Shown here in pieces: positions 1 through 64,000 of a stretch of 64,000 bases of DNA; positions within the stretch are counted from its first letter, which is position 1, and each line of letters begins with the position of its first letter. The stretch comes from Schistocephalus solidus (lineage: Eukaryota > Platyhelminthes > Cestoda > Diphyllobothriidea > Diphyllobothriidae). The position numbers and the translations under genes were made by a program. The stretch lies in NCBI GenBank assembly GCA_017591395.1, contig WEDG01000235.1, forward strand, positions 248,001 to 312,000. The letters run 5' to 3'. The notes below the pieces were generated by a model. The model was not told where the DNA came from. It saw nothing but the letters and a program-made list of their open reading frames with translations, and did not search any database.

Positions 1-62
1 TCTTTTTTATCTAAATAGCCAAACCCTAGTCCTCTAGGAAGTTTGATCTGACAAAGCTGGTT
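1..62 (-). mobile_element. Inverted fragment of a Penelope-like element at the window edge
   Basis: Read on the minus strand, the last ~25 bases of this stretch match positions 2075-2101 of the nearby plus-strand PLE with a one-base gap, and a short AACCAGCTT block further in also matches. This is the segment just before the GIY-YIG domain. Similarity fades beyond ~60 bases, so the copy either continues outside the window or is a small inverted piece. The match is seen directly; the element boundary is not. Confidence 0.35.
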
Positions 63-500
63 TATCGATGTGTGAGTCTTTGAATTTTGTGCAGTCTTTA
101 GTGAGCATTTGAAATGATGCGCCGAGCATGTTTTGTCCGTAACGATTTGCAATCTGATATCCTTGGGTAGTTCTTATGGCAGGGTTTAATTTGGATAGAC
201 TTGGGCAAAATCTTCAGTTTTTTTCGGCATCGATGTAAAAACGATAACTGTTCTCGCGTAAGATTTTCGCGTATTGCACTTTTTTCCCATGCTCACTAGC
301 AAAGACTTCACAGAAATTCAAAACAACTTCTAAAGAGCATTATATGCAGTTTTGTCAAGATAAACTTCCTAGACACTTATTTCAATCTCTAAATCAGACG
401 ATTACCTGTGTTGCTGACAATGAACGGCAGAAGAAGAGAGGCTTTGGACAAGAAATGGATGGCTATTTCCCATAGATTTTTACACGAACCAAAATCAAAC
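63..500. other. No recognisable gene; possible PLE 5' flank
   Basis: No convincing coding frame, RNA or simple repeat is visible. It lies just upstream of the PLE open frames and could contain its 5' untranslated region. Confidence 0.4.
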
Positions 501-516
501 AACAAATGTTGTAAAC

Positions 517-1916
517 TTGTCATCCAGAAGCCTCACAATAACCGAAGAACGAATACTTTCTAAAGGAATGAAATACAATCTTTCTGATTCAAAATACCTA
601 GATTTCCTTGCGAATTTGGAGTCTATCATTTCAGCAGAATCTTTTACAGACGAGGAACGTTTCACAATACGGAATAGCACTGTACATGCCTTAAGGAACA
701 GAAATCCTTTTTCAACCCTATCACATGAAGAGAAGAAGGCATTAAAAACTTTAAAACCGATAAAAACATCGTCATCCTACCTGCGGACAAAGGAGGTTCA
801 ACAGCCATTTTGAACAAGGTTGACTACGATGAGAAGATGCTGTCGTTGTTACAAGATAGTTCAACCTATAAACCTCTTAACGCGGATCCTACAAAAACGC
901 AGAATTCAACTATTGAAAGGGTTTTAAAGCGTCTTACAGGGAAGAAGCAAATATCAGAAGATATTGCCAAGTCCCTAAGACAAACTGAACCGACCATAGC
1001 TAAAATCTACGGATTACCTAAGGTTCACAAAGCCGAAGTACCATTACGACCGATAGTATCATTGATTGGTGCACCCAATTATAAAATTTCGAAGTGGCTA
1101 TTCCACAAGTTACATCCACTGACAAGGGATTGTGAAACTTCTATCGAAAACTCTGTACAATTTCTGAACAAATTGCGAGGACTCCAGATTGCAGAAGATG
1201 AAATAATGGTATCTTTCGATGTTGTCTCTCTTTTCACATCCATACCAATAGATTTGGCAAGGCAATACACAGAAGAATTACTGCAGTCTTATGACATGGA
1301 TGTTTCTGTATCTGCCTTACTGGAACTCTTGGATCTATGTCTGGAAACGAATTTTTCCTTCTCACAAGGATACTACAAACAGCTAAAGGGAGCCCCTATG
1401 GGTTCACCCATCTCCGGCTTCTTGGCTGAAGTAACTATGCAAAAATTAGAAGCTACAGCCTTACCACTAGTTAACCCCAAATTATGGGTTCGCTACGTGG
1501 ATGACACGTTTGTTATCGTTAAAAAGGATCAACTAGAAAGGCTGCATAGCATTATAAACTCAACGGTACCAGGTATCACCTTCACGCTCGAAAGAGAAAT
1601 TGACAGTAAACTCCCGTTTCTTGACGTCCTCGTACAGCGAAAGACTGACGGGACATTTCAAACATCGGTTTACCGCAAGGAAGCTTATGCGGAAATTATC
1701 CTGCATTACCAGAGCAACCACCCTATTGCTCACAAGCGGAGTACTGTTAACAGCCTACTCAATCGAGCTAAAACGCACTGTTCTGATAATGAACTCTACC
1801 AAAACGAACTCAGTTATTTATTCAAACTATTTTGCAGAAATGGTTATCCAAGAGAATTTATACGTCGATGCATGAGACGACAGAAGTTAAAAGAAAAGGA
1901 AAAGACAAGGAACTAG
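517..1916 (+). pseudogene. PLE reverse transcriptase, frameshifted
   Basis: The first 98 codons (517-813) give the N-terminal part. The frame then shifts near 750 into a 368-codon frame whose upstream in-frame reading includes ILPADKGGSTA, a motif typical of PLE RT. Visible RT blocks are KIYGLPKVHK, LRPIVS, VSFDVVSLFTSIP (catalytic Asp region), GAPMGSPISGFLAE, and the catalytic YVDD at about 1495-1506. After it come a LPFLDVLV block and the RNGYPREFI linker motif. The catalytic residues are intact; only frameshifts disable this copy. Confidence 0.85.
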
Positions 1917-2420
1917 ATTGTTCCGGTCAAGCGCCCAAATCAAAGAACTGGCGAACACTTCCGTACATCAAGAACGTGTCCGAACTCGTTGAAAGACACC
2001 TGCGGAAACATCAAATCCAAGTGGCGCACAAACCAACGACTACACTTCGAAACCAGCTTGTACACCCTAAGGATAGGGTTGGCTATTTAGATAAAAAAGA
2101 AGTCGTTTACAAGATACCATGTAACAGCTGCAATGCGGTGTACTGTGGTCAGACAGGAAAATCAGCCTCCACGCGCATACACGAACATCAATTGGCAGTA
2201 AGGAGGCGAGACCACTTGTCTCAAGTTGCCATGCACACGCTAGAAACAGGACACAAATTTGCCTGGGACAAAAACCCGCATTGTTGCCTCCCTGTCCATC
2301 TAAGAAAGGCCGAGAATTTTTAGAGGCCGTTTTCTCAGATGACTCATGCATCAACCGACGCATCGAATTGGACCATGTGTACGACTACCTGAAAGAAAGC
2401 GGGAAGAAACGACAGCCAAT
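1832..2420 (+). pseudogene. PLE GIY-YIG endonuclease domain, frameshifted
   Basis: The frame contains the linker WRTLPYIKNVSE, then VVYKIPCNSCNAVYCGQTGK, the GIY-YIG core in the PLE form with a Cys pair between the two halves. The conserved Arg/His region TRIHEHQLAVRR follows. The frame stops at 2321-2323, but another frame continues with FLEAVFSDDSCINRR, the usual C-terminal part with the conserved Glu and Asn, so a shift lies near 2305-2320. The domain normally nicks target DNA for insertion. Confidence 0.8.
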
Positions 2421-2649
2421 CCAAATGTAAATGCCCCCACAATGACAACAATTGGCAGGAATGACAAAGCAATATCGATTTTTCCGGCACGTGTTAAATT
2501 TGAACTGTTTTTGCACACTTACCACAAGTCTGACGACGATCTGGGGTGCCAGCGTCGAAAATTTACATAATAAAGTTACCTATTGTTTCCCAAAGAACGT
2601 CTTTGCTTCTAATTATATTTCTTGGGATGCCTATTTTCCAATTGATTCG

Positions 2650-2666
2650 TATATATATATATATAT
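2650..2666. repeat. (TA)n microsatellite
   Basis: Alternating T and A over 17 bases directly before SINE1 copy 1; similar TA runs adjoin other SINE1 copies. Confidence 0.9.
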
Positions 2667-2885
2667 CCCAGGTGTGCCACACTTGGGATTGGGTATGACT
2701 GGCTGATGACGGCTAATAAGCCAGAAATGGCCATTCCGGTCTCCCTTGTCTTTGTCGGTTCCATTCAATCATATGCTACACGTCGCTATGCGACCGCCTG
2801 CGAGGGCTCTAGTCTGAGCTCCAGGGCACAACGGAACATGCATGTTCCTTAAGCAGATCGGTGAGCCCCACACTATCATATATAT
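2667..2885 (+). mobile_element. SINE1 copy 1, headless, with intact hammerhead core
   Basis: Shares its whole body with copies at 8.6, 27.9, 49.7, 51.8, 52.2 and 53.0 kb. The shared core includes GCTGATGACGGCTAATAAGC and CTCCCTTGTCTTTGTCGG. This copy lacks the tRNA-like head seen in the 51.8 kb copy. It belongs to the subfamily whose 3' part contains the perfect palindrome GGAACATGCATGTTCC (2833-2848). A TA run precedes it and another short one follows at ~2878. Confidence 0.85.
2697..2741 (+). ncRNA. Hammerhead ribozyme candidate in SINE1 copy 1
   Basis: Seen in sequence: stem I GACTGG (2697-2702) pairs with CCGGTC (2736-2741), six pairs including one G-U. The core is CTGATGA (2703-2709). 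Stem II is GGCT/AGCC with loop AATA (2711-2722), and GAAA is at 2724-2727. A 2-bp stem III with loop GGCC is closed by A2727 and T2734. The cleavage triplet is ATT, with predicted cut after 2735. This is the type I arrangement with a very short stem III, as in known retroelement hammerheads. One weakness is that the 10.1/11.1 position is C against A instead of the usual G-C pair, so activity may be low. Confidence 0.6.
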
Positions 2886-2945
2886 ATGTATTTATCGAAG
2901 GAGAAGGGAAGGCGTTCTCTGGGACCAGATGTTTATTCATTCGAC

Positions 2946-2976
2946 GTTTCGAACTCCCACGCGAGCCCATCATTAA
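2946..2976 (-). other. Hammerhead-like half motif at PLE-2 3' end (decayed)
   Basis: On the minus strand, TTAATGA replaces CTGATGA. A potential stem II GGGCTC/GAGTTC follows, then GAAAC. Two core bases are changed, so it is probably inactive. The same layout recurs at 45119-45149. Confidence 0.4.
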
Positions 2977-3011
2977 GGCATAAATGACTGTAGAGCTCAC
3001 CGTATATTCAA

Positions 3012-3437
3012 TCACCTCTGCCGAGTATGACCTTCATCAGCACCATTGATTTGTTCGCGTAAAGCCTTATATGCACCTGGCAGATCGATATGTCTATTGA
3101 TCGATTCCGCGATCAAGTGCCGAACTTCCTGCAGCGGGCGTGAAATTCGGTCGTCTGACTGGCCCAGTATTCTCACGCTGCCAAAGTCAATGTCGTGCCC
3201 TGGTGAGGACGCGTGAGCGATTACCAAGGCGAGTTTATCCTTCCGTCTCGCAGCAAGCTCGTGCTCGTGCATTCTCTTGCAAACCCGTTTGCCGGTTTCG
3301 CCAACATAATTGGCTCGACCACAATGACAGTCTATCCGGTAAATGACACCGGATTTTTGGTTGAGAGGGATTGGGTATTTAGATTGCATGAGTTGCCGGT
3401 GGTTGTCGCTTTCGGTCTGTGAGCATGCCATTCCCAA
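3012..3437 (-). pseudogene. PLE GIY-YIG endonuclease remnant
   Basis: A 141-codon open stretch contains GVIYRIDCHCGRANYVGETG, the PLE GIY-YIG core with a Cys-His-Cys insert. It is followed by KRMHEHELAARRKD, with conserved Arg and His, and by HLIAESINRHIDLP, the conserved Glu/Asn end. The domain is nearly intact but the RT frame upstream is broken, so it is a fossil. It is closer to the PLE-4 type than to PLE-3/PLE-5. Confidence 0.8.
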
Positions 3438-3848
3438 ATTCGCTCATTAGTCCAGCGAATTCTTCGAATACGCCAGCTATGCAAGGTACTAAACGCCAGC
3501 GCTTCGGTTTTGGCTGCCTTTTCGGATTTATTCACTTGGCTTCTCGCCTGCATTTCTCAACAGAACTCCCAGGATATCCGTTGACCAGGAAGAGTTTCCG
3601 CAGAAACAGGACCTCGGCCGTCTTGGCAGCTGGTTCGGTGCAGTGGGTTTCTGCTCGAAGGTATAGAGTTTTCTCACGCAGCTGAGTTTGTTCGAGAGGG
3701 GGTTGTTGTTATGATAACTCAGAATACGAGAAGGTTTCGTCGCCTTCCAGTAAACCGTCCTTTTGAGTTCTCAATCGCCCTTTCTGCATACAAGCACGTC
3801 GAGGAACGGCAGCTGACAGTCTTTTTCTTCCTCCATCGTGGACGGGGA

Positions 3849-3943
3849 AGATCGAGTTCAGAGTCTTTGTGAAATCCTCAATTTTTTTTGTCCTCATCAG
3901 TCTGGCAAAAATTGAGGGTTTCACAAAGAATCTGAACTTGATC
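3849..3943. repeat. Short inverted duplication inside PLE-2
   Basis: About 38 bases starting GATCGAGTTCAGAG (3849-3888) reappear in reverse complement at about 3907-3943 with few differences, separated by ~18 bases. This could be an inverted duplication made during faulty reverse transcription. Confidence 0.65.
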
Positions 3944-4229
3944 TTCCAATAATTTTCCTTGTATGTCGGCTGTAGCCAATTAAAAAGGCTTTTAGAGCGC
4001 CTCGCTGGACTTGCGGCGATGGTGCAGTCGGGTGTGCGTCGGTCTTGCGAGGTTGAGTTCTCCTGTTCGGTCCTGCCTGCCTCGCGAGGCGCTTTGCACT
4101 TCAATTTCAGTATTAAGCCATGATTTTTTATCCTATATACGGGTCTGAAAGCCTTTTGGTCATTCTGCTATTATATAGTGACTTTATAAGTGGGATATGT
4201 TCGTCCTAAGACGGTGATAGAGAAATTCG

Positions 4230-5028
4230 GACATGGCCATCTTTGCTGACGACTTAAAGCTTTGGAAGGTCATCCACAACGAAGCTGATGAAGCCAAGCT
4301 ACAGGCAAACTTCCATCGACTCGAGGAATGGTCAAATAACTGGCTCCTCCCATTCAATGTTACTAAATGTAAGATTCCGCGAATTGGCAAAATCAGCCCC
4401 GTGCACCAGAGAAGGTTCTATCTGCACAACACACTGCTACCAGAGGTAGAGACTCCGAATGAGTGTGGATAACGCCCTCACTGAAATCATCTCTACATTG
4501 CTGAAAATCAGCAAAATCGGCAATGTCAAGCTTGTATCTTATTAAGCGAGCATTTGCAAAGTTCGACGCTGTGTGCTTTGATAAGGTCTTCGGGATGTTC
4601 GTGCGACCACCATTGGAATTGGCTATTCAAGCCTGAAGACCGTGGGCTACCGAAAACCGCAGCACCCTTGAAAAGGTCCAGTGACGTGCAGCCAACCTTA
4701 TTCGAGGTCACGGCTATCTGCCTTACCAGACACGATTGTCTAACCTTGATCTGTTTCCTTTGGACTATAGACTTGGACTACAAGCCTTTCGCATGCTGCG
4801 GGGTCAGGATAGTTATCTTACATCCGGTGAATACTTTGAGCTGGCCACTATCACTACTTTGAGAGGACATCCTCTCAAACTACGTGTGACTGGGGCAAGA
4901 CTGAACGCAAAAAGGTTTTTCTTCTCCAACAAAGTGAGTAAGGCCTGGAATTCTCTGCCTGCGGACATCATCACGTCCCCATCCGTTGACAAGTTTAAGC
5001 GGAAGTTTGACCACTACAGCCCTATGTA
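4230..5028 (+). mobile_element. CR1-like LINE, 3' half, degenerate
   Basis: The first frame contains the catalytic FADDLKLWKVI box, then LEEWSNNWLLPFNVTKCK, typical after the active site of CR1/Jockey-type RTs. After frame breaks, the C-terminal end of the ORF appears at 4736-5028: LDLFPLDYRLGLQAFRMLRG, LRGHPLKLRV, and KVSKAWNSLPADII. The 5' two thirds are missing, as expected for 5'-truncated LINE insertions. It matches the C-terminal parts at 35.3 and 38.2 kb. Confidence 0.75.
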
Positions 5029-5029
5029 G

Positions 5030-5195
5030 CACCATGACATCAGAAACTAACACATTTCCCCCAAGCTATTCCCACTCACAAATTTCTATGAATAATATTA
5101 TTTTATATTTTTTTTCGTCAGATGCCCTGTAGAGTGACGGGGCGATGACCCTTTGTACAACGTTCATTATGTTTCGGCGTTTTTAGTTTGCAATG
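5030..5195. other. LINE 3' flank, no gene
   Basis: A/T-rich sequence after the LINE stop codon; no feature recognised. Confidence 0.4.
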
Positions 5196-5199
5196 TCAC

Positions 5200-5600
5200 C
5201 GTAATCTATAGGGACTTAGCTGAACCGATCAGTGGAGGCCGGCAGATGGAGTGTGCTACGGTCGTTTCTGACCATATCCGCTCGTGTCTAAATTACTTTT
5301 ATAGTTTTAGTAGACTTGCGCTGCATCTACTGCATTCTCTCTTCTGTCATTTTCCTTGGCCGCTGTCATCGCAAAGACAAGAATCCTGAGGGCGGGATCG
5401 GGACGTAGTCGGTTGGCGCGTCACCGCATCCCTCATTTGTGATATATGTTATAGTTGCGCAACCCGCAAGATCTCCCGTCGTGTCCTTATCTGACCCCCC
5501 CGTGGGGGCACACCGCATCTACCGTGGGGCAAGGGGGACATACGTGCACACTCTGCACATATTTCAAATGGCCGTTGCCAGAACACGATGTCGTAGCTCA
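5200..5600 (-). repeat. Dispersed repeat R1, copy a
   Basis: Contains TAGACTTGCGCTGCATCTAC (about 5310-5330) and a GC-rich part with CGTGGGGGCACACCGCATCTAC. Both are shared in the same order with 43.69-44.03 kb; the first is shared in reverse complement with 5.99-6.15 kb. No coding capacity is evident, so it may be a non-autonomous element of unknown type. Confidence 0.55.
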
Positions 5601-5989
5601 GGCGTAATGCGGTGCTGCTAACATGGTTGCTCGGTTTTACGTTGTCTGGTTTGATCAGCTAGATGTTGAAACTGACGACAACTCAACTTTTGCTGAGCAA
5701 GGAATACGAGATCGGCCCTAGGAGTTTGAGATATTATTTCAATCGATTTTTCTTGAATTTTAAATGCCAGCCGTGAGCAAACATGTTATATCGCTAGGGG
5801 AGACGAAAAATTTCACAAGCTGGCTTTCTCACTGAAGATTTCCATAAACCAAGAGCCATCATACAAAAGTGACAGGGAATGCAGCCTATGATGCCTTAAT
5901 CTCTACCAATGAGAATTAATCATTCAGCTTTAGGTGCCTGTGAAGGCGCCATAGTGTTCATGCGACAGTCTGTCTATTAGTCAATGTAT

Positions 5990-6150
5990 TGACGCCGGGC
6001 TCAGATGGGGAAGGAGGAGAGAGTGCGGTAGCTGCAGCGCAAGGCTACTATCACTTAAAACTAATTCACGCGCAAGTCACCGTCCCTGCACCACGGGGTG
6101 TGGAGCATACGGTGGACCTCGTCGAAATCGACGGTCGAACTGTCCATGTT
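5990..6150 (+). repeat. Dispersed repeat R1, copy b
   Basis: Shares GGAGAGAGTGCGGTAG, CACGCGCAAGTCACCGT and GGTGGACCTCGTCGAAATCG with the reverse complement of 43.69-43.80 kb, and more loosely with 12.09-12.25 kb. Only the 3' part of the family is present. Confidence 0.6.
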
Positions 6151-6169
6151 CTGTAGATTATGTGCCCAG

Positions 6170-8530
6170 TATGGATGCCTATTTTTCGAAATTCTTGCCA
6201 GTTGTTCAAAATCACAGTGAAGGCTCCTGGTTCAGAGAACTTCTCCAATGACTTGCTTTTACTTACCTACCGTAATTGTAGCTTTTGTTTGGATGTTCCT
6301 TTTTGAGCTTACCAGGCAGTGCTGGCCTAGTGCAGAAGTGACTACAAAAGCAGACATTGTAGACGGGTTCGCCTCCCTTACGCAAACAATTACACTCTCA
6401 GCAAGCTTGTAAGACCTCAATTCAGCACCAACTTCCTCCGACACTAAACATGAACATCAAATTGCATCTTTTTGGTCAACGACGTCAACCAGAATAAAGA
6501 GAGGAATCCAGGACAAACAGTAACATCACCTGCTGTTCCTGAAAATACGCCTCCTTAAGTTGAAACTGTTGGCTTAAAGCCTCTTGAAAAAATAGCGCAT
6601 TGCTATATACGATTCGGAATTCACACCTGTGCATGTACTGTCCTTCCCTACTATAACTTATAAATAAGAACTCGACTTCGTTTCAAAATCAGTACCACAG
6701 CCAAAACGGAAAATTTCCTAATTTCTTTAGCGCACTCTTGCATTTAACCGGGTTTTCTAAACGCACATCCAATTACGTCCTTGGATAAAAGTCATCAAGA
6801 TCGGATTTGAACTGGTTGTGGTCTCAAATTAAACGAAGGAAATTGACCTAATGCAGAGTTTTGCACCAGGCTCATTCAGGTCAGATAGGCATTCGGAGTC
6901 AACTCAGGCAGCACATGCAATGAAAAAAATAGCCCAGATATCCGAACCAGAATATTTTAAACAATTTTTAACCTCAAATGAAGGGGAATATCTACGTGTG
7001 CGGCAGCTAAATTTGAGTGCGAATGACATCGGTATACTGGTTTATTAAAGCTGATTACCAATTATGCATTAGCTTTGGCTCTTACAGTGAAGATAAGCAG
7101 ATGAGGTAAGTCGAATACTTTAGGATAAGAAACGCCATCATGTGTACAGCCGTGCATTTACCATCGAGACCAAACAGCTAATGACATACAGGGTTAAAAA
7201 GTCCAGTTGGCTTTTATTGGCGAAGGCGAGAATAAACAGGATGTACCTTCGAGCTTGCCATGCTGCGGGCGGGCCAGACATCGGAAAGGTGCGTATGGCG
7301 ATGCCATCGACATGGCCTGAGGTAACGAACTAGTCCGTCCTTGATCAAAAAGATCTAGTTGTCAGGACTGATTCCTGATGCGCAAGTGCGAGTTTTGTTG
7401 ATAAATTATTAACCAAAAGTACCTTGTGCAACTGCGAAGCGTACCGTCAAAAATCCAATTTACTGTACCGCGTCTGAGCGTGGCCAAGATTAGCGGAGAA
7501 AATTACAATAGATTTGCGTAGGCCTGTTGCAAAGTTTTATTAATTTTCCGATAGCTCTGGTGACTCTCCACATGCAGGCGCACATTTGCCGGTATAGAGC
7601 GGATTTTACAGATGAATGGTTTGAAATTTCGACATCCAATGACAAAAAGTGACAAGCTTCTGCAAAGGGATTGGCTAACTGAAAAACGAAGGTTTTGAAT
7701 TGTTTGAAACACAGACTCTTTTTAGACGTCAGAATTGTCAAGGTTTGTTTTGACAACGTGTAGCGAAAATTTTCTATGGTTTCAGAGATTAAACATGTGA
7801 GAATACAGAAAATAGGAGTGTTGTATGATTTGCCATATTAGCTCAAAACTCGGGCGCGTGTTTCCCGACATTCTGCTGCTACGCGACACAAAGTAGAGGA
7901 CTGGCCTCGTCAATAAGCGCCCCAGCGTTTTCCATGTGCTTTCCGGTAGATATACCAGTTTGGAAATTTCAGCCTGTAAATAATTTCAAAAATTTATGTG
8001 CTACTTTGGAATAAATAAGTCCGAATTAAGTTTTATGGGCTCAGTCAGAAAGTTTCTATGAATATTTGAGTCGAAATTCCTCAACTTCAGGGGATAATCG
8101 TGTAATATTCATAATATACCAACAGACAGCCAATAATAAAAACAAGTTTTATGACTTACCACGTTGAGAGCACGGCTTCTAGATAAATGCCCAGACCTTT
8201 GTTCCGCCGGAAGTCTGTTGCCAAATACTAGATTTGCTCTAGACCAGAAACTAAGATAGCCCGGAAATTGTTGAATTCAGTGTGGCATCCTATTATTTAC
8301 TCTCTGTGCTGAATTGGAAGCTTAAAAGTAGAAAACACTTGTTTCGCTTCGGAATCAACTCGCCGATATCGGTGGCAATTTTATAGTAGATACTACACGT
8401 AATTTTCCGAACAAACCAGTTCTTGTAAACGACTGTTAATTCTTACCCCGAGGATCAGAGCCCCTTAATTTCTGATTAAATTATAAAGGTCCGGAAATAG
8501 GTCTCATACTGCAATAACGGTTTCACAGAA
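6170..8530. other. Gene-free stretch
   Basis: Only short frames with poor codon flow; no splice-flanked exon, RNA gene or known repeat recognised on either strand. Confidence 0.4.
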
Positions 8531-8539
8531 AAAATGACT

Positions 8540-8705
8540 TTACCGAGAAACACAAGGGAGACTGGAATGGCCATTTCTGGCTTATCAGCCTTAATCAGCC
8601 AACCATACTCAACCCCAGGTGTTGCGGCATCCGAGGCTCAAAGTCCCAACCTGCTGCTTAGAATTTTAACGCTCTACCCACCATGCCACAAGCTCTTTGT
8701 CTTTT
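8540..8705 (-). mobile_element. SINE1 copy 2 with decayed tRNA-like head
   Basis: On the minus strand this reads from a tRNA-like head (GTGGGTAGAGCGTT, then GACTTTGAGCCTC as a worn B box) into the SINE1 body. Its ribozyme region (8560-8604) keeps pairing stem I strands GGTTGG/CCAGTC, but the core is CTGATTA, with G8 lost, so it should be dead. Confidence 0.75.
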
Positions 8706-8736
8706 TGGTTTCGACAGGGAATATCAACAATGATGC

Positions 8737-8810
8737 ATGGGCGCTCACCGATCGGTTACGGGAATCACTCATCCGTTTGTGCCTTGAGCTCACTCACTCG
8801 ATCCGTTTAT
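8737..8810 (-). mobile_element. SINE1 3' fragment
   Basis: On the minus strand it contains CCCGTAACCGATCGGTGAGC, the 3' end of the second SINE1 subfamily (compare 52.35 kb), with a short TA run at ~8815-8828. It sits just upstream of copy 2, so two insertions or a rearranged copy are possible. Confidence 0.6.
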
Positions 8811-8829
8811 TACCTATATAAGTATATTA

Positions 8830-11470
8830 GAGTGGTTTCTTTTCAAATTAAAATCACCTGTAGGATGATGCTGGAAATCGAAAGAAACTTATTTCATACT
8901 CTGCAAAATAACACAAAAACAAGATCATTTACACAAGTTTATTCCAGGTAATTTAGTAACAGAGGCGTGTAGTGGGGCCTCAGCAGGCGGTCATAACACT
9001 ACAATAAATGAGCAAACAGAGAGTGAAGGCAACAGGTACCGAATTATGGCCCTTCTGAGGCAATACGCCCAATAAAGTTTATGGTGAAGATTAAAATGAC
9101 TGCGCTGACAAAGCCCTTGGGGTATTAATTTGTACTTCTAGAAGAAATATGATATTTCGTGACGCCTGTTTGACGTATCTTGCGCCAATCAACCTTACTA
9201 GGTAAATGTCCCGGTGAAGTCGCCTGATAAAGGTGAAAACAGCTTTCTTCTTAAAAGATGGATAAGAATAGTCATCAGTAACAGAAATCTCCTTCTGAAA
9301 GTACACAAACGGACGCCAAAAATCAGTATTTCCTCATTTTTGAAGGGTCTGATTGCGATAGGGTTCATAAAGGGGAATGTAGTATGAATGCTGGAGCCAG
9401 ATAGTTTGGATAAACAAGCCCCTTTATTCAAAAACCTATATAAGCTAATATTAAAAGGGATGTCAAAAACCTCAATGAGAAAGGACTGCTATGGGGGCGT
9501 CTGCAAAAACACAATTAGCGTTTGGCTTCGAGGACTGGCAAAGCTACAGTAAGTTTGGCATTGACAGAAACTGACTAATATGCATTGACTGTTTTGATAA
9601 ACAACAATATCCAGTCATAAGTAAGTTCAACAGTTTTAAACAGAGGATCTAGCATATGAATAAATTTACTTTGTCCTAAAGATAGGAAACATTGTAACTA
9701 CTGGAAGAACCACAGATGGCTCGCACTGCTTCCTCGTATCGTGGTTGTTCCGACTTTCGGAGACGGTCACCCAGAGGATCTCTGCAAACGACCAGTACAA
9801 AACGTTACGGCCAGAGAGGGGGAAAATTGGGTCAACAGATGCCACGGACTTGGATAATGCACCCGCGAGTTGGCCAGACCAGCGACCAACGAGCATAAAT
9901 GGATATCAAACAGACACGCTCAAATATTCAAACAGCGCAGGTGAGGCGGTATGGCTGGCTGACGGAGGAACTGCATATGTACGCTTCGCATAGATTACAT
10001 GGTAGTTTGGAGACGGTAGGTGGCCCTCTGATGGCACAGTTGATTACAAGAGCACCGAAGTAGTTTGCATTGAGGAGTCAATCACACCAGTACCAGTCGT
10101 TACCATGGTTGGCAATGCCACATGTATACCCAAAAATGGCTGACCATGAGCGACTACTAGGTAGCGATTAGCCAATTAATGAACCACATGTTCTCAGTCC
10201 ATGCAAATCTAACCGGCTCCAGTTGCGATTGTTTAACCGGTGGCATGACTAAATCCCCAAAACAGCCGCTACTTTGATCCCTACTTCTTCTATCGATCAA
10301 GCTAATCCCTTTCAATGTGATTATAGGGTTCTGTGTGAGCAGTGAACTAGGGCAGTTTGGAGTCAGACCATCGTAAAAAAACGTATCGGCATCACATGTT
10401 CGGGACGTATTAAAGGAAACGGTTCCCGAAATTAGTTACCTACTCAGACTTTTCAGTTATTTTATCACGTACGGGAGGAGGCCCACGACAGGGCAAGCGG
10501 CACTTACAAAATTTGCCCTCGCACACCATTGACACTGCGGATCAAGACAACGCCTATATGAGTGATCGCGGCTACGAGTAAGTATCAAACGAGAAAAAAT
10601 GTGTGCAACAGAGACGGCGATGACCGTTCAACATATTTTCTGTCGCCAGGCAGCCGGAAGCTAACCCCAGCCTGAACCTGGAGACCAGTGTGAGCGAGCT
10701 GGTCAGTTTTATAACGAGTTCCGCCCAATAAGCGCCACTCCTAACGTCTTGATAATGTTTCCGTTCACGCCCCATGGCTGCAGATATCCGTACCTATAGT
10801 AGCTAGTCTACCTCTTGGAATTTTAACCGAAACTGCTAATCGTAACGCGTACGCTCAAGTTAAATTCAGTTAGATAAACATGTGGGTTGTTGAATGAGTT
10901 TCTTTTCCGTCGACTGCAAAAATTACACCCTGCAAAATGATAACTTAAGTAGGATGATTTTTCACATAAATTTTCGATGGCCACATAAATTCCCATACCT
11001 ATTACAGATCACAGAAATATATTATTTTCTGTATTCAGTTGGTAGCAAATTATACTGGAAGAAAGAGTATCCTACGGTTTCGAGAAAAGTTTTCCAGTTC
11101 CAGAATAATCTCCAACCCGGTCCGTAGGTGCACTTACGTAAAGGGTTTCTTAAATGCATGTTACATATTTTTCGTTCGAGAGACAACCATATACTTCTCT
11201 GTTGTTGAGGGGGCAGCATATAAGACTCATAACGCCACCCCCCATCGATCGCCTGTTCTGCCGCGTCGGCTTGTTTCGGATGCCGCGTTCCACAACGGTT
11301 TGTTTCACCCCGGCCGTCGTCGACCCTGCTGACTCCCCGTGGTGCCGCATCGGCCGGCTTTAGCGGGAGTGGCAGCAGCGACGACGCAAGTGGGACTCAG
11401 CGCACAGCAAGTATTGACAGGCCAGAAACGCTGTAAACAGTGGCACATAATGGGAGCTGTGAGCACGACT
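8830..11470. other. Gene-free stretch
   Basis: No supported exon, RNA gene or recognised repeat; short frames on both strands look like chance. Confidence 0.4.
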
Positions 11471-11479
11471 CTTCAGTCG

Positions 11480-11513
11480 CTGAAGATGGGTAGACGAAAC
11501 AGCTACTCGAAAC
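11480..11513 (+). other. Solitary PLE-type hammerhead-like motif
   Basis: CTGAAGA (fits CUGANGA), a six-pair stem II GGGTAG/CTACTC, then GAAAC, followed by GCCAGGCC as at 42.99 kb. No PLE coding sequence is visible nearby. A partner strand for stem I and a cleavage triplet were not found. Confidence 0.4.
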
Positions 11514-11879
11514 GCCAGGCCAACAATATAACTCTACCGGTGAACGCTCCTTCTTCTTCTTACTTACCGCCTGGGAAGCGCATTTTCTCTACTATGAATA
11601 TGACTAGTTGAACCGAAATCCATCGGCATCAGCGCCTATTCGACCACGTGCGCCTCCATGAAACCTGCGATAGAACACCACCATCGCTCTTCTCCTCACA
11701 AGCACCTACGTCACACACGACCACGCCCAACGTCACACAACGCATGTTCGCAAACGAAACGTCTCACTTAAGTGGGAAGTGTAATCACCAGCTCCGTCTC
11801 CGTGTGAATCCTTTGACGTATGCGTGATCAGGGCCTGGGACGATCACGGTAAGCTAAACACTGTGGCCTAGACGGTTGC

Positions 11880-12250
11880 CAACTGACGATGGAACTCAGA
11901 CTTCACAGTTAGTCGTGTGTGTTTGTGTCGAATAGTCGACTGGCGGACAGAGAGTCAGACTACAACGGTTGCTGCTTAATACGGTCTCTATGGAAATCCC
12001 AGTCAGCGTGGCTACATGTCGAGGGACGGTTCTGGCCGCGCCAGCCACCTGCGCCCTCTCCCACCCGCGGTCTTCTTGACTTGGTCATGACATGGGGCGA
12101 GAGTGAGAGAGCGCGGTGGATGCAGAACAAGTCCCATTTCATTTTAATCTAATTCACACACAAGTAATCACCCTGAGTCACCATTTTGTGAAAGACACAG
12201 TGGACCTCGGCGAAACTGATAGTCGAACTATCAGAACCTTAATGAGCTTT
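11880..12250 (+). repeat. Dispersed repeat R1, copy c (diverged)
   Basis: Includes GGCCGCGCCAGCCACCTGCG, CGGTCTTCTTGACT, GAGAGAGCGCGG and CAGTGGACCTCGGCGAAA, in the order seen in the reverse complement of 43.69-43.87 kb. It is more diverged than copies b and d. No gene is seen from 11515 to 11880 or from 12250 to 12818. Confidence 0.5.
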
Positions 12251-12818
12251 CTAGGCACATTAAAGCCAGCCGACAGAAACATAGGATGTTCTGGGGGAGA
12301 TAATGGCGGAGCCAAAATCTGCCCAGGGCCGTTCCATAAAGTGACGCAAACCACCTATCAAGTGAAATCGACTATACAGGATCACAAAAACAACGTGGTT
12401 ATAAAAACTTAGGTCAAAAATCCAGTAATATATATAACGACAGTATGATTGTGCAAGGGACTGCCAAATTTACAGGCCATCGAGTACAATTCCTTCCCTC
12501 CTATAAGTGACCCTACAATAACAAAATATCAAGAGAAATCGATAAAAAAGATCTGGGTGGATTTTAAGGGTACGCTAAGCATCAATATCATGAGGGAGGG
12601 AGGGGCGGGGAGTGCGCGGTCAGAAAGACTGATCGAAGGTACGGGGAGACAGAGTACCCAAGATAGCGGAGACAAAGGATGGGTAAAGGAAGACTGGAAT
12701 CTCGAAGATAACGACAATTTTGGGAAATATATTTGAAGTGACAGAAGATGAGGACATGAGATGGCCACTCCTGCCACTTAGTCTGAGCCGGGATGTGATA
12801 CAACAGCAGAAAATGGAA

Positions 12819-12824
12819 TTTATT
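12819..12824 (-). promoter_or_regulatory. AATAAA overlapping the transporter stop codon
   Basis: On the minus strand the reading CAT TAA TAA ATT places an AATAAA hexamer at 12824-12819, overlapping the TAA stop (12825-12823). If used, the 3' UTR would be only ~10-30 nt. It may equally be chance in an A/T-rich stop region. Confidence 0.3.
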
Positions 12825-13486
12825 AATGCGTTGACGAGGAGGAGGAGCAGAGATTGACCTCCTTTAGTGGAATGCCCGCAGGCTCCGGTCCCATGGACTG
12901 CTGCCTAATAGGCGTCTCAAAATCACCCAAGTTCGGGGAGCAGTGATCGATAGCTTCAACGGAGACCTTCTTCTTCGGACTGGTTGTCACCTTGGCTGCG
13001 GGTTGCTTCACCGGCACAAAACGAAAATAATCGGTGAATTTCTTCCACCAGGAGAAGTGCCGGATCAAGCGGAGAACAAGATCAACAGCGAGAGAGAAGA
13101 AGAGGAAAACGCTGAGGATGAGGGAGGTCCGGCCAAGAGTCTGTGAGGCGTTCTTATAGAACATGCGCTCAGTTATGTAGCCGGATACAGCAGGCAGGAA
13201 CATTTGGCCCAGTAGGCCAGCCAGATGAAGGCGTTTGCCCAACCGGTTGCACACGCTTAGACCAGAGCTCGCAGTTATGCCGAGACCAAGGCCAATACCA
13301 AAGCTGCCAATCCACGTGGCCCGATCTTTGGAGTAACTCCAGAGCTCAAGCAGCAAGTTTGCTGGTTTATGCTGGTATACGTAGTAGGCTTTGGTGAAGT
13401 GCTTTAGCATGCCCGCGCTGATGACACAAATGAGTGCGCCGGCACTTCTAGTGACAAGAATGGCGATTTTTGTTGTTCTTTGTCGT
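12823..13486 (-). CDS. Transporter exon 7 (residues 965-1185): TM9-TM12 and tail
   Basis: Acceptor TTGTGTTTTAG|A, phase 2. Encodes TM9, TM10 (GSFGIGLGLGITASSGL), TM11 and TM12, then a ~75-residue basic to Ser-rich cytosolic tail ending in a run of Ser, Thr and His before TAA. Confidence 0.85.
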
Positions 13487-16400
13487 CTAAAACACAAGAA
13501 AAATTGCCATACGTATGGTCAGGTAGGATAACTGTGAGGGGCAGGGGCCTACCGAATAAAATGCATACCAATAACAGAGAAGGCTTTTTGTTCTGCTAAA
13601 GCCTTGAATCGCATTGCTGTACGCACGAGAGTGCGGGCGATAGAGTTAAGAACTAAAACGTAGCCCATCGGTGAAACAAAGACACGACGAACTATCGGTT
13701 ACTAATCTCCACTCAAAATAGCTCTCAGGAAATCTAATTTTGTCCAGCAAACTGGACCATGGTCTAAGACTATATATTCGGGGGACTATAAGTAGCTGGT
13801 GAGCAGCAAACCCAAACGAATGCAATGCATACAGAGTTTTAATAGCCCCTTTTATGGGGTCGAAGGAAGAGGGGGCGGTTGGAGATGCGCGTGGTGGCTG
13901 ACTCGAAATGCTTCTCGTCTCTGCCTGGCCCACGCGTGCCGGCCACTCACTCAGTACCGATAAGAATTCGTAAGCCATGATTTCACTTAGGTTAGAGGTG
14001 CCAAAGAGTCGCATTAGTTGAGCCTTGAAATTTGATACTCAGCGTTGAGGACGAGTTATCCTGGTATGGTAGCGTTAGTTGAGTAATATGAATTTATTCC
14101 AGCGGTTTTCATTGCCCTTATATTTGCATATTTCTAGGCTACATGTGAATATACTCAAAAAGCTCAAGCATGAAAACTCCACGTAACACGCCATGACCGT
14201 TTCCTGTGGCAAGCATGTAATCCACTGTGCCAGCGCCGGCATGACGGGCGAAATATCGCATAAAAACGGGAGCAATATTCTTTAGCGTGGTCTGGTGTAC
14301 TTTGTACTTATTACGGCTGAGATCATGCCTGATCTAGTTGGCCTCGATGATGTCACGGATTGTACCTCTCCACGCGTGACGATCTGCGGCAGCACACCTG
14401 GATGGCTCAATCCATTCCCTTCGCCAACGATAAAGGCCGAATACCAAAGGTTCAAGAACCACTTTCATGTCTTGACAAACAGTGTCGAGCCAGGTTTTGA
14501 GGTGACTTCCTCTTCGATGCCTCCAATTGGGCTCATGAGGTGGGCGACGAAGAACGTGCCCAAACCACCTCAGTCATCGTTCTTGGATGACTTGGGATAT
14601 CCGTGCAATGTTTTCGCAGATAGTGCGAACTGTCTCATTTGAGGCGAAGTCGCTGTACTTCACTCGAAGGGTGGTCCTCAAGCAGTGGTTATCAAGTACC
14701 TCCAGTTTTCGATCATCTTCCACGCACATAAACCCAGAATTCACAGCCATAGGGAAGGACTGACCGGACTGATGCGCAGTACATGCGAACCTTCGTGGCA
14801 ATGGGCATGTCGCGTTGCGTCCATAGACACTTTCTATGGCTTGAGAAAACTAGACAAGCAGCATCGATTCGGAAGACATTGTCGTCTTTACTCTGTCTAT
14901 TCGGCCCCGAGGTAATTGAAACTGTCTACCTCTTCAAGTTGACAGCCATCAATCTAGAGAGGTGCCTTCGCCTAGGCAAGGATGTAGCTTGAAAGCATTT
15001 TAGTTTTCCCGGCATTAACGGATAAACGGACGATTTAGCGACCTCATTCACCCAGGACACAACAGACTGCAGATCACAAAAGCTTGAAGCTAGTAAGGAA
15101 ATATCATCAGCGTAGTCGAGAGCAGTCAGCTGGCGTTCGGGTGCAAGCTCAACACCATCCTCTTCATGTAGGGCGTTCCCAAGAATGCAGTCAATAGCGT
15201 AGTTGAACAAAATTTTTTCTGTGGCCTGTCGGATGAAGTACGGACCAGGTCCTGTGTGGCACACACAGACAAAGCCTTTAACTCTGTTACCCACTGCGCC
15301 CAATCTCATCACAAGTTTCGCAACAAGATCGCACAGACAACTGGGGCATGTGAGGGTCAACACTGGAAAATTAATATACACGGAACTCTAACGCATTCCT
15401 CACTATAATAAACTAAGTGCATTTGAAATCTACAACGATACTTTATTGGTTTGGTAGGATGCCAACCAAAGGGTCAACCAGTTTCATTTTTGACTAAGAG
15501 TCAGGATGCGATGGGTCCTTCTCAACACGCCCTACATGGCATTCCCACTTGTGAGATCCGAGTCGCCCCCTGTACATGCGGTGGGGACCAAGACCATGCG
15601 TGGCTGGCGTAGACGGGTTGTCGAGTTTTGTCAGCCAGCACACATCTCTGAGCAAGGTGGGTGGAGGCAGAGTGTGCTGGAGTCTGCGCAAGCCTTCCTC
15701 GCTAATAAAGTACTTCACATGCATACCGTCACTTCCGCGCCCACTCCAGGCGCGGAGGTGGTCACTTGGTGTGGTCGTGTGCAGAGGAGAAGAGAGGGCA
15801 ATGTAGAGTGCGCCCCTTAGTTTTTAAGTAGCCGCTAAGAGCCAACAACAAAACGCACATATTGCTCTCAACGGTGGCAGTGAGTTGCACTAGCTTCCTT
15901 TTCGAATAACCGACGGATGCATGCTTTTCGCATGCAATTGTGTAACAAACCTTTTCTTTAAGTTTTCCTTATTTACCGATACTTCTCATTAGAGCATTTA
16001 TAACCAACAGGGAGTTAAAAGGCATTCGACCAATCTCTCCCTTAATACAACTGAACTGAACTAAACGAATGGAAATCCGGAGAATCCGACCTCTATGTTA
16101 TCCCAGGGCATAACGAAAAAAACGTCTCTTAAAAGGAACCGCAACAGTTATTATACGGTGGCAAAGGCACTTTCGTCCTCCGTACAGATATCCTCTCGGC
16201 GACCTATACTCCTGTTCCTATGCACACATGCATCGGACTTCAAGGAGAGGGCGACACTAACGCAACAAGATAATCCTCAGCACCCACTAGACACATAAGA
16301 TGATGCCCTGAGGCAAACAGACACTGCCAGTCTGCCCAGAACTGCGGCGTCTGCGACTCAAACGAGAGGCAAAGAAGACGAACGATCAGTGTACAAAGTA

Positions 16401-19400
16401 TGAACGCTGAGTCAATAAATACTGTCGAAACTAACACTCAAATCGAGTGGCCATCTAACACAATTTAACTCCCCGGGCGGATCCACATAGGGAATGTTCA
16501 GCAAAGATAGACCAACGGCAGTGACGGTTTTCTGTCCACAAGGTTAAAAAATCTTGACACAAGGATACTGAGTCACTTCTCGAATGATTTTTTTAAAATG
16601 TTAGCCAAGCACTTTTTAAACCCTCTAATAATCACAACTGGAAGTAGACAAGTCTTGAAAGATAAATATAAAACGAAATTTAGTCCAGGGGTTGGTACCT
16701 AGAGTGTGGCGTATTTGCTCTCCTGAAATTGTTGAAGCAGAACTGCAGCAGCTGCAGAAAAGATTTCGTAAAAAAGGATACCCAGAGGTTCATCCTGCGG
16801 AATATTGGGGAGTGCACCACAAAGCCGCAGAAAAGAAAGACGTGCTCATAAGACTGCATTTCTTAGGCGACGCAACGAGCGAACTAGTATGACGACGTCT
16901 GACGATGGCGATCATGAGCGCTTTCCTCGCAGCGAACCTACGCGTGTTATTCATGAACTCTCCCCTCGTACGCTTGGGAGGTAAAGACCTACTCCCGTTG
17001 AAGGCCACATCGATGCGTATTTACTCTTTCACTTGCTCCTGTGGAGCGGGATATAAAGGGCCGCACAATGAGACACCTGGAAAAGAGGGTACGTGAACAC
17101 ATACCCATACGGATAGGTAAAGGTGGAACTAGATTGATTCCGAGTTCTATTCTCGCACATCTGGTTGATGCCAATAACCAAGTCGATCCAAAACAAGGCC
17201 TTTCATGTTGTCTACCGAACACTAACTAACTTCACCAAGGACCTACACCAACGGGTGCTAACGACAGCTGAGGCGGTGGTTATACGGCTAGCGAATCCAG
17301 TGTTGTGCTGTCCGAAGACGGTAATGCTGTCGCTCTATTTTCAGCGGCTAACGCCGACTGTAGGCGACTGATGACAGCTGTCCAGTGCGTGTACTTGACA
17401 GTGATGTTCACTGCCCGTACTCGACCTGCGAGCATCACCCAAAACCTACTCTAATTCTCCCTCTTTCCAATCCCAATGACCTTCAAATGCCGACCTCGTC
17501 ATGTGGGCGGCGTGAGAACGAGGATCATTAACCTCAAAACATAAAAAACCCTATCCATCCTCATATTTTCATTCTCTATGTAGCTGTACAGACCCGATGA
17601 TGAATGACTGAAAACCAGTGTTTGTCAAATCGACTTTTCAAAAGACAAGTTAATCAGTAGCGGGTCTTTTCTGGCTTAATTGGTCACGCGGTCATGGAAA
17701 CCCGGTAGCGTATTTTTTTAGTAATTCCAATGAAAATCAGCATAGAATACAAAGTAAGACATTTGTATCTTGGCGAAAGCACACTTGCGAACCTCTGGTT
17801 GACTTTTTAAAAAAGACCTGCACCTGCGTCGAATGTAATTGGGGAAGGAGGTGGGTAAACCGGTGGGGTACACGTCAGGCGGGTAATTCAAGTCACGTCA
17901 TTTACTGCGTCAAATCTGATACTCAACCAATTAGAGTGCAACAGCACATGGGAACATAGTGGTGAGTGAGGTCACTCCAACCCGGTTCATGCTATTGGGG
18001 GTTCGAATCCCACCGAAGCCGCCGATTTTTTTAACAAAGTGCTTCAAACAAACTAATCAAATCGACTAAAGCCCTATATTACTTAATTTCCCAACTATAA
18101 ACCATAATATTAGCTTTAAAACATGCGCGATGCACTAAAAGTGCGGCCTGGAACGCTTCCAGCTGAAAGGATAAGCGGGCGATTTCCAGGACTGATGATC
18201 AGATCGCAATAACTCATTGTATACGCGGAATTAACGGAATTTCTCTTTGTTGAAATATGTTGGGGGTGGGGAGGACAGTGAAACACAAGAACTCACTGAT
18301 TCAGTACGAGTTCATAGAGAAGCACGTAACTTACCGGGGATGTGCGGTGCCCTGAGACTTGTGCAGAGATGTCAAATCAATTGCGCCCTGAAGCAAGGTA
18401 ACGCCCATATCAGATGAGGGACCCAGACAAAGGCAGCTCAAGCGGCCTAGAACGTTACCACACCAAAAAACAGCCGTCACCCAGAGAGCGTCGCACTGCA
18501 GATAGGATAACAGGAGCGTTAAAAGACCGAAAGCCACAAAAATAAACAAATGTAAGAAACAGGAAGTGGTGTCTCAGTGGGAATACATGCAAGACAGTGT
18601 GCCCACGATGGGGAACCACCATTCTCTCGGAGAGAACACAGGAGCGATCAGCACATGCGTTTTGACATTGAATAACAGACTTTCACAGCATTTATCTCAT
18701 CACGATATATATTTCACGGCATTTTCTTGCTAATAATTATGACAGTCGGTATTTGATCGAAGCAGGATCCACCTTACTTTGTCTCCTCTCCGCATATTCC
18801 AGTGGTCTGACCCAACCACTTACACTGACGATGAGATTGAAAACAACGATATACATGACGCGATTGACAAGCGTAAAAAAACCTGAATAAAGAGAGTTCA
18901 GATATTCGTGTCAATTTTCAGACCGAGCCTGAAAATGTCTGTTCCGAAGGATTTACTTCAAGTTCACATACTATTTTCCTCGGAAAATAAACAAGGCAGC
19001 AGATGACAGCATTTCAAAGCAAATTGACCAGGGGCCCGCAAAAGTTGACAGCAAATTAGATGCGTTTCTAAACGGTTTTCTCGGGCAAAACGAATTTGCT
19101 TATAGAGGGGCTGGAATATCCTCAACTTTAAGTGCGTTAGAAAAAAGCGCATTCCATCGCATTGTGTGTCTTTTAACTTTACTAACGATTTATATCTTCA
19201 CCTGCGCCTTCATCCGTCTTCTTCCACTCTCATTCGACGGGATTTGTAAATACACTTAGACAGAAACGGTGACTGTTGGTACCTTGTCAGCCTGTAACTT
19301 CACATCCAGCGAGCTTTACTTGGAGTAATATTTCGCTCATACTACGTGTAACAGGTTTTGGCTCCTTTTTAAAGCTTCTTATTCAATCAAAATAATAAAT

Positions 19401-22400
19401 GGTACTAACGCGATCCATAACGTTGCAAATATCAGCTTGCCGCATTCAAGTAAAGTCCAGATAGAAAACGGGGCTCGCTTCCGCGATTATCAGTCAGGTT
19501 TCAAGACACGGTCACGACCGATCATCTACGGGGTGTGCGTCGCAAGTGCCTGCTGGAAACTCGTAGGCATAGCGGTTGCAAAGTTTCACCAAGTAAGAAA
19601 ACTAATTTCTACATTGGACGCTGATTTTCGTCAAGCCATAAAACCAAACGTATCGAAAGTGGACCTCAAAACGTTTTCCAATCATAAGCAGTGTGATCTT
19701 TCCCATCACTACCAGCAGTAAGAAGAAATGTTACAATTTCGCCCAAACCAGCACTGGCATAAGCACGAACTAACTCTAACTGCGACAGTCTATTCCAAAA
19801 GTTTTTTTCAGCTAAATTGAAAAAAGACAACCGTAACACTTCTGACGGCAGATTAGCGGATGCAAGTGGTCTAATCAAAAGTGCTGATAGCAAAGGTGAG
19901 TAACCACAGTTTTGATTGACGGGAATGTAAACATTTATAGAAGTGTACGGCGCCAGCCAGGAATGAAAACCGGCTCTATCAACGCGACCCCAACATTACC
20001 TTTTGATTTACGACCACCTTGTCAGTGCGCCTACTTGCGCCAAATGATTATGCAGGCCACTAAGGCCATAATGCCGCCATTAACGCCAGCGAAATCCGAA
20101 CTATGCGTCCGCATGGATGAGATTCTCACATGAAACTGCTGCTTTTGACGTCACCCGCGGCCGAGATGGGTGGTGACAGAGTAAGTAAGAGTACAAAGGA
20201 AATGAGGAAAATCCTTAAACCGATAAAACTTCAACAGAAGATAAAATTTTAGATAAAGGACCAAGAGTACGACAATTTCAACCAAGCAACTGGGTTGGAC
20301 AAGGCCTACTGACTTTTGATTCTTCTTACTGCGCCATTGTCTGGCAAAATAATTAATCCCACTAACCCGCAACTGATACAGACTAAGGCATCAGAAAGCC
20401 CGAATGACATCGGCACCACGGGGCCTAAGAAATAACAGGCATGACGACCAGTTGTATGGATAAGTGATCAGGACAAGCATCGCCGAGGAGCATAGTGTTA
20501 TAGGACAAAGGCAGATAAGTCACAATGTCAGTAAATGGGAGTGGACATTCAGATGTAATATTGCTGAGACTCCTATTACTCATGGTCATATCGCTCAATA
20601 TATAAAAGTAAGTCATGCAGGTAATCCACTGACAGCATAACTCCGGATGACTATTGAGGCCAATGAGGAAACAAGCCTCTGAAAGCTTCCAGGTAACGAG
20701 TTGGGAGTAGCAACTATCCTAACCTGAAAACCAATTTCGGCCAACATCCGCAGCAGTCAGGATGACATAATGTTAAAAGAAGGTTCCAGTTTCGCATCTA
20801 TATCAAGGCTTTTCAGGTGGATTGAGTTTGGAGGCAAAGCCTGAAAACGAAAGCTGTCTGTTATATGTTCTTCAGATACAAGGAATCATCCGTCAAGCAC
20901 GACTACAATCATCAGTATTTGGCACAGAAGTGTTAAGCAACGAGCAGATTGGATCGTGGTGAGAAAGTTTTGCAGAGTAGAACTCACGTTATCTGTCCAT
21001 AGTCCAATATGTCCATCTGCCCAATGATGAGACTAAGTCATAATACTGGAGATAGGTTTGTGCGTAATGACCAGTCTAGCACAAAGCTCTGGTCTACACG
21101 TGCCACAACACCTCTCCCACTACGAAGTTAGGCTTAACATACAAATTAACAGACACTGAAGAGGCACCGGTTACACACTCACCTGCATTTCATCCAAAAG
21201 TCGATGCAGCTGAGCTCAAAAACAATACAGTAAGCCACAAGAAAAAACTGGAAGCCAGGTAAGGTCGGAATGACAATTAACGCAGTTAGGTATCAGGTGG
21301 AAACACCACTGAAGCAAAGGTTTTTCAGACGAATTCTAGCCATTACTCGACGGTTGTGTTAGATCACTATCTATGTGGCTTTATGAGAAAGCCACGGCAG
21401 CTAAATTCTACATTTCTAACGTACTTACATCTGTTCGCATGCGCAATTCTCCTTGTACGGCTGAGGCCAGAGGCTAGTATTATGGGAGTTATTATATTCA
21501 GTAAGACTTGCTTATCTAACCTGTAATACGGAGTCGTGGAAATTTGACAGCGTGCCCTACAAAGACGCCGAGTCGATGCCTATGATGGCAGAAATTTGCG
21601 CGATATAGGCGCGAGTACTGACAAGATGCTAATGTTCGATGTTGAGGTTTCCAGCTTAATTTTAAGCTATGAGTTAGTACTGTGGATGTAATCTAAACAG
21701 CTTGCAAGTTGATCGATGCGAGATTATTCCCAACACCCCAAACAGATTGCGATTAAAGGTTATTGGCTAAAGCGGAGTTCTATATGGCGAACATGCAAAT
21801 GAGGCCGATTAAACTAACCTCCCCAACTCGAGGCACATCATCTAGTCTAATCTCTAGTACCGCCTGGATAATTGCAGCTTCGGAACTGCGAGTAAGTACA
21901 GGACTATAAGCTGACAATTATGGTGCCTGTCGAAGCCGAATACTGCCTCAATGAGCACCAAATACATGTAGCGCTGTCGCATCGAACTCAAACGAGGCAA
22001 AACTAACGTTTGGCACGCGTAAGACGGAAGCTGTAACACAGCCTTGCTGCAAATCCCATAATGTGAGCCCTCAGTAAAAGAAGCCCGGCGCAAGTGAGAT
22101 AAGAGACCAGCACGTAGCTAGCGAGAGTACACGGGAACTTTTTAGCACGTCAGCAATTATATCTACGGTCAGCTCAAGCAAGCATGACTTCAAGGGAACA
22201 TGCTAAGTGTGGCCAGAAAGTCAGATAAATGCTATACCAAGAAAATTTACGACAAAGTAAGTGAGGCGCAAGGGCCCCCTATCTCTACACATGAAGGTGA
22301 CACTCATCTATTCTGATGCACAGACTATCATCCGACCCGGTTGTGAGAACCGATGTTCAATAGTCAAAAGGTTCAGAGAATATGACTGGAAACTAGCGTA

Positions 22401-25400
22401 TTTTTTCAACAGCATTCACCGTAAGAGCTGTTTGCGTTTCAAAAATGAGTGATGGACCATTGTCAAACTTCATTGCAAACAGTAAAACAGAAGAGAAAAC
22501 GAGGGGAAATTCGATTTGAAAAAGTGATAAAAAAACTAAATAGAATTAGGGAGAGTAAGGTGACGACGGGCTAATGGTGAAATGGCTTACCTGACTCCAG
22601 TGCAGGGTTCGCAGGGTGAAAGTGTGGACAAAGGCACCAAAGGTTGTCTCGAGGCCAGCAAAGAAGAAAGCTGAGAGGATAAGCCAAAAGTCCCTGGGCC
22701 AGCTGATCTTCGGCCAGATTGTGGGCTCGGGATTGTACCACAGATAGGTGGAAATCGCGGGTGTGAGCCCGTTGGTGGTGTCGCGCTGGGTGGATGACGG
22801 AGAGCGCAGGACCGCGAAGTTAGGCGACGAGAAGACCTGGCGAAAGCCAACACAACGCCTACCGACATTACCGTCAGTTACACCATCGGTTAAATCGATT
22901 CCAACGTCCGAAGAATCCGCACCATTGGTCTCTTCAAAGCGAAAGCACTTAGGCGACACTCTGCCCGTCGGCACTAAATACACATTCAAATGAGAGAAAG
23001 CTTACACTAAAAGTAAAGTACTGAGGCGGGATTAAACAAGGTTAGCCAGGCGAAATTGCAGGGTTGCATATTTTGATCGTCGCACGCGGTGTTGAACGCG
23101 TGCCGCACGGATTGGATACAACACCGGTGACTTTCGCGACAATAATTTTATCGTGAGGCAGACCTACGCAGCATCTACCACACTCACTCTCTCTCTCTCT
23201 TCTCACCTACCCGGCTCAAATGGTAAGACAATGCAAGGACGTTCGAAGATGGACAGGATGCAGTGCCTGTCAGAGGTAAACAAACCTTCTATGCGTGCCA
23301 CACACACCTGTTCCCACTACGTGCATCAGGCCTTTATGAAGGTGACCCGGATAGCATATGCATGACTGTTCCATAGGAGCCACATTCAAAAAGAGACCTT
23401 CGAGTTTGACACTCAGTTTTGAGTGAACCGAGCTATCTTGTCAGTTGAAAGCCCTCGAAACCACAACTGGTGGCGCATCCTGAAAAGTATTTCAGGCTTA
23501 TATTATAAGGAGGAGTACTCACTTGCATACAACCATTTTCTAGTAGTGAAGAATAAGGACATATGATGAACCAGTAGACTGGAGTTCGAGTACAATTCCC
23601 AGTGTTCAAAAGTAGAATTTAAGTGCTGTTTGACAGTTCATAGCTGAGGAGTAAGCAATATTTCGCCTGCACAGGCTGTTAACGTATGTACTTTAGCTCT
23701 GCTGAAATTAACTAAACGTTAGGATAGTCACTCACGCAACGTACAAAGCCACCTACTGAAAAAAATATTTCGAAGGCACTTGGTGACAATATAACTGTTG
23801 TGTATGATTTGGCAAGGAAAATCGTATAACACTTCCGAATACCAGTGAATACACAAAGCGTTGAAAAGTTCAGGCAGAATTTCGCAAAATTAGAGCAAAA
23901 ATGTACTTCCCATCTACAGGACAACATCAGAGACATCTTGAGAGATTGGCGTCTTCCTGAATAGTCAAGGAAACAGTTTAAAAATGTAGTGCGTACAGAG
24001 AAGCAACAGGTGTGCTGTTCGCGGGATACGATGGATTAAAACTTATACTGATCCCAAAGAGCATAATTTCTTTGGAAAGGGGCATTCTAAGATCCTGTGT
24101 GTTGCCCCACCCCCATATGTTGCGTTTCCTTACAGAGCAAGAGGTTGGTCGGATATATCTCTCAGAATTACATATGGCCTTGATCCATAGAAATAAGAAA
24201 TCAGGTGCTTAGCTGACGAATTGGCAAGCACGATCAACTAAAAGCCAGTGTTCAAAGTCTGCAGGCATTTGCGCAGTGTAGCATACGCAGATGGGAGATG
24301 CGTGGCCAGGAGTGCAGATGGCCATGTGGCCAAAGCACGACGGTGCATCACAAAGATAAAATATCATGCAAGCTCGAATGGGCAATCTGGCAATGCCTGC
24401 ATTATCCCACGTCCTAACTGCTTCTGCAATAATAGAAGTTGAATTGGACAAAAACCGGTGCCAGGAATATGTAAACAGAAAGCAGTTGTGCGGCACTACG
24501 AACAGGTCCCACAAACCATAAAGCACAGAGGAAAAGTCTTGGGAAGACTGGGTGCAAGACAAGCCCTGAGCTAATTGAAGCGTGCACTACCGATAGGAAT
24601 TCAATTACCTGATCTATCTGCTATCAGCAGACTTTCCAACCTGGTCGTCAACGGGCAATATCGCCTCGCAAATGCTGTATCTTTTGTTTTGTTTGCCTAC
24701 CTATGTCGAAAGACTTAGTTACGAACCCGCAGACTCAGAGAAATAAATTGTTAGTTCGACTGTCCCATTAGCAGCTTTCTTACCCAACTGCGCCTTTCTT
24801 TGCAACCCAATGCTATAGGTAATTTAAGTTTCGCTTAATGGATAATAGTCTGGAGGAGTGCATTTTAGATAAAAACTTTTAAAGTTGCAGCATGAAAAAT
24901 AGTAATTTCCCAGAAGATGGAAATGGAAGGATAATGACTCACCAGCAGGTAACTCAGAGCGTTTTGGATCAGAGAGGAGATTAGTCTTTGCATCGGCCTC
25001 CAAGTCAACATTCAAATCTACACTTCCGTGTTTACCGTTTCTAAAAGGCTGAGGGCAGGCACTGAAACAACGATCGCAAACGGAGCGCAGGTGCTGATAG
25101 AAACCTGTCAGTGGTAGGACAATGAACCACGCCATGACAGTTAGGAGACACAACGCCAGGTAAACGCGATGAATGGCACGAATATACTGTTCGCGAGTGA
25201 AATGGTGGTTCCAGGGCCTGGGCGCAAAGCGATTCCACAAGGTAGTGTAAGAAGAGTGCAGGCTGTATGAGTCATTTGAGCGCTGTTCGTTCGACAGCTC
25301 GCCTTCCACAGACGGTGGTTCTGATATTTTTCCCTCGGCTTGAGAAACAGGATGCTTCTTAGCGCCATTCTCTCTCCCTTCACTCTTGTTGTTCTTGGTT

Positions 25401-28400
25401 TCCCTTAGCGGTACAACGGCGGGAGGAGAAATGCGGGTTTCGTTAGTAGTTGATGATTTGTTTTCAGACAGGTTCCCCTTCGGCTGGTCAGAGTGAAGAG
25501 GCAACCGGGTTGACTCGGGGATGCGAGGATTTGAGGGTGAAACTACCGGTTTATTTTGGCCACTGCCTTCACTGGTAGATACTGGGGGCCGTTTTTTGAT
25601 TTTCATCTCCGGATTTTCGTCCTCGACCTCAATGAGACGAACCCCCTCCTTCATCTTGACAGCCGTGTCGCTGCCATCTGCACTGTTGTGATCCTGCTTC
25701 AAATGAACTGCATCCACCACCAAGGGTTTTCTAGAGTTCTGCGGATCAACCTCTGCCTGCGACGGTCGACGTTTCGCGGACTTGTTTCCACTGGCACCTT
25801 TGGGTTGTAAGTGAGAAGGTGAGGTCACGTTTACCATCGGGGGAAATTGTGAAGGTTGTACTGCAGGCGGGAGAAACTGTAGATGCAGTTGTTGTGGTGG
25901 CTGGTTGCAGTTTTACTTTGGCTGATTCCGAAGTCTCAAGAGAAACGGGTGGTTTGGCCGGTATGGCTGACTGCTCGCCGCTGTCAACTACCGTTAGGCG
26001 AACATCCTCGTCTACTTCCTTCATCTTGGCGACCGTTTTGCTGCCGTCAGCAGTCCGACTGTCCTGACTGAGGTGCATGGCATCAACAATAGAGGGCTTC
26101 TTGGGGACTGCAGTCTGTGTTGTCGTGGTGTTGGGCAACGACATTCCCGGGCTTGATGTGGTATTAACCAAAAAAGATGTAAATGTATCAGGTTTGGCAA
26201 GAGGCTGCAATGAACTTTGATTACTTTCAGGCGTCAATTCAGTGGCCTGTAATTTAGTGGCAGAAGCTACGTTAGTTAACGGCGGTCTGCTCTTGCTTGC
26301 GATGGGTGTGGGAGAAAACGATGGAACTATGGATACTTTGATGGAGGACTGCAACGGACCTTGACTGTTCTCGGAAGTTGGTTCTGGGTTCTTTTGCTGC
26401 TCTTGACTTCCCATTGCCAATGGACGGATAGATGTTATCGACGTTGAAGTTAAACTGGACCCGCTCATGGGAGATCGCGACGTGGGCGAGTGTGGCGGAG
26501 TCTTTGTGAACATCTCCAACGTCGTTTTCTTACTTTCATTAGAAGCTGAAGAGGAAATGGCAGAGTTCGGCACCCGAGGCAAGGGAGCAGTCACCAACAC
26601 CGGCACATTAACATCAGTCAGATTATGAAGATTCGTGCTCGTGTCATCGCCACTGTTGTTAAGTAACGATGGCTGGAATGTGATGGGGTCCAGCTGGAGT
26701 TCTGCTAACCTTCGAGCCCTATGCAAACTGCGGTTGATGGGATGATTTGCAACACTTGAGGCCTTTGTCGTGACTAAAGATGGTTTGTCCACCAAAAATA
26801 TATTTGGACCGCAAGTGAGTGGTATCATCATTATAGGCGCGAGGGCATAACCAAGAAGACTGCAGAAGACTAGAATCTGATGAATTTGACGCTTGCGCCG
26901 TCCACCACGTGAAATGACATACGTTAGGCAACCTGTCAAAAAAGAGGCGTGACAGACTCTAATATTAAAGCATAAATGAATAAAGAAATAAGAATATAAA
27001 ATGGGACGCGGGGTTAGTTCAAAGACCGAGAATGCGGGACAAGGTAACACAACAGAAGCACCGACTAATGGCATTAGAAAAGGCTTTAAGTCCACCCGGA
27101 AAAACCAAAAACGACCCGGAGTGGTTCCAGATCCAAGGCAGGTTTTACATTTGGAAGAATAAGCATAGCATAATTTATGTCACGAATTCATTGGCTTATA
27201 CAAAACTCCTCAAAGAAACTTGGGACCCTTCGACAGAACATTCTATTTAGACGGCCCAACTTTAAATTGTGGTACCCAATGGACTCCAAAGTGATAAATC
27301 AACAAGCGAAAAAGCTGCAGAAACTGACTCAGCCTGAAGTTGACGGGATAGAACTTTCACTCTTTGATTAATGTCATCTAGAAAACTACTGTCAAACTAA
27401 CTGACGTCCACTGAAAACAAAAATTAAGGCAAAGTAAACGTTCATTATTTCTGATTCAGAATAAAATCACATGCTTTCGGTCTATAACGTAAACTTGATG
27501 AAACATAACGGTATGCTCGAACTTTTCTGGGTTTAAATTAGTCGCTAAACTTAAATAAACATTGGGGCAAAGTAGAATTAACGACAAAGGCAAGTTGGAT
27601 AGTCGGATAGTTCTTAAACGAGTTTTTAATAAGATTTGTGGAAGAAATTTCTATCTCCAAGATGGCTGACACATTGCTTAGGGGTTTCGAACACCTCAAG
27701 CGTCTGTTATTAATGAATGCATGATAGAAAATGTACAGATTGAAATTACAGACTAAAACAAGGGGACCAGAATGGTCATTTCTATTCAAATAGATGCATC
27801 CGTTTTTGCGACCCCTGAGATTCGAATTCACGACGTGTTGGGCTCAATGGTTAGGACATATCAACGGTGAACGCCCCGGCACTATCCGATCACGATGGAC
27901 AGGACGAGTCCGGGGGTAAATGGGTAGGGCGTTGGACTTTTAACCAATAGATTGAGCTCGAGACTCCGTGGTCTTTTATGGCTGGCTGATGACGGCTAAT
28001 AAGCCATTCTAATCCCCCTCGTCTTCATTGGTAATGCTATTATGCTTATATCACTAGCCACTGTGCGACTGTTGGTGGAGCTCGAAAGTGAGCCGCAAGA
28101 CACTAAGGGAAGAGTGAGTCCCGTAACGCGATCTGTGAGCGCCCGTCTGAGCGCCCGTTCTCCTGTTACACCGTTGGATCTGGTAGAACCAAAAATGCAC
28201 TTTCCCTAATTTCTAATTTATGAGGAAACCCGATCCGGCACCTGTCACCTTCACCTTTTACTATCTCTAATGCTGGGCTCGAGATCGTGTCCGGCACATC
28301 GGACAAATAAGGTTCTCGGTTCGACGATGGAATTCACTTCTCACAACCAGGCCTTTTCAGACGCCTAAGAATGTCTGTCGATTATACAATTACAGGGAAA

Positions 28401-31400
28401 AACACCGGTACCCTTTTATTCACTGTCAGCGATTAATCTCATGAAATGATAACCGATAGTCTGAGATGAGAGATTGTACTAATAATCATGTAGTATAATG
28501 TATATAATGTAGTATAATCATGTAGTATAATGCCTAGGTTTTCAGTCGTGCCGGGATGCCGGCTTTTGAACGCCTCTCTATTTAGTCGCCTAAAAAAACA
28601 ATCGGTTAAAATGACTACAAATTTAGTATGATATTTGCACCTATTTTCAATGTACTTATACATTTAAAAGTATTTTGAAGGAGAAAGTGAATAAAATAGC
28701 TTTTTTTTGTATGCCAAGGGTAGCAAACTTGTGAGCGGGCTTTTGAATTTGAGTTGTCATTTTTGTTTGGTCTCCATTCACGAGGAAATTTTCTGTGACT
28801 GTATACTCCTCTACATATTTTTCTTTGATATCCTGATCTTATTTCACTGCCTTGTTTGTCTGAACTATGGTTATGAGGTTATCTCTACAGTGCACTAGCA
28901 CCTTGTTGAATTCAAGTAAACTGAAAAATTTAGCGATAATTTCCACTTTTCGACCTATATGTCGGATTTGTGATCCTTCCCATGCTCACTTCATCCCTTT
29001 TTTTCAAAAAAGACCTTCGGAGGGGATAAAATACAGCTGCGGTTGGCAAACCACCTTGAAGCGTCAACCGAAAGACAAACTGTAAATTCCAGGCTACCCT
29101 GTCGACAAATCGTCGTTCGATATTCAACAAAACTCATGATATTGTTGAAAAAAGGAGACAGTAAGAATGGAGTGATTTGTCTTCAAGAGACATGGCTAAT
29201 ATATCCACTCTCCTCTGAGCTGATTGCCGTGAAGTCTTCCCGTTCAATGCGCCGAGGCTTTCGTCATATAGCTTGCCGTACATCGGCATAACAGCGCTCT
29301 GTTTTGCCATTTCTAGCACGCTACCTTACGTGTGAATAGACTGAAATAGAGAAGCTAAGATTGGAACTGTCTTCCCTCACTATATGTATATTTATGACTT
29401 TTTAATTCTTGCATAATATTTTAACTTATCCTATTCTCTTAGTGAATGGAGACATTTCTTTCTTGCTGAAAATTTTGAATGATACTCCCTCTCTCCCTCC
29501 CTCCCCTTTAAACCTTCAAACGTTATTTTCAAAGAAAGAATATATTTAGATTTTAAAAATATTCTTAAATTCCCGAAAAGGTTTTAACGCGACCTCTTAT
29601 TGTATTTTCGTTAAGGGTTTCCAAACTACAAGCTGCATGCTTGCTAGGTAAGAAAAAATCATACTGTTAAGAAGGTACATACCGGGTTTACAAAATTCGA
29701 AATGAGTGTGGACCATGTCGTCTGCTTCATGAGGAATATCAATAGAAGAACAGAGGGTATCGAAAATCAATGGAAAAAGTAGGACGACTTATGCAGTCAT
29801 TTCTACGGAGTGCGGTTCTTTCAAGCGTTCGATAAGAGGCACATCGAAAAGCCATTTTATTGGTATGATAATCAACATTCCGACCCCTACGAAGGTAATC
29901 CTCCCTAATCAAAAATATATTTTAGAATTTCGCTGACATTTTATGAGATTGGCCACTAAAGGTACGTGAACTTATTCAATTTTATTTTTCCTTGGGAAGT
30001 TTTATGTTTTTGCAAATAGAACTGATACTTTTCCTCGGACAATCAGATACTGAAACTACGTTTCCGCCTAAGACGATTGAGCTATATATTTTTTCTAAGC
30101 TGCAACCACTTTGACGAAAACATGAGTTTCAGCGAAAATGTGCCAACACGCATTGTGATATGGATATAAAAATGGAGAAGATCTGAACATTTAAGGAAAT
30201 AACAATAAGCCGCAGGTGAAAACATTCGAATTAGGCAAGTTTAATCGAAATGTTTGAGTTTCTTACTTTCGATGCTTGAGAAAAACTCCAAAGATGGAAA
30301 TTAAAAATATGGTGAAACTCGAGTCAGGTCATCGTAACTACCAGGGTCTAATAGAAACTGAGTAAGATAATCCCTCCGTTTAAGTTAAAATAAAAATAAG
30401 GGATCCTCTTGCCAAATATATGAGGTGGATTAAGCAATAAAATCGGCACACTAAAAAGAAGGAAGACCGTGGATACAACGTAAATCTTAAAATAACGCGG
30501 TAATCATCCAATGACATGCAAGCAGGGGATTTGTACGACCCATTTGCTGGGGTCTAAACGCACTTTGATTATCTGGAAGATCCAAGAAAACTTCGAAAAT
30601 CCAGACCATAATATTACGTCTCCGAGACCCCAGGAAACACCACCACTGAGTTTGCTGATGCTATCGTCATGGGCTATTGAGAAAATCGTGTTAAGCAATT
30701 TAGTGCCTCTAAACAGATAACATGCCAAAATTCTCCTAGCATCTACACAGAACACAAAGATTTAACTAACACACGCACAAGAACAAAAGGCAATGTGGAG
30801 GGGTGAACCCCTGTGAGAACTGGTAACTTTTGAATGCAGTAAATCACGGGCCATTTAGTGTCAACAATGACATACGGAATACAATGGAAATCAGTCGCTC
30901 TGATATCAGACTAATCTGGTTAACTCGTCCCTCGGTAAAGGAACTATGAGACTCGGTCGTTTTCGTAAGCACGGATGGTTAAGAATTGAAAATAATTCAT
31001 AGAAATAGCAAATTATTATTTGAATTTTCCTTCCAATTTAGCAAAATGCGTAGCTGTTGTAAAGATCCCAATCGAATTTGGTCTAAAGGACCGGACAGGT
31101 GGCGTAAGTAATCATTGGTCAAGAAACCTGTTGCGGTAGTCATTGAGGTGATACGTCAGCCAAAGAGATGACTCGACACTACGTTGGAGCCAAAGCGCTA
31201 ATGTGCCGAACCTCGGGACTTTTACCACGCAACGACCAGCATTTCAAGATCATAAATCTTTATTGTCGTGCAACCAGCCAGTTAAATGTTGCCGGCATGT
31301 TTAGCATAGTTTCGGCATCCATTTCTTACATCTTCTGTCTTATCCTTTAAATTATTCAGCTTTTCCGTTTTGCAAATCGAATTCCACGGTTTTTTACGCT

Positions 31401-33881
31401 TTCTCGGGAATTTTGAATAAGGCGAGTCCCGAGTAGACGCTCAGACTGTTCAAAATCGTCTCTTTTATCGCTTTCGCTCGAGAGCCTAAGCACAAAGCAA
31501 TTATGACAAACACTTATTTACTAGTGGCTCACGGTCGGTATTTTACAACGCCACCATCAGGTTTCGCGGTATTTTCTAAGGCGATTGGCTTGCCAGATCT
31601 CAGCTTTCCGTGTGCTTGTAGTACTGTCGCTGCTGTTTCACATCTGCCAATTCGTCAGAAATTGGACTGTTCATTTAACAGGACACCACGCCTGAAGGTG
31701 GTCCAATTAGCCATCAAATTGCGGATGTACCGGGTAGCTAGCAGCAAGGCTAAAAGGGAAACAGTCTCTGCAGTCTTAAATACAGTGGGTTGAGCTGTCC
31801 AGAGTCATGCGCGGAAAGACGAACCGCGACATTGTGGAGACGAGTGAGATCCGATATTAGTACAACCATAAGCAGAACAAAACTCAGCATTTCTGGCCCC
31901 GTTTTCTCAAGATTTCATACACATTTGGATAGTGCTGCCTTTGAACTGATAATAAGGCAAAAAGTAAACGCAAAAAATCGGGAAATTACTGCAGTCATTG
32001 TCTGACGTTAAGGCGATGCCTAAAACGAGAACGTGTTCCACTGAAAGCCGAACATATGGTCAGTTATGCAGATTATTAGGGTGTTTAGTTTTCTTTGGCT
32101 GCGCCAGGTTCCGCCTATTCAAGACATACTACAATGAAGCCAGGAGAAACAGGTCAGACACGGTGAAAATTTAACTGAAAAGGTGGTCAGTAGCTAAAAT
32201 AGGATGCATAACATGCTTAAAAAAGGCATTAACAGAGGAAGATAAAAGCCAACGTTGTAAGCCCAACGCAATAAACTTTGAACTGACGCCATGATAGATG
32301 CAATCTTAGAAAAGTTATACTAAGCACACAGGCATACCTTCATAGTTATATTCAGTGACATGCTAAAAACTAAAAGAAATCGTAATTTGTGCTATGACTC
32401 GACACAACGTTGCAACCGAAGTATTATAATAAACATGCATTTCCAAAAGACAGCGAAACAGGTTTGTCTCGGTAGGCCACAAAGACGGTGACATACCTCA
32501 CTATGGGAAAAAGAGGGTAAGACGTTGATTCATGATATAAGGAAACAGTGTTTAGGCGTATATTTGTTAAGGTTTAATAAAACTTCGGGTACAGGAGATC
32601 TCGGGGATGGGAAGGACTGGCATCCCCCAAAAAAGCAGAGCAGAAAAATAAATTTAACCTTAAGGGCTCGACGGATGTGTGGCATAAACATTACAGGATG
32701 GGGCGCAAAATGGCTCAATTAGATGACATACTCCTTTAGCATTCTGCGGTAGTAACTGAGGTTAGCATGTAAACGTAGAGGGAGTATACAATTTTATTGC
32801 CTAATACTGTTCATTGAAGCTCGTCGCCTTTAAATACGAGAAACGTGGTGCAGGGGGAATGTCCAACTAAGCGGGATCTCATAGGCACCTTGGAAAAACG
32901 TGGAGGCATGTATTTTAAAATAATCTCGAATTCGGCTGGAGTAATCTATAGTAGAGTTGGCACATATTGACCCTTTGGTGAACTATTCGTCTTGTTTTCT
33001 GTATGGTGACTCAGAAACATCTTGCGTTCATTTTCTTAAAACATCCCTAATAGGAGTTTTTTATCAAATATGACAAGTTACCTCGTGCTCAAGGAGAAAA
33101 ATAAGCGGATCGATGTCTAGAAAAATTAGTCACGAATATTGGCTGGTAACTGACGCATAATTATCAAACCACTATGCTCTTTAGAGCAGGGAGGACAGCA
33201 TTAGGCTTTAACCGAGAGAGTAACTATGAGTGACATTTGTGCGATCTTGCTTATGAGGATTGTACTTCTTGATCTGTAGCAGGAAGCCTGAGCAAGAGGT
33301 TAATAGATAAGGAATCACAACCCTTGTGAAACACAAAATATACACGGTGCACAGGACGTTAAAAATGCTGATAGTGACAGGCAACACATTTCAGATGAAC
33401 ACTTGATATAGAAAAGTGAGGGCACAGAAGAATGGAATCGACATACCTTGCGCAGAGACGACCAAGAAACAACCCTGAACTGCAAAGGCGCCCATGAGCC
33501 ACCAAAGGCGTCGTACAAAAGCGACTGAAAAGTTGATAATGGTAAGTCCAGAAAGACCGACCCCCATGAGACATCCACAATATTTCGGCCTGCCTTCCAA
33601 GCAAGCTATACTTAGTAGCCATCCACCCAAAGCACCCACAGCTCGTGCTGTAAATAAAAGTGCAATTTCATCCTCCCATGTGTTGGAAATCTCCTCAAAA
33701 AATATAACTGACGGGCCCAAAACGGACACAGAGAGGCCCTGTAATCTAATTGTAAAGATAAAAATTTCCATACCATAATAATGAAGGTTGTCACGAAAAC
33801 TGGTAACGAACAACATGACAAGGATTGCCCCGAACGCGCTAAAGGCCGACCATCAAGAGGGGGGTTAACAGAACGCTCCAT
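12823..33881 (-). CDS. MFSD4 / sodium-dependent glucose transporter 1-like MFS protein, seven exons
   Basis: Joining seven exons (33881-33774, 33738-33447, 26932-25917, 25876-24943, 22973-22591, 18495-18335, 13486-12823) gives 1186 codons including stop, with every intron GT-AG and every phase compatible. The protein shows 12 membrane segments at about residues 24-44, 61-82, 88-110, 114-138, 150-172, 708-730, 879-902, 914-934, 971-992, 1022-1043, 1050-1070 and 1083-1106. GLSVSVLGPS in TM1, ARAVGALGGW in TM2 and VFWCGNVLGRL in TM8 resemble the MFSD4/NaGLT1 group, whose members are ~500 residues; the extra length is a ~530-residue Ser/Thr/Pro-rich loop between TM5 and TM6. By family, a plasma-membrane solute carrier, perhaps for hexose; substrate is inference. 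The ATG at 33881 precedes TM1 directly. Confidence 0.8.
14330..15381 (-). mobile_element. RTE-like LINE, RT to C-terminus, degenerate
   Basis: On the minus strand, frame 15381-14926 has LFNYAIDCILGNALHEEDGV and LDYADDISLLASSF, the catalytic YADD box in the context typical of flatworm RTE elements (SR2-like). A second frame (14801-14574) carries the post-RT region: CVEDDRKLEVLDNHCLRT and VKYSDFASNETV. Several shifts and stops separate them. It lies in the same orientation as the host gene, within its intron. Confidence 0.8.
16675..17640 (+). mobile_element. Penelope-like element 3' fragment (PLE-3)
   Basis: Contains the end of the RT (RVWRICSPEIVEAELQQLQK, FRKKGYPE) and a conserved linker (LIRLHFLGDATSEL). 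A GIY-YIG domain of a second type follows, around IYSFTCSCGAGYKG and LEKRVREHIPIRIGKGG, then SSILAHLVDAN and LTTAEAVVIRLANP, spread over three frames. It most resembles PLE-5 at 50.5 kb, so two PLE subfamilies are present. A tail with GATGATGAATGACTGAAAAC lies near 17600. Confidence 0.75.
17885..18033 (+). mobile_element. SINE2 fragment
   Basis: Ends in GGGGTTCGAATCCCACCGAA (a strong B box) and shares AAGTCACGTC and the post-B-box GAAGCC.CCG with the SINE2 copies at 38.46 and 62.85 kb. The A-box part is worn. Confidence 0.5.
18335..18495 (-). CDS. Transporter exon 6 (residues 912-965): TM8
   Basis: Acceptor CTATCTGCAG|TGC. Encodes TM8 with the GNVLGRL motif, matching the Gly-x-x-Leu-Gly-Arg-Leu signature of the family, and a linker towards TM9. 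The donor CCG|GTAAGT leaves phase 2. Confidence 0.85.
18496..22590 (-). other. Transporter intron 5 (4.1 kb)
   Basis: GTAAGC...CTGCAG. No repeat family, RNA gene or coding region recognised inside. Confidence 0.7.
22591..22973 (-). CDS. Transporter exon 5 (residues 784-911): central loop and TM7
   Basis: The acceptor TATTTAG|TG is forced by an in-frame TGA just upstream. It encodes an acidic central loop and TM7 (LILSAFFFAGLETTFGAF), whose Gly-Leu-Glu-x-Thr-x-Gly pattern is typical of MFSD4 relatives. The donor CAG|GTAAGC is phase 0. Confidence 0.85.
22974..24942 (-). other. Transporter intron 4 (2.0 kb)
   Basis: GTGAGT...TATTTAG. It contains a short (CT)n run at about 23187-23202; nothing else recognised. 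Confidence 0.7.
24943..25876 (-). CDS. Transporter exon 4 (residues 473-784): rest of loop and TM6
   Basis: Begins FLPPAVQPSQFPP and carries the second copy of the internal repeat (residues 523-580), then more polar Ser/Lys/Glu-rich sequence. TM6 follows (LALCLLTVMAWFIVLPLTGF), with a Cys-rich turn (CDRCFSACP) after it. The donor CTG|GTGAGT leaves phase 1. Confidence 0.85.
25877..25916 (-). other. 40-nt mini-intron in the loop-coding region
   Basis: GTAAAA...CTACAG, 40 nt, phase 0. Without it the frame of exon 3 runs on to a stop ~50 codons later, while TM6 lies in the other frame. A 1-base sequencing error or frameshift is the alternative explanation. Confidence 0.7.
25917..26932 (-). CDS. 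Transporter exon 3 (residues 134-472): TM4 end, TM5, extracellular loop
   Basis: Opens with CLTYVISRGGRRKRQ (end of TM4 and a basic turn) and TM5 (ILVFCSLLGYALAPIMMIPL). It then enters a long loop rich in Ser, Thr, Pro and Gln with several Asn-X-Ser/Thr sites (NRS, NNS, NLT, NES, NQS, NTT), which suggests glycosylation if the loop is outside, as MFS topology predicts. Residues 413-472 are the first copy of an internal repeat. The donor is AAA|GTAAAA. Confidence 0.85.
27905..28160 (+). mobile_element. SINE1 copy 3 with tRNA-Lys-like head
   Basis: The head reads TGGGTAGGGCGTTGGACTTT, then TAACCAA, which folds as an anticodon arm GTTGG/CCAAT with a TTTT-containing loop like tRNA-Lys(UUU). A worn B box follows (GAGCTCGAGACTCC). 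The body has CTGATGA and stem II, but ten bases covering GAAA and stem III are deleted, so the ribozyme is destroyed. It lies in intron 2 of the transporter, antisense. Confidence 0.75.
29040..29320 (+). mobile_element. Possible LINE endonuclease trace
   Basis: One frame contains GVICLQETWL, resembling the APE-type endonuclease motif of LINEs (Leu-Gln-Glu-Thr-Trp-Leu). The flanking residues fit only weakly, so it could be chance. Confidence 0.3.
33447..33738 (-). CDS. Transporter exon 2 (residues 37-134)
   Basis: Encodes the end of TM1, TM2 (ARAVGALGGWLL), TM3 (VGLSGLTIINFSVAF) and most of TM4. The donor AAG|GTATGT at 33446 leaves phase 1, which matches exon 3. Confidence 0.85.
33739..33773 (-). 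other. 35-nt mini-intron
   Basis: Starts GTATGG and ends TTACAG; phase 0. Removing it joins FVTTFIIM to GLSVSVLGPS, restoring a TM1 that matches MFSD4 relatives. Confidence 0.8.
33774..33881 (-). CDS. Transporter exon 1 (residues 1-36)
   Basis: Starts at ATG 33881-33879 and ends in ...TTCATTATTATG before GTATGG. It encodes the cytosolic N-terminus and the first half of TM1 (PVFVTTFIIM). An in-frame reading through the next 35 bases would lose TM1, which supports the splice. Confidence 0.8.
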
Positions 33882-33934
33882 GTGAGATGAAGGTCACCAA
33901 CTACACGCACTCGAGAGCCCACTGTCTCACACCT

Positions 33935-33942
33935 ATTTTATA
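33935..33942 (-). promoter_or_regulatory. TATA-like box upstream of the transporter ATG
   Basis: TATAAAAT on the minus strand, ~54 nt before the start codon. It is a plausible core promoter, but flatworm promoters are poorly defined and A/T-rich matches are common. Confidence 0.25.
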
Positions 33943-34585
33943 GAAGCCGGGGCGTAATTAAGTGAATAAAACAATAAATACATATGGGTTTTGTCTTTCG
34001 AGAAAATTTGTTCATATTTCAGCTGTCGGCAGCTGATTGATTTCTGTGAGAAAATAAAACGAAGAAAAGATTTAAATTCAGACACCTTAACTGCTCTGTT
34101 AAACGGCTTCAGTCAGAAATTGACTATCGAATATTAGAAATATATCAAGTATGACCTATTTCGAGATCAAAAATAGCTCTTCAAAAGACTTCAACCACTG
34201 AGTTAACTGATCATTCAACTTTCAAATGATGATCTTACTGCCAGCTTCTCATGAACATAGTTCAGTGCTCTTCACAGATCTTCCGATTGGTCTACAGAAA
34301 CGATGCAAGTTTCATTCTTCTCTACGCAGAGGACCTTCCGACTCCAAGCATTAGCCATATCCTGTTGTCCGAAATTTTTGATAAATAAAAAGAATAAAAG
34401 GATTGAAGAAGTCAAAATCTTCAGGACTGGATGAACTTCCACCCAAGCTTCATTGTCAATTTGCTAGTGAACTTTCTGTGCCAAGATCATGCTATTTCAA
34501 AGTTCATTTGACTCTAGACCACTTCCTATCGTTTGGGAGCTGCATTTATTATCCCTACAGAGCAACTTAAGTCGAGCATTTGGGA
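33943..34585. other. Transporter 5' flank, no gene
   Basis: No supported feature apart from the TATA-like box just downstream. Possible remote LINE sequence from ~34240 could not be confirmed. Confidence 0.4.
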
Positions 34586-34589
34586 CAAA

Positions 34590-35050
34590 TAACAGGCCTA
34601 TAAGTTTGACATGCATCCTCCAGAGGTCACTGAGAGGATCGTTAAGCGTAAACTGATGCAATTCCTTGGGGGCTAATAATCAGTTATCAGATTGTCAACA
34701 AGGGAGTCTGAAGAAGATCCTGCATGACTTCTTTGCTTTAATCTCTCCACAGCTGGGTTCATGCCCCCAAAATGAGGCACGTGATTCGTATCACCTTCAT
34801 CGACTTTCAAAAGGCTTTCGGCAGTGTGTCGCACCCAAGACTGCTGTGCAAGCCAGAATTGAACGACTTCTTCTTTGTGGATTGGTTATAGGTTGTTTGC
34901 ATCGGCCAAAAGAAGTCAAGTTCTGTGCTAATTGAGATTGGGGGCCCCACGCTCGCTACTTGTGCCAATTTTTTCATAGTAAACGTGGACGATTGTGTCA
35001 GAGATCTGTACTGTGAAGCAGCAATCATTGCTGGTGAAATGAAAAGCTGG
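34590..35050 (+). mobile_element. CR1-like LINE RT fragment
   Basis: Frames in order show VKRKLMQFLG and an LSDCQQGSLK stretch, a worn form of the LxDxQHGF RT motif. A sequence around 34780-34850 then matches the FIDFxKAFDSVxH block with frame shifts. A further part at 34920-35030 reads like GVPQGSVLGPLLFxIYVNDC with heavy damage. Confidence 0.55.
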
Positions 35051-35797
35051 AGTTAAATCCAGAGCTCTGCCGATAGAAAAAGACAACAGGATTTATAGGA
35101 GTGGAGATGCGGTCAAATCATTGGCTTTTGTTGTTCAACGTCAATAGGCGAAACATTGGGGAAGAAAAGTAGAACCCAAAAAGATTTTAAAAGGCTGGTT
35201 TCAAGCAATCATGTCTCGCTTTGTAACGAGTTCCAAGGTCGTACAACTCGCTGGCTAAAAAAATTAAGAGGTTTAATCGCGTGCAGTCGCTATCGACTTT
35301 AGTAAGGATGACCACGCAGATATGTTGTGCAGGCAAACTCGAAGAAATCCTCCAATTTCAGGATGGAATCATGGCCCCGGATAATCCGGAATTTCCAGAG
35401 CAGGCTACCCCGTAGGTGCCTGTAGGAAAGAGGAAATAAGTCAAGCTTTTTAAATCTGTCTTGGTACGGTAAAGTCTTAAGACCATCGACCATCTTCGTT
35501 GCTCTCCTTTGCACCTGTTCGAGGAGGTCAACATCTTTCTTCCTCCACGGTATTTAGGCTGGTATTCCGTAATCTAAATGCGGTCTCACGAAGACGCCAT
35601 AGAATTTTCCGAAGAGATCAGAGGGGAATAAACGCACGTCTGATCCAATGCAGTGTACATGTTGCCTTGGGCACTGCTTTCTTACAGTGTCATGAGGACA
35701 TAAAAATCGCAGTTGCCCACACGCTCAGAGCTTTGTGTGTTTCTACCTCTTTTAATGCAGTGCTATTGATAAAGAACTGGTGTTTCAGAGATACTTT

Positions 35798-36401
35798 TCA
35801 ACTGAAGCTTATGTGTAGGATCACGCACTTGGATACATAAAACTTAAGAAACCACCTGGCTGACCAGGCACTTAGTTTGTTGACTTTCAATTGTAACCCT
35901 TTTGCATAATCAGTGCCGCTGACTTCAGTCCATATTTTAATTTCATCTGCAAACGGGACAGTATCACAGTCTAGGCCATTGAGACAGTCGTTCACGTAGA
36001 TAAGGAAGAGTAGTGGGCCAAAAACAGAACCCTGTGGAACACCACTTTCTACTTTTACCCATTCCGAGCTAAAGATTCCAAACACAACTCCCTGCACTCT
36101 GAAAGACAAGAAACTCTTGATCCAAATCAAAAGTTTTTCTTGCATTCCTACGTTCCAAATCTTCTGTAAAAGATGCCGGTGTGGTACACTATCAAAGGCC
36201 TTCTTGAAGTCAAAATAATACATCTACTGGATGACACTTATCTATGGCCTTTGTCCATTTCTCGTGCGACTGAATGGCACTCATGAGACAGGAACGTCCT
36301 GAACGGAAGCCGTGCTGGAAATCGCATAGGATTTGGTTTTTTTCCAGATAGCGCATTAAATGCCTCTTGATAATACGCTCCATTATTTTAAATATATGCA
36401 A
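35798..36401 (-). pseudogene. CR1-like reverse transcriptase remnant
   Basis: Two overlapping frames: 36401-36210 with IIKRHLMRYLEKNQILCDFQ and HGFRSGRSC, then 36223-35798 with DFKKAFDSVPHRHLL, SGVPQGSVFGPLLFLIYVND and PFADEIKIW. The second catalytic Asp of the FADD box is Glu, which alone should inactivate RT. A sequence matching the C-terminal end ([14 protein letters not shown]) follows at 35514-35299. Confidence 0.8.
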
Positions 36402-37629
36402 GTTAAACGGACAGGGTGGTTATTTTCACAGTCCAGTCGTGAACCTCCTTTATAGATCAAACCGATGAATGCACACTTCATTTCTTCCAGGAGTTTGCTT
36501 TTTTCAAAGGACTTTTGGAATATGATGGACAGTGGTACACACATTTCGTTAGCCAAGTTCTCTTAGTGATAATGCAGGAATTATATCTGGCCTAGGAACT
36601 TGGCAGGCTTTAAACGGAGTAATTTGGTTCTAACAAAAGTCGTTGAAAATTTTAGGTCTTGGTCCTATATTGTGGATGAGGAGGAGGAGGGGGAAGAAGG
36701 GAAAGGAGGGGTAAAAATTGATTTACAAAACTGGCGGAATAGCAGCAAAAATTATTAAACTCTCGGGTGAAAATGGTCTGAAAGAATTTGGAAATAAGTG
36801 ATGCTTTAACCTGGTCGTCGGTCTCCAGTTTTCCATTTTGCAGACCTTTGGGCAGGAATCATTTCATGAATTCTCTTTGTACTCCGTATGTAGCCATATA
36901 GCATTTTGGGGTCTTCCAACGATTTTCTGCAGTATGTTTAGTTCGGATTTCCTCTGCAGCTTTGTAGCCTCCCATTTACGATTGTTGCGTTGCTGCTTTT
37001 ATTCCCGTGAGTGAGCATGGGATCCGATTTGTCTGTAATGCCACCATAAACGATTTCTTGTTTTCAAAGAGGCCTGCAAGTTTGAGTGTATCCACTTTGG
37101 GTGGTTTGTGGCTGTCTTTCTCCTGAGAGGACAGTTGAGGTAAACAATCCTTTTCAATAATGAGCTCAATGTCGTTCAATCTTTTATTGGTTCCACCATG
37201 CAGTTCTGTTTCCCAGTATATCTCTGACATTTGTCATCTCATAAGTGCGTAGTCCACCTTCCAAATTTTTCTTTCCCAAATATCGGGTAAATTTGGTTTG
37301 GAAAACAGTGATTACTTGAAGCACAGCGTAATGTGATCACTCGACCCTAATGGCGGTCGTTCCTGTAGGTCTAGCACATTTTCCTCATCTAGGGTAAAAA
37401 TCAAGTCAAAACAGTTTGCCTATTGTCCTTCTCTCGACCGTGTTCCAAAGGTGACTTACTGACAGAAAAGTTTGTCTCTTGCCCATTGTAGTAGTTTGTG
37501 GTTGATGGTATCTGGCATTCCTTGCGCAGTCCATGTTTTCCAGTCAATACCAGAAGCATGAAAATCCCCAGCAATGAGAACAACTTTCTTCTCGCTGGCT
37601 TTGTAGAGTTTCGTTATGAGAATGAGATC

Positions 37630-37899
37630 CTAATCGGAAGTCTGATAAGGCGAACGGTACACAATCAATATCGTCAGTGGTCTGGAATACGTAGCAGATA
37701 TAGTAATGCTTAAGACTTCCACATCGTTTAATGGAATATGTATATCAACCATAGCGGTCAACTTGCGATTGACATAAACGATGACTCCTCCTCCTCGACT
37801 TGGTCTATCTCTCCTGAAGTGCTGATATCCTCTGAGTGATATTTCGGAATCATTAATGTCTGCAGAAAGCCATAACGTCTGGTTTAATTTCATCCACAA
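37630..37899 (-). pseudogene. CR1-like APE endonuclease remnant
   Basis: Contains LWLSADINDSEISLRGYQ, FRRDRPSRGGGVIVYVN and VYRSPYQTSD, motifs of the LINE APE endonuclease. The N-terminal catalytic Asn/Glu motifs are not visible, so the 5' end is truncated near 37.9 kb. Confidence 0.75.
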
Positions 37900-37974
37900 C
37901 GTTTCTAAGGTTGTCCAGCTTGTTGAACAGGCTTTGTAAATTTGCGGAGATGACTTTCAATGATCGATTCGTAG

Positions 37975-38320
37975 AAGCTATCTTCTCAATGGTGTGGCCT
38001 TGGAGGAGGTAGAATACCAAAAGGACCTCAATGCACTGATGACCACCTCCTTATAACCCGAAAGACCCCGGACAGTTAGAGATCACAACATTCTTGAAAG
38101 AGTTCAAATGAGAGCCTGAAAAATAGTTAAGATTCAAAGTTCCTTGTCATATGTTACCTGCCTAACAAACGGAAACCTTTTAACTTTGAGTTACAGGCAA
38201 ATGCGCGGGGATATTCTGCAGACTTTCCGTGTTTTTGAGGGATTGTATTACTGCCTAGCTTATGGGGAATTTTTTGAATTTGCAACCACGACCATTCTCA
38301 GCTCTTATCCATTATTTCAT
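37975..38320 (+). mobile_element. CR1-like LINE 3' fragment
   Basis: Starts with LNGVALEEVEYQKDLNALMT, the conserved region after the RT, and runs through LLTLSYRQMRGDILQTF and GEFFEFATTTIL, the same C-terminus as at 4.8 and 35.4 kb. It is 5'-truncated and abuts the minus-strand copy. Confidence 0.65.
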
Positions 38321-38366
38321 GGGATCTTATCCCATCGAGGCCACCATGTTCTTTAGAATTGGGTCA
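38321..38366 (+). mobile_element. SINE2 3' fragment
   Basis: ATCCCATCGAGGCCACC...GGGTCAA matches the end of the SINE2 copy starting 38461, so a truncated copy lies just upstream of a longer one. Confidence 0.45.
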
Positions 38367-38460
38367 ATTGAATTATTAAAATCTCCCAAAATCCCTTGTT
38401 AATTGCACCTGTTAGTTGTCTGGTGGATTCTAGGACGATGGTTTAGGACAGCTTGTGTGG

Positions 38461-38638
38461 TTTCCATACGTTGCAGTGCGCTTGGCGACAAACTTGACCC
38501 AAGTGAAATTAAAGTCACGTCTCTCGGCGGACCTCATATCCCAGCTGGTTAAGGTGATGACTGTACTCAAGCCTTTTTCTCGCTGTCATGAGTTCGAATC
38601 CCATCGAAGCCACCGTGTGTTTCAGAAGTGGGTCAAAC
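38461..38638 (+). mobile_element. SINE2 copy, tRNA-derived
   Basis: Starts TTCCATACGTTGCAGT, continues with TTGACCCAAGTG, then A-box-like TGGTTAAGGTG and B-box GAGTTCGAATCCC, and ends with TTTCAGAAGTGGGTCAAA. The same blocks, in the same order, occur on the minus strand at 62850-63029. Length is ~178 bp. Confidence 0.6.
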
Positions 38639-38639
38639 G

Positions 38640-40480
38640 AATTATTATAACCTCCAAAAATTTGCTATTCGTCTGCATAATGTCGACTTCTTTGAAGTGG
38701 CAAGAATGTTAATTTTTACTTTTGCACTGCCAATAACCTCGTTTCAAACCCAGAAAATAATAATTATTTATAGCATGCTAACTTGCGCTGACCGCGACCA
38801 GATGCATAATATCTGTATCCAGTGGATGTAATGTAATGATAGGAATGTGATACCATGCTTTTCAGTGGTATTTAAGTCTTTTGCTTGACAATGAAATTTG
38901 TCAGCTGTTAAAGTCAGGCAACTTAAAAAGAACAAAATTAAAGCCTAGTAAATGAGGAGGTCGTCTATTCAGAAGCCGAAACAATGCTTTTTTCGAATGA
39001 TTTTACGCTTTTCGCAGAGAATAAATCTCCGTTCCGCGTAAATAAATGATGGATTAAATGGGGAAATACAGCTAAAAAACGGTTTCTACAGCATCCTATG
39101 AAATTACGCAACCCGGTGCTTGGAAGTCATCAGAGAGATACCGGTTCAAAAAGAAGTCGTCAAATCCAATGGGCAAACTGAATGCTAGAAGAGTAGTTAA
39201 AGAATTTACAGCCACGAACTGGAGATAGGAAGTATGCAAACGTATAGTAGTTGTGCACAGAATACCATAATGCTTTTCCAAAAGAACTCGTTGGAAAGCG
39301 GCCATGAGTTGGTTAACATGAACGAACATCTCCTTAGAAGAGACTTATATACAATTTTTTTATACTCTTAGGAGACCACTAAAAATAGGTTCTTATATTT
39401 TTTTGCTGATAAGTATTACATACCTTTGATTTTTAGCCAGAAGGCAAGGAAGGTTCCCAAATATATATGGACGGAGACAGTGGAAAAGATTGGTTTTTTC
39501 CCTTATTGATCACCAAAGCAAGCAAATTTATTTAATGAAAATAGACATTCATTGATAAAGATAGATAGATGCTTTATTTGTGTATCCGGAAGGGCACTGT
39601 CACTGGATGAAAATAAATTTAAATGAGTTCGAAATCGTGTACAGTTAATGTTGAATAGTAGGCCAGCTTTTGGCGATGTTAATTGACACAAATCAATGTG
39701 GTCAAAAAATTAGATAAAAGAGCAGACAGTGAAAAAACTCATTGGTTATTGTTATGGAAAAGGCATATCTTGAATGGAATTTGTGGGATTTTAAGGAGGA
39801 AAAAACTGTCGCACCCAAGTGAAAAACGTACGCGTTAGGTAGGACCGACATGCTGATGAGAGCGTATGAAGGTTCAAAACGCTCCGCATTATATATAGGA
39901 GAAATCATGTAACGACAGAGGCTACGTTTCTGCACCGCAAGTGTGATCCCAATGCGTATCGATTGGCTATAAGCGTAACCGTCAAGGATGATAACCAGGG
40001 GAAACCTTCGCAGGCAGCATACGAACGCTTAGGGTCGAACGATGAAAGGACCGTAGAGATCGTGATGGTCATGATAGAATTGTCAGAGAAGTGACCAAGG
40101 TACTCTCATTGCTGATTTCTCAGACCACCAACAGAGGAGCCCGAAACGATCGTCAACAGTCCGTGCAGGGTCGACACCTCGACACTTTTCCACGAGGGCA
40201 TATGATGCAGCATGACAGGTTGTTTCTGAGCGTAGTACGAAATGATAATGGGAGATCCGTTAATTAGGTAAGACGAAATCGATATACTGCGCTCAGGGGT
40301 GCTAGTTGGCATGATAATCGATTATGAATCTGAGGCCTGCACAGCTCAGTATTCAGATTGTAATTCTGATGATGGCTGTCGGCATTCGAAACGGAGGTGC
40401 TTTAAAACGAGCGCGCAATATGGCATAATTGTCTGGCGATCATTTTACGGAGGCATGGGTTACGAATACATCATATTTCG
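38640..40480. other. Gene-free stretch
   Basis: A/T-rich with no supported exon or known repeat. Confidence 0.4.
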
Positions 40481-41760
40481 TGGAAGAAATGATGCACGGA
40501 AGACATAATTTGGAGACGGTCTTCTTAATTCTCTATGGTCCTTTCTCGGGGTCATGGAGAAAGCGGCTCGGGAAGGAAGAGGAAAAAAGGTTAATGGAAT
40601 CAGTGTTACGATAAATGTGCAGTCGTTGCTTTAAAGTAGACAGGTTATTTGATAATCTTAAATCGATTGGCAGGTTATTCCAAAGAAAGCAATACATGGA
40701 AGCAAAGAACCGAGAGCGTTTAGACGTGGAGAATATAGGAGGAGTTATAATCAGAAAAGAATTACGTTGTTTGCACGGATGACTAACGGGGGTAAGGGCT
40801 GGAAGTCGGAAAATATTGGAACTATTATTAAGGCGATAAATGAGGTAGAAGCCAGCTTCCAGTCTTCGAGCCCATATAAATTTTAGGTTAGTAAGCTGAC
40901 ACCTGGTCGAGTAGGAGGTAGTTGAAAGTCTCGGAGGTAAGAGTTTCGGAGTAAAATGTCTAGGAACTTTTCAATTGTAGAATGGCTACACTCGGTCACT
41001 AAACCAAAAAATGGAAAGCAATGTTCAAAAATGGGTAGGGTAAACATTTGATACAGTCTGAAGTTAATTTCAGGAAGATAGAAATTATAAGAGATAAAGC
41101 CACAAATCTGGTCAGCTTTGGCCGTAATTCTATGGGGCATGAGGTAGAAGGCGTTAATGGATTCGTTGAAGAAAAGTGGGAGGTGAATTTAAGTGGGTTA
41201 TTTGAACGGGACACCAGAGGAGATTGCGGTAAAGTGTCGTTGTGGTTTGCATAACCATGATCAGACTTATGGATAATAGACTGAGAGCTCGAAGGGGAGA
41301 AACATTCATTCGCCCCATCGGTTTAAGATCCCGACATAGGAAACGTTTTGCAACTTCTAGATAACGAAAAATGTGACCTCATTGTGCAAAGATGGAGTCC
41401 TCCTTGATTTGTGAAAAAAGGGTGACTAATATAGGTGGATTTTTGATACGTGAGGAGAGGCTTGTGGCCTTCACTATTTTGTAGTTGAAGCCACACGAGT
41501 ACAGGAAGTCTACGGCAACGTCAAAAGGTCGTCTATCTCGGTAAATATTTTTAAAAGATCAGTATAATTTATGTTCTGTCGGTCTAAAGTTTCACTGGCA
41601 ACCAAATGGACGAGAGAGTCCAGACGCTGACATTCCTGAGAGGGAAAAGCAGATAGGTCACCGTCGAATAAGTTCCCCAGTATAGAGAGAACTCATCCAA
41701 ACTTTAACATAAAGTCATTACAATTTTGTAAAACAGACAGAGCAAACTAATTAGCTTTAA
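40480..41760 (-). mobile_element. Decayed LINE, RT downstream part
   Basis: On the minus strand, frames in order give DFLYSCGFNYKIVKATSLSS, then AKADQICGFISYNFYLPEIN with FTLPIFEHCFPFFG, and ESINLF-like ends near 40.6 kb. The Lys-rich helix followed by LY..FTLPIFEHC is the pattern seen after the active site in many non-LTR RTs. No catalytic box is visible and the family is uncertain. Confidence 0.45.
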
Positions 41761-41769
41761 AAACTGGTT

Positions 41770-42960
41770 GCATATGCAGAGCACTGCTGTGACTACTAGA
41801 TGCAACCAAGCAACACTTCGGTTCAACGGCTGAGAGCTTGCGACGAGCTGAGATTTTCGTTCTCATTGTTGCTGGGAGGAGGCTATAATTTGTTTAAACT
41901 TTGGAAAAATCAGACAAATGATTTTCTGCGACAATCTAGCAGATCTTGCAATCGAATTTCACCGAAAATGTAATGGTTGTCAAAATATACGCGGTTTGAG
42001 GACGATAGAATGCATAAAATATGAGTTGCAGATTTCAATTGAGCGATCAGCAGGCATAAACTAGCAAAACTCGAAAGGAGAATGACAAATGATATTCCAA
42101 ACAGACTAGGTCAGTGCTCACGGAAAACGTTTTTTCGAAAATCAACTGCTGAAGGAATTGTTTCCTTAACACTCCGTTTTGTGTCAATTCTTACGCTTAT
42201 TTTCGAATAAGAAGATATTTACTAAACAAAACAAGAAAATGGGAAATTGTATGGTTAAAAGATTACACCGAAAGAAAGAAACTAACAATGAGGCTAGGCA
42301 GGGTGTGCTCTACAATATAGATTTCCTGCCAGTTGATAAGTCGACAAAAACAGCGGTTACTGCAGACAATTTTGTTGTTGGAAATCAAATGTTTTTCCAC
42401 AATTTTAACAATGGATCTATATACGTGCTTGGGAAAACTTCTTAGTATAACAGATCCACCTGACTTATAATGAGGCTATGTCGGGTGAAAAAGTTGACTC
42501 TAAAGGTTCCCACCTCTAAGAGAGGACGAACACCACAGGTTTACGCAGGTGATAAAGTGTTAAAAATGCAAGGTTTTATCAAAAAATTTGGTCACAATTT
42601 AAGCTTAGGATGAGGAAATCCTGAAAAAATTAGAATTTTCACATAGCCTTCAAAAACGAGCTGCGCGCCGTGACCTTGACAATAGGACTCATAAGGGTTG
42701 CAGTTCACGATCAATGCAATGTGATCAGTAATTACCTGATGAAACTATGTACAATGCTGTTGATTCAGAGTTCTGGATGAGAAACCAACGGAGCAGTGCA
42801 TTTTGGGAAATGGTTTAAGCGGAGTAGGAAACATTTATCGGTGTCCGCCAAGTTTTGGATTCTCATAACTAAAACAACCAGCCAATTTTGATTTTGGTTT
42901 TTTTCTTTAATTAAAAAGGAACACTGGGATAGACTGGGGACAGCAGACGCTGTTATGCAA
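41770..42960. other. Gene-free stretch
   Basis: Short frames only (42179-42445 is the longest), without recognisable domains or splice context. Confidence 0.4.
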
Positions 42961-42966
42961 TTGTCT

Positions 42967-42997
42967 CTGATGGCTGGTTCGAGGGAGTATCCGAAAC
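42967..42997 (+). other. Solitary PLE-type hammerhead-like motif (decayed)
   Basis: CTGATGG (last core A changed), an imperfect stem II region GGTTCGAGGGAGTATCC, then GAAAC, followed by GCCAGGCCAATAAA as in PLE 3' tails. No PLE coding sequence is adjacent. Confidence 0.35.
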
Positions 42998-43689
42998 GCC
43001 AGGCCAATAAACGCAATGCTCTAGTGATGGCCTCTGCTTCTTCTGAACAGTAAAAAGTATATAAGTGGAAAGTTTAGGTGAAGCAAAACCAAGGCATGCT
43101 GAAGGATATCACTGGGGATTATCTTATGCAGGGAAATCTGAGACGTTTTACTAAAAAGCCAACACTCAAACCTGAAGACCAGTGGTATCCTCACATTGGA
43201 AGCACCTTTGTAAACGACTTAAAGCCAGTCGGTAATGGAACGTGGATTGAGTTGCCCGAGTAGACTCACAGAAAGCGTATTCGTAGACTTACAAGACGGC
43301 AGGCGTTAATTTAACCCTTCTAAGTCATGGGTCGTTACCCGCCGATGAAAGATGAAAACGGCAAATTCAGCTGAAACCTCCGTCGATTTTCGAGAACCTA
43401 TAATTAGGGTACGCCATGTATTCTAGCAGTCGATGTTGCGACTCGACTGAATCATAAGACTGGCTCTGATAAGAAATGCGCTCCAAAAACTCATATGAAA
43501 GCGGGTACTCTGGCATTATTTACAAACGCTTTTACCTCGGCGATATGGCTAGAAGTCTGCAGGCCGAAGCCCATTTTTAACAAATTTCGGATCCAGGACT
43601 CTCAGTTTAGGCGAAACTCATCCTAGGGTCTCTATGAAACTACCCAATATGAAAGATATTTCGACCATCGATTTCGACGAGGTCCACCA

Positions 43690-44030
43690 TACACTCCACA
43701 GCAAGGGTGGTGCAGGTACGGTGACATGCGCGTGATTTAGTTTAGTGGTCGTAGACTTGCGCTGCATCTACCGCACTCTCTCCTCCCCACCTACGCCCCG
43801 TGCGAAGATAGAGTCAGGAAGACCGAAGATAGGAGAGAGCACAGGTGGCCGGGGCTCCTAGGCCCTAGCCGCCACTAGGCGTGCCACCACACCCCTATGT
43901 TCGGCATTTGTTATGGGAGCGCTACCCGAATAACGCCTGCCGTGCCCCCGTGTTGGTACAACGCATCCACCACGTGGCCCGTTTAGGGGGCACTATCCAG
44001 TATAAACATTGCAGTGGCAGTTACTTGCTC
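43690..44030 (-). repeat. Dispersed repeat R1, copy d (longest)
   Basis: Contains the reverse complement of the R1 blocks of 5.99-6.15 kb, continues through TAGACTTGCGCTGCATCTAC (as at 5.31 kb), and ends in a GC-rich part with AACGCATCCACCACGTGG. It links the two halves seen separately at 5.2-5.6 and 6.0 kb. Nothing else was recognised at 43.0-43.69 and 44.03-44.69 kb except a weak RT-like YSQIHVDPKKKAVK at ~44320. Confidence 0.6.
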
Positions 44031-44689
44031 TAGTGTAGGCGAGGAAACAAAGAACTTGCCCTGAGGTGTCCACCTGCGATTGTCATAACGGGTGTCCTAG
44101 AGTCAATTTCGTACATTCCAAAGCAGGGGATGGCGCGAGCCTGCATGACGTTGTCGCAGTGCACAATGCGTTCCAACTGAGCAAAGCGATCTACTGCAGG
44201 AACCTATAAACTCATAGTTGTTTTACTCGATGAACTTGGGGACGAACAGTATAGGGACGAGAGTAATGAGTTAATGACTAAGTGTTTCCTCTTTTTTTGT
44301 TGCAGCTGAGTACAGCCAAATCCACGTGGATCCGAAAAAGAAGGCAGTAAAGATGGCCCCCCCTGAACAACAAAAGTGACCAAAAATACCTTCTTGCATT
44401 TGTTTCGTTCCCCAAGACTGTTGAGTAATTATTAAATCTCCTTTTTCTTGTTTTTACTATCGTTAATTCGTCCACTATTCAGTTTTTACTTATTGCAGAT
44501 ATACTGGCCCGTTGAGTTTCTGCTTGATTGACACGATGGTGAGGAAACTGAGAGCTGCCATTCAGGAAAGAAAGACCTGCCTACTTCAAGCCCAGTTCGA
44601 CCGGGAGAACACTTTGGAAGGTAGCGTCTCCTAGTCTCATGGAGCCTACAAACTGCTCACATATTACGGTGGTGGCAACTCAATAATCG

Positions 44690-45085
44690 AGCCCATGACG
44701 TCAAATAGTACTGTTATTTCTTTGTCGGACGGTACGCCACACATTTCATCTTACGATGGTAAAGAGTCGTTTGTGGTGTGGTTAAGGAGAACAAAATTTT
44801 ATCTCAAGGCAGTGTCATAAGAAAACAGAACACACATTTTACTGAATACTTTATTCCCGTCACAATTAGACATGCTTCTGGATTAGGGATTGGATACGGA
44901 TGCCCCTCAGGAAGAACTGTGCAAACTGTTGTCCTCGGTTCTCAGCGACACTCAATCCTGTGGTGAGGTGAATTCTCCTCTCTGAAACATTTCGGCAATT
45001 TGCCGATGAGTTGAAACGTCTGACGTAAATAGCACATCCCTTCTTATCAAGTTGGGACAAGTAAAATGTTGTTCAGGAGAAGATG
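44690..45085 (+). pseudogene. Gypsy gag remnant
   Basis: One frame with two or three stops reads SYDGKESFVVWLRRTKFYL, then ILLNTLFPSQLDMLL and APQEELCKLLSSVLSD. This is the capsid-like pattern of Ty3/Gypsy Gag (F/YDGxE..xxWLxRxxxYL). The frame ends where the PLE 3' tail begins. Confidence 0.6.
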
Positions 45086-45118
45086 TGCTCACCTTAAGAA
45101 TAAATTTATTGGCTTGAA

Positions 45119-45149
45119 GTTTCGGATTCTCCCTTGAACCCATCATCAG
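45119..45149 (-). other. Hammerhead-like half motif in PLE-4 3' tail
   Basis: On the minus strand: CTGATGA, then a six-pair stem II GGGTTC/GAATCC with loop AAGGGA, then GAAAC. This is the conserved catalytic half of a hammerhead. PLEs are known to carry hammerhead motifs. I could not find the matching stem I strand or a cleavage triplet in this single copy; such ribozymes may need tandem copies. Confidence 0.5.
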
Positions 45150-45593
45150 AGAGAGTAGCAGTTAAGGGTAAAAAAGGCACAAGGTGTGAGGTATTTATGG
45201 TATGGAGTGGCCACATGATCACATGCGTACGACAATCAGCAGCTCGCGCGATCACCATTTGGGGTCATAATTGATGCGAAGATGGCTTGGCCGTTCGCGT
45301 CCGAGTCGTTAATGGTCGTTATTTCATCATCCATATTGGATGTTTGCGTGATAATGGCCCGGCAACTTGGCTCAAAGTCAGTGGAGGGGTTGGTCACTTG
45401 TGGCCACACCTCAAGTCTCATTCTCCTGCTCAGGCGATGCCTCAGCACAGAATATGGGAACCGAAGGTCACGGCACCTGCTGTCGGACTGCAGACCTGAG
45501 AATCATGCTTCGTGCAGCTCGTGGCTCACAGGATTATCACCACTTGCGAGGATTTTCGGCTTCGTGAAACTTAAATAAACGGCTGGGTCCCGT

Positions 45594-45932
45594 TCAGTGA
45601 GCTGCAATGTGAGAGATAGCGTCTTTACTGCTCACCTCAGTTGCGTGCTTGGCCATTCGCGTCCGGATTGATCTTCCGGTTTCCCCAACGTAGTTGCTTT
45701 GTCGACAACTGCACCAGATTCGGTAAACGACACCAGACGTTTTCTGCTGTGTCAGCGGGTCTTTCGGCCTCATGACTCGGCGTCTGATGGTTGCTTCTGG
45801 CCTGTTAGCAACCCCAACTCCAAGTGGAGTGGGCAGGCGGCTGACAGCTTCCAAGACGTTCTTCACGTAGGGGAGAGCTCGCCAGAATTTAGGGCCGATT
45901 GGATTGGTCTCCCTTGTTGTTTGCATATGCAC
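45594..45932 (-). pseudogene. PLE-4 GIY-YIG endonuclease
   Basis: WRALPYVKNVLEAVSRL and RRRVMRPKDPL lead into SGVVYRIWCSCRQSNYVGET, the GIY-YIG core with Cys-Ser-Cys insert. The conserved GRSIRTRMAKH follows. The frame then breaks; the C-terminal part continues in another frame toward 45236. Confidence 0.8.
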
Positions 45933-46445
45933 TGGTTAACACAGTTGCGTGGGTAGCCATTCGCTCTAAGAACCCGTCGAAGATTTTGTACTTCAGCAAC
46001 CTTGTCTCCCGTTTCACTGCAATGCGCCTCGACGCTCCTGTAAATCACCCTTAAGCAATTGCCTTTGTGAATGTTCGGGTAGTTGCTGCTTCAGTTCAGC
46101 ACCTGTGTTGTATTTGTTGCTTTGCTGAGCACTTTGGTTTTCAGACCACCGCAATCTTTGTGGCAAAAAAAGGACATCCAGAAAGGCCAGTTGCTTGTTT
46201 TATTCATCCTTCATCCTAAATTGAATGGCCAGGAAGACGGCGTTCTTTTTATATCAGCATCTGGTTTCCTGTTGATGACGACAAGGGCATCATGCACCTA
46301 AAAAACCTAGAATTTTAGTCCGTGGTATCAGAAAACCAGTGATTCCAACCGTTGTAAGACCTTCTCGGCTATGAGTCCTGATAAGTGAACCCATTGGTGT
46401 GCTCTTTATCTGCTCGTAACTTGTTCTGTCGAGCGTAAGGTACGT

Positions 46446-46883
46446 TTAGAGACAGAACCTCGGGACTTGAAAAATTTGGGCTCGTCCGCGGCTATTTTCG
46501 GTTTCATCGCAGTATTCTCGTAGGAGTAATTTGATCGTCTCGACTGCCAGGTCCTGTAGAATAGAAGTAAAAAGTGACGTGACATGAAAAGATACTATGA
46601 TGTGGTTCGGCATTAGGTTTACCCCTTTAAGTTTCTCCAAGAATTGTGTTGAGGGGCCGACTTTGGTGTCTGAATCAGAGGTTAGAAATATGAGACGTTG
46701 AAACAACCACTTTGCCAATCTGTAGGGTGGAATGCATTCGAGTACTACGATTGGCCACGGAAAAGCGCCATTTTTGCGTGCTTCGGAGAGACCACAGAAT
46801 CGGGCCACGGCCATTTCTTGCGCTCTCTTTATCCGACACCACAGACCCGCCAACCCGGGAATCAGCCGCCGTGCACCTGCCAC
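46446..46883 (-). pseudogene. PLE-4 reverse transcriptase N-terminal part
   Basis: Contains PPYRLAKWLFQRLIFLTSDS, TQFLEKLKGVNLMPNHIIVS, and FHVTSLFTSI, where His replaces the catalytic Asp of the usual FDVTSLFTSIP. That loss, plus the missing YVDD segment, shows decay. Confidence 0.75.
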
Positions 46884-46973
46884 CGTACCGCGGGTACAAT
46901 TTCTATTAGTTCATGCAAAAGTTCACCTTGTTCGATTGCCCCATTTTATGCTATGGCTCAGGTGGCTATTAGA

Positions 46974-47960
46974 TCTGTATAGGCGTTGATTGATGCTGGA
47001 GCAACAGCATCCATAGTTAATCCACGAAATTTACCAAATCTATTTTTTGACAAGAGAGATCAGAAAGAGAACCTATCGCACCTAAACACGGCGGATAGCC
47101 AACCTTTGGAACAAGTCGGCTCCGTATCTCTTACCATCATGTTTCTTTATCTCACTACAGAATGCAACTTTATAGTTGTTCCCCATCTAAAATAAGGTAT
47201 CGTTCTGGGGATAAATTTTCTATGGCGGTACGAATGCTACATTGATGTACGAATTAGGAAAATTAAGTTTAGGAAAATAACCGTCCAACCCGATGCCACC
47301 ACTCCTGCCACAGATGAAATTGCCGCCTGTGCAGCAATCCAGACCGCAGTTCAACTCCCACCCACGTCAATGTATTATATATTGTTTAAGAGGAACCAAA
47401 CTAATGTAGTGAGAAATTCACTCAGCGAGATGGTATTTGACTTCGGAGACATTTTCGCATGGGATGGACATTCGTTGGGTCGGACAAATGATCTCCGTCA
47501 CGCCATCAAAACAGGCAAAGCAAAGCCCATTTGGTAACCCCCAAATCCTATCCCGGCACACCTACAAGACGAATTTGAGAAGTTATTAGATACTATGCTG
47601 TCTATAGGAGCAGTCAAGTCCTCACGTTCACCGTGGGCATTAGCAGTAACATTAGTGCCAAAAAATGGTATCTTACGTTTTTGCATAGACTACAGACGCC
47701 TGAATGCCGGAACAACACGAGATTCATTTCCATTACCTCGCATTGAGTGTATGCTTGGTGCTCTAGTCGGATCCACGTGGTTCTCTACATTGGATCATAA
47801 ATCCGGCTTCTGACGGGTAGAAGTGGAACCTGCGGATCGCCAAAAATGGCATTCATTCTTCCAAAAGGGCTTTAAGAGTTCGAGACTATGCCGTTTGGCC
47901 TTTGTAGCGCGACCGCGAAATTCCAGCAGCTTATTCAAACGGCGTTCTCACACCTTTATC
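46974..47960 (+). pseudogene. Gypsy protease and reverse transcriptase, first part
   Basis: Protease ALIDAGATASIVN carries Asp-Ala-Gly in place of the usual Asp-Ser/Thr-Gly. Later come IVLGINFLWRY and the RT start with AHLQDEFEKLLDTMLSIGAV, SSRSPWALAVTLVPKN, RFCIDYRRLNAGT, FPLPRIECML and STLDHKSGF. Stops occur at ~47193 and later, so it is non-functional. Confidence 0.8.
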
Positions 47961-48520
47961 TATGCCAGCGTTTACTATACCTAGACGACGTGATCGTCTT
48001 TGGAAAACAATCGACCAACAGAACCGAACCCCACAGATGGTGCTATTAGCAGTACGAGACGCAGGACTAACTATTAATCCACAGAATATCCTTTCTTATT
48101 TAAGAAGGTTATTTATCTGAAACATGAAGTCAGTTCCGTTCGTATTCAGGTTTCTTCAAAAAAGATAGAAGCCATTCGCATTTGGCCAAGCCCAACCACA
48201 CCATCGGAGGTTAGCAATTTTACCGGATTGGTATCATTATATCAACGGTTCATTGTCAATTACTCAGGCATCACCCGCCCGTTACACAGGCTTACGGAAA
48301 AGGGATGAAAATTATTTAGAACCGATGAGTGCCGATCAACATTTTCTGAGCTTAATGCCCGCCTTTCAACAGTGTCTGTACTTATGCTTTCCAAAACCTC
48401 GATTTCTGCACCACATTTTATCCTTGATACAGGGACCAGTGAATTGGGCATGGGAGGCATTTTGTCTCAAATTGACGAAAATAGCCTGGAGCTAGTAATC
48501 TGATTCGCTAGTAAAACACT
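47961..48520 (+). pseudogene. Gypsy RT active site and RNase H
   Basis: LLYLDDVIVF at 47972-48001 is the intact YLDD catalytic box. It is followed by FTGLVSLYQRFIVN-like sequence (~48220-48255) and FILDTGTSELGMGGILSQ (~48415-48470), the RNase H start with its first Asp. Frames shift repeatedly. Confidence 0.75.
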
Positions 48521-49099
48521 ATCGAAACCAACAGAAATTATTACACATATCCAAGAGAACTATTGGCTATAATCATTTTGTTAAACAGTTCCAACCCTAC
48601 CCATTAGGGAAAACTTTCATCATCCATTTGGATAATAGAGGCCTTTACTGGTAACAAAAATGCCAAGGATGAACAGAGGCAGGTGAATCTCTTGGCAGGA
48701 AATTTTTTAAGAAGAAATTTTTTACCTGCATCCACCACACAACACAGCAACGCAGATGCTCTGTCCTGATGCCCTACAAATTAAGCAAACCCTGAAGACG
48801 AGATTAGCACGTACGAGGTTCACGCCATCTACGCCAGTGAGCCAACAAGACGTCATTTGGCTGTTTCACAGAGCGCGGACCCTGACCACCTCTTACACAG
48901 ACGATACTGTCCCACTGAAGAAAATTTACGCGAGTCTGCAGAAGAGACACGAATACTCCGCAACCAATCGGATCTATTAAATACTGACAACGATATCCTA
49001 CTTTTCAATGATGGCACCAAAATCTGATAGAGTTGCTGTACCAAGAAGCGTCTATTCTATATTTCTCCCCGATCTACATAATGAGTTCGAGCCTGTAGG

Positions 49100-49690
49100 A
49101 TAAACCAAGACAGGAGCAGCTTTCAACCAAAGATTTTGGTGGCCCCATCTCCGTTATCAAGTAGCCACGCCTTATAATCCATGCTCCATGTGCACTTCAT
49201 TTAAGACCCCGGGACAGCAGATGCGAGCACCACTACAACCGATGTACACAAACTTTTCGTTCAAGAGTTTAGGTTTCGACATCATTGGTCCACTGTCCGT
49301 CGCATCAGCTGGTCATAGGTTAATAGGTTAATATTGTAGATTACTTCACCAAGTGGGCAGATGCAGTACCAATATTACGGGAAGATGCCATCTCAGTGAC
49401 CAATACGATATTCAACGACTGGATTTGCCGTTTTGGGGTTGCCCTGTCGAAGGATGAGGAATGTGGAGCTGAATCAGAGATTGAATTGGTGCAATAGGTT
49501 TTTAACCTGCTAGGCATATACAAAACTCGCACCTCTCCTACATACCTGGAAGGAAATGGGTTAGTGGAGAGAACCAACCGTATGCTGATCCAATTTCTGC
49601 AGGAATTCTTGGAAAAGTATCATCCCCATGCCTGCGATAAACGAATTCCATATGCCATGATGGCATACGGAGCATGTATATACAGTATAT
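49100..49690 (+). pseudogene. Gypsy integrase remnant
   Basis: Reads RFWWPHLRYQVATPYNPC (end of the zinc-binding region) and then FDIIGPLSVASAGHR, with the first catalytic Asp. After a break come VDYFTKWADAVPILREDA and LEGNGLVERTNRMLIQFL, with the region of the catalytic Glu. It stops at ~49690 where SINE1-related sequence takes over. Confidence 0.75.
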
Positions 49691-49715
49691 GTCATAACTC
49701 ATGAAATCTGATGGA

Positions 49716-49930
49716 TGGTCATCCACACTTGGGATTGGGTATGACTGGATGATGACAGCTAATAAGCCAGAAATGGCCATTCCGGTCTCCCTTGTCTTTG
49801 TCGGTTCCAATTTATAAACTTATGCTACACGTCGTTATGTGACCACCTGCAAGGGCTCTAAGGTGAGCTCCAGGGCACAACGAACATACATGTTCCTTAA
49901 TCAGATAGATGAGGCGCACACTATCATCAT
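49716..49930 (+). mobile_element. SINE1 copy 4, headless
   Basis: Starts near CACACTTGGGATTGGG and ends near CACACTATCATC, as in copy 1 (same subfamily). The ribozyme region 49743-49787 keeps stem I GACTGG/CCGGTC, but the core is ATGATGA (C3 lost). It lies directly against the truncated Gypsy integrase. Confidence 0.8.
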
Positions 49931-49944
49931 ATCCCCGATCGCAA

Positions 49945-50045
49945 CCTACAAAACAACGGGCTCGTGGCCCAATAGTAGAGCGTTCGCCTCAATTAACAAT
50001 GGTCACAGGTTCAAATCCCAGGTGGTCCACACCTCGGATTTTTTA
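49945..50045 (+). other. tRNA-like sequence with A and B boxes
   Basis: GTGGCCCAATAGTAGAGCG (A-box-like) and CAGGTTCAAATCCCAGGTGG (B-box with T-arm) are spaced as in a tRNA. Acceptor pairing is poor, so it is more likely a SINE head or tRNA pseudogene than a working tRNA gene. Confidence 0.4.
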
Positions 50046-50049
50046 TTTA

Positions 50050-50520
50050 ATTAAACTCAAGTTTAACTTTTTGTCTGTTTATTTTTCAGTCATTATCTTT
50101 TGTCTGATTAGTACTATTCCAATGGTGATTAATCCTTTGTTTTATTGTGAAACTCTATTTTATTTCTAGTTGGGATCTTTTATATTGGGTCTGTTATATT
50201 TATTGTGTAGTTTGTGAATTATTTTAATCAGCAGCTTTGTCTGCCTAGGTGGCATACGAAGATATCTTAGATCCACCTAGTAAAATCGGCTTTACAGTAA
50301 AGCGTTCAATAAAAAATCTAGGTTCTTTTATGACGAAAAAATTGACTCTAATCACTTCTCAAAAGAAAATGTGTGTGTACGTTAGATTTCGATGAATTCT
50401 CGCCAGGCCTTGACGTTTTTACATTTATGTAACCAAGTCAAATATACGGGTAATTAGAATAAATTGTACGGTTGTCAGGGTGGGGAGAGGGAGGGGCGGA
50501 GTGGAGCAAACGGAATTGCA
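50050..50520. other. A/T-rich stretch, no gene
   Basis: T-rich on the plus strand; no coding or repeat signal recognised. Confidence 0.4.
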
Positions 50521-51570
50521 GTCCGTCTTCTGATCATCTTCAGAAGAAGGGCGGATGCCGGGACCGTTATTTAGCTCCGGACGGCTGAATTGGTGGTTTT
50601 TGGCCATGATACTTGAGACTTCTGTATGAAGTTCTTTTGGGTGCATAGGAGGGCTTAACGTGACGTGATTACAGCCAATTCTGCCGTAGCCATCAAACGC
50701 AGTCCAAGGAATTTTGAAAAGCTTGAAATGACCTTGTTAATCACTCGGAAAGCTTTACTGGCATCTACGCGACGATCCATGTCTACCATATGCGCGAGAA
50801 TAGAGCTGTTTATGCTCTTTATTTGACCATTTCCTAACCACGCTGGAGGGTGTTCTCTTATCCTTTTGAACAATCGCCAGCTTGGGCAACCAATATATTC
50901 TGGCCCACAGGTGCACGTAAAGGAAAAGATGCAACTAGAGATGATCTGGGCTGAAAGTTTACCCTTGTCGTGTGTGCATAGGATGAGAGTAGTCGAAAAC
51001 AATATATGGGCATCAGCTGCTGGAATGGTTTCTAACACGAACTGAATTGGACATCTGCTTAGAAGTGTACTTGCTGCGACACCCAGCAATGGGATCCTGA
51101 TGAAAAGTATTTTCTTGCTCGCCATTAGCACAGGAGCTTTAGTGGTTTTTCAGCCATGTTCTTAACAATAAAGTGGTGGAGTTATCCGTTCTGCCAAAAT
51201 TTGTTTTCTAAAACCGTAAGCTCTACTTCAATACCATCGGTTGAACAGATCCTTTTGGCCCTTTGTGTCAAACAGCGCACTAAATTAAGCTTAACGTTTA
51301 GCGGTACGAAACTCTCAAAATGGTTACATTGCCCTGATCACGTCTTCTTAAGATAGGCCTTCCCCGAATACTCAAAAAGCAGGTCCAGAAAATGGAGGAT
51401 ACGGACTGAATATTTCCAGTGTAAATTGAAGTGATGGGTGCGCATGAATGATGGTTTCCATTAGAGCTGAAATGTCCGTTTTTTCAGATGAAACTGTGAA
51501 TATATCATCCACGTAGCACCCAAAATGTTCCCTGATCGATTTTGCTTTGAAACGAAATAAGTGACCCATA
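50520..51570 (-). mobile_element. Penelope-like element, 5'-truncated (PLE-5)
   Basis: Right to left: RT active-site region with GCYVDDIFTVSSEKT (51569-51372), then thumb and linker in broken frames (VKLNLVRCLTQRAKRICSTD). A good GIY-YIG frame follows (51131-50655) with SFTCTCGPEYIGCPSW, RLFKRIREHPPAWLGNGQ and INSSILAHMVDMDRRVDASK. It belongs to the same subfamily as PLE-3. It is cut off close to the palindrome at 51606. Confidence 0.8.
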
Positions 51571-51776
51571 AAACACTATTGCATTTGAAGTTAATTAAAA
51601 TTCCGCAAAACTAACAGGGAAACAGCAACTGTTTTATTCATAGGTGCACACTAGGAACAAAAATAATCATAGGTAGCTTGGAAATACTTGTTATTTCCAT
51701 CCGTTATATTTCCTTTCCTACAACTGGTCAAATATATATATATATATATGCAGAATAATATGACCAAAAAAGATAA

Positions 51777-51916
51777 GGAAGACTGGAATGGCCATTTCTG
51801 GCTTAGTAGCCGTCATCAGTCAGCCATACCCAACCCTAGGCGCTGCGGCACCCGAGGCTCGAACTCGCGACCTTGTTGGGCAGAAGTCCAACGCTCTACC
51901 CACTGCGCCACGGCTA
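51777..51916 (-). mobile_element. SINE1 copy 5 with best-preserved tRNA-like head
   Basis: On the minus strand: GGCGCAGTGGGTAGAGCGTT (A box), a five-pair anticodon stem GTTGG/CCAAC, and GCGAGTTCGAGCCTCG (B box and T-arm). About 35 nt later comes the hammerhead region. The order head, ribozyme, body shows the SINE layout clearly. The plus-strand counterpart at 51911-51985 is the mirrored arm and lacks the CTGATGA half. Confidence 0.8.
51781..51825 (-). ncRNA. Hammerhead ribozyme candidate in SINE1 copy 5
   Basis: CTGATGA (51819-51813), stem II GGCT/AGCC with loop ACTA, GAAA, TGGCCA, TT, then CCAGTC (51786-51781). Stem I strand GGCTGA pairs at five of six positions, with an A-C mismatch next to the core. 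Confidence 0.5.
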
Positions 51917-52124
51917 ATAAGCCAGAAATGGCCATTTCAGTCTCCCTTGTCATTGTCGGTCATCTTATTCTGCATATATATATATAAATATTTGACCAGT
52001 GGTAGGAAATGAAATATAACGGATGGAAATAACAAATATTTCCAAGCTACCTATGGTTATTTTTGTTCCTAGTGTGCACCTATGAATAAAACAGTTGCTG
52101 TTTCCCTGTTAGTTTTGCATTAGA

Positions 52125-52364
52125 CTTCTGCCCAACAAGGGCGCGAGCACGAGCCTCGGGCGCCGCAGCGCCTGGGGTTGGGTATGGCTGGCTGACGACG
52201 GCTTATAAGCCAGAAATGGCCATTCTAGTCTCCCTTGTCTTTGTCGGTCATCTTATTCTGCCTATATCCTTAGCTGCCTTACGACTGATGGCCGGGCTTG
52301 AGAGTTAGCCCCAAGGCACAACGGGACGAGTGAGTCCTGTAACCGATCGGTGAGCGCCCAACTA

Positions 52365-52370
<6 letters not shown>
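52125..52370 (+). mobile_element. SINE1 copy 6, full body, partial head
   Basis: Starts in the head (GACTTCTGCCCAACAAGG) and has a worn B box (GCACGAGCCTCGGG), then an intact body. It ends CCGATCGGTGAGCGCCC with a (TA)n tail. It belongs to the subfamily with GGGACGAGTGAGTCCTGTAA in the 3' part. It starts seven bases after the palindrome ends. Confidence 0.85.
52186..52230 (+). ncRNA. Hammerhead ribozyme candidate in SINE1 copy 6
   Basis: Stem I GGCTGG (52186-52191) with CTAGTC (52225-52230), six pairs counting G-U. The core CTGACGA fits CUGANGA because position 7 is free. Stem II is GGCT/AGCC with a TATA loop, then GAAA, TGGCCA, and cleavage triplet ATT. Stem I differs from copy 1 at two positions, yet pairing is kept through wobble. 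The 10.1/11.1 C-A mismatch is shared. Confidence 0.55.

Positions 52371-52404
<34 letters not shown>
52367..52404. repeat. (TA)n tail of SINE1 copy 6
   Basis: 38 bases of alternating A and T immediately after the SINE 3' end. Confidence 0.9.
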
Positions 52405-52407
<3 letters not shown>

Positions 52408-52807
52408 TGCAGTCAGGACACAAATAGGGCTAGCAACCCAGGGCACCAATTAAGATCAATTCAGACGCGGGCGAGGGCTGCCGATTGTCAAACGCCGCCC
52501 CTCTACGAGAGACATGCCAACTGACAGCAATTTTCCTCCTCCCCCCTCTATCGGCCCGGTGACTTCAGAGATGCTTCCTGTGTGAATGCGGGCGATGAAC
52601 GCCAAAGCCAATTATGGACTACCCCACCCCGTTCTCCCTTCAGTGTAAACTGTTAAGGTAAACCCATACAATCATCACTGTGTTAAAAAACGGCTGTCAC
52701 CCCTATAAATACTGTGAGACGTGGTGCGTTGCTCACCTCCGACGATGGAAGCTTTTGAAACATCAGGACAATACGCCTACAGTCCCTGAGATCGCCTTTT
52801 CTTCTCT

Positions 52808-52826
52808 TATATATATATATATATAT
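52808..52826. repeat. (TA)n microsatellite
   Basis: 19 alternating bases. The sequence between 52405 and 52807 shows no recognised element. Confidence 0.85.
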
Positions 52827-52892
52827 GCCACAGATATTATACCGTACTTCCGTACCGTACCGTCCTAATCATCTGACTCCATGTCCTGCACT

Positions 52893-53066
52893 TAATAGTG
52901 TGTGGCTCACCGATCTGCTTAAGGAACATGTATGTTCCGTTGTGCCCTGGAGCTCACATAAGAGCCCTCGGAGGCGGTTGCATAGCGACGTTTAGATTAT
53001 GATGAAGTGGAACCGACAAAGACAAGGGAGACCGGAATGGCCATTTCTGGCTTATTAGCCGTCATC
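52893..53066 (-). mobile_element. SINE1 copy 7, headless
   Basis: Minus-strand body with GGCTAATAAGCCAGAAATGG and the 3' palindrome region GGAACATACATGTTCC. The ribozyme core is ATGATGA (C3 lost, as in copy 4) and its 5' stem I strand is missing, so the copy is truncated there. Confidence 0.75.
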
Positions 53067-53082
53067 ATGTGCGGTCGGGAAT

Positions 53083-53155
53083 AGTGTGCGGCTCACCGAT
53101 CTGCTTAAGGAACATGTATGTTCCGTTGTTCCCTGGAACTCACATGAAAGCCCTC
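53083..53155 (-). mobile_element. SINE1 3' fragment
   Basis: Repeats the last ~70 bases of the family (GTGAGCCGCACAC to CGAGGGCTTTCATGTGAG on the minus strand), duplicating the end of copy 7. Confidence 0.65.
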
Positions 53156-54044
53156 GCTTGGTAACCCATTCCGTGTTCAAAATACTTCATTTGATGGAGT
53201 ACCTTGCTTTATTGAAGTCGTATGTTCAACGAGGAGGCCCTTTAGTGTGGAAACACGTAAGTTCCCTTCTATCACCTGCTACATTTTGCCTTACCTTGCC
53301 ACTAGGGCAAGATTTAGCGATAGCTCTGCATGATGTGGCTATCTGGCGTGGCTACGGCGTGGCATTCAACGCATTCACCCCCTTATGGCGTTGACTTTGT
53401 AGCCATGAGTACACTCTGTTAAGCTCTCAAATATCCTAGTAACCTAACATGTACCACATCATACCTTTGCGCATTAATAAGCGTAAACTGCAATGATAAG
53501 CAGTCCGTATAGAGATTTTGAAGCAATTTTCTGGGTTAAAATAAATCTTAATCGGCAGATACATAATGTTGCCATTCGATGGATGCCATGCCAGAGTGAC
53601 TGTGATAATCCGTGAGGCACTTTGGACGAAAATTGTGTTCCAAATTAATATATCTGTTTTGTATCCAAGGTATAGTATTTTATTCCTACTTTTGCGTCCT
53701 TTGAGTTGCCCTGCTGCACAGGGCGTGTACAGACTTCCAATGTATATTTGAAGGTTGTGCATCCATCCACCGCATTTAAAAGTGTTTTATGTCCTTGCCC
53801 CTAAAGACGTGGAGTTGTGGATCAAAACCAGATCCAGAAGTATGAAAACCTTCCACTTTAATTGAGCACTCGAAAATGAGGAAAAGTTATCAGCCGATGG
53901 AAGGGGGGGAGGAAAAAGATCAAATTGAAGGGTGCAAATAATTTATAATAGTGAAAAACAAAGAAAATAAGAAAAAGGTGCAAACAATTTATGCAAATAA
54001 ATGGGAATCGCGTGAAGTTTTACGTTAAATTAATCAGCCACAGT
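53156..54044. other. Gene-free stretch
   Basis: The minus-strand frame at 53762-53436 (108 codons) has no recognisable domain or splice support; left unassigned. Confidence 0.4.
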
Positions 54045-54184
54045 TTATAGTATTGCAACATTGGGAATTCCAAACAGCCGAATGTTGCATTCCACATCCC
54101 TCCCAGGGTCACTACTGGGTGTATACGCAGCCTCGTTAACTTGATAGGCCACTGTCCCAACGGGCGCTGCGGTGGAGGAGATTT
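54045..54184 (-). CDS. Possible terminal exon of the unidentified minus-strand gene
   Basis: Acceptor TTTTACTCGTTGCAG| is followed by a 46-codon frame (phase 1 in) reading ISSTAAPVGTVAYQVNEAAY, then IRLFGIPNVAIL and TAA (54047-54045). The phase equals that left by the exon at 60648-61053, but the 6.5-kb gap and one-in-three chance of phase agreement make the link tentative. Confidence 0.3.
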
Positions 54185-57100
54185 CTGCAACGAGTAAAAT
54201 GTAGCTAACATTAAACCTGATGACACCGCATACTTGCCCAAGAATAAAGCGAATTCAGGCTGCGGGATTGATCGGCCTTAACACTAGAAAAGTTCAGAAT
54301 TGCATAAATTAATCAACTGGAGTGAAGAAAGGAAAGCAAAACATAATATATTCACCCCTCATTTGCACTTTACTTCTATTTTATCAAAATACCGTCTGAG
54401 GTAATTCTAGGATAATGTCACCATCGTATATGTGTTAGCACGCACACTTAGGCAGCACACTGCTGCAGCAGAATAGGTTTCCCATTAACTCGCAAAATAG
54501 AGTTTTCTTCTGAGATAACTCTCTGTTATATGATTCCAGCGGTTCCTGCAGATCGGTCAACCAACAGTGCCACCTAGACGTGCCTCTGAGCCGCACGTGC
54601 TGTGTGCAACGAGATTTCCCGTCTAAAATTCGTAAGCGCGCTGGTCCCTAATACCTACTGTCAGATCAAACCCTTCGTTCTGTCTCGAGCGGATGAAGAG
54701 TTTGCTTTTAGTGAGCAGTGATCATAATGATCTCTGAGCAAATTGCTAACTCTGTAAATACAAGACCGTGATGAAGCCCAGTTCGCAGTGCTGTCTGTCG
54801 ATGATCATGCACCGGTCATGTGTATCATTTGAGGTTTCACTTAAATTCGCTTTTGGTTGCGTAACTTGCATGCACGATGAGACGGGTGATAGAGGTGAAA
54901 ATTTAACAAACAATTAGCTTCATTGAATTATCTATTTCTTAAGGCTTTTCATACCGTCACAGGCAAGAAATTATGTTGGAAGTTTGATATTTGCAAATCT
55001 CAGGAAAAAGATTTACCCTAACCGTTACGCAGTCGAGCCAGACGTTATCCACCTCGTCACACTCATACAACTGTCATTTACTAGCACGTCATCAATTTTG
55101 AGATGGGCTCACAACTGTATATCCTATTTAACACTGACTATAAGCAGACAAAAGACGTTATATACCTCGTCACACTCATACAACTGTCATTTACTAGCAC
55201 GTCATCAATTTTGAGATGGGCTCACAACTGTATATCCTGTTTAACACTGACTATAAGCAGACACAACGACCTCTCTGACAGCGCCAACACCAATAGCACC
55301 TTCTGTCTTTGGCCGGAAAAGATACTCTATTCCCATGGACCTACTTAATTTCTGACATACTTTTTCACACATCGCGCCAAACATTTGTCAAGTACGATCT
55401 TTTGGTCAGCTGCTTACAACCGAGACAGCATGATAGAAATAGCGGGCACTCTATGGAAGGTTTCTATTCTCGCAGGTATCCTATGAAGGTACCTGGTCTG
55501 GATATAAGCCGCAGGTGTACTTTTGACGACTTTGCATCTGTTATATCCGTTCCACTTTCTCCGAATTAAACAAACGTCCAATTCAGAATAAAATCGTTTA
55601 GCAAATTTACCGTAAGAAGAATTCATAGTGGAAATAACTTTACCCAAAGGCATATTTCGCTTAAAAATTACCTAGGCCTATTGCTTATGCTAATGAAAAG
55701 ATTCGTTACACTAAAAACAAATACAGACAGATTTAATTATAAAATGACGCCACCACCCTTACTTCCTCGAGGTCTTAAATGCAGAGGTTATGATTGAGGA
55801 CTAAAGGAGTGGAGGTTCCAGAATTGAGCAAAATTATGAAAAAAAGACGCTTCTTACCATGAAGAAATTGATAAACTTTTGAGGGTTGATCGGTGGCGCA
55901 GTCTGCCTCACAGTTCAGAATAAAAGAACGATTTCCAACGAGGTAAAGTACTTGGGCAGAGATTGCTGTGGAGGCTGATATGAGGCGTTCAAGTGAGCTG
56001 CAAAATATTGTCGTAATAATAATGACCATACATGGAGAACACCACGGATATAGAAGAGAAACATCGAGAACATTCAATAAATAGGGAAAATAATGACCTC
56101 TGTTGCGCACATTTTAAGTACACTCAAATAACGATTAGTGTATTTTAATGAGAACGTTTACAAAAGAGCGCACGAGAAGGTTTCGATTCGAAGGGGTCAT
56201 TTTGGAGTGAACAATGGAATATCTTAAACGAATCCTGGTGTCGTGCCCAAATACAGCCAAACAGCTAGTTCATTTATATAACCACCCTTAATACCTTCAG
56301 TTCCAGCTGAAGCTTCGACTGGATTCTTCATAACTATGGCTTTGAAAAATAGATACTTTGAGCGGATTTTTACCTTTTTAGAAAGCGCTTATCCAAGGTT
56401 CCTCGAGGATACTCACTAATCACCGAAACCTCGATCAGTCTTCATTCATCGATCTGTATGTCTGCTGCGTCACTTTCTCTGCAGTTGCCCACTTTTGTAC
56501 CAATAATAAAATTTATCATCTCTATTATCCGTCTACCTTACATCCTAACCTATAGGTCGGAGACGCCTAACTTCACGCGTGCTGAGCTTAACAAACCTTT
56601 AGAGAGATTATTGAAGAGTCGATCCCAAAATGGAGCGAGATTCACTTTCCCCTAGCAATGATAGCTGGATTCAAACTACACTCCCTGCAGTTGCTCAGGC
56701 TATCAAACCCATTTCCATTAACAGTATAGCTGACTGTAAGAGACATTATTGGCCACAGAATACATCAGCAGTCTTCGAACGTGCAGAATTTCTATGGAAA
56801 CAATAGTCGCCATATTAAAGTAGATCAAAAAGATTAATACGATATATGGATTAAACAGGCATAACGACGTTACAGTGCTTCCTTTTTAAAAAAACATTTA
56901 TGAATCATATTGAACGACAAGGGCTTGTAAAGTTCTCTGAAGGAATGCCCTTTTCAGAAGTCTGTACGTTGCCTTTTCTTTTAAAACTGAATAAATGAGG
57001 GTTTCCTCATTCCGAGCGATCTTGCTTTGGATGCCGATTGTTTCTAGGCGAATTTTTTGAGCCGTGGGAATCCAGCTTGACTACTATTAGCAAAATACGC

Positions 57101-60100
57101 CCCAGAAGCGGAGACGAAATTGCAAGCTAACAGTACAAACGGCTGTGAAAAACATGAAATATCCGGATTAATGGGTTAACGGACTTTTTATTGGAGCGGA
57201 AATTAGAAGAAGTTTGATGCTATAGAAATCGCGCTGAGAACCAATATTTTTCAGTACTGTCCACTTCATCAGCTATGAATTTCGATGGAGTGAAATACCA
57301 CGAAATACCCCCAAATTCAATAAAAAATTGATGAAAAGTAGGCGAATTGTGAAACAAAAATATAAATCTAAACATTTTGCTCGCATGGTAACGATGTCAA
57401 GATGACGTTATATTTAATAGTAAATTTTAGATGGCTGTGAACACTTTATATCTACTCGAGGTATCTGAATGATACTGTTAAAATATCCAGACACAGAACT
57501 GTATGTTTGCGCAAAAAACAGGCAGTTTGCCTTAAGCCAGTTTCCAATGTTTGATGCACATCATTTCCTACATTTGATGTGCTACTTACGTGAACTGCTG
57601 TGAATGGCAGGATTGCGTCACTTTTCGTTTTTCGAAAAACAGCAATAGCTCAGGAGCTGAAATCAGAATAAAAGTCGTACTAAGAAGGGGTCTGAGGGAC
57701 AAATGTAGAATTGAGTAATCCATCCAACCTTTTTAAATCCTTGCATTAAATATATTGGAACTAGGAAAAGGTTAAAAATTCTTCTATTTTTGCATTCAGT
57801 TTTGATAAGTGGGTACAAAATTCAAAATTTTGGCTTAACAAAGAGTAAAAGGGAACCTTGACTAGCATCTGAGAAACAGATTTAAAGTAAACGTATACAG
57901 TTTAGTTCAGTTTTATTAAGGGAAATATAGGCGAAGCCTTTGAGCTCCCTATCGATGTCAATGACACTGTAAATTTAAAAAGGCTGACATATAATGGACG
58001 TTGGACAAAGGCTTATCTCCCCGACACACTGCAGGGAATCGGACAAACAATTATAAAATAATGTTACTCAAAAATAGGAAGTAGTATGTTATATGACGTG
58101 AAAATTGTGGACGGGAATATGTTTCATCATTTAATGCATTCGATTATTGCTCCACCTGAACCCAAAGTTGCTTTAACGAAACAAGAGCTTGAGAGATTAG
58201 TTGTCGGAAGGGGTTGTGAAATAGATCATCCTCTAAAACCCCTCCCCTTGCTGCATAACTATTTTTAGAAAACACGTGATAGCCCTGGTAACAAGCAGCT
58301 CCCTAATCGGAGGTGCTGAGTGTAGGCTGGGCGGGGCTGTTATCCCCTATACTTTTAGGCATATGTTATATTCGGAACTCTAAATTCCATGAATGCTGTA
58401 CACCGCTAGCGAAAGCAATATCATCTGTCTATGCGTATATTTTCACGCTAAAATAAGCGAATTAACATAAAATAGGAAATATTTTTTTCCACATAATTGT
58501 CCTTTAAGCATACTTCATTTAGGTATGAATAAAACGGTACCTGTGTTTGAGTCACTCATTTGGAGGGCATTTAGCTACTCACCCCGTCGTGTGCTCAATA
58601 GCGGGATTACTTAGTACTGCCTACGTGGGTCCGTATATTGGGTTTTTGCCTTCGGTGGTTCGTAAACCATTGCTTTTTTTGATTTCCCTTAAACATGCGT
58701 ATGGTAATTTACGTGAACCATGTTTAATTTTAAAGTACCAACTAATAACATGTCAGATAGTCAAGTTGGATGTCATAGCAGGCCTGGTTTCAAAGACGCA
58801 GTTATAATCGTTATATATTATTTTTTCTAGTTATGGGAAGTAAATATGAAGCGTTACTACTCTGAATACCACCGCAGCACAATCTATAAACGCAAACATA
58901 CGTTCCAAATTTTTTCCAACATATTTAATGACACACTTCGAGAAATAGGAAATTCGGAACATTAGAAAACCCTTGTTGCCAGACGAAGTCCATCACGCAA
59001 ATCGCACTTAGCATTCAATACTTCTCTCTACCTTTGCCCATAGCCCATCAGTTTGCCACCCCATTCTCTATTCATTACTGGCGCTGGGAGTTTGGCTGAA
59101 CCCAATTAAACCGAGTTAATTGAGGGTGGTCGGTGATGAATACTTGTTCTGAGTGGTTCTCAAAATCACTTGATGTACCTACTGCTGAGAATTGTCACTC
59201 TGTCTTCCTGCACAAAAGGATGCTTTTTTTCTGACTAGATATACCGATACTCTTATCATGGAAAAATTTAAATTACGTTTTGTGTTATTTACAGTACAGC
59301 TTAAATTGGTGTGTACCCAAGCTTTCAAAAGTACGAGTTAAACTTTAAATTGGAGTTTGAATTATGAACAGCTGGCAGATTAGGTGTGTGTTACTTCGGA
59401 GCTAAGTCGAATAGAGGGCTCTTCTGAGATGGAAAAATAGTTTATTATACATCTGCATCCGGTTAGCACTGCATCCTTAAAAATAGCCCTCCAAATATAT
59501 AATTGGTTTAATTAAAATTTGTCAATCTACTGGCTTTGGGACCAGCCGCAATATTTTAATGCGTGGTTTGACCGAAGATTCCCAGTGATGTTGTGGCGAA
59601 CTGCTGGAATTAGGTACGCCCCATGAGTGCCGGAAGCAGGGATGAAGATTGACATCATCATGAAGCACCTCAAAGTGCTACATAAAACACAAATTCGTTT
59701 TTGACGAGTTAATTTGCCAGCTGAAAAACTTATGGAAGTGATCAAAGATCGAAACCACACACCAGTCATAGAAATGTTCTAATAGTCAGTAACCTGTGTT
59801 CCGACCTCTCAGTCTAAACGCGTCAACAAATTATGCAAATCGATGTCGAGGAAAAAGGTGTCCTCGTTCCCGAGAATATCGAGCCTATAGGCCTAGCTTT
59901 GTTGCATTTTCCTTCACATTTTATCCGATTCGTGCATGTCTGGATTGCCAAAGAATACAGTAGTAGTTAAAGGCCGAACTGAAGTTCACATTTCAAACTT
60001 TGCACTGAGAAATTTACCAAGATAAACCACATTTGAAAACTTCAAAAAATATGAAGGTCGGCAATCACATTACCTAAAAAAAAACATTTTATCCCGACTG

Positions 60101-60647
60101 TTTACTCGAAGAGCATAAAAGTCGTTTACCATCTCGTTGCTTGTGGTTTGACAAAAGAAGGGCACGCGACGTATGAAGTTAAATTTATCTGGGAACATAA
60201 AGTACTACTCAATTTTTATGCATTGAAGTGAAAGGACTTGCAGGTACTGGAAGAAACTTAAGTTGGCTCTAGTGGCAGTAACGAAGAATCCTTTGGGGAC
60301 AGACATCTCCTTTGAACTTTTTTCCTACAGTTCGCTATTTGTGATCCAGAGCAGAGCTTTAGATGTCAAGACTGCGAAATGATAATTCGTCTAAATGGAG
60401 CGTTGTCTACTTTGCTACCCCGTGAGTAGTTTAAGTGTAAAACGCAACTACCCCTCTGGATCACGTAGCAACGTACATAATCAAAATTCTGGATGTAGGT
60501 CATTTCATTCCCTCCTTCTCAGAGCAAATGTTAAGTGACCCTGGAAATTCGTATTTCAAATAGCCTCAGAGATTGAAAATTATTGGTCACTTTATCATTT
60601 ACGGATTATACAAAGTTTCCTTTATAAGGAGTAAGATAAATGTTTAC
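54185..60647. other. Long stretch without supported gene
   Basis: Intron or intergenic. Apart from the tandem duplication at 55041-55265 nothing was recognised. Frames at 55414-55653, 55775-56110, 58547-58807 and 59527-59769 have no known motif. Confidence 0.4.
55041..55265 (+). repeat. Tandem duplication, two copies of 113 bp
   Basis: Unit starting GACGTTAT at 55041 repeats from 55154 with only a few differences (for example TATCCACC against TATATACC). The end of both units is ACTGACTATAAGCAGACA. Confidence 0.95.
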
Positions 60648-61053
60648 CGGTTTTGACATGGAGAAGCTGGTTTGACGGAATGAGTTCCCCAAGGTGCTCG
60701 CTTCCGAGGTAGACAAAACCATGGAAGCCCTCTGACAGGGCAGTGGTCAGATCCAGTTCGGTTGGACTGTCGTCGACATACAGCTCATCCCTCAGTGGTT
60801 GGTAGACTGTGAGGCAGCTCTCCAGCAAACCAGTTGGTTTATCATCAGCACTGGTAAGGTTCAATGCGGTCGTCTCTGCTTGTTCCTTGACGGCCTTTCT
60901 TGCAGTCATTTGGGGTTGCTGTTGGTCCTGTCGACCGTGTTCTCCAGTGGACAGATGTGGCCGCGCACTTTGGCTGCACGGAGCGTTACTAATTCTTCCT
61001 CTTGAGAGGAAGATTATGTCAGTACCGGCCACTTTGAAGCATGCTCCCACGGG
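60648..61053 (-). CDS. Internal exon of an unidentified gene
   Basis: Acceptor TTTTGCCGTTTTAG|, open frame of 135 codons in phase 0, donor ACCG|GTAAAC leaving phase 1. It encodes VGACFKVAGTDIIFLSRGRI, a polar Gln/Thr-rich middle, and GFHGFVYLGSEHLGELIPSN near the end. The codon flow and splice sites look genuine. No membrane segment or known domain was recognised. Confidence 0.6.
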
Positions 61054-61644
61054 CTAAAACGGCAAAATATTATGCTGAAATAACATGAGTGCCGAACTAA
61101 AAGAAGAGTATAGGGGCATTCACCGACCGAAGGAAAGAAGGATTTAACAGTTTAATGTCACAGCAGTTCGTCCTCGTAAAATGAACGGTTTAGTGCATGA
61201 AATGGACGACAGTTCATGGTTTAAATTAAAATTAGCAAAATAAAGGCTAGAGAATAGACGGCTAAATAAAATTAATCTCCGAAAAATGAGCCGAACACAG
61301 CAAAAGCGAGTTTGCCATTCTTGGGAAAAACGTTGTAACCATTTGATTAGTAAACCTTTCGATACCCGGCGATTCATCCGAACGTCCAATAATAAAAATT
61401 TAGAGAATGTATCTGCTCCTCTCGAATAGTAAATGACAAATTTATCCAAAAGTGAAAATCTATTACGGTCGAGGAACAATTCGGGATATTAGAGCAAACA
61501 GAGTCTTTTCTTTTTACCCCCTTTTCACAACAACCAATGAAAGCATGTTAGCATAGTATAGTCCACATTCTGAGACATGAGAAAAAAAACTAAGCTCAGG
61601 TTTTTAGATGTAGACCGAAAAAATAAGCATGAGCAAAACAGCAC

Positions 61645-61790
61645 CTGTTTTTGCGTTGAGATGCCTTTTGATGGGGAAACTTGTGGCTTGAATGTGTTTC
61701 GAACTCTAGTACAGAGTGAGAAAACACGTTCAGCTGTTGCCACGGCACCCTTTGACGCCGGTTTGCTACTTCGTTCGGTTTTTGTCTCAT
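61645..61790 (-). CDS. Internal exon of the same unidentified gene
   Basis: Strong acceptor (CCCCCATCCCCCTTAG|ATG). The 48-codon frame needs phase 1 in and leaves phase 0, fitting both neighbours exactly. It reads ETKTERSSKPASKGAVATAE, then FKPQVSPSKGISTQKQ: basic and Ser-rich, probably disordered. The donor CAG|GTGCTG is weak, so the 3' edge is uncertain. Confidence 0.5.
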
Positions 61791-61853
61791 CTAAGGGGGA
61801 TGGGGGGGACAGAAATATGAAGATCCCGTAAATGGAACTGGTTAGCATATTCA

Positions 61854-62849
61854 ATAATGAACGCTTTTGATTTTTTCAAAATTTTTATTCGCATTATGAG
61901 TGTGGCCTGTTCAGTTTAAAGAGGGATTCTGGTATTTGGGCAACAGATTTATCTGCAACTAAACTCCTGTTGGCTTTGAGGCTAATTTTGCTATTCCGAA
62001 CAACGGACTATGAACTTCCCAGACATATTTGGCTTCTACATTTTCAGAAAAATTGGCAGTTGGCAAAGGATTTCACTGAAAACCTTCTTTTGTTGCTTAC
62101 CCTAGATTCACTGTATTGACCGGAAGACTGCACGCACTTTACTTCAGTGTGCAGAGAAAAAAAAACATATATACGTATCCGGATGCATGGAAAAACAAAT
62201 TGAAATGATTTCAGTTCCCTTATTCTGCCCAGACTATAATCCCATAAGGCAACTGCCCTTTATGAGGAAAAGATAGAGTGGCGGGTTAGCTTCGACATTT
62301 TCAGAGACAGTTTTAATAAATGTTCACGGAGATGCATTGAAAAGTGCCCATGCAGCATGCCATCAAAGTTCAGTTCTCGTTACATTCCAGCTGGCATGTA
62401 AAAAACCAAAACTGGATTGCTCCCATGTCTCCTCCGACGCTGAGGAAGACAAATTTAAGCCGCTTCAATCTTCTTGAGCATGTCTTTGCGTTAGACCTTT
62501 TGCTAGTTCACTCACTGAATACCGCAACTTTGCAAGAATATCTAATCTCTTCTGACCCATGAACGCCACACGTATAATCCGTAATCCAAGCGAAATGATC
62601 GAAGCTGCCGTTCCTGAGAAGTTGGTTTCTGTAGGACAGCAGCAAAGCCTTCACGGAAATCAATTAAGACTTTGTCCACGACCAAGCCATTTGTAGCGTT
62701 TTAGTCCAGATTTTCGGAGGCCAAAGGAACCTGGCGACAGGAACGCCTTCACTGAAAATCATGCTTGCTGTCTAGTTGTTTGGTTACGTCCCATAATTGT
62801 ACAATAACCTTCATTACCTGGACTTCCGTTGCCTTTAAACGTATGCAAG
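61854..62849. other. Intronic stretch, no feature recognised
   Basis: Likely intron between exons at 63883 and 61790; no repeat or RNA recognised. Confidence 0.4.
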
Positions 62850-63029
62850 TCCTTTGACACACTTGTGAAAAACTCGACGGCCTCAGTGAGATTCAAACTC
62901 ACGCAAACAAGGCGAAGGCTTTAGTACAACCAACGCTCTAGCCAACTGAGCTACGAGGCCCCATCGGGAGCCGTAAGTTTAATCACACTTGGGTCAAGTT
63001 ACCCACCCAACCTACTGCAACGTATGGAA
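62850..63029 (-). mobile_element. SINE2 copy with complete tRNA-like head
   Basis: On the minus strand: TTCCATACGTTGCAGTAGG, TTGACCCAAGTG, then a tRNA-like part (62960-62879), then TTTTTCACAAGTGTGTCAAA. It corresponds block by block to 38461-38638. It lies inside the presumed intron of the unidentified gene, same strand. Confidence 0.65.
62879..62960 (-). tRNA. tRNA-like head of SINE2 (probably not a working tRNA gene)
   Basis: Acceptor stem GGCCTCG/TGAGGCC (seven pairs with one G-U), D-arm GCTC/GAGC, and T-arm GTGAG/CTCAC with TTTGAAT loop. There is a long variable region, as in class II tRNAs (Ser or Leu type). The anticodon stem has only four pairs (GGTT/AGCC). The flanks match SINE2 at 38.46 kb, so a SINE head is more likely than a gene. 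Confidence 0.4.
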
Positions 63030-63882
63030 TCCACTCAGTCTGATACAGTAAGCTGATTGCTTAAGCAGGATTTCCTAATCAATCAATCTAGAATGCACCA
63101 GATGACTACAAGGCTCAGCGAACAACTGTTCAGGACATGTTCTCAAATGCTTGTCCATCTCCGATGCAGAGTTTGCCGGCCATCTACTACAAACGAGTAT
63201 ATTCATGGTAACAGTTGTTGACCATAGTTTCTGTCACAGATTTCCAAAATCTTCCATGGTTTGTTGGGTTTCGTGTTTGACCCACACACACAAGGCCTTC
63301 TGATGTCACTCTTGCCGGGCATGGAGAAGCATGTATCTGTTTTTTTGCGGCCCGTCTGACAGTTTCCTCCCCCAGCTTATTTACATGCAAGCTTCTTGAT
63401 GAATTACACATATGTGTCGGGTCTAACTGGCTCGAAACCAGTTCTTCAGTCTGTGGTCCCTAAATCGGCTGTCTAAGGTCTGCTCTTAGTCCGTCTCATC
63501 TATTTGTGCTTAATACTGTGTTTGGAGTTTTTTCGTAATTTTTAGGTGTAGGTGGACTGGATTATTGACGGTTTAGCTGCTCTTGGAGGAATTTAATCCT
63601 CTTATGCTCTATTGAAACTATAAGTATCTCCGTGAAGAGAGCAAATTTTCCCCGTATCATGTCATTCCTATTGTGTTGACACATGTGCTAGAAAATAAAT
63701 TGTTTTTTGTAGCTGGTAGCGATGGTTTTTCCATGTATCACAGCCAGTAAAGTTACTGTTTCCGAGCAGATTTGTGTCGCAGGAAATACGCATCACCTTT
63801 TAAAATTCAGGGGGTTTACACCGCAAAAATCGATCTAATGAGCCAATTAAAATTCACTTTTTCCAAAGCATCATTAACTTAC

Positions 63883-64000
63883 TGAAAAACCGATTCAACA
63901 GAGTTTGAATGCTGAAGTCACGGGCCACCCAGACCAGTTTGTCGGATGCATGCCCCGTTTCAGAGAGACTCGGACGTTTCGAGCTGCTCTGCGATACTGA
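63883..64000 (-). CDS. Exon of the unidentified gene, cut by the window edge
   Basis: Only one frame is open through to the donor TTTTTCA|GTAAGT (63883/63882). It reads KRPSLSETGHASDKLVWVAR and DFSIQTLLNRFF. It leaves phase 1, matching the exon at 61790. The 5' part of the gene lies beyond the right edge. No family assigned. Confidence 0.5.

Follow-up and report, generated by a model that had tools for sequence, protein, structure and literature searches.

A tandem repeat of retrozyme-like anatomy with a hammerhead-like core and a tRNA-like head in Schistocephalus solidus

Organization of the repeat and its hammerhead-like core

The window analyzed here is a stretch of 64,000 nucleotides of the Schistocephalus solidus genome (assembly GCA_017591395.1, contig WEDG01000235.1, positions 248,001 to 312,000 of the forward strand), and window positions are counted from its first base. 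Read directly, the segment at 2667–2885 consists of (TA)n, CCCAGGTGTGCCACACTTGGG, a hammerhead-like core, and a tail some 135 nt long, which terminates in CACACTATCAT and is followed by (AT)n. We refer to this segment as copy 1 of family B; its parts are listed in Table 1 together with the related copies in the window and a neighboring mobile element.

Copy 1 has the layout of a type I hammerhead—three paired stems, with stem I open—and contains every conserved base (C3U4G5A6N7G8A9, G12A13A14, A15.1-U16.1, and H17). The inner part of stem I is formed by GACTGG (2697–2702) and CCGGTC (2736–2741) with 6/6 pairs, the core strands are CTGATGA (2703–2709), C (2710), A (2723), and GAAA (2724–2727), and stem II, GGCT-AATA-AGCC (2711–2722), has 4/4 pairs beyond 10.1/11.1. 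TGGCCA (2728–2733) and TT (2734–2735) make up the helix III region, in which a helix of 2 bp carries a palindromic loop; the family B palindrome AUGGCCAU makes pairing between two copies possible. An outer stem I helix, GGG (2691–2693) with CCC (2743–2745), was overlooked in the preliminary description of this locus. Copy 1 does not have the Watson-Crick 10.1–11.1 pair that is expected of a type I hammerhead. Cleavage is predicted between 2735 and 2736, after the triplet AUU, with U at 2735. The ATG within CTGATGA opens a frame of 48 codons (2706–2852), which runs through the core and into the tail.

Table 1. Positions of family B, its relatives, and a neighboring element in the window
Feature	Position	Strand	Remarks
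Presumed Penelope-like element copy	810..2323	+	Reverse transcriptase 810–1916 (RVT_1, E 2.5e-9), next frame 1832–2323
(TA)n, 5' junction of copy 1	2650..2666	.	Direct reading
Family B body monomer (copy 1), 213 nt	2667..2879	+	(TA)n on either flank; same body recurs in tandem arrays elsewhere
Core plus outer stem I helix GGG/CCC, internal loop TAT/T	2691..2745	+	Arrangement common to hammerhead families A and C
Type I hammerhead-like core	2697..2741	+	Direct reading; descriptor and shuffles
Stem-loop II of copy 1	2710..2723	+	Outermost C2710 (10.1) and A2723 (11.1) form a C.A mismatch
Helix III and loop, ATGGCCAT	2727..2734	+	8-nt palindrome; two copies could pair (dimeric hammerhead)
(AT)n, 3' junction of copy 1	2880..2887	.	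Direct reading
Type-2 copy	8541..8622	-	Core base G8 lost (CTGATTA); tRNA-like 5' flank by eye
Fragment: core and 3' flank	27748..27783	-	
Type-2 copy	27977..28034	+	Internal deletion removes GAAA and most of helix III
Copy 2, family B	49723..49932	+	Core base C3 lost (ATGATGA)
Type-2 copy with tRNA-like head	51761..51917	-	Stem I 5/6 pairs; head by A and B boxes only
Partial type-2 copy	51910..51962	+	Head to head with the copy at 51761..51917
Type-2 copy	52124..52384	+	Truncated tRNA-like head, intact core 52186–52230, full tail, (AT)n; left end by eye
Copy 3	52894..53160	-	5' part of core missing (52894–53067)

Specificity of the motif and related copies in the window

The core was described by a descriptor comprising CTGANGA, GAA plus A15.1, stem II, a short helix III, H17, and stem I, with a mismatch allowed at 10.1/11.1. 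There are two matches to the full descriptor in the window (2703 and 52192), both in the repeat family of copy 1, and among 300 dinucleotide-shuffled windows there are none with a stem I of at least 5 bp and four with at least 4 bp, a figure that is somewhat favorable because the descriptor was written after the motif had been seen. The hammerhead layout proposed for 2697–2741 in the preliminary description is upheld. A similar scan of the window and 53 genome loci, mostly chosen for family B, recovers only family B with its type-2 relatives and, besides these, a single further tandem family with a hammerhead.

Using a profile of the core, nine stretches are found in the window in place of the seven reported earlier, several of them truncated or decayed. 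The full set of core features is kept only by 2697–2741 and 52186–52230, the same two that had been picked out as intact. In copy 3 the second tail piece (53081–53160) precedes 52894–53067 on its own strand. The type-2 copies at 52124, 51761, 8541, and 27977 form an older-looking set with the same core and with other tRNA-like heads, recognized by eye. For the copy near 51.8 kb, A-box-like and B-box-like sequences can indeed be seen by eye where a tRNA-like head had been described, but neither ARAGORN (bacterial setting) nor the Rfam tRNA model finds a match there. The segment at 51600–52130 is a large inverted repeat in which, by eye, two type-2 copies stand head to head and the outer flanks are inverted too.

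A 303-nt tandem unit with a tRNA-like head

The window's own 604-Mb assembly was searched with copy 1 as the query. The best 40 of 633 first-look candidates yielded 83 matches, many of which lie about 303 bases apart (C5196, C800, C2575, and others). The array unit is 303 nt, with a 213-nt body alternating with a 91-nt linker, and family B is present in the genome as lone bodies, as short multimers, and as long tandem arrays. By direct reading, the array linker contains an A box (TGGCTCAATGGTAGAGCG) and a B box (GGTTCGAATCC). Ten linkers in loci L027 and L048 score 24.2–28.6 bits with the Rfam tRNA model (RF00005), slightly under its 29-bit cut-off; one head in L067 reaches 28.8 bits against the same cut-off of 29, and the heads of older copies score 18.9–21.9 bits. 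The linker at 2033–2120 of L027 is not listed as a tRNA by the Rfam model.

Copy 1 was considered as a tRNA-headed element and this was ruled out, since its sequence starts within the T arm and the units of the arrays have the head between them. Since the head lies in the linkers between bodies, copy 1 is a body without its head. Of the earlier designation as a tRNA-headed SINE, the presence of a hammerhead-like core in a tRNA-related repeat stands, but the repeat is a tandem, retrozyme-like unit of 303 nt and the head is absent from copy 1. Judged by its sequence, the element has the anatomy of a retrozyme or of an Sm-alpha-type element and not that of a plain SINE. Retrozymes are recognized as tandem units of 150–450 bp with a type I hammerhead in each, and the 303-nt unit with its hammerhead-like core falls within this description. 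When a single unit is folded from cut site to cut site, its predicted energy is −114.3 kcal/mol, 5.3 standard deviations below that of shuffled sequences, with 0/100 shuffles as stable.

Conservation and predicted folding of the core

The majority sequence of the highly similar arrays keeps all core bases. Among 185 profile matches, leaving out 16 without an ungapped core, C.A at 10.1/11.1 is found in 138/147 family B cores, 11/16 type-2 cores, and 5/6 that are undecided. Natural copies with U-A at this position also occur, for instance in L065. The preliminary description would have abandoned the hammerhead if C.A were fixed in the family and abolished its activity; the mismatch is indeed the family norm, but abolished activity is only hypothetical. 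The available part of one study (PMC3088659) describes 10.1–11.1 as the most conserved pair apart from 15.1–16.1, and reports natural hammerheads with U.U at this position, a mispair giving more cleavage than any other. As U.U is the best of the mispairs in that account, C.A would be worse.

Covariation of the stems across copies, to which the preliminary description looked for support, is not significant (60–118/500 shuffles) in the 23 mostly decayed cores examined, which were drawn from 169 ungapped cores and comprise 20 old copies (14 distinct type-2 and 6 undecided) and 3 hand-picked members of family B. Hammerhead pairs that have changed in single copies are mostly broken, as expected of neutral decay, and are still paired in 11/37 cells in family B and 9/20 in type 2. 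A rival hairpin, CTGGCT/AGCCAG, is conserved as well as the hammerhead when measured by percentage paired. Variation in the core and in the flanks, respectively, is 0.021 and 0.071 for family B (34 distinct ungapped cores) and 0.043 and 0.14 for type 2 (10 distinct ungapped cores), the numbers being small in both sets.

In all five copies tested, two of which are without a core base, the predicted minimum-energy fold is one other than the hammerhead, which lies 5.5 to 20.9 kcal/mol higher; similarly, 0/7 stretches from six copies folded into a hammerhead. The Rfam hammerhead model gives no match to family B, which weighs little because it misses a canonical family of the same genome (family A, below) as well. 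We conclude that the family B core is very likely of hammerhead ancestry, and that present-day self-cleavage is a putative activity, which may perhaps be weak.

Families A and C, two other tandem hammerhead-like families

Family A has a 232-bp tandem unit with a canonical type I core, a GUC triplet, a palindromic helix III loop, and U.U at 10.1/11.1. It is located at L027:650–1500, in L062–L065, and at G000:C191:216708–225061, and forms long homogeneous arrays, with at least 36 consecutive matches on C191 and 100%-identical copies on many contigs. Family C (L066:1140–1600, L067, and L068) has a 367-bp tandem unit, a hammerhead-like core into which one base is inserted (CTGAATGA), and A.C at 10.1/11.1. 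Where their ends were read, families A (L062, L064, and L065) and C (L067 and L068) also have (AT)n.

Families A, B, and C have a common layout of a 6-bp inner stem I, an internal loop, a 3-bp outer stem, and a short helix III. The inner stem I is paired 6/6 in each although both of its sides differ at several pairs, a comparison of three families whose homology is putative. A Watson-Crick pair at 10.1–11.1 is absent from all three (U.U in A, C.A in B, and A.C in C). The genome is a natural test set, with three tandem hammerhead-like families that are all without the usual 10.1–11.1 pair and one of which has a tRNA-like promoter; if the C.A variant cleaves, the notion of a working hammerhead would be widened.

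Insertion ends and Penelope-like elements

Insertion ends were mapped in 37 loci on 59 merged segments with an identity of at least 90%. The unit contains only two ATAT sites (105–108 and 215–218), and 29 of the 51 readable 3' ends lie there: at position 218, 17 have (AT)n next and 4 are without a clear run, and at position 108 there are 8, each followed by (AT)n. The other 22 comprise 8 at position 97, with no direct TA, and 14 elsewhere, 4 of which precede TA. At the 5' side (56 readable ends), 19 are at 301–303, with 15 adjoining (TA)n, and 37 are elsewhere, with 5 adjoining TA; the pile-up at 301–303 is inflated because the search query held that junction, and arrays found via internal copies begin elsewhere. 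Where two arrays have ends within 10 bases of each other, nine pairs are head to head and one is tail to tail. The ATAT sites at the 3' ends and the head-to-head pairs fit target-primed reverse transcription that starts on either side of a break in a (TA)n tract. The end pattern as a whole suggests that (TA)n primes reverse transcription, for which the abundant Penelope-like elements may be responsible. With its (TA)n tracts, two dominant 3' sites, and head-to-head arrays, this signature is precise enough to be compared with the purified Penelope enzyme.

One such element lies at 810–2323 (Table 1). We take it to be Penelope-like, a name given without a library match, and presume that the frame at 1832–2323, for which there is no Pfam match, is its GIY-YIG part. 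The element is a candidate for the type of machinery that mobilizes family B. Penelope-like elements are extremely common in the genome: the reverse transcriptase of the window has 23,151 first-look candidates, of which 111 were scored. At L059 and L060 (G000:C2010:54629–61296), two of them with long open frames stand in tandem about 2.57 kb apart.

Derivation of the family B element from the 5' end of Penelope, an idea raised by the in-frame ATG of CTGATGA, is unsupported. Comparison of the unit with three Penelope loci (L059–L061) gives only an inserted unit fragment in L061 and short, weak, chance-like matches, and when 13 loci, including four Penelope matches, are scanned for hammerheads with relaxed criteria, only family B is recovered and none beside the Penelope copies. 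The one purified Penelope protein studied favors DNA rich in AT, cleaves and extends both strands, and begins at an internal position in the RNA; in vitro, priming proceeds without homology to the cut DNA and the element's own hammerhead is dispensable (PMC11167929). The link between Penelope and family B is circumstantial.

Relationship to known elements

The nearest described element to family B in the portions of the literature available is Sm-alpha of Schistosoma mansoni (W36.2), which the preliminary description had aptly named as a parallel. The accessible accounts describe Sm-alpha as related to tRNA-Gln (PMC2770079) and as both dispersed and arranged in 332–335-bp tandem arrays, with its cleavage reported as proven (PMC8490949). 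Compared by these descriptions, Sm-alpha and Sj-alpha share with family B a SINE-like, apparently tRNA-related nature, a type I hammerhead layout, and dispersed as well as tandem copies; family B differs in its 303-bp unit, another tRNA-like head, the AUU triplet, and C.A at 10.1/11.1, and its cleavage is predicted only.

The wider class is that of the metazoan non-LTR retrozymes (Cervera and de la Peña 2020). These are described, in the sections available, as repeats that carry type I hammerheads in tandem units of about 300 bp, that form anything from dimers to large multimers, and whose RNA circles are said to fold stably (PMC7229834); dimeric hammerheads are reported among them (PMC7229834, PMC7761336). 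Part of a further article (PMC7761336) states that the repeats have no conserved motif that would reveal a partner transposon, and treats their mover as open, with Penelope-like elements as candidates. Family A fits this class closely as so described, and family B resembles it in its tandem units of about 300 bp, type I hammerhead-like core, multimers, and stable fold. Family B is set apart by its tRNA-like head and by its (TA)n insertion signature, a tRNA-like promoter being absent from these retrozyme descriptions.

As two kinds of element of this general nature were already known from the same partial accounts—Sm-alpha (PMC2770079, PMC8490949) and the non-LTR retrozymes (PMC7229834)—the earlier suggestion of a distinct retroposon type was too strong. 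What is new with respect to the retrozyme texts available is the combination of the tRNA-like head with the (TA)n insertion grammar, and, with respect to the literature in the portions available, a genome with three hammerhead-like families without the 10.1–11.1 pair. Among the titles and abstracts listed from the open-licence literature, none was recognized as family B, and six core pieces of 14–15 letters matched no paper; three patterns had 0 matches in viral contigs. Penelope-like elements with minimal hammerheads share with family B an AT-rich target and a tandem arrangement (PMC11167929) and occupy the same genome; family B differs in encoding no enzyme, in possessing a helix III, and in showing no similarity to the three Penelope loci beyond the inserted fragment and weak matches noted above.

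Proposed life cycle and alternative explanations

The core, the unit, the arrays, the tRNA-like linker, the (TA)n junctions, the two dominant 3' sites, and the head-to-head pairs are present in the sequence. We consider it probable that the segment at 2667–2885 is one body monomer and belongs to a retrozyme or Sm-alpha kind of non-autonomous retroelement, and that a cycle of hammerhead cleavage, RNA circles, and reverse transcription is the most likely mode of its spread. Three parts would make up the full 303-nt unit, namely a Pol III promoter of tRNA-like sequence, a domain with the type I hammerhead, and a structured tail. Tandem units would be transcribed from the tRNA-like promoters, as the A and B boxes imply, and the hammerhead, probably acting as a dimer via its palindromic helix III, would cut the multimers to 303-nt monomers; the C.A at 10.1/11.1 may weaken this cutting in family B. 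By analogy with the retrozyme literature, the monomers would be circularized by a host ligase. A reverse transcriptase that prefers AT-rich sites, perhaps Penelope-like, could then open (TA)n tracts and prime with a TA end at either of the template's two AUAU sites. Arrays would result from repeated runs round the circle, and head-to-head arrays from priming at both ends of the DNA.

The main competitor to catalysis is a domain that descends from a hammerhead and is no longer catalytic, with SINE-like or satellite-like spread and a core kept by recent descent or as a hairpin. That C.A is the family norm speaks for this, as do the insignificant covariation, the mostly broken state of changed pairs, the equal conservation of the CTGGCT/AGCCAG hairpin, the energies that favor other folds, and the ability of Penelope to insert in vitro without need of its own hammerhead (PMC11167929). 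The majority sequence of highly similar arrays nevertheless keeps all core bases, and families A and C are likewise without the Watson-Crick 10.1–11.1 pair (U.U and A.C), natural U.U being compatible with cleavage in the available part of PMC3088659; we regard loss of catalysis as possible, if somewhat doubtful. Chance resemblance, by which a repeat with several short palindromes happens to fit the hammerhead consensus, is very improbable. GGCT occurs twice and either occurrence is able to pair with the same AGCC, TGGCCA is itself a palindrome, and covariation is not significant, all of which would suit such an accident; the 0/300 shuffled windows with a stem I of at least 5 bp, the tandem unit of retrozyme size, and the three-part stem I shared with two other hammerhead-like families argue against it.

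The arrays and (TA)n junctions might also have arisen at the DNA level, through unequal exchange or the capture of circular DNA at fragile TA tracts, and not by reverse transcription of an RNA circle. Short homology to (TA)n at the junctions is consistent with such events, and long homogeneous arrays can be grown by DNA recombination. We nevertheless consider this origin rather unlikely, as the ends have the asymmetry of target-primed reverse transcription, with 3' ends at two ATAT sites and 37/56 5' ends scattered, the other 19 (301–303) being query-biased. Within the RNA-circle cycle that we favor, a more elaborate version would give the tRNA-like head two jobs, as a Pol III promoter in the DNA and, in the circular RNA, as a brake on reverse transcriptase at a methylated A58 in the T loop. 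Penelope-type enzymes would prime at the two AUAU sites of the hammerhead-made circle from both ends of a cut (TA)n tract, which would account for the head-to-head arrays. Insertions starting exactly at T-loop residue 59/60 beside (TA)n would in that case represent cDNAs that ended at m1A58, a reading of the head as a cDNA stop that draws on HIV reverse transcriptase, which, in the available part of PMC13191261, stops before m1A58 of its tRNA. We think this version improbable; were it true, retrozymes like family B would be tRNA-headed parasites of Penelope elements.

Other features of the window

Two features elsewhere in the window were noted. A long near-perfect inverted repeat at 3852–3948 scores 48.3 bits to MIR476, for which the gathering threshold is 80, and is probably an inverted-repeat element rather than a miRNA. 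A tRNA gene or pseudogene at 62878–62960 is called as tRNA-Ser with the odd anticodon ACT (42.2 bits).
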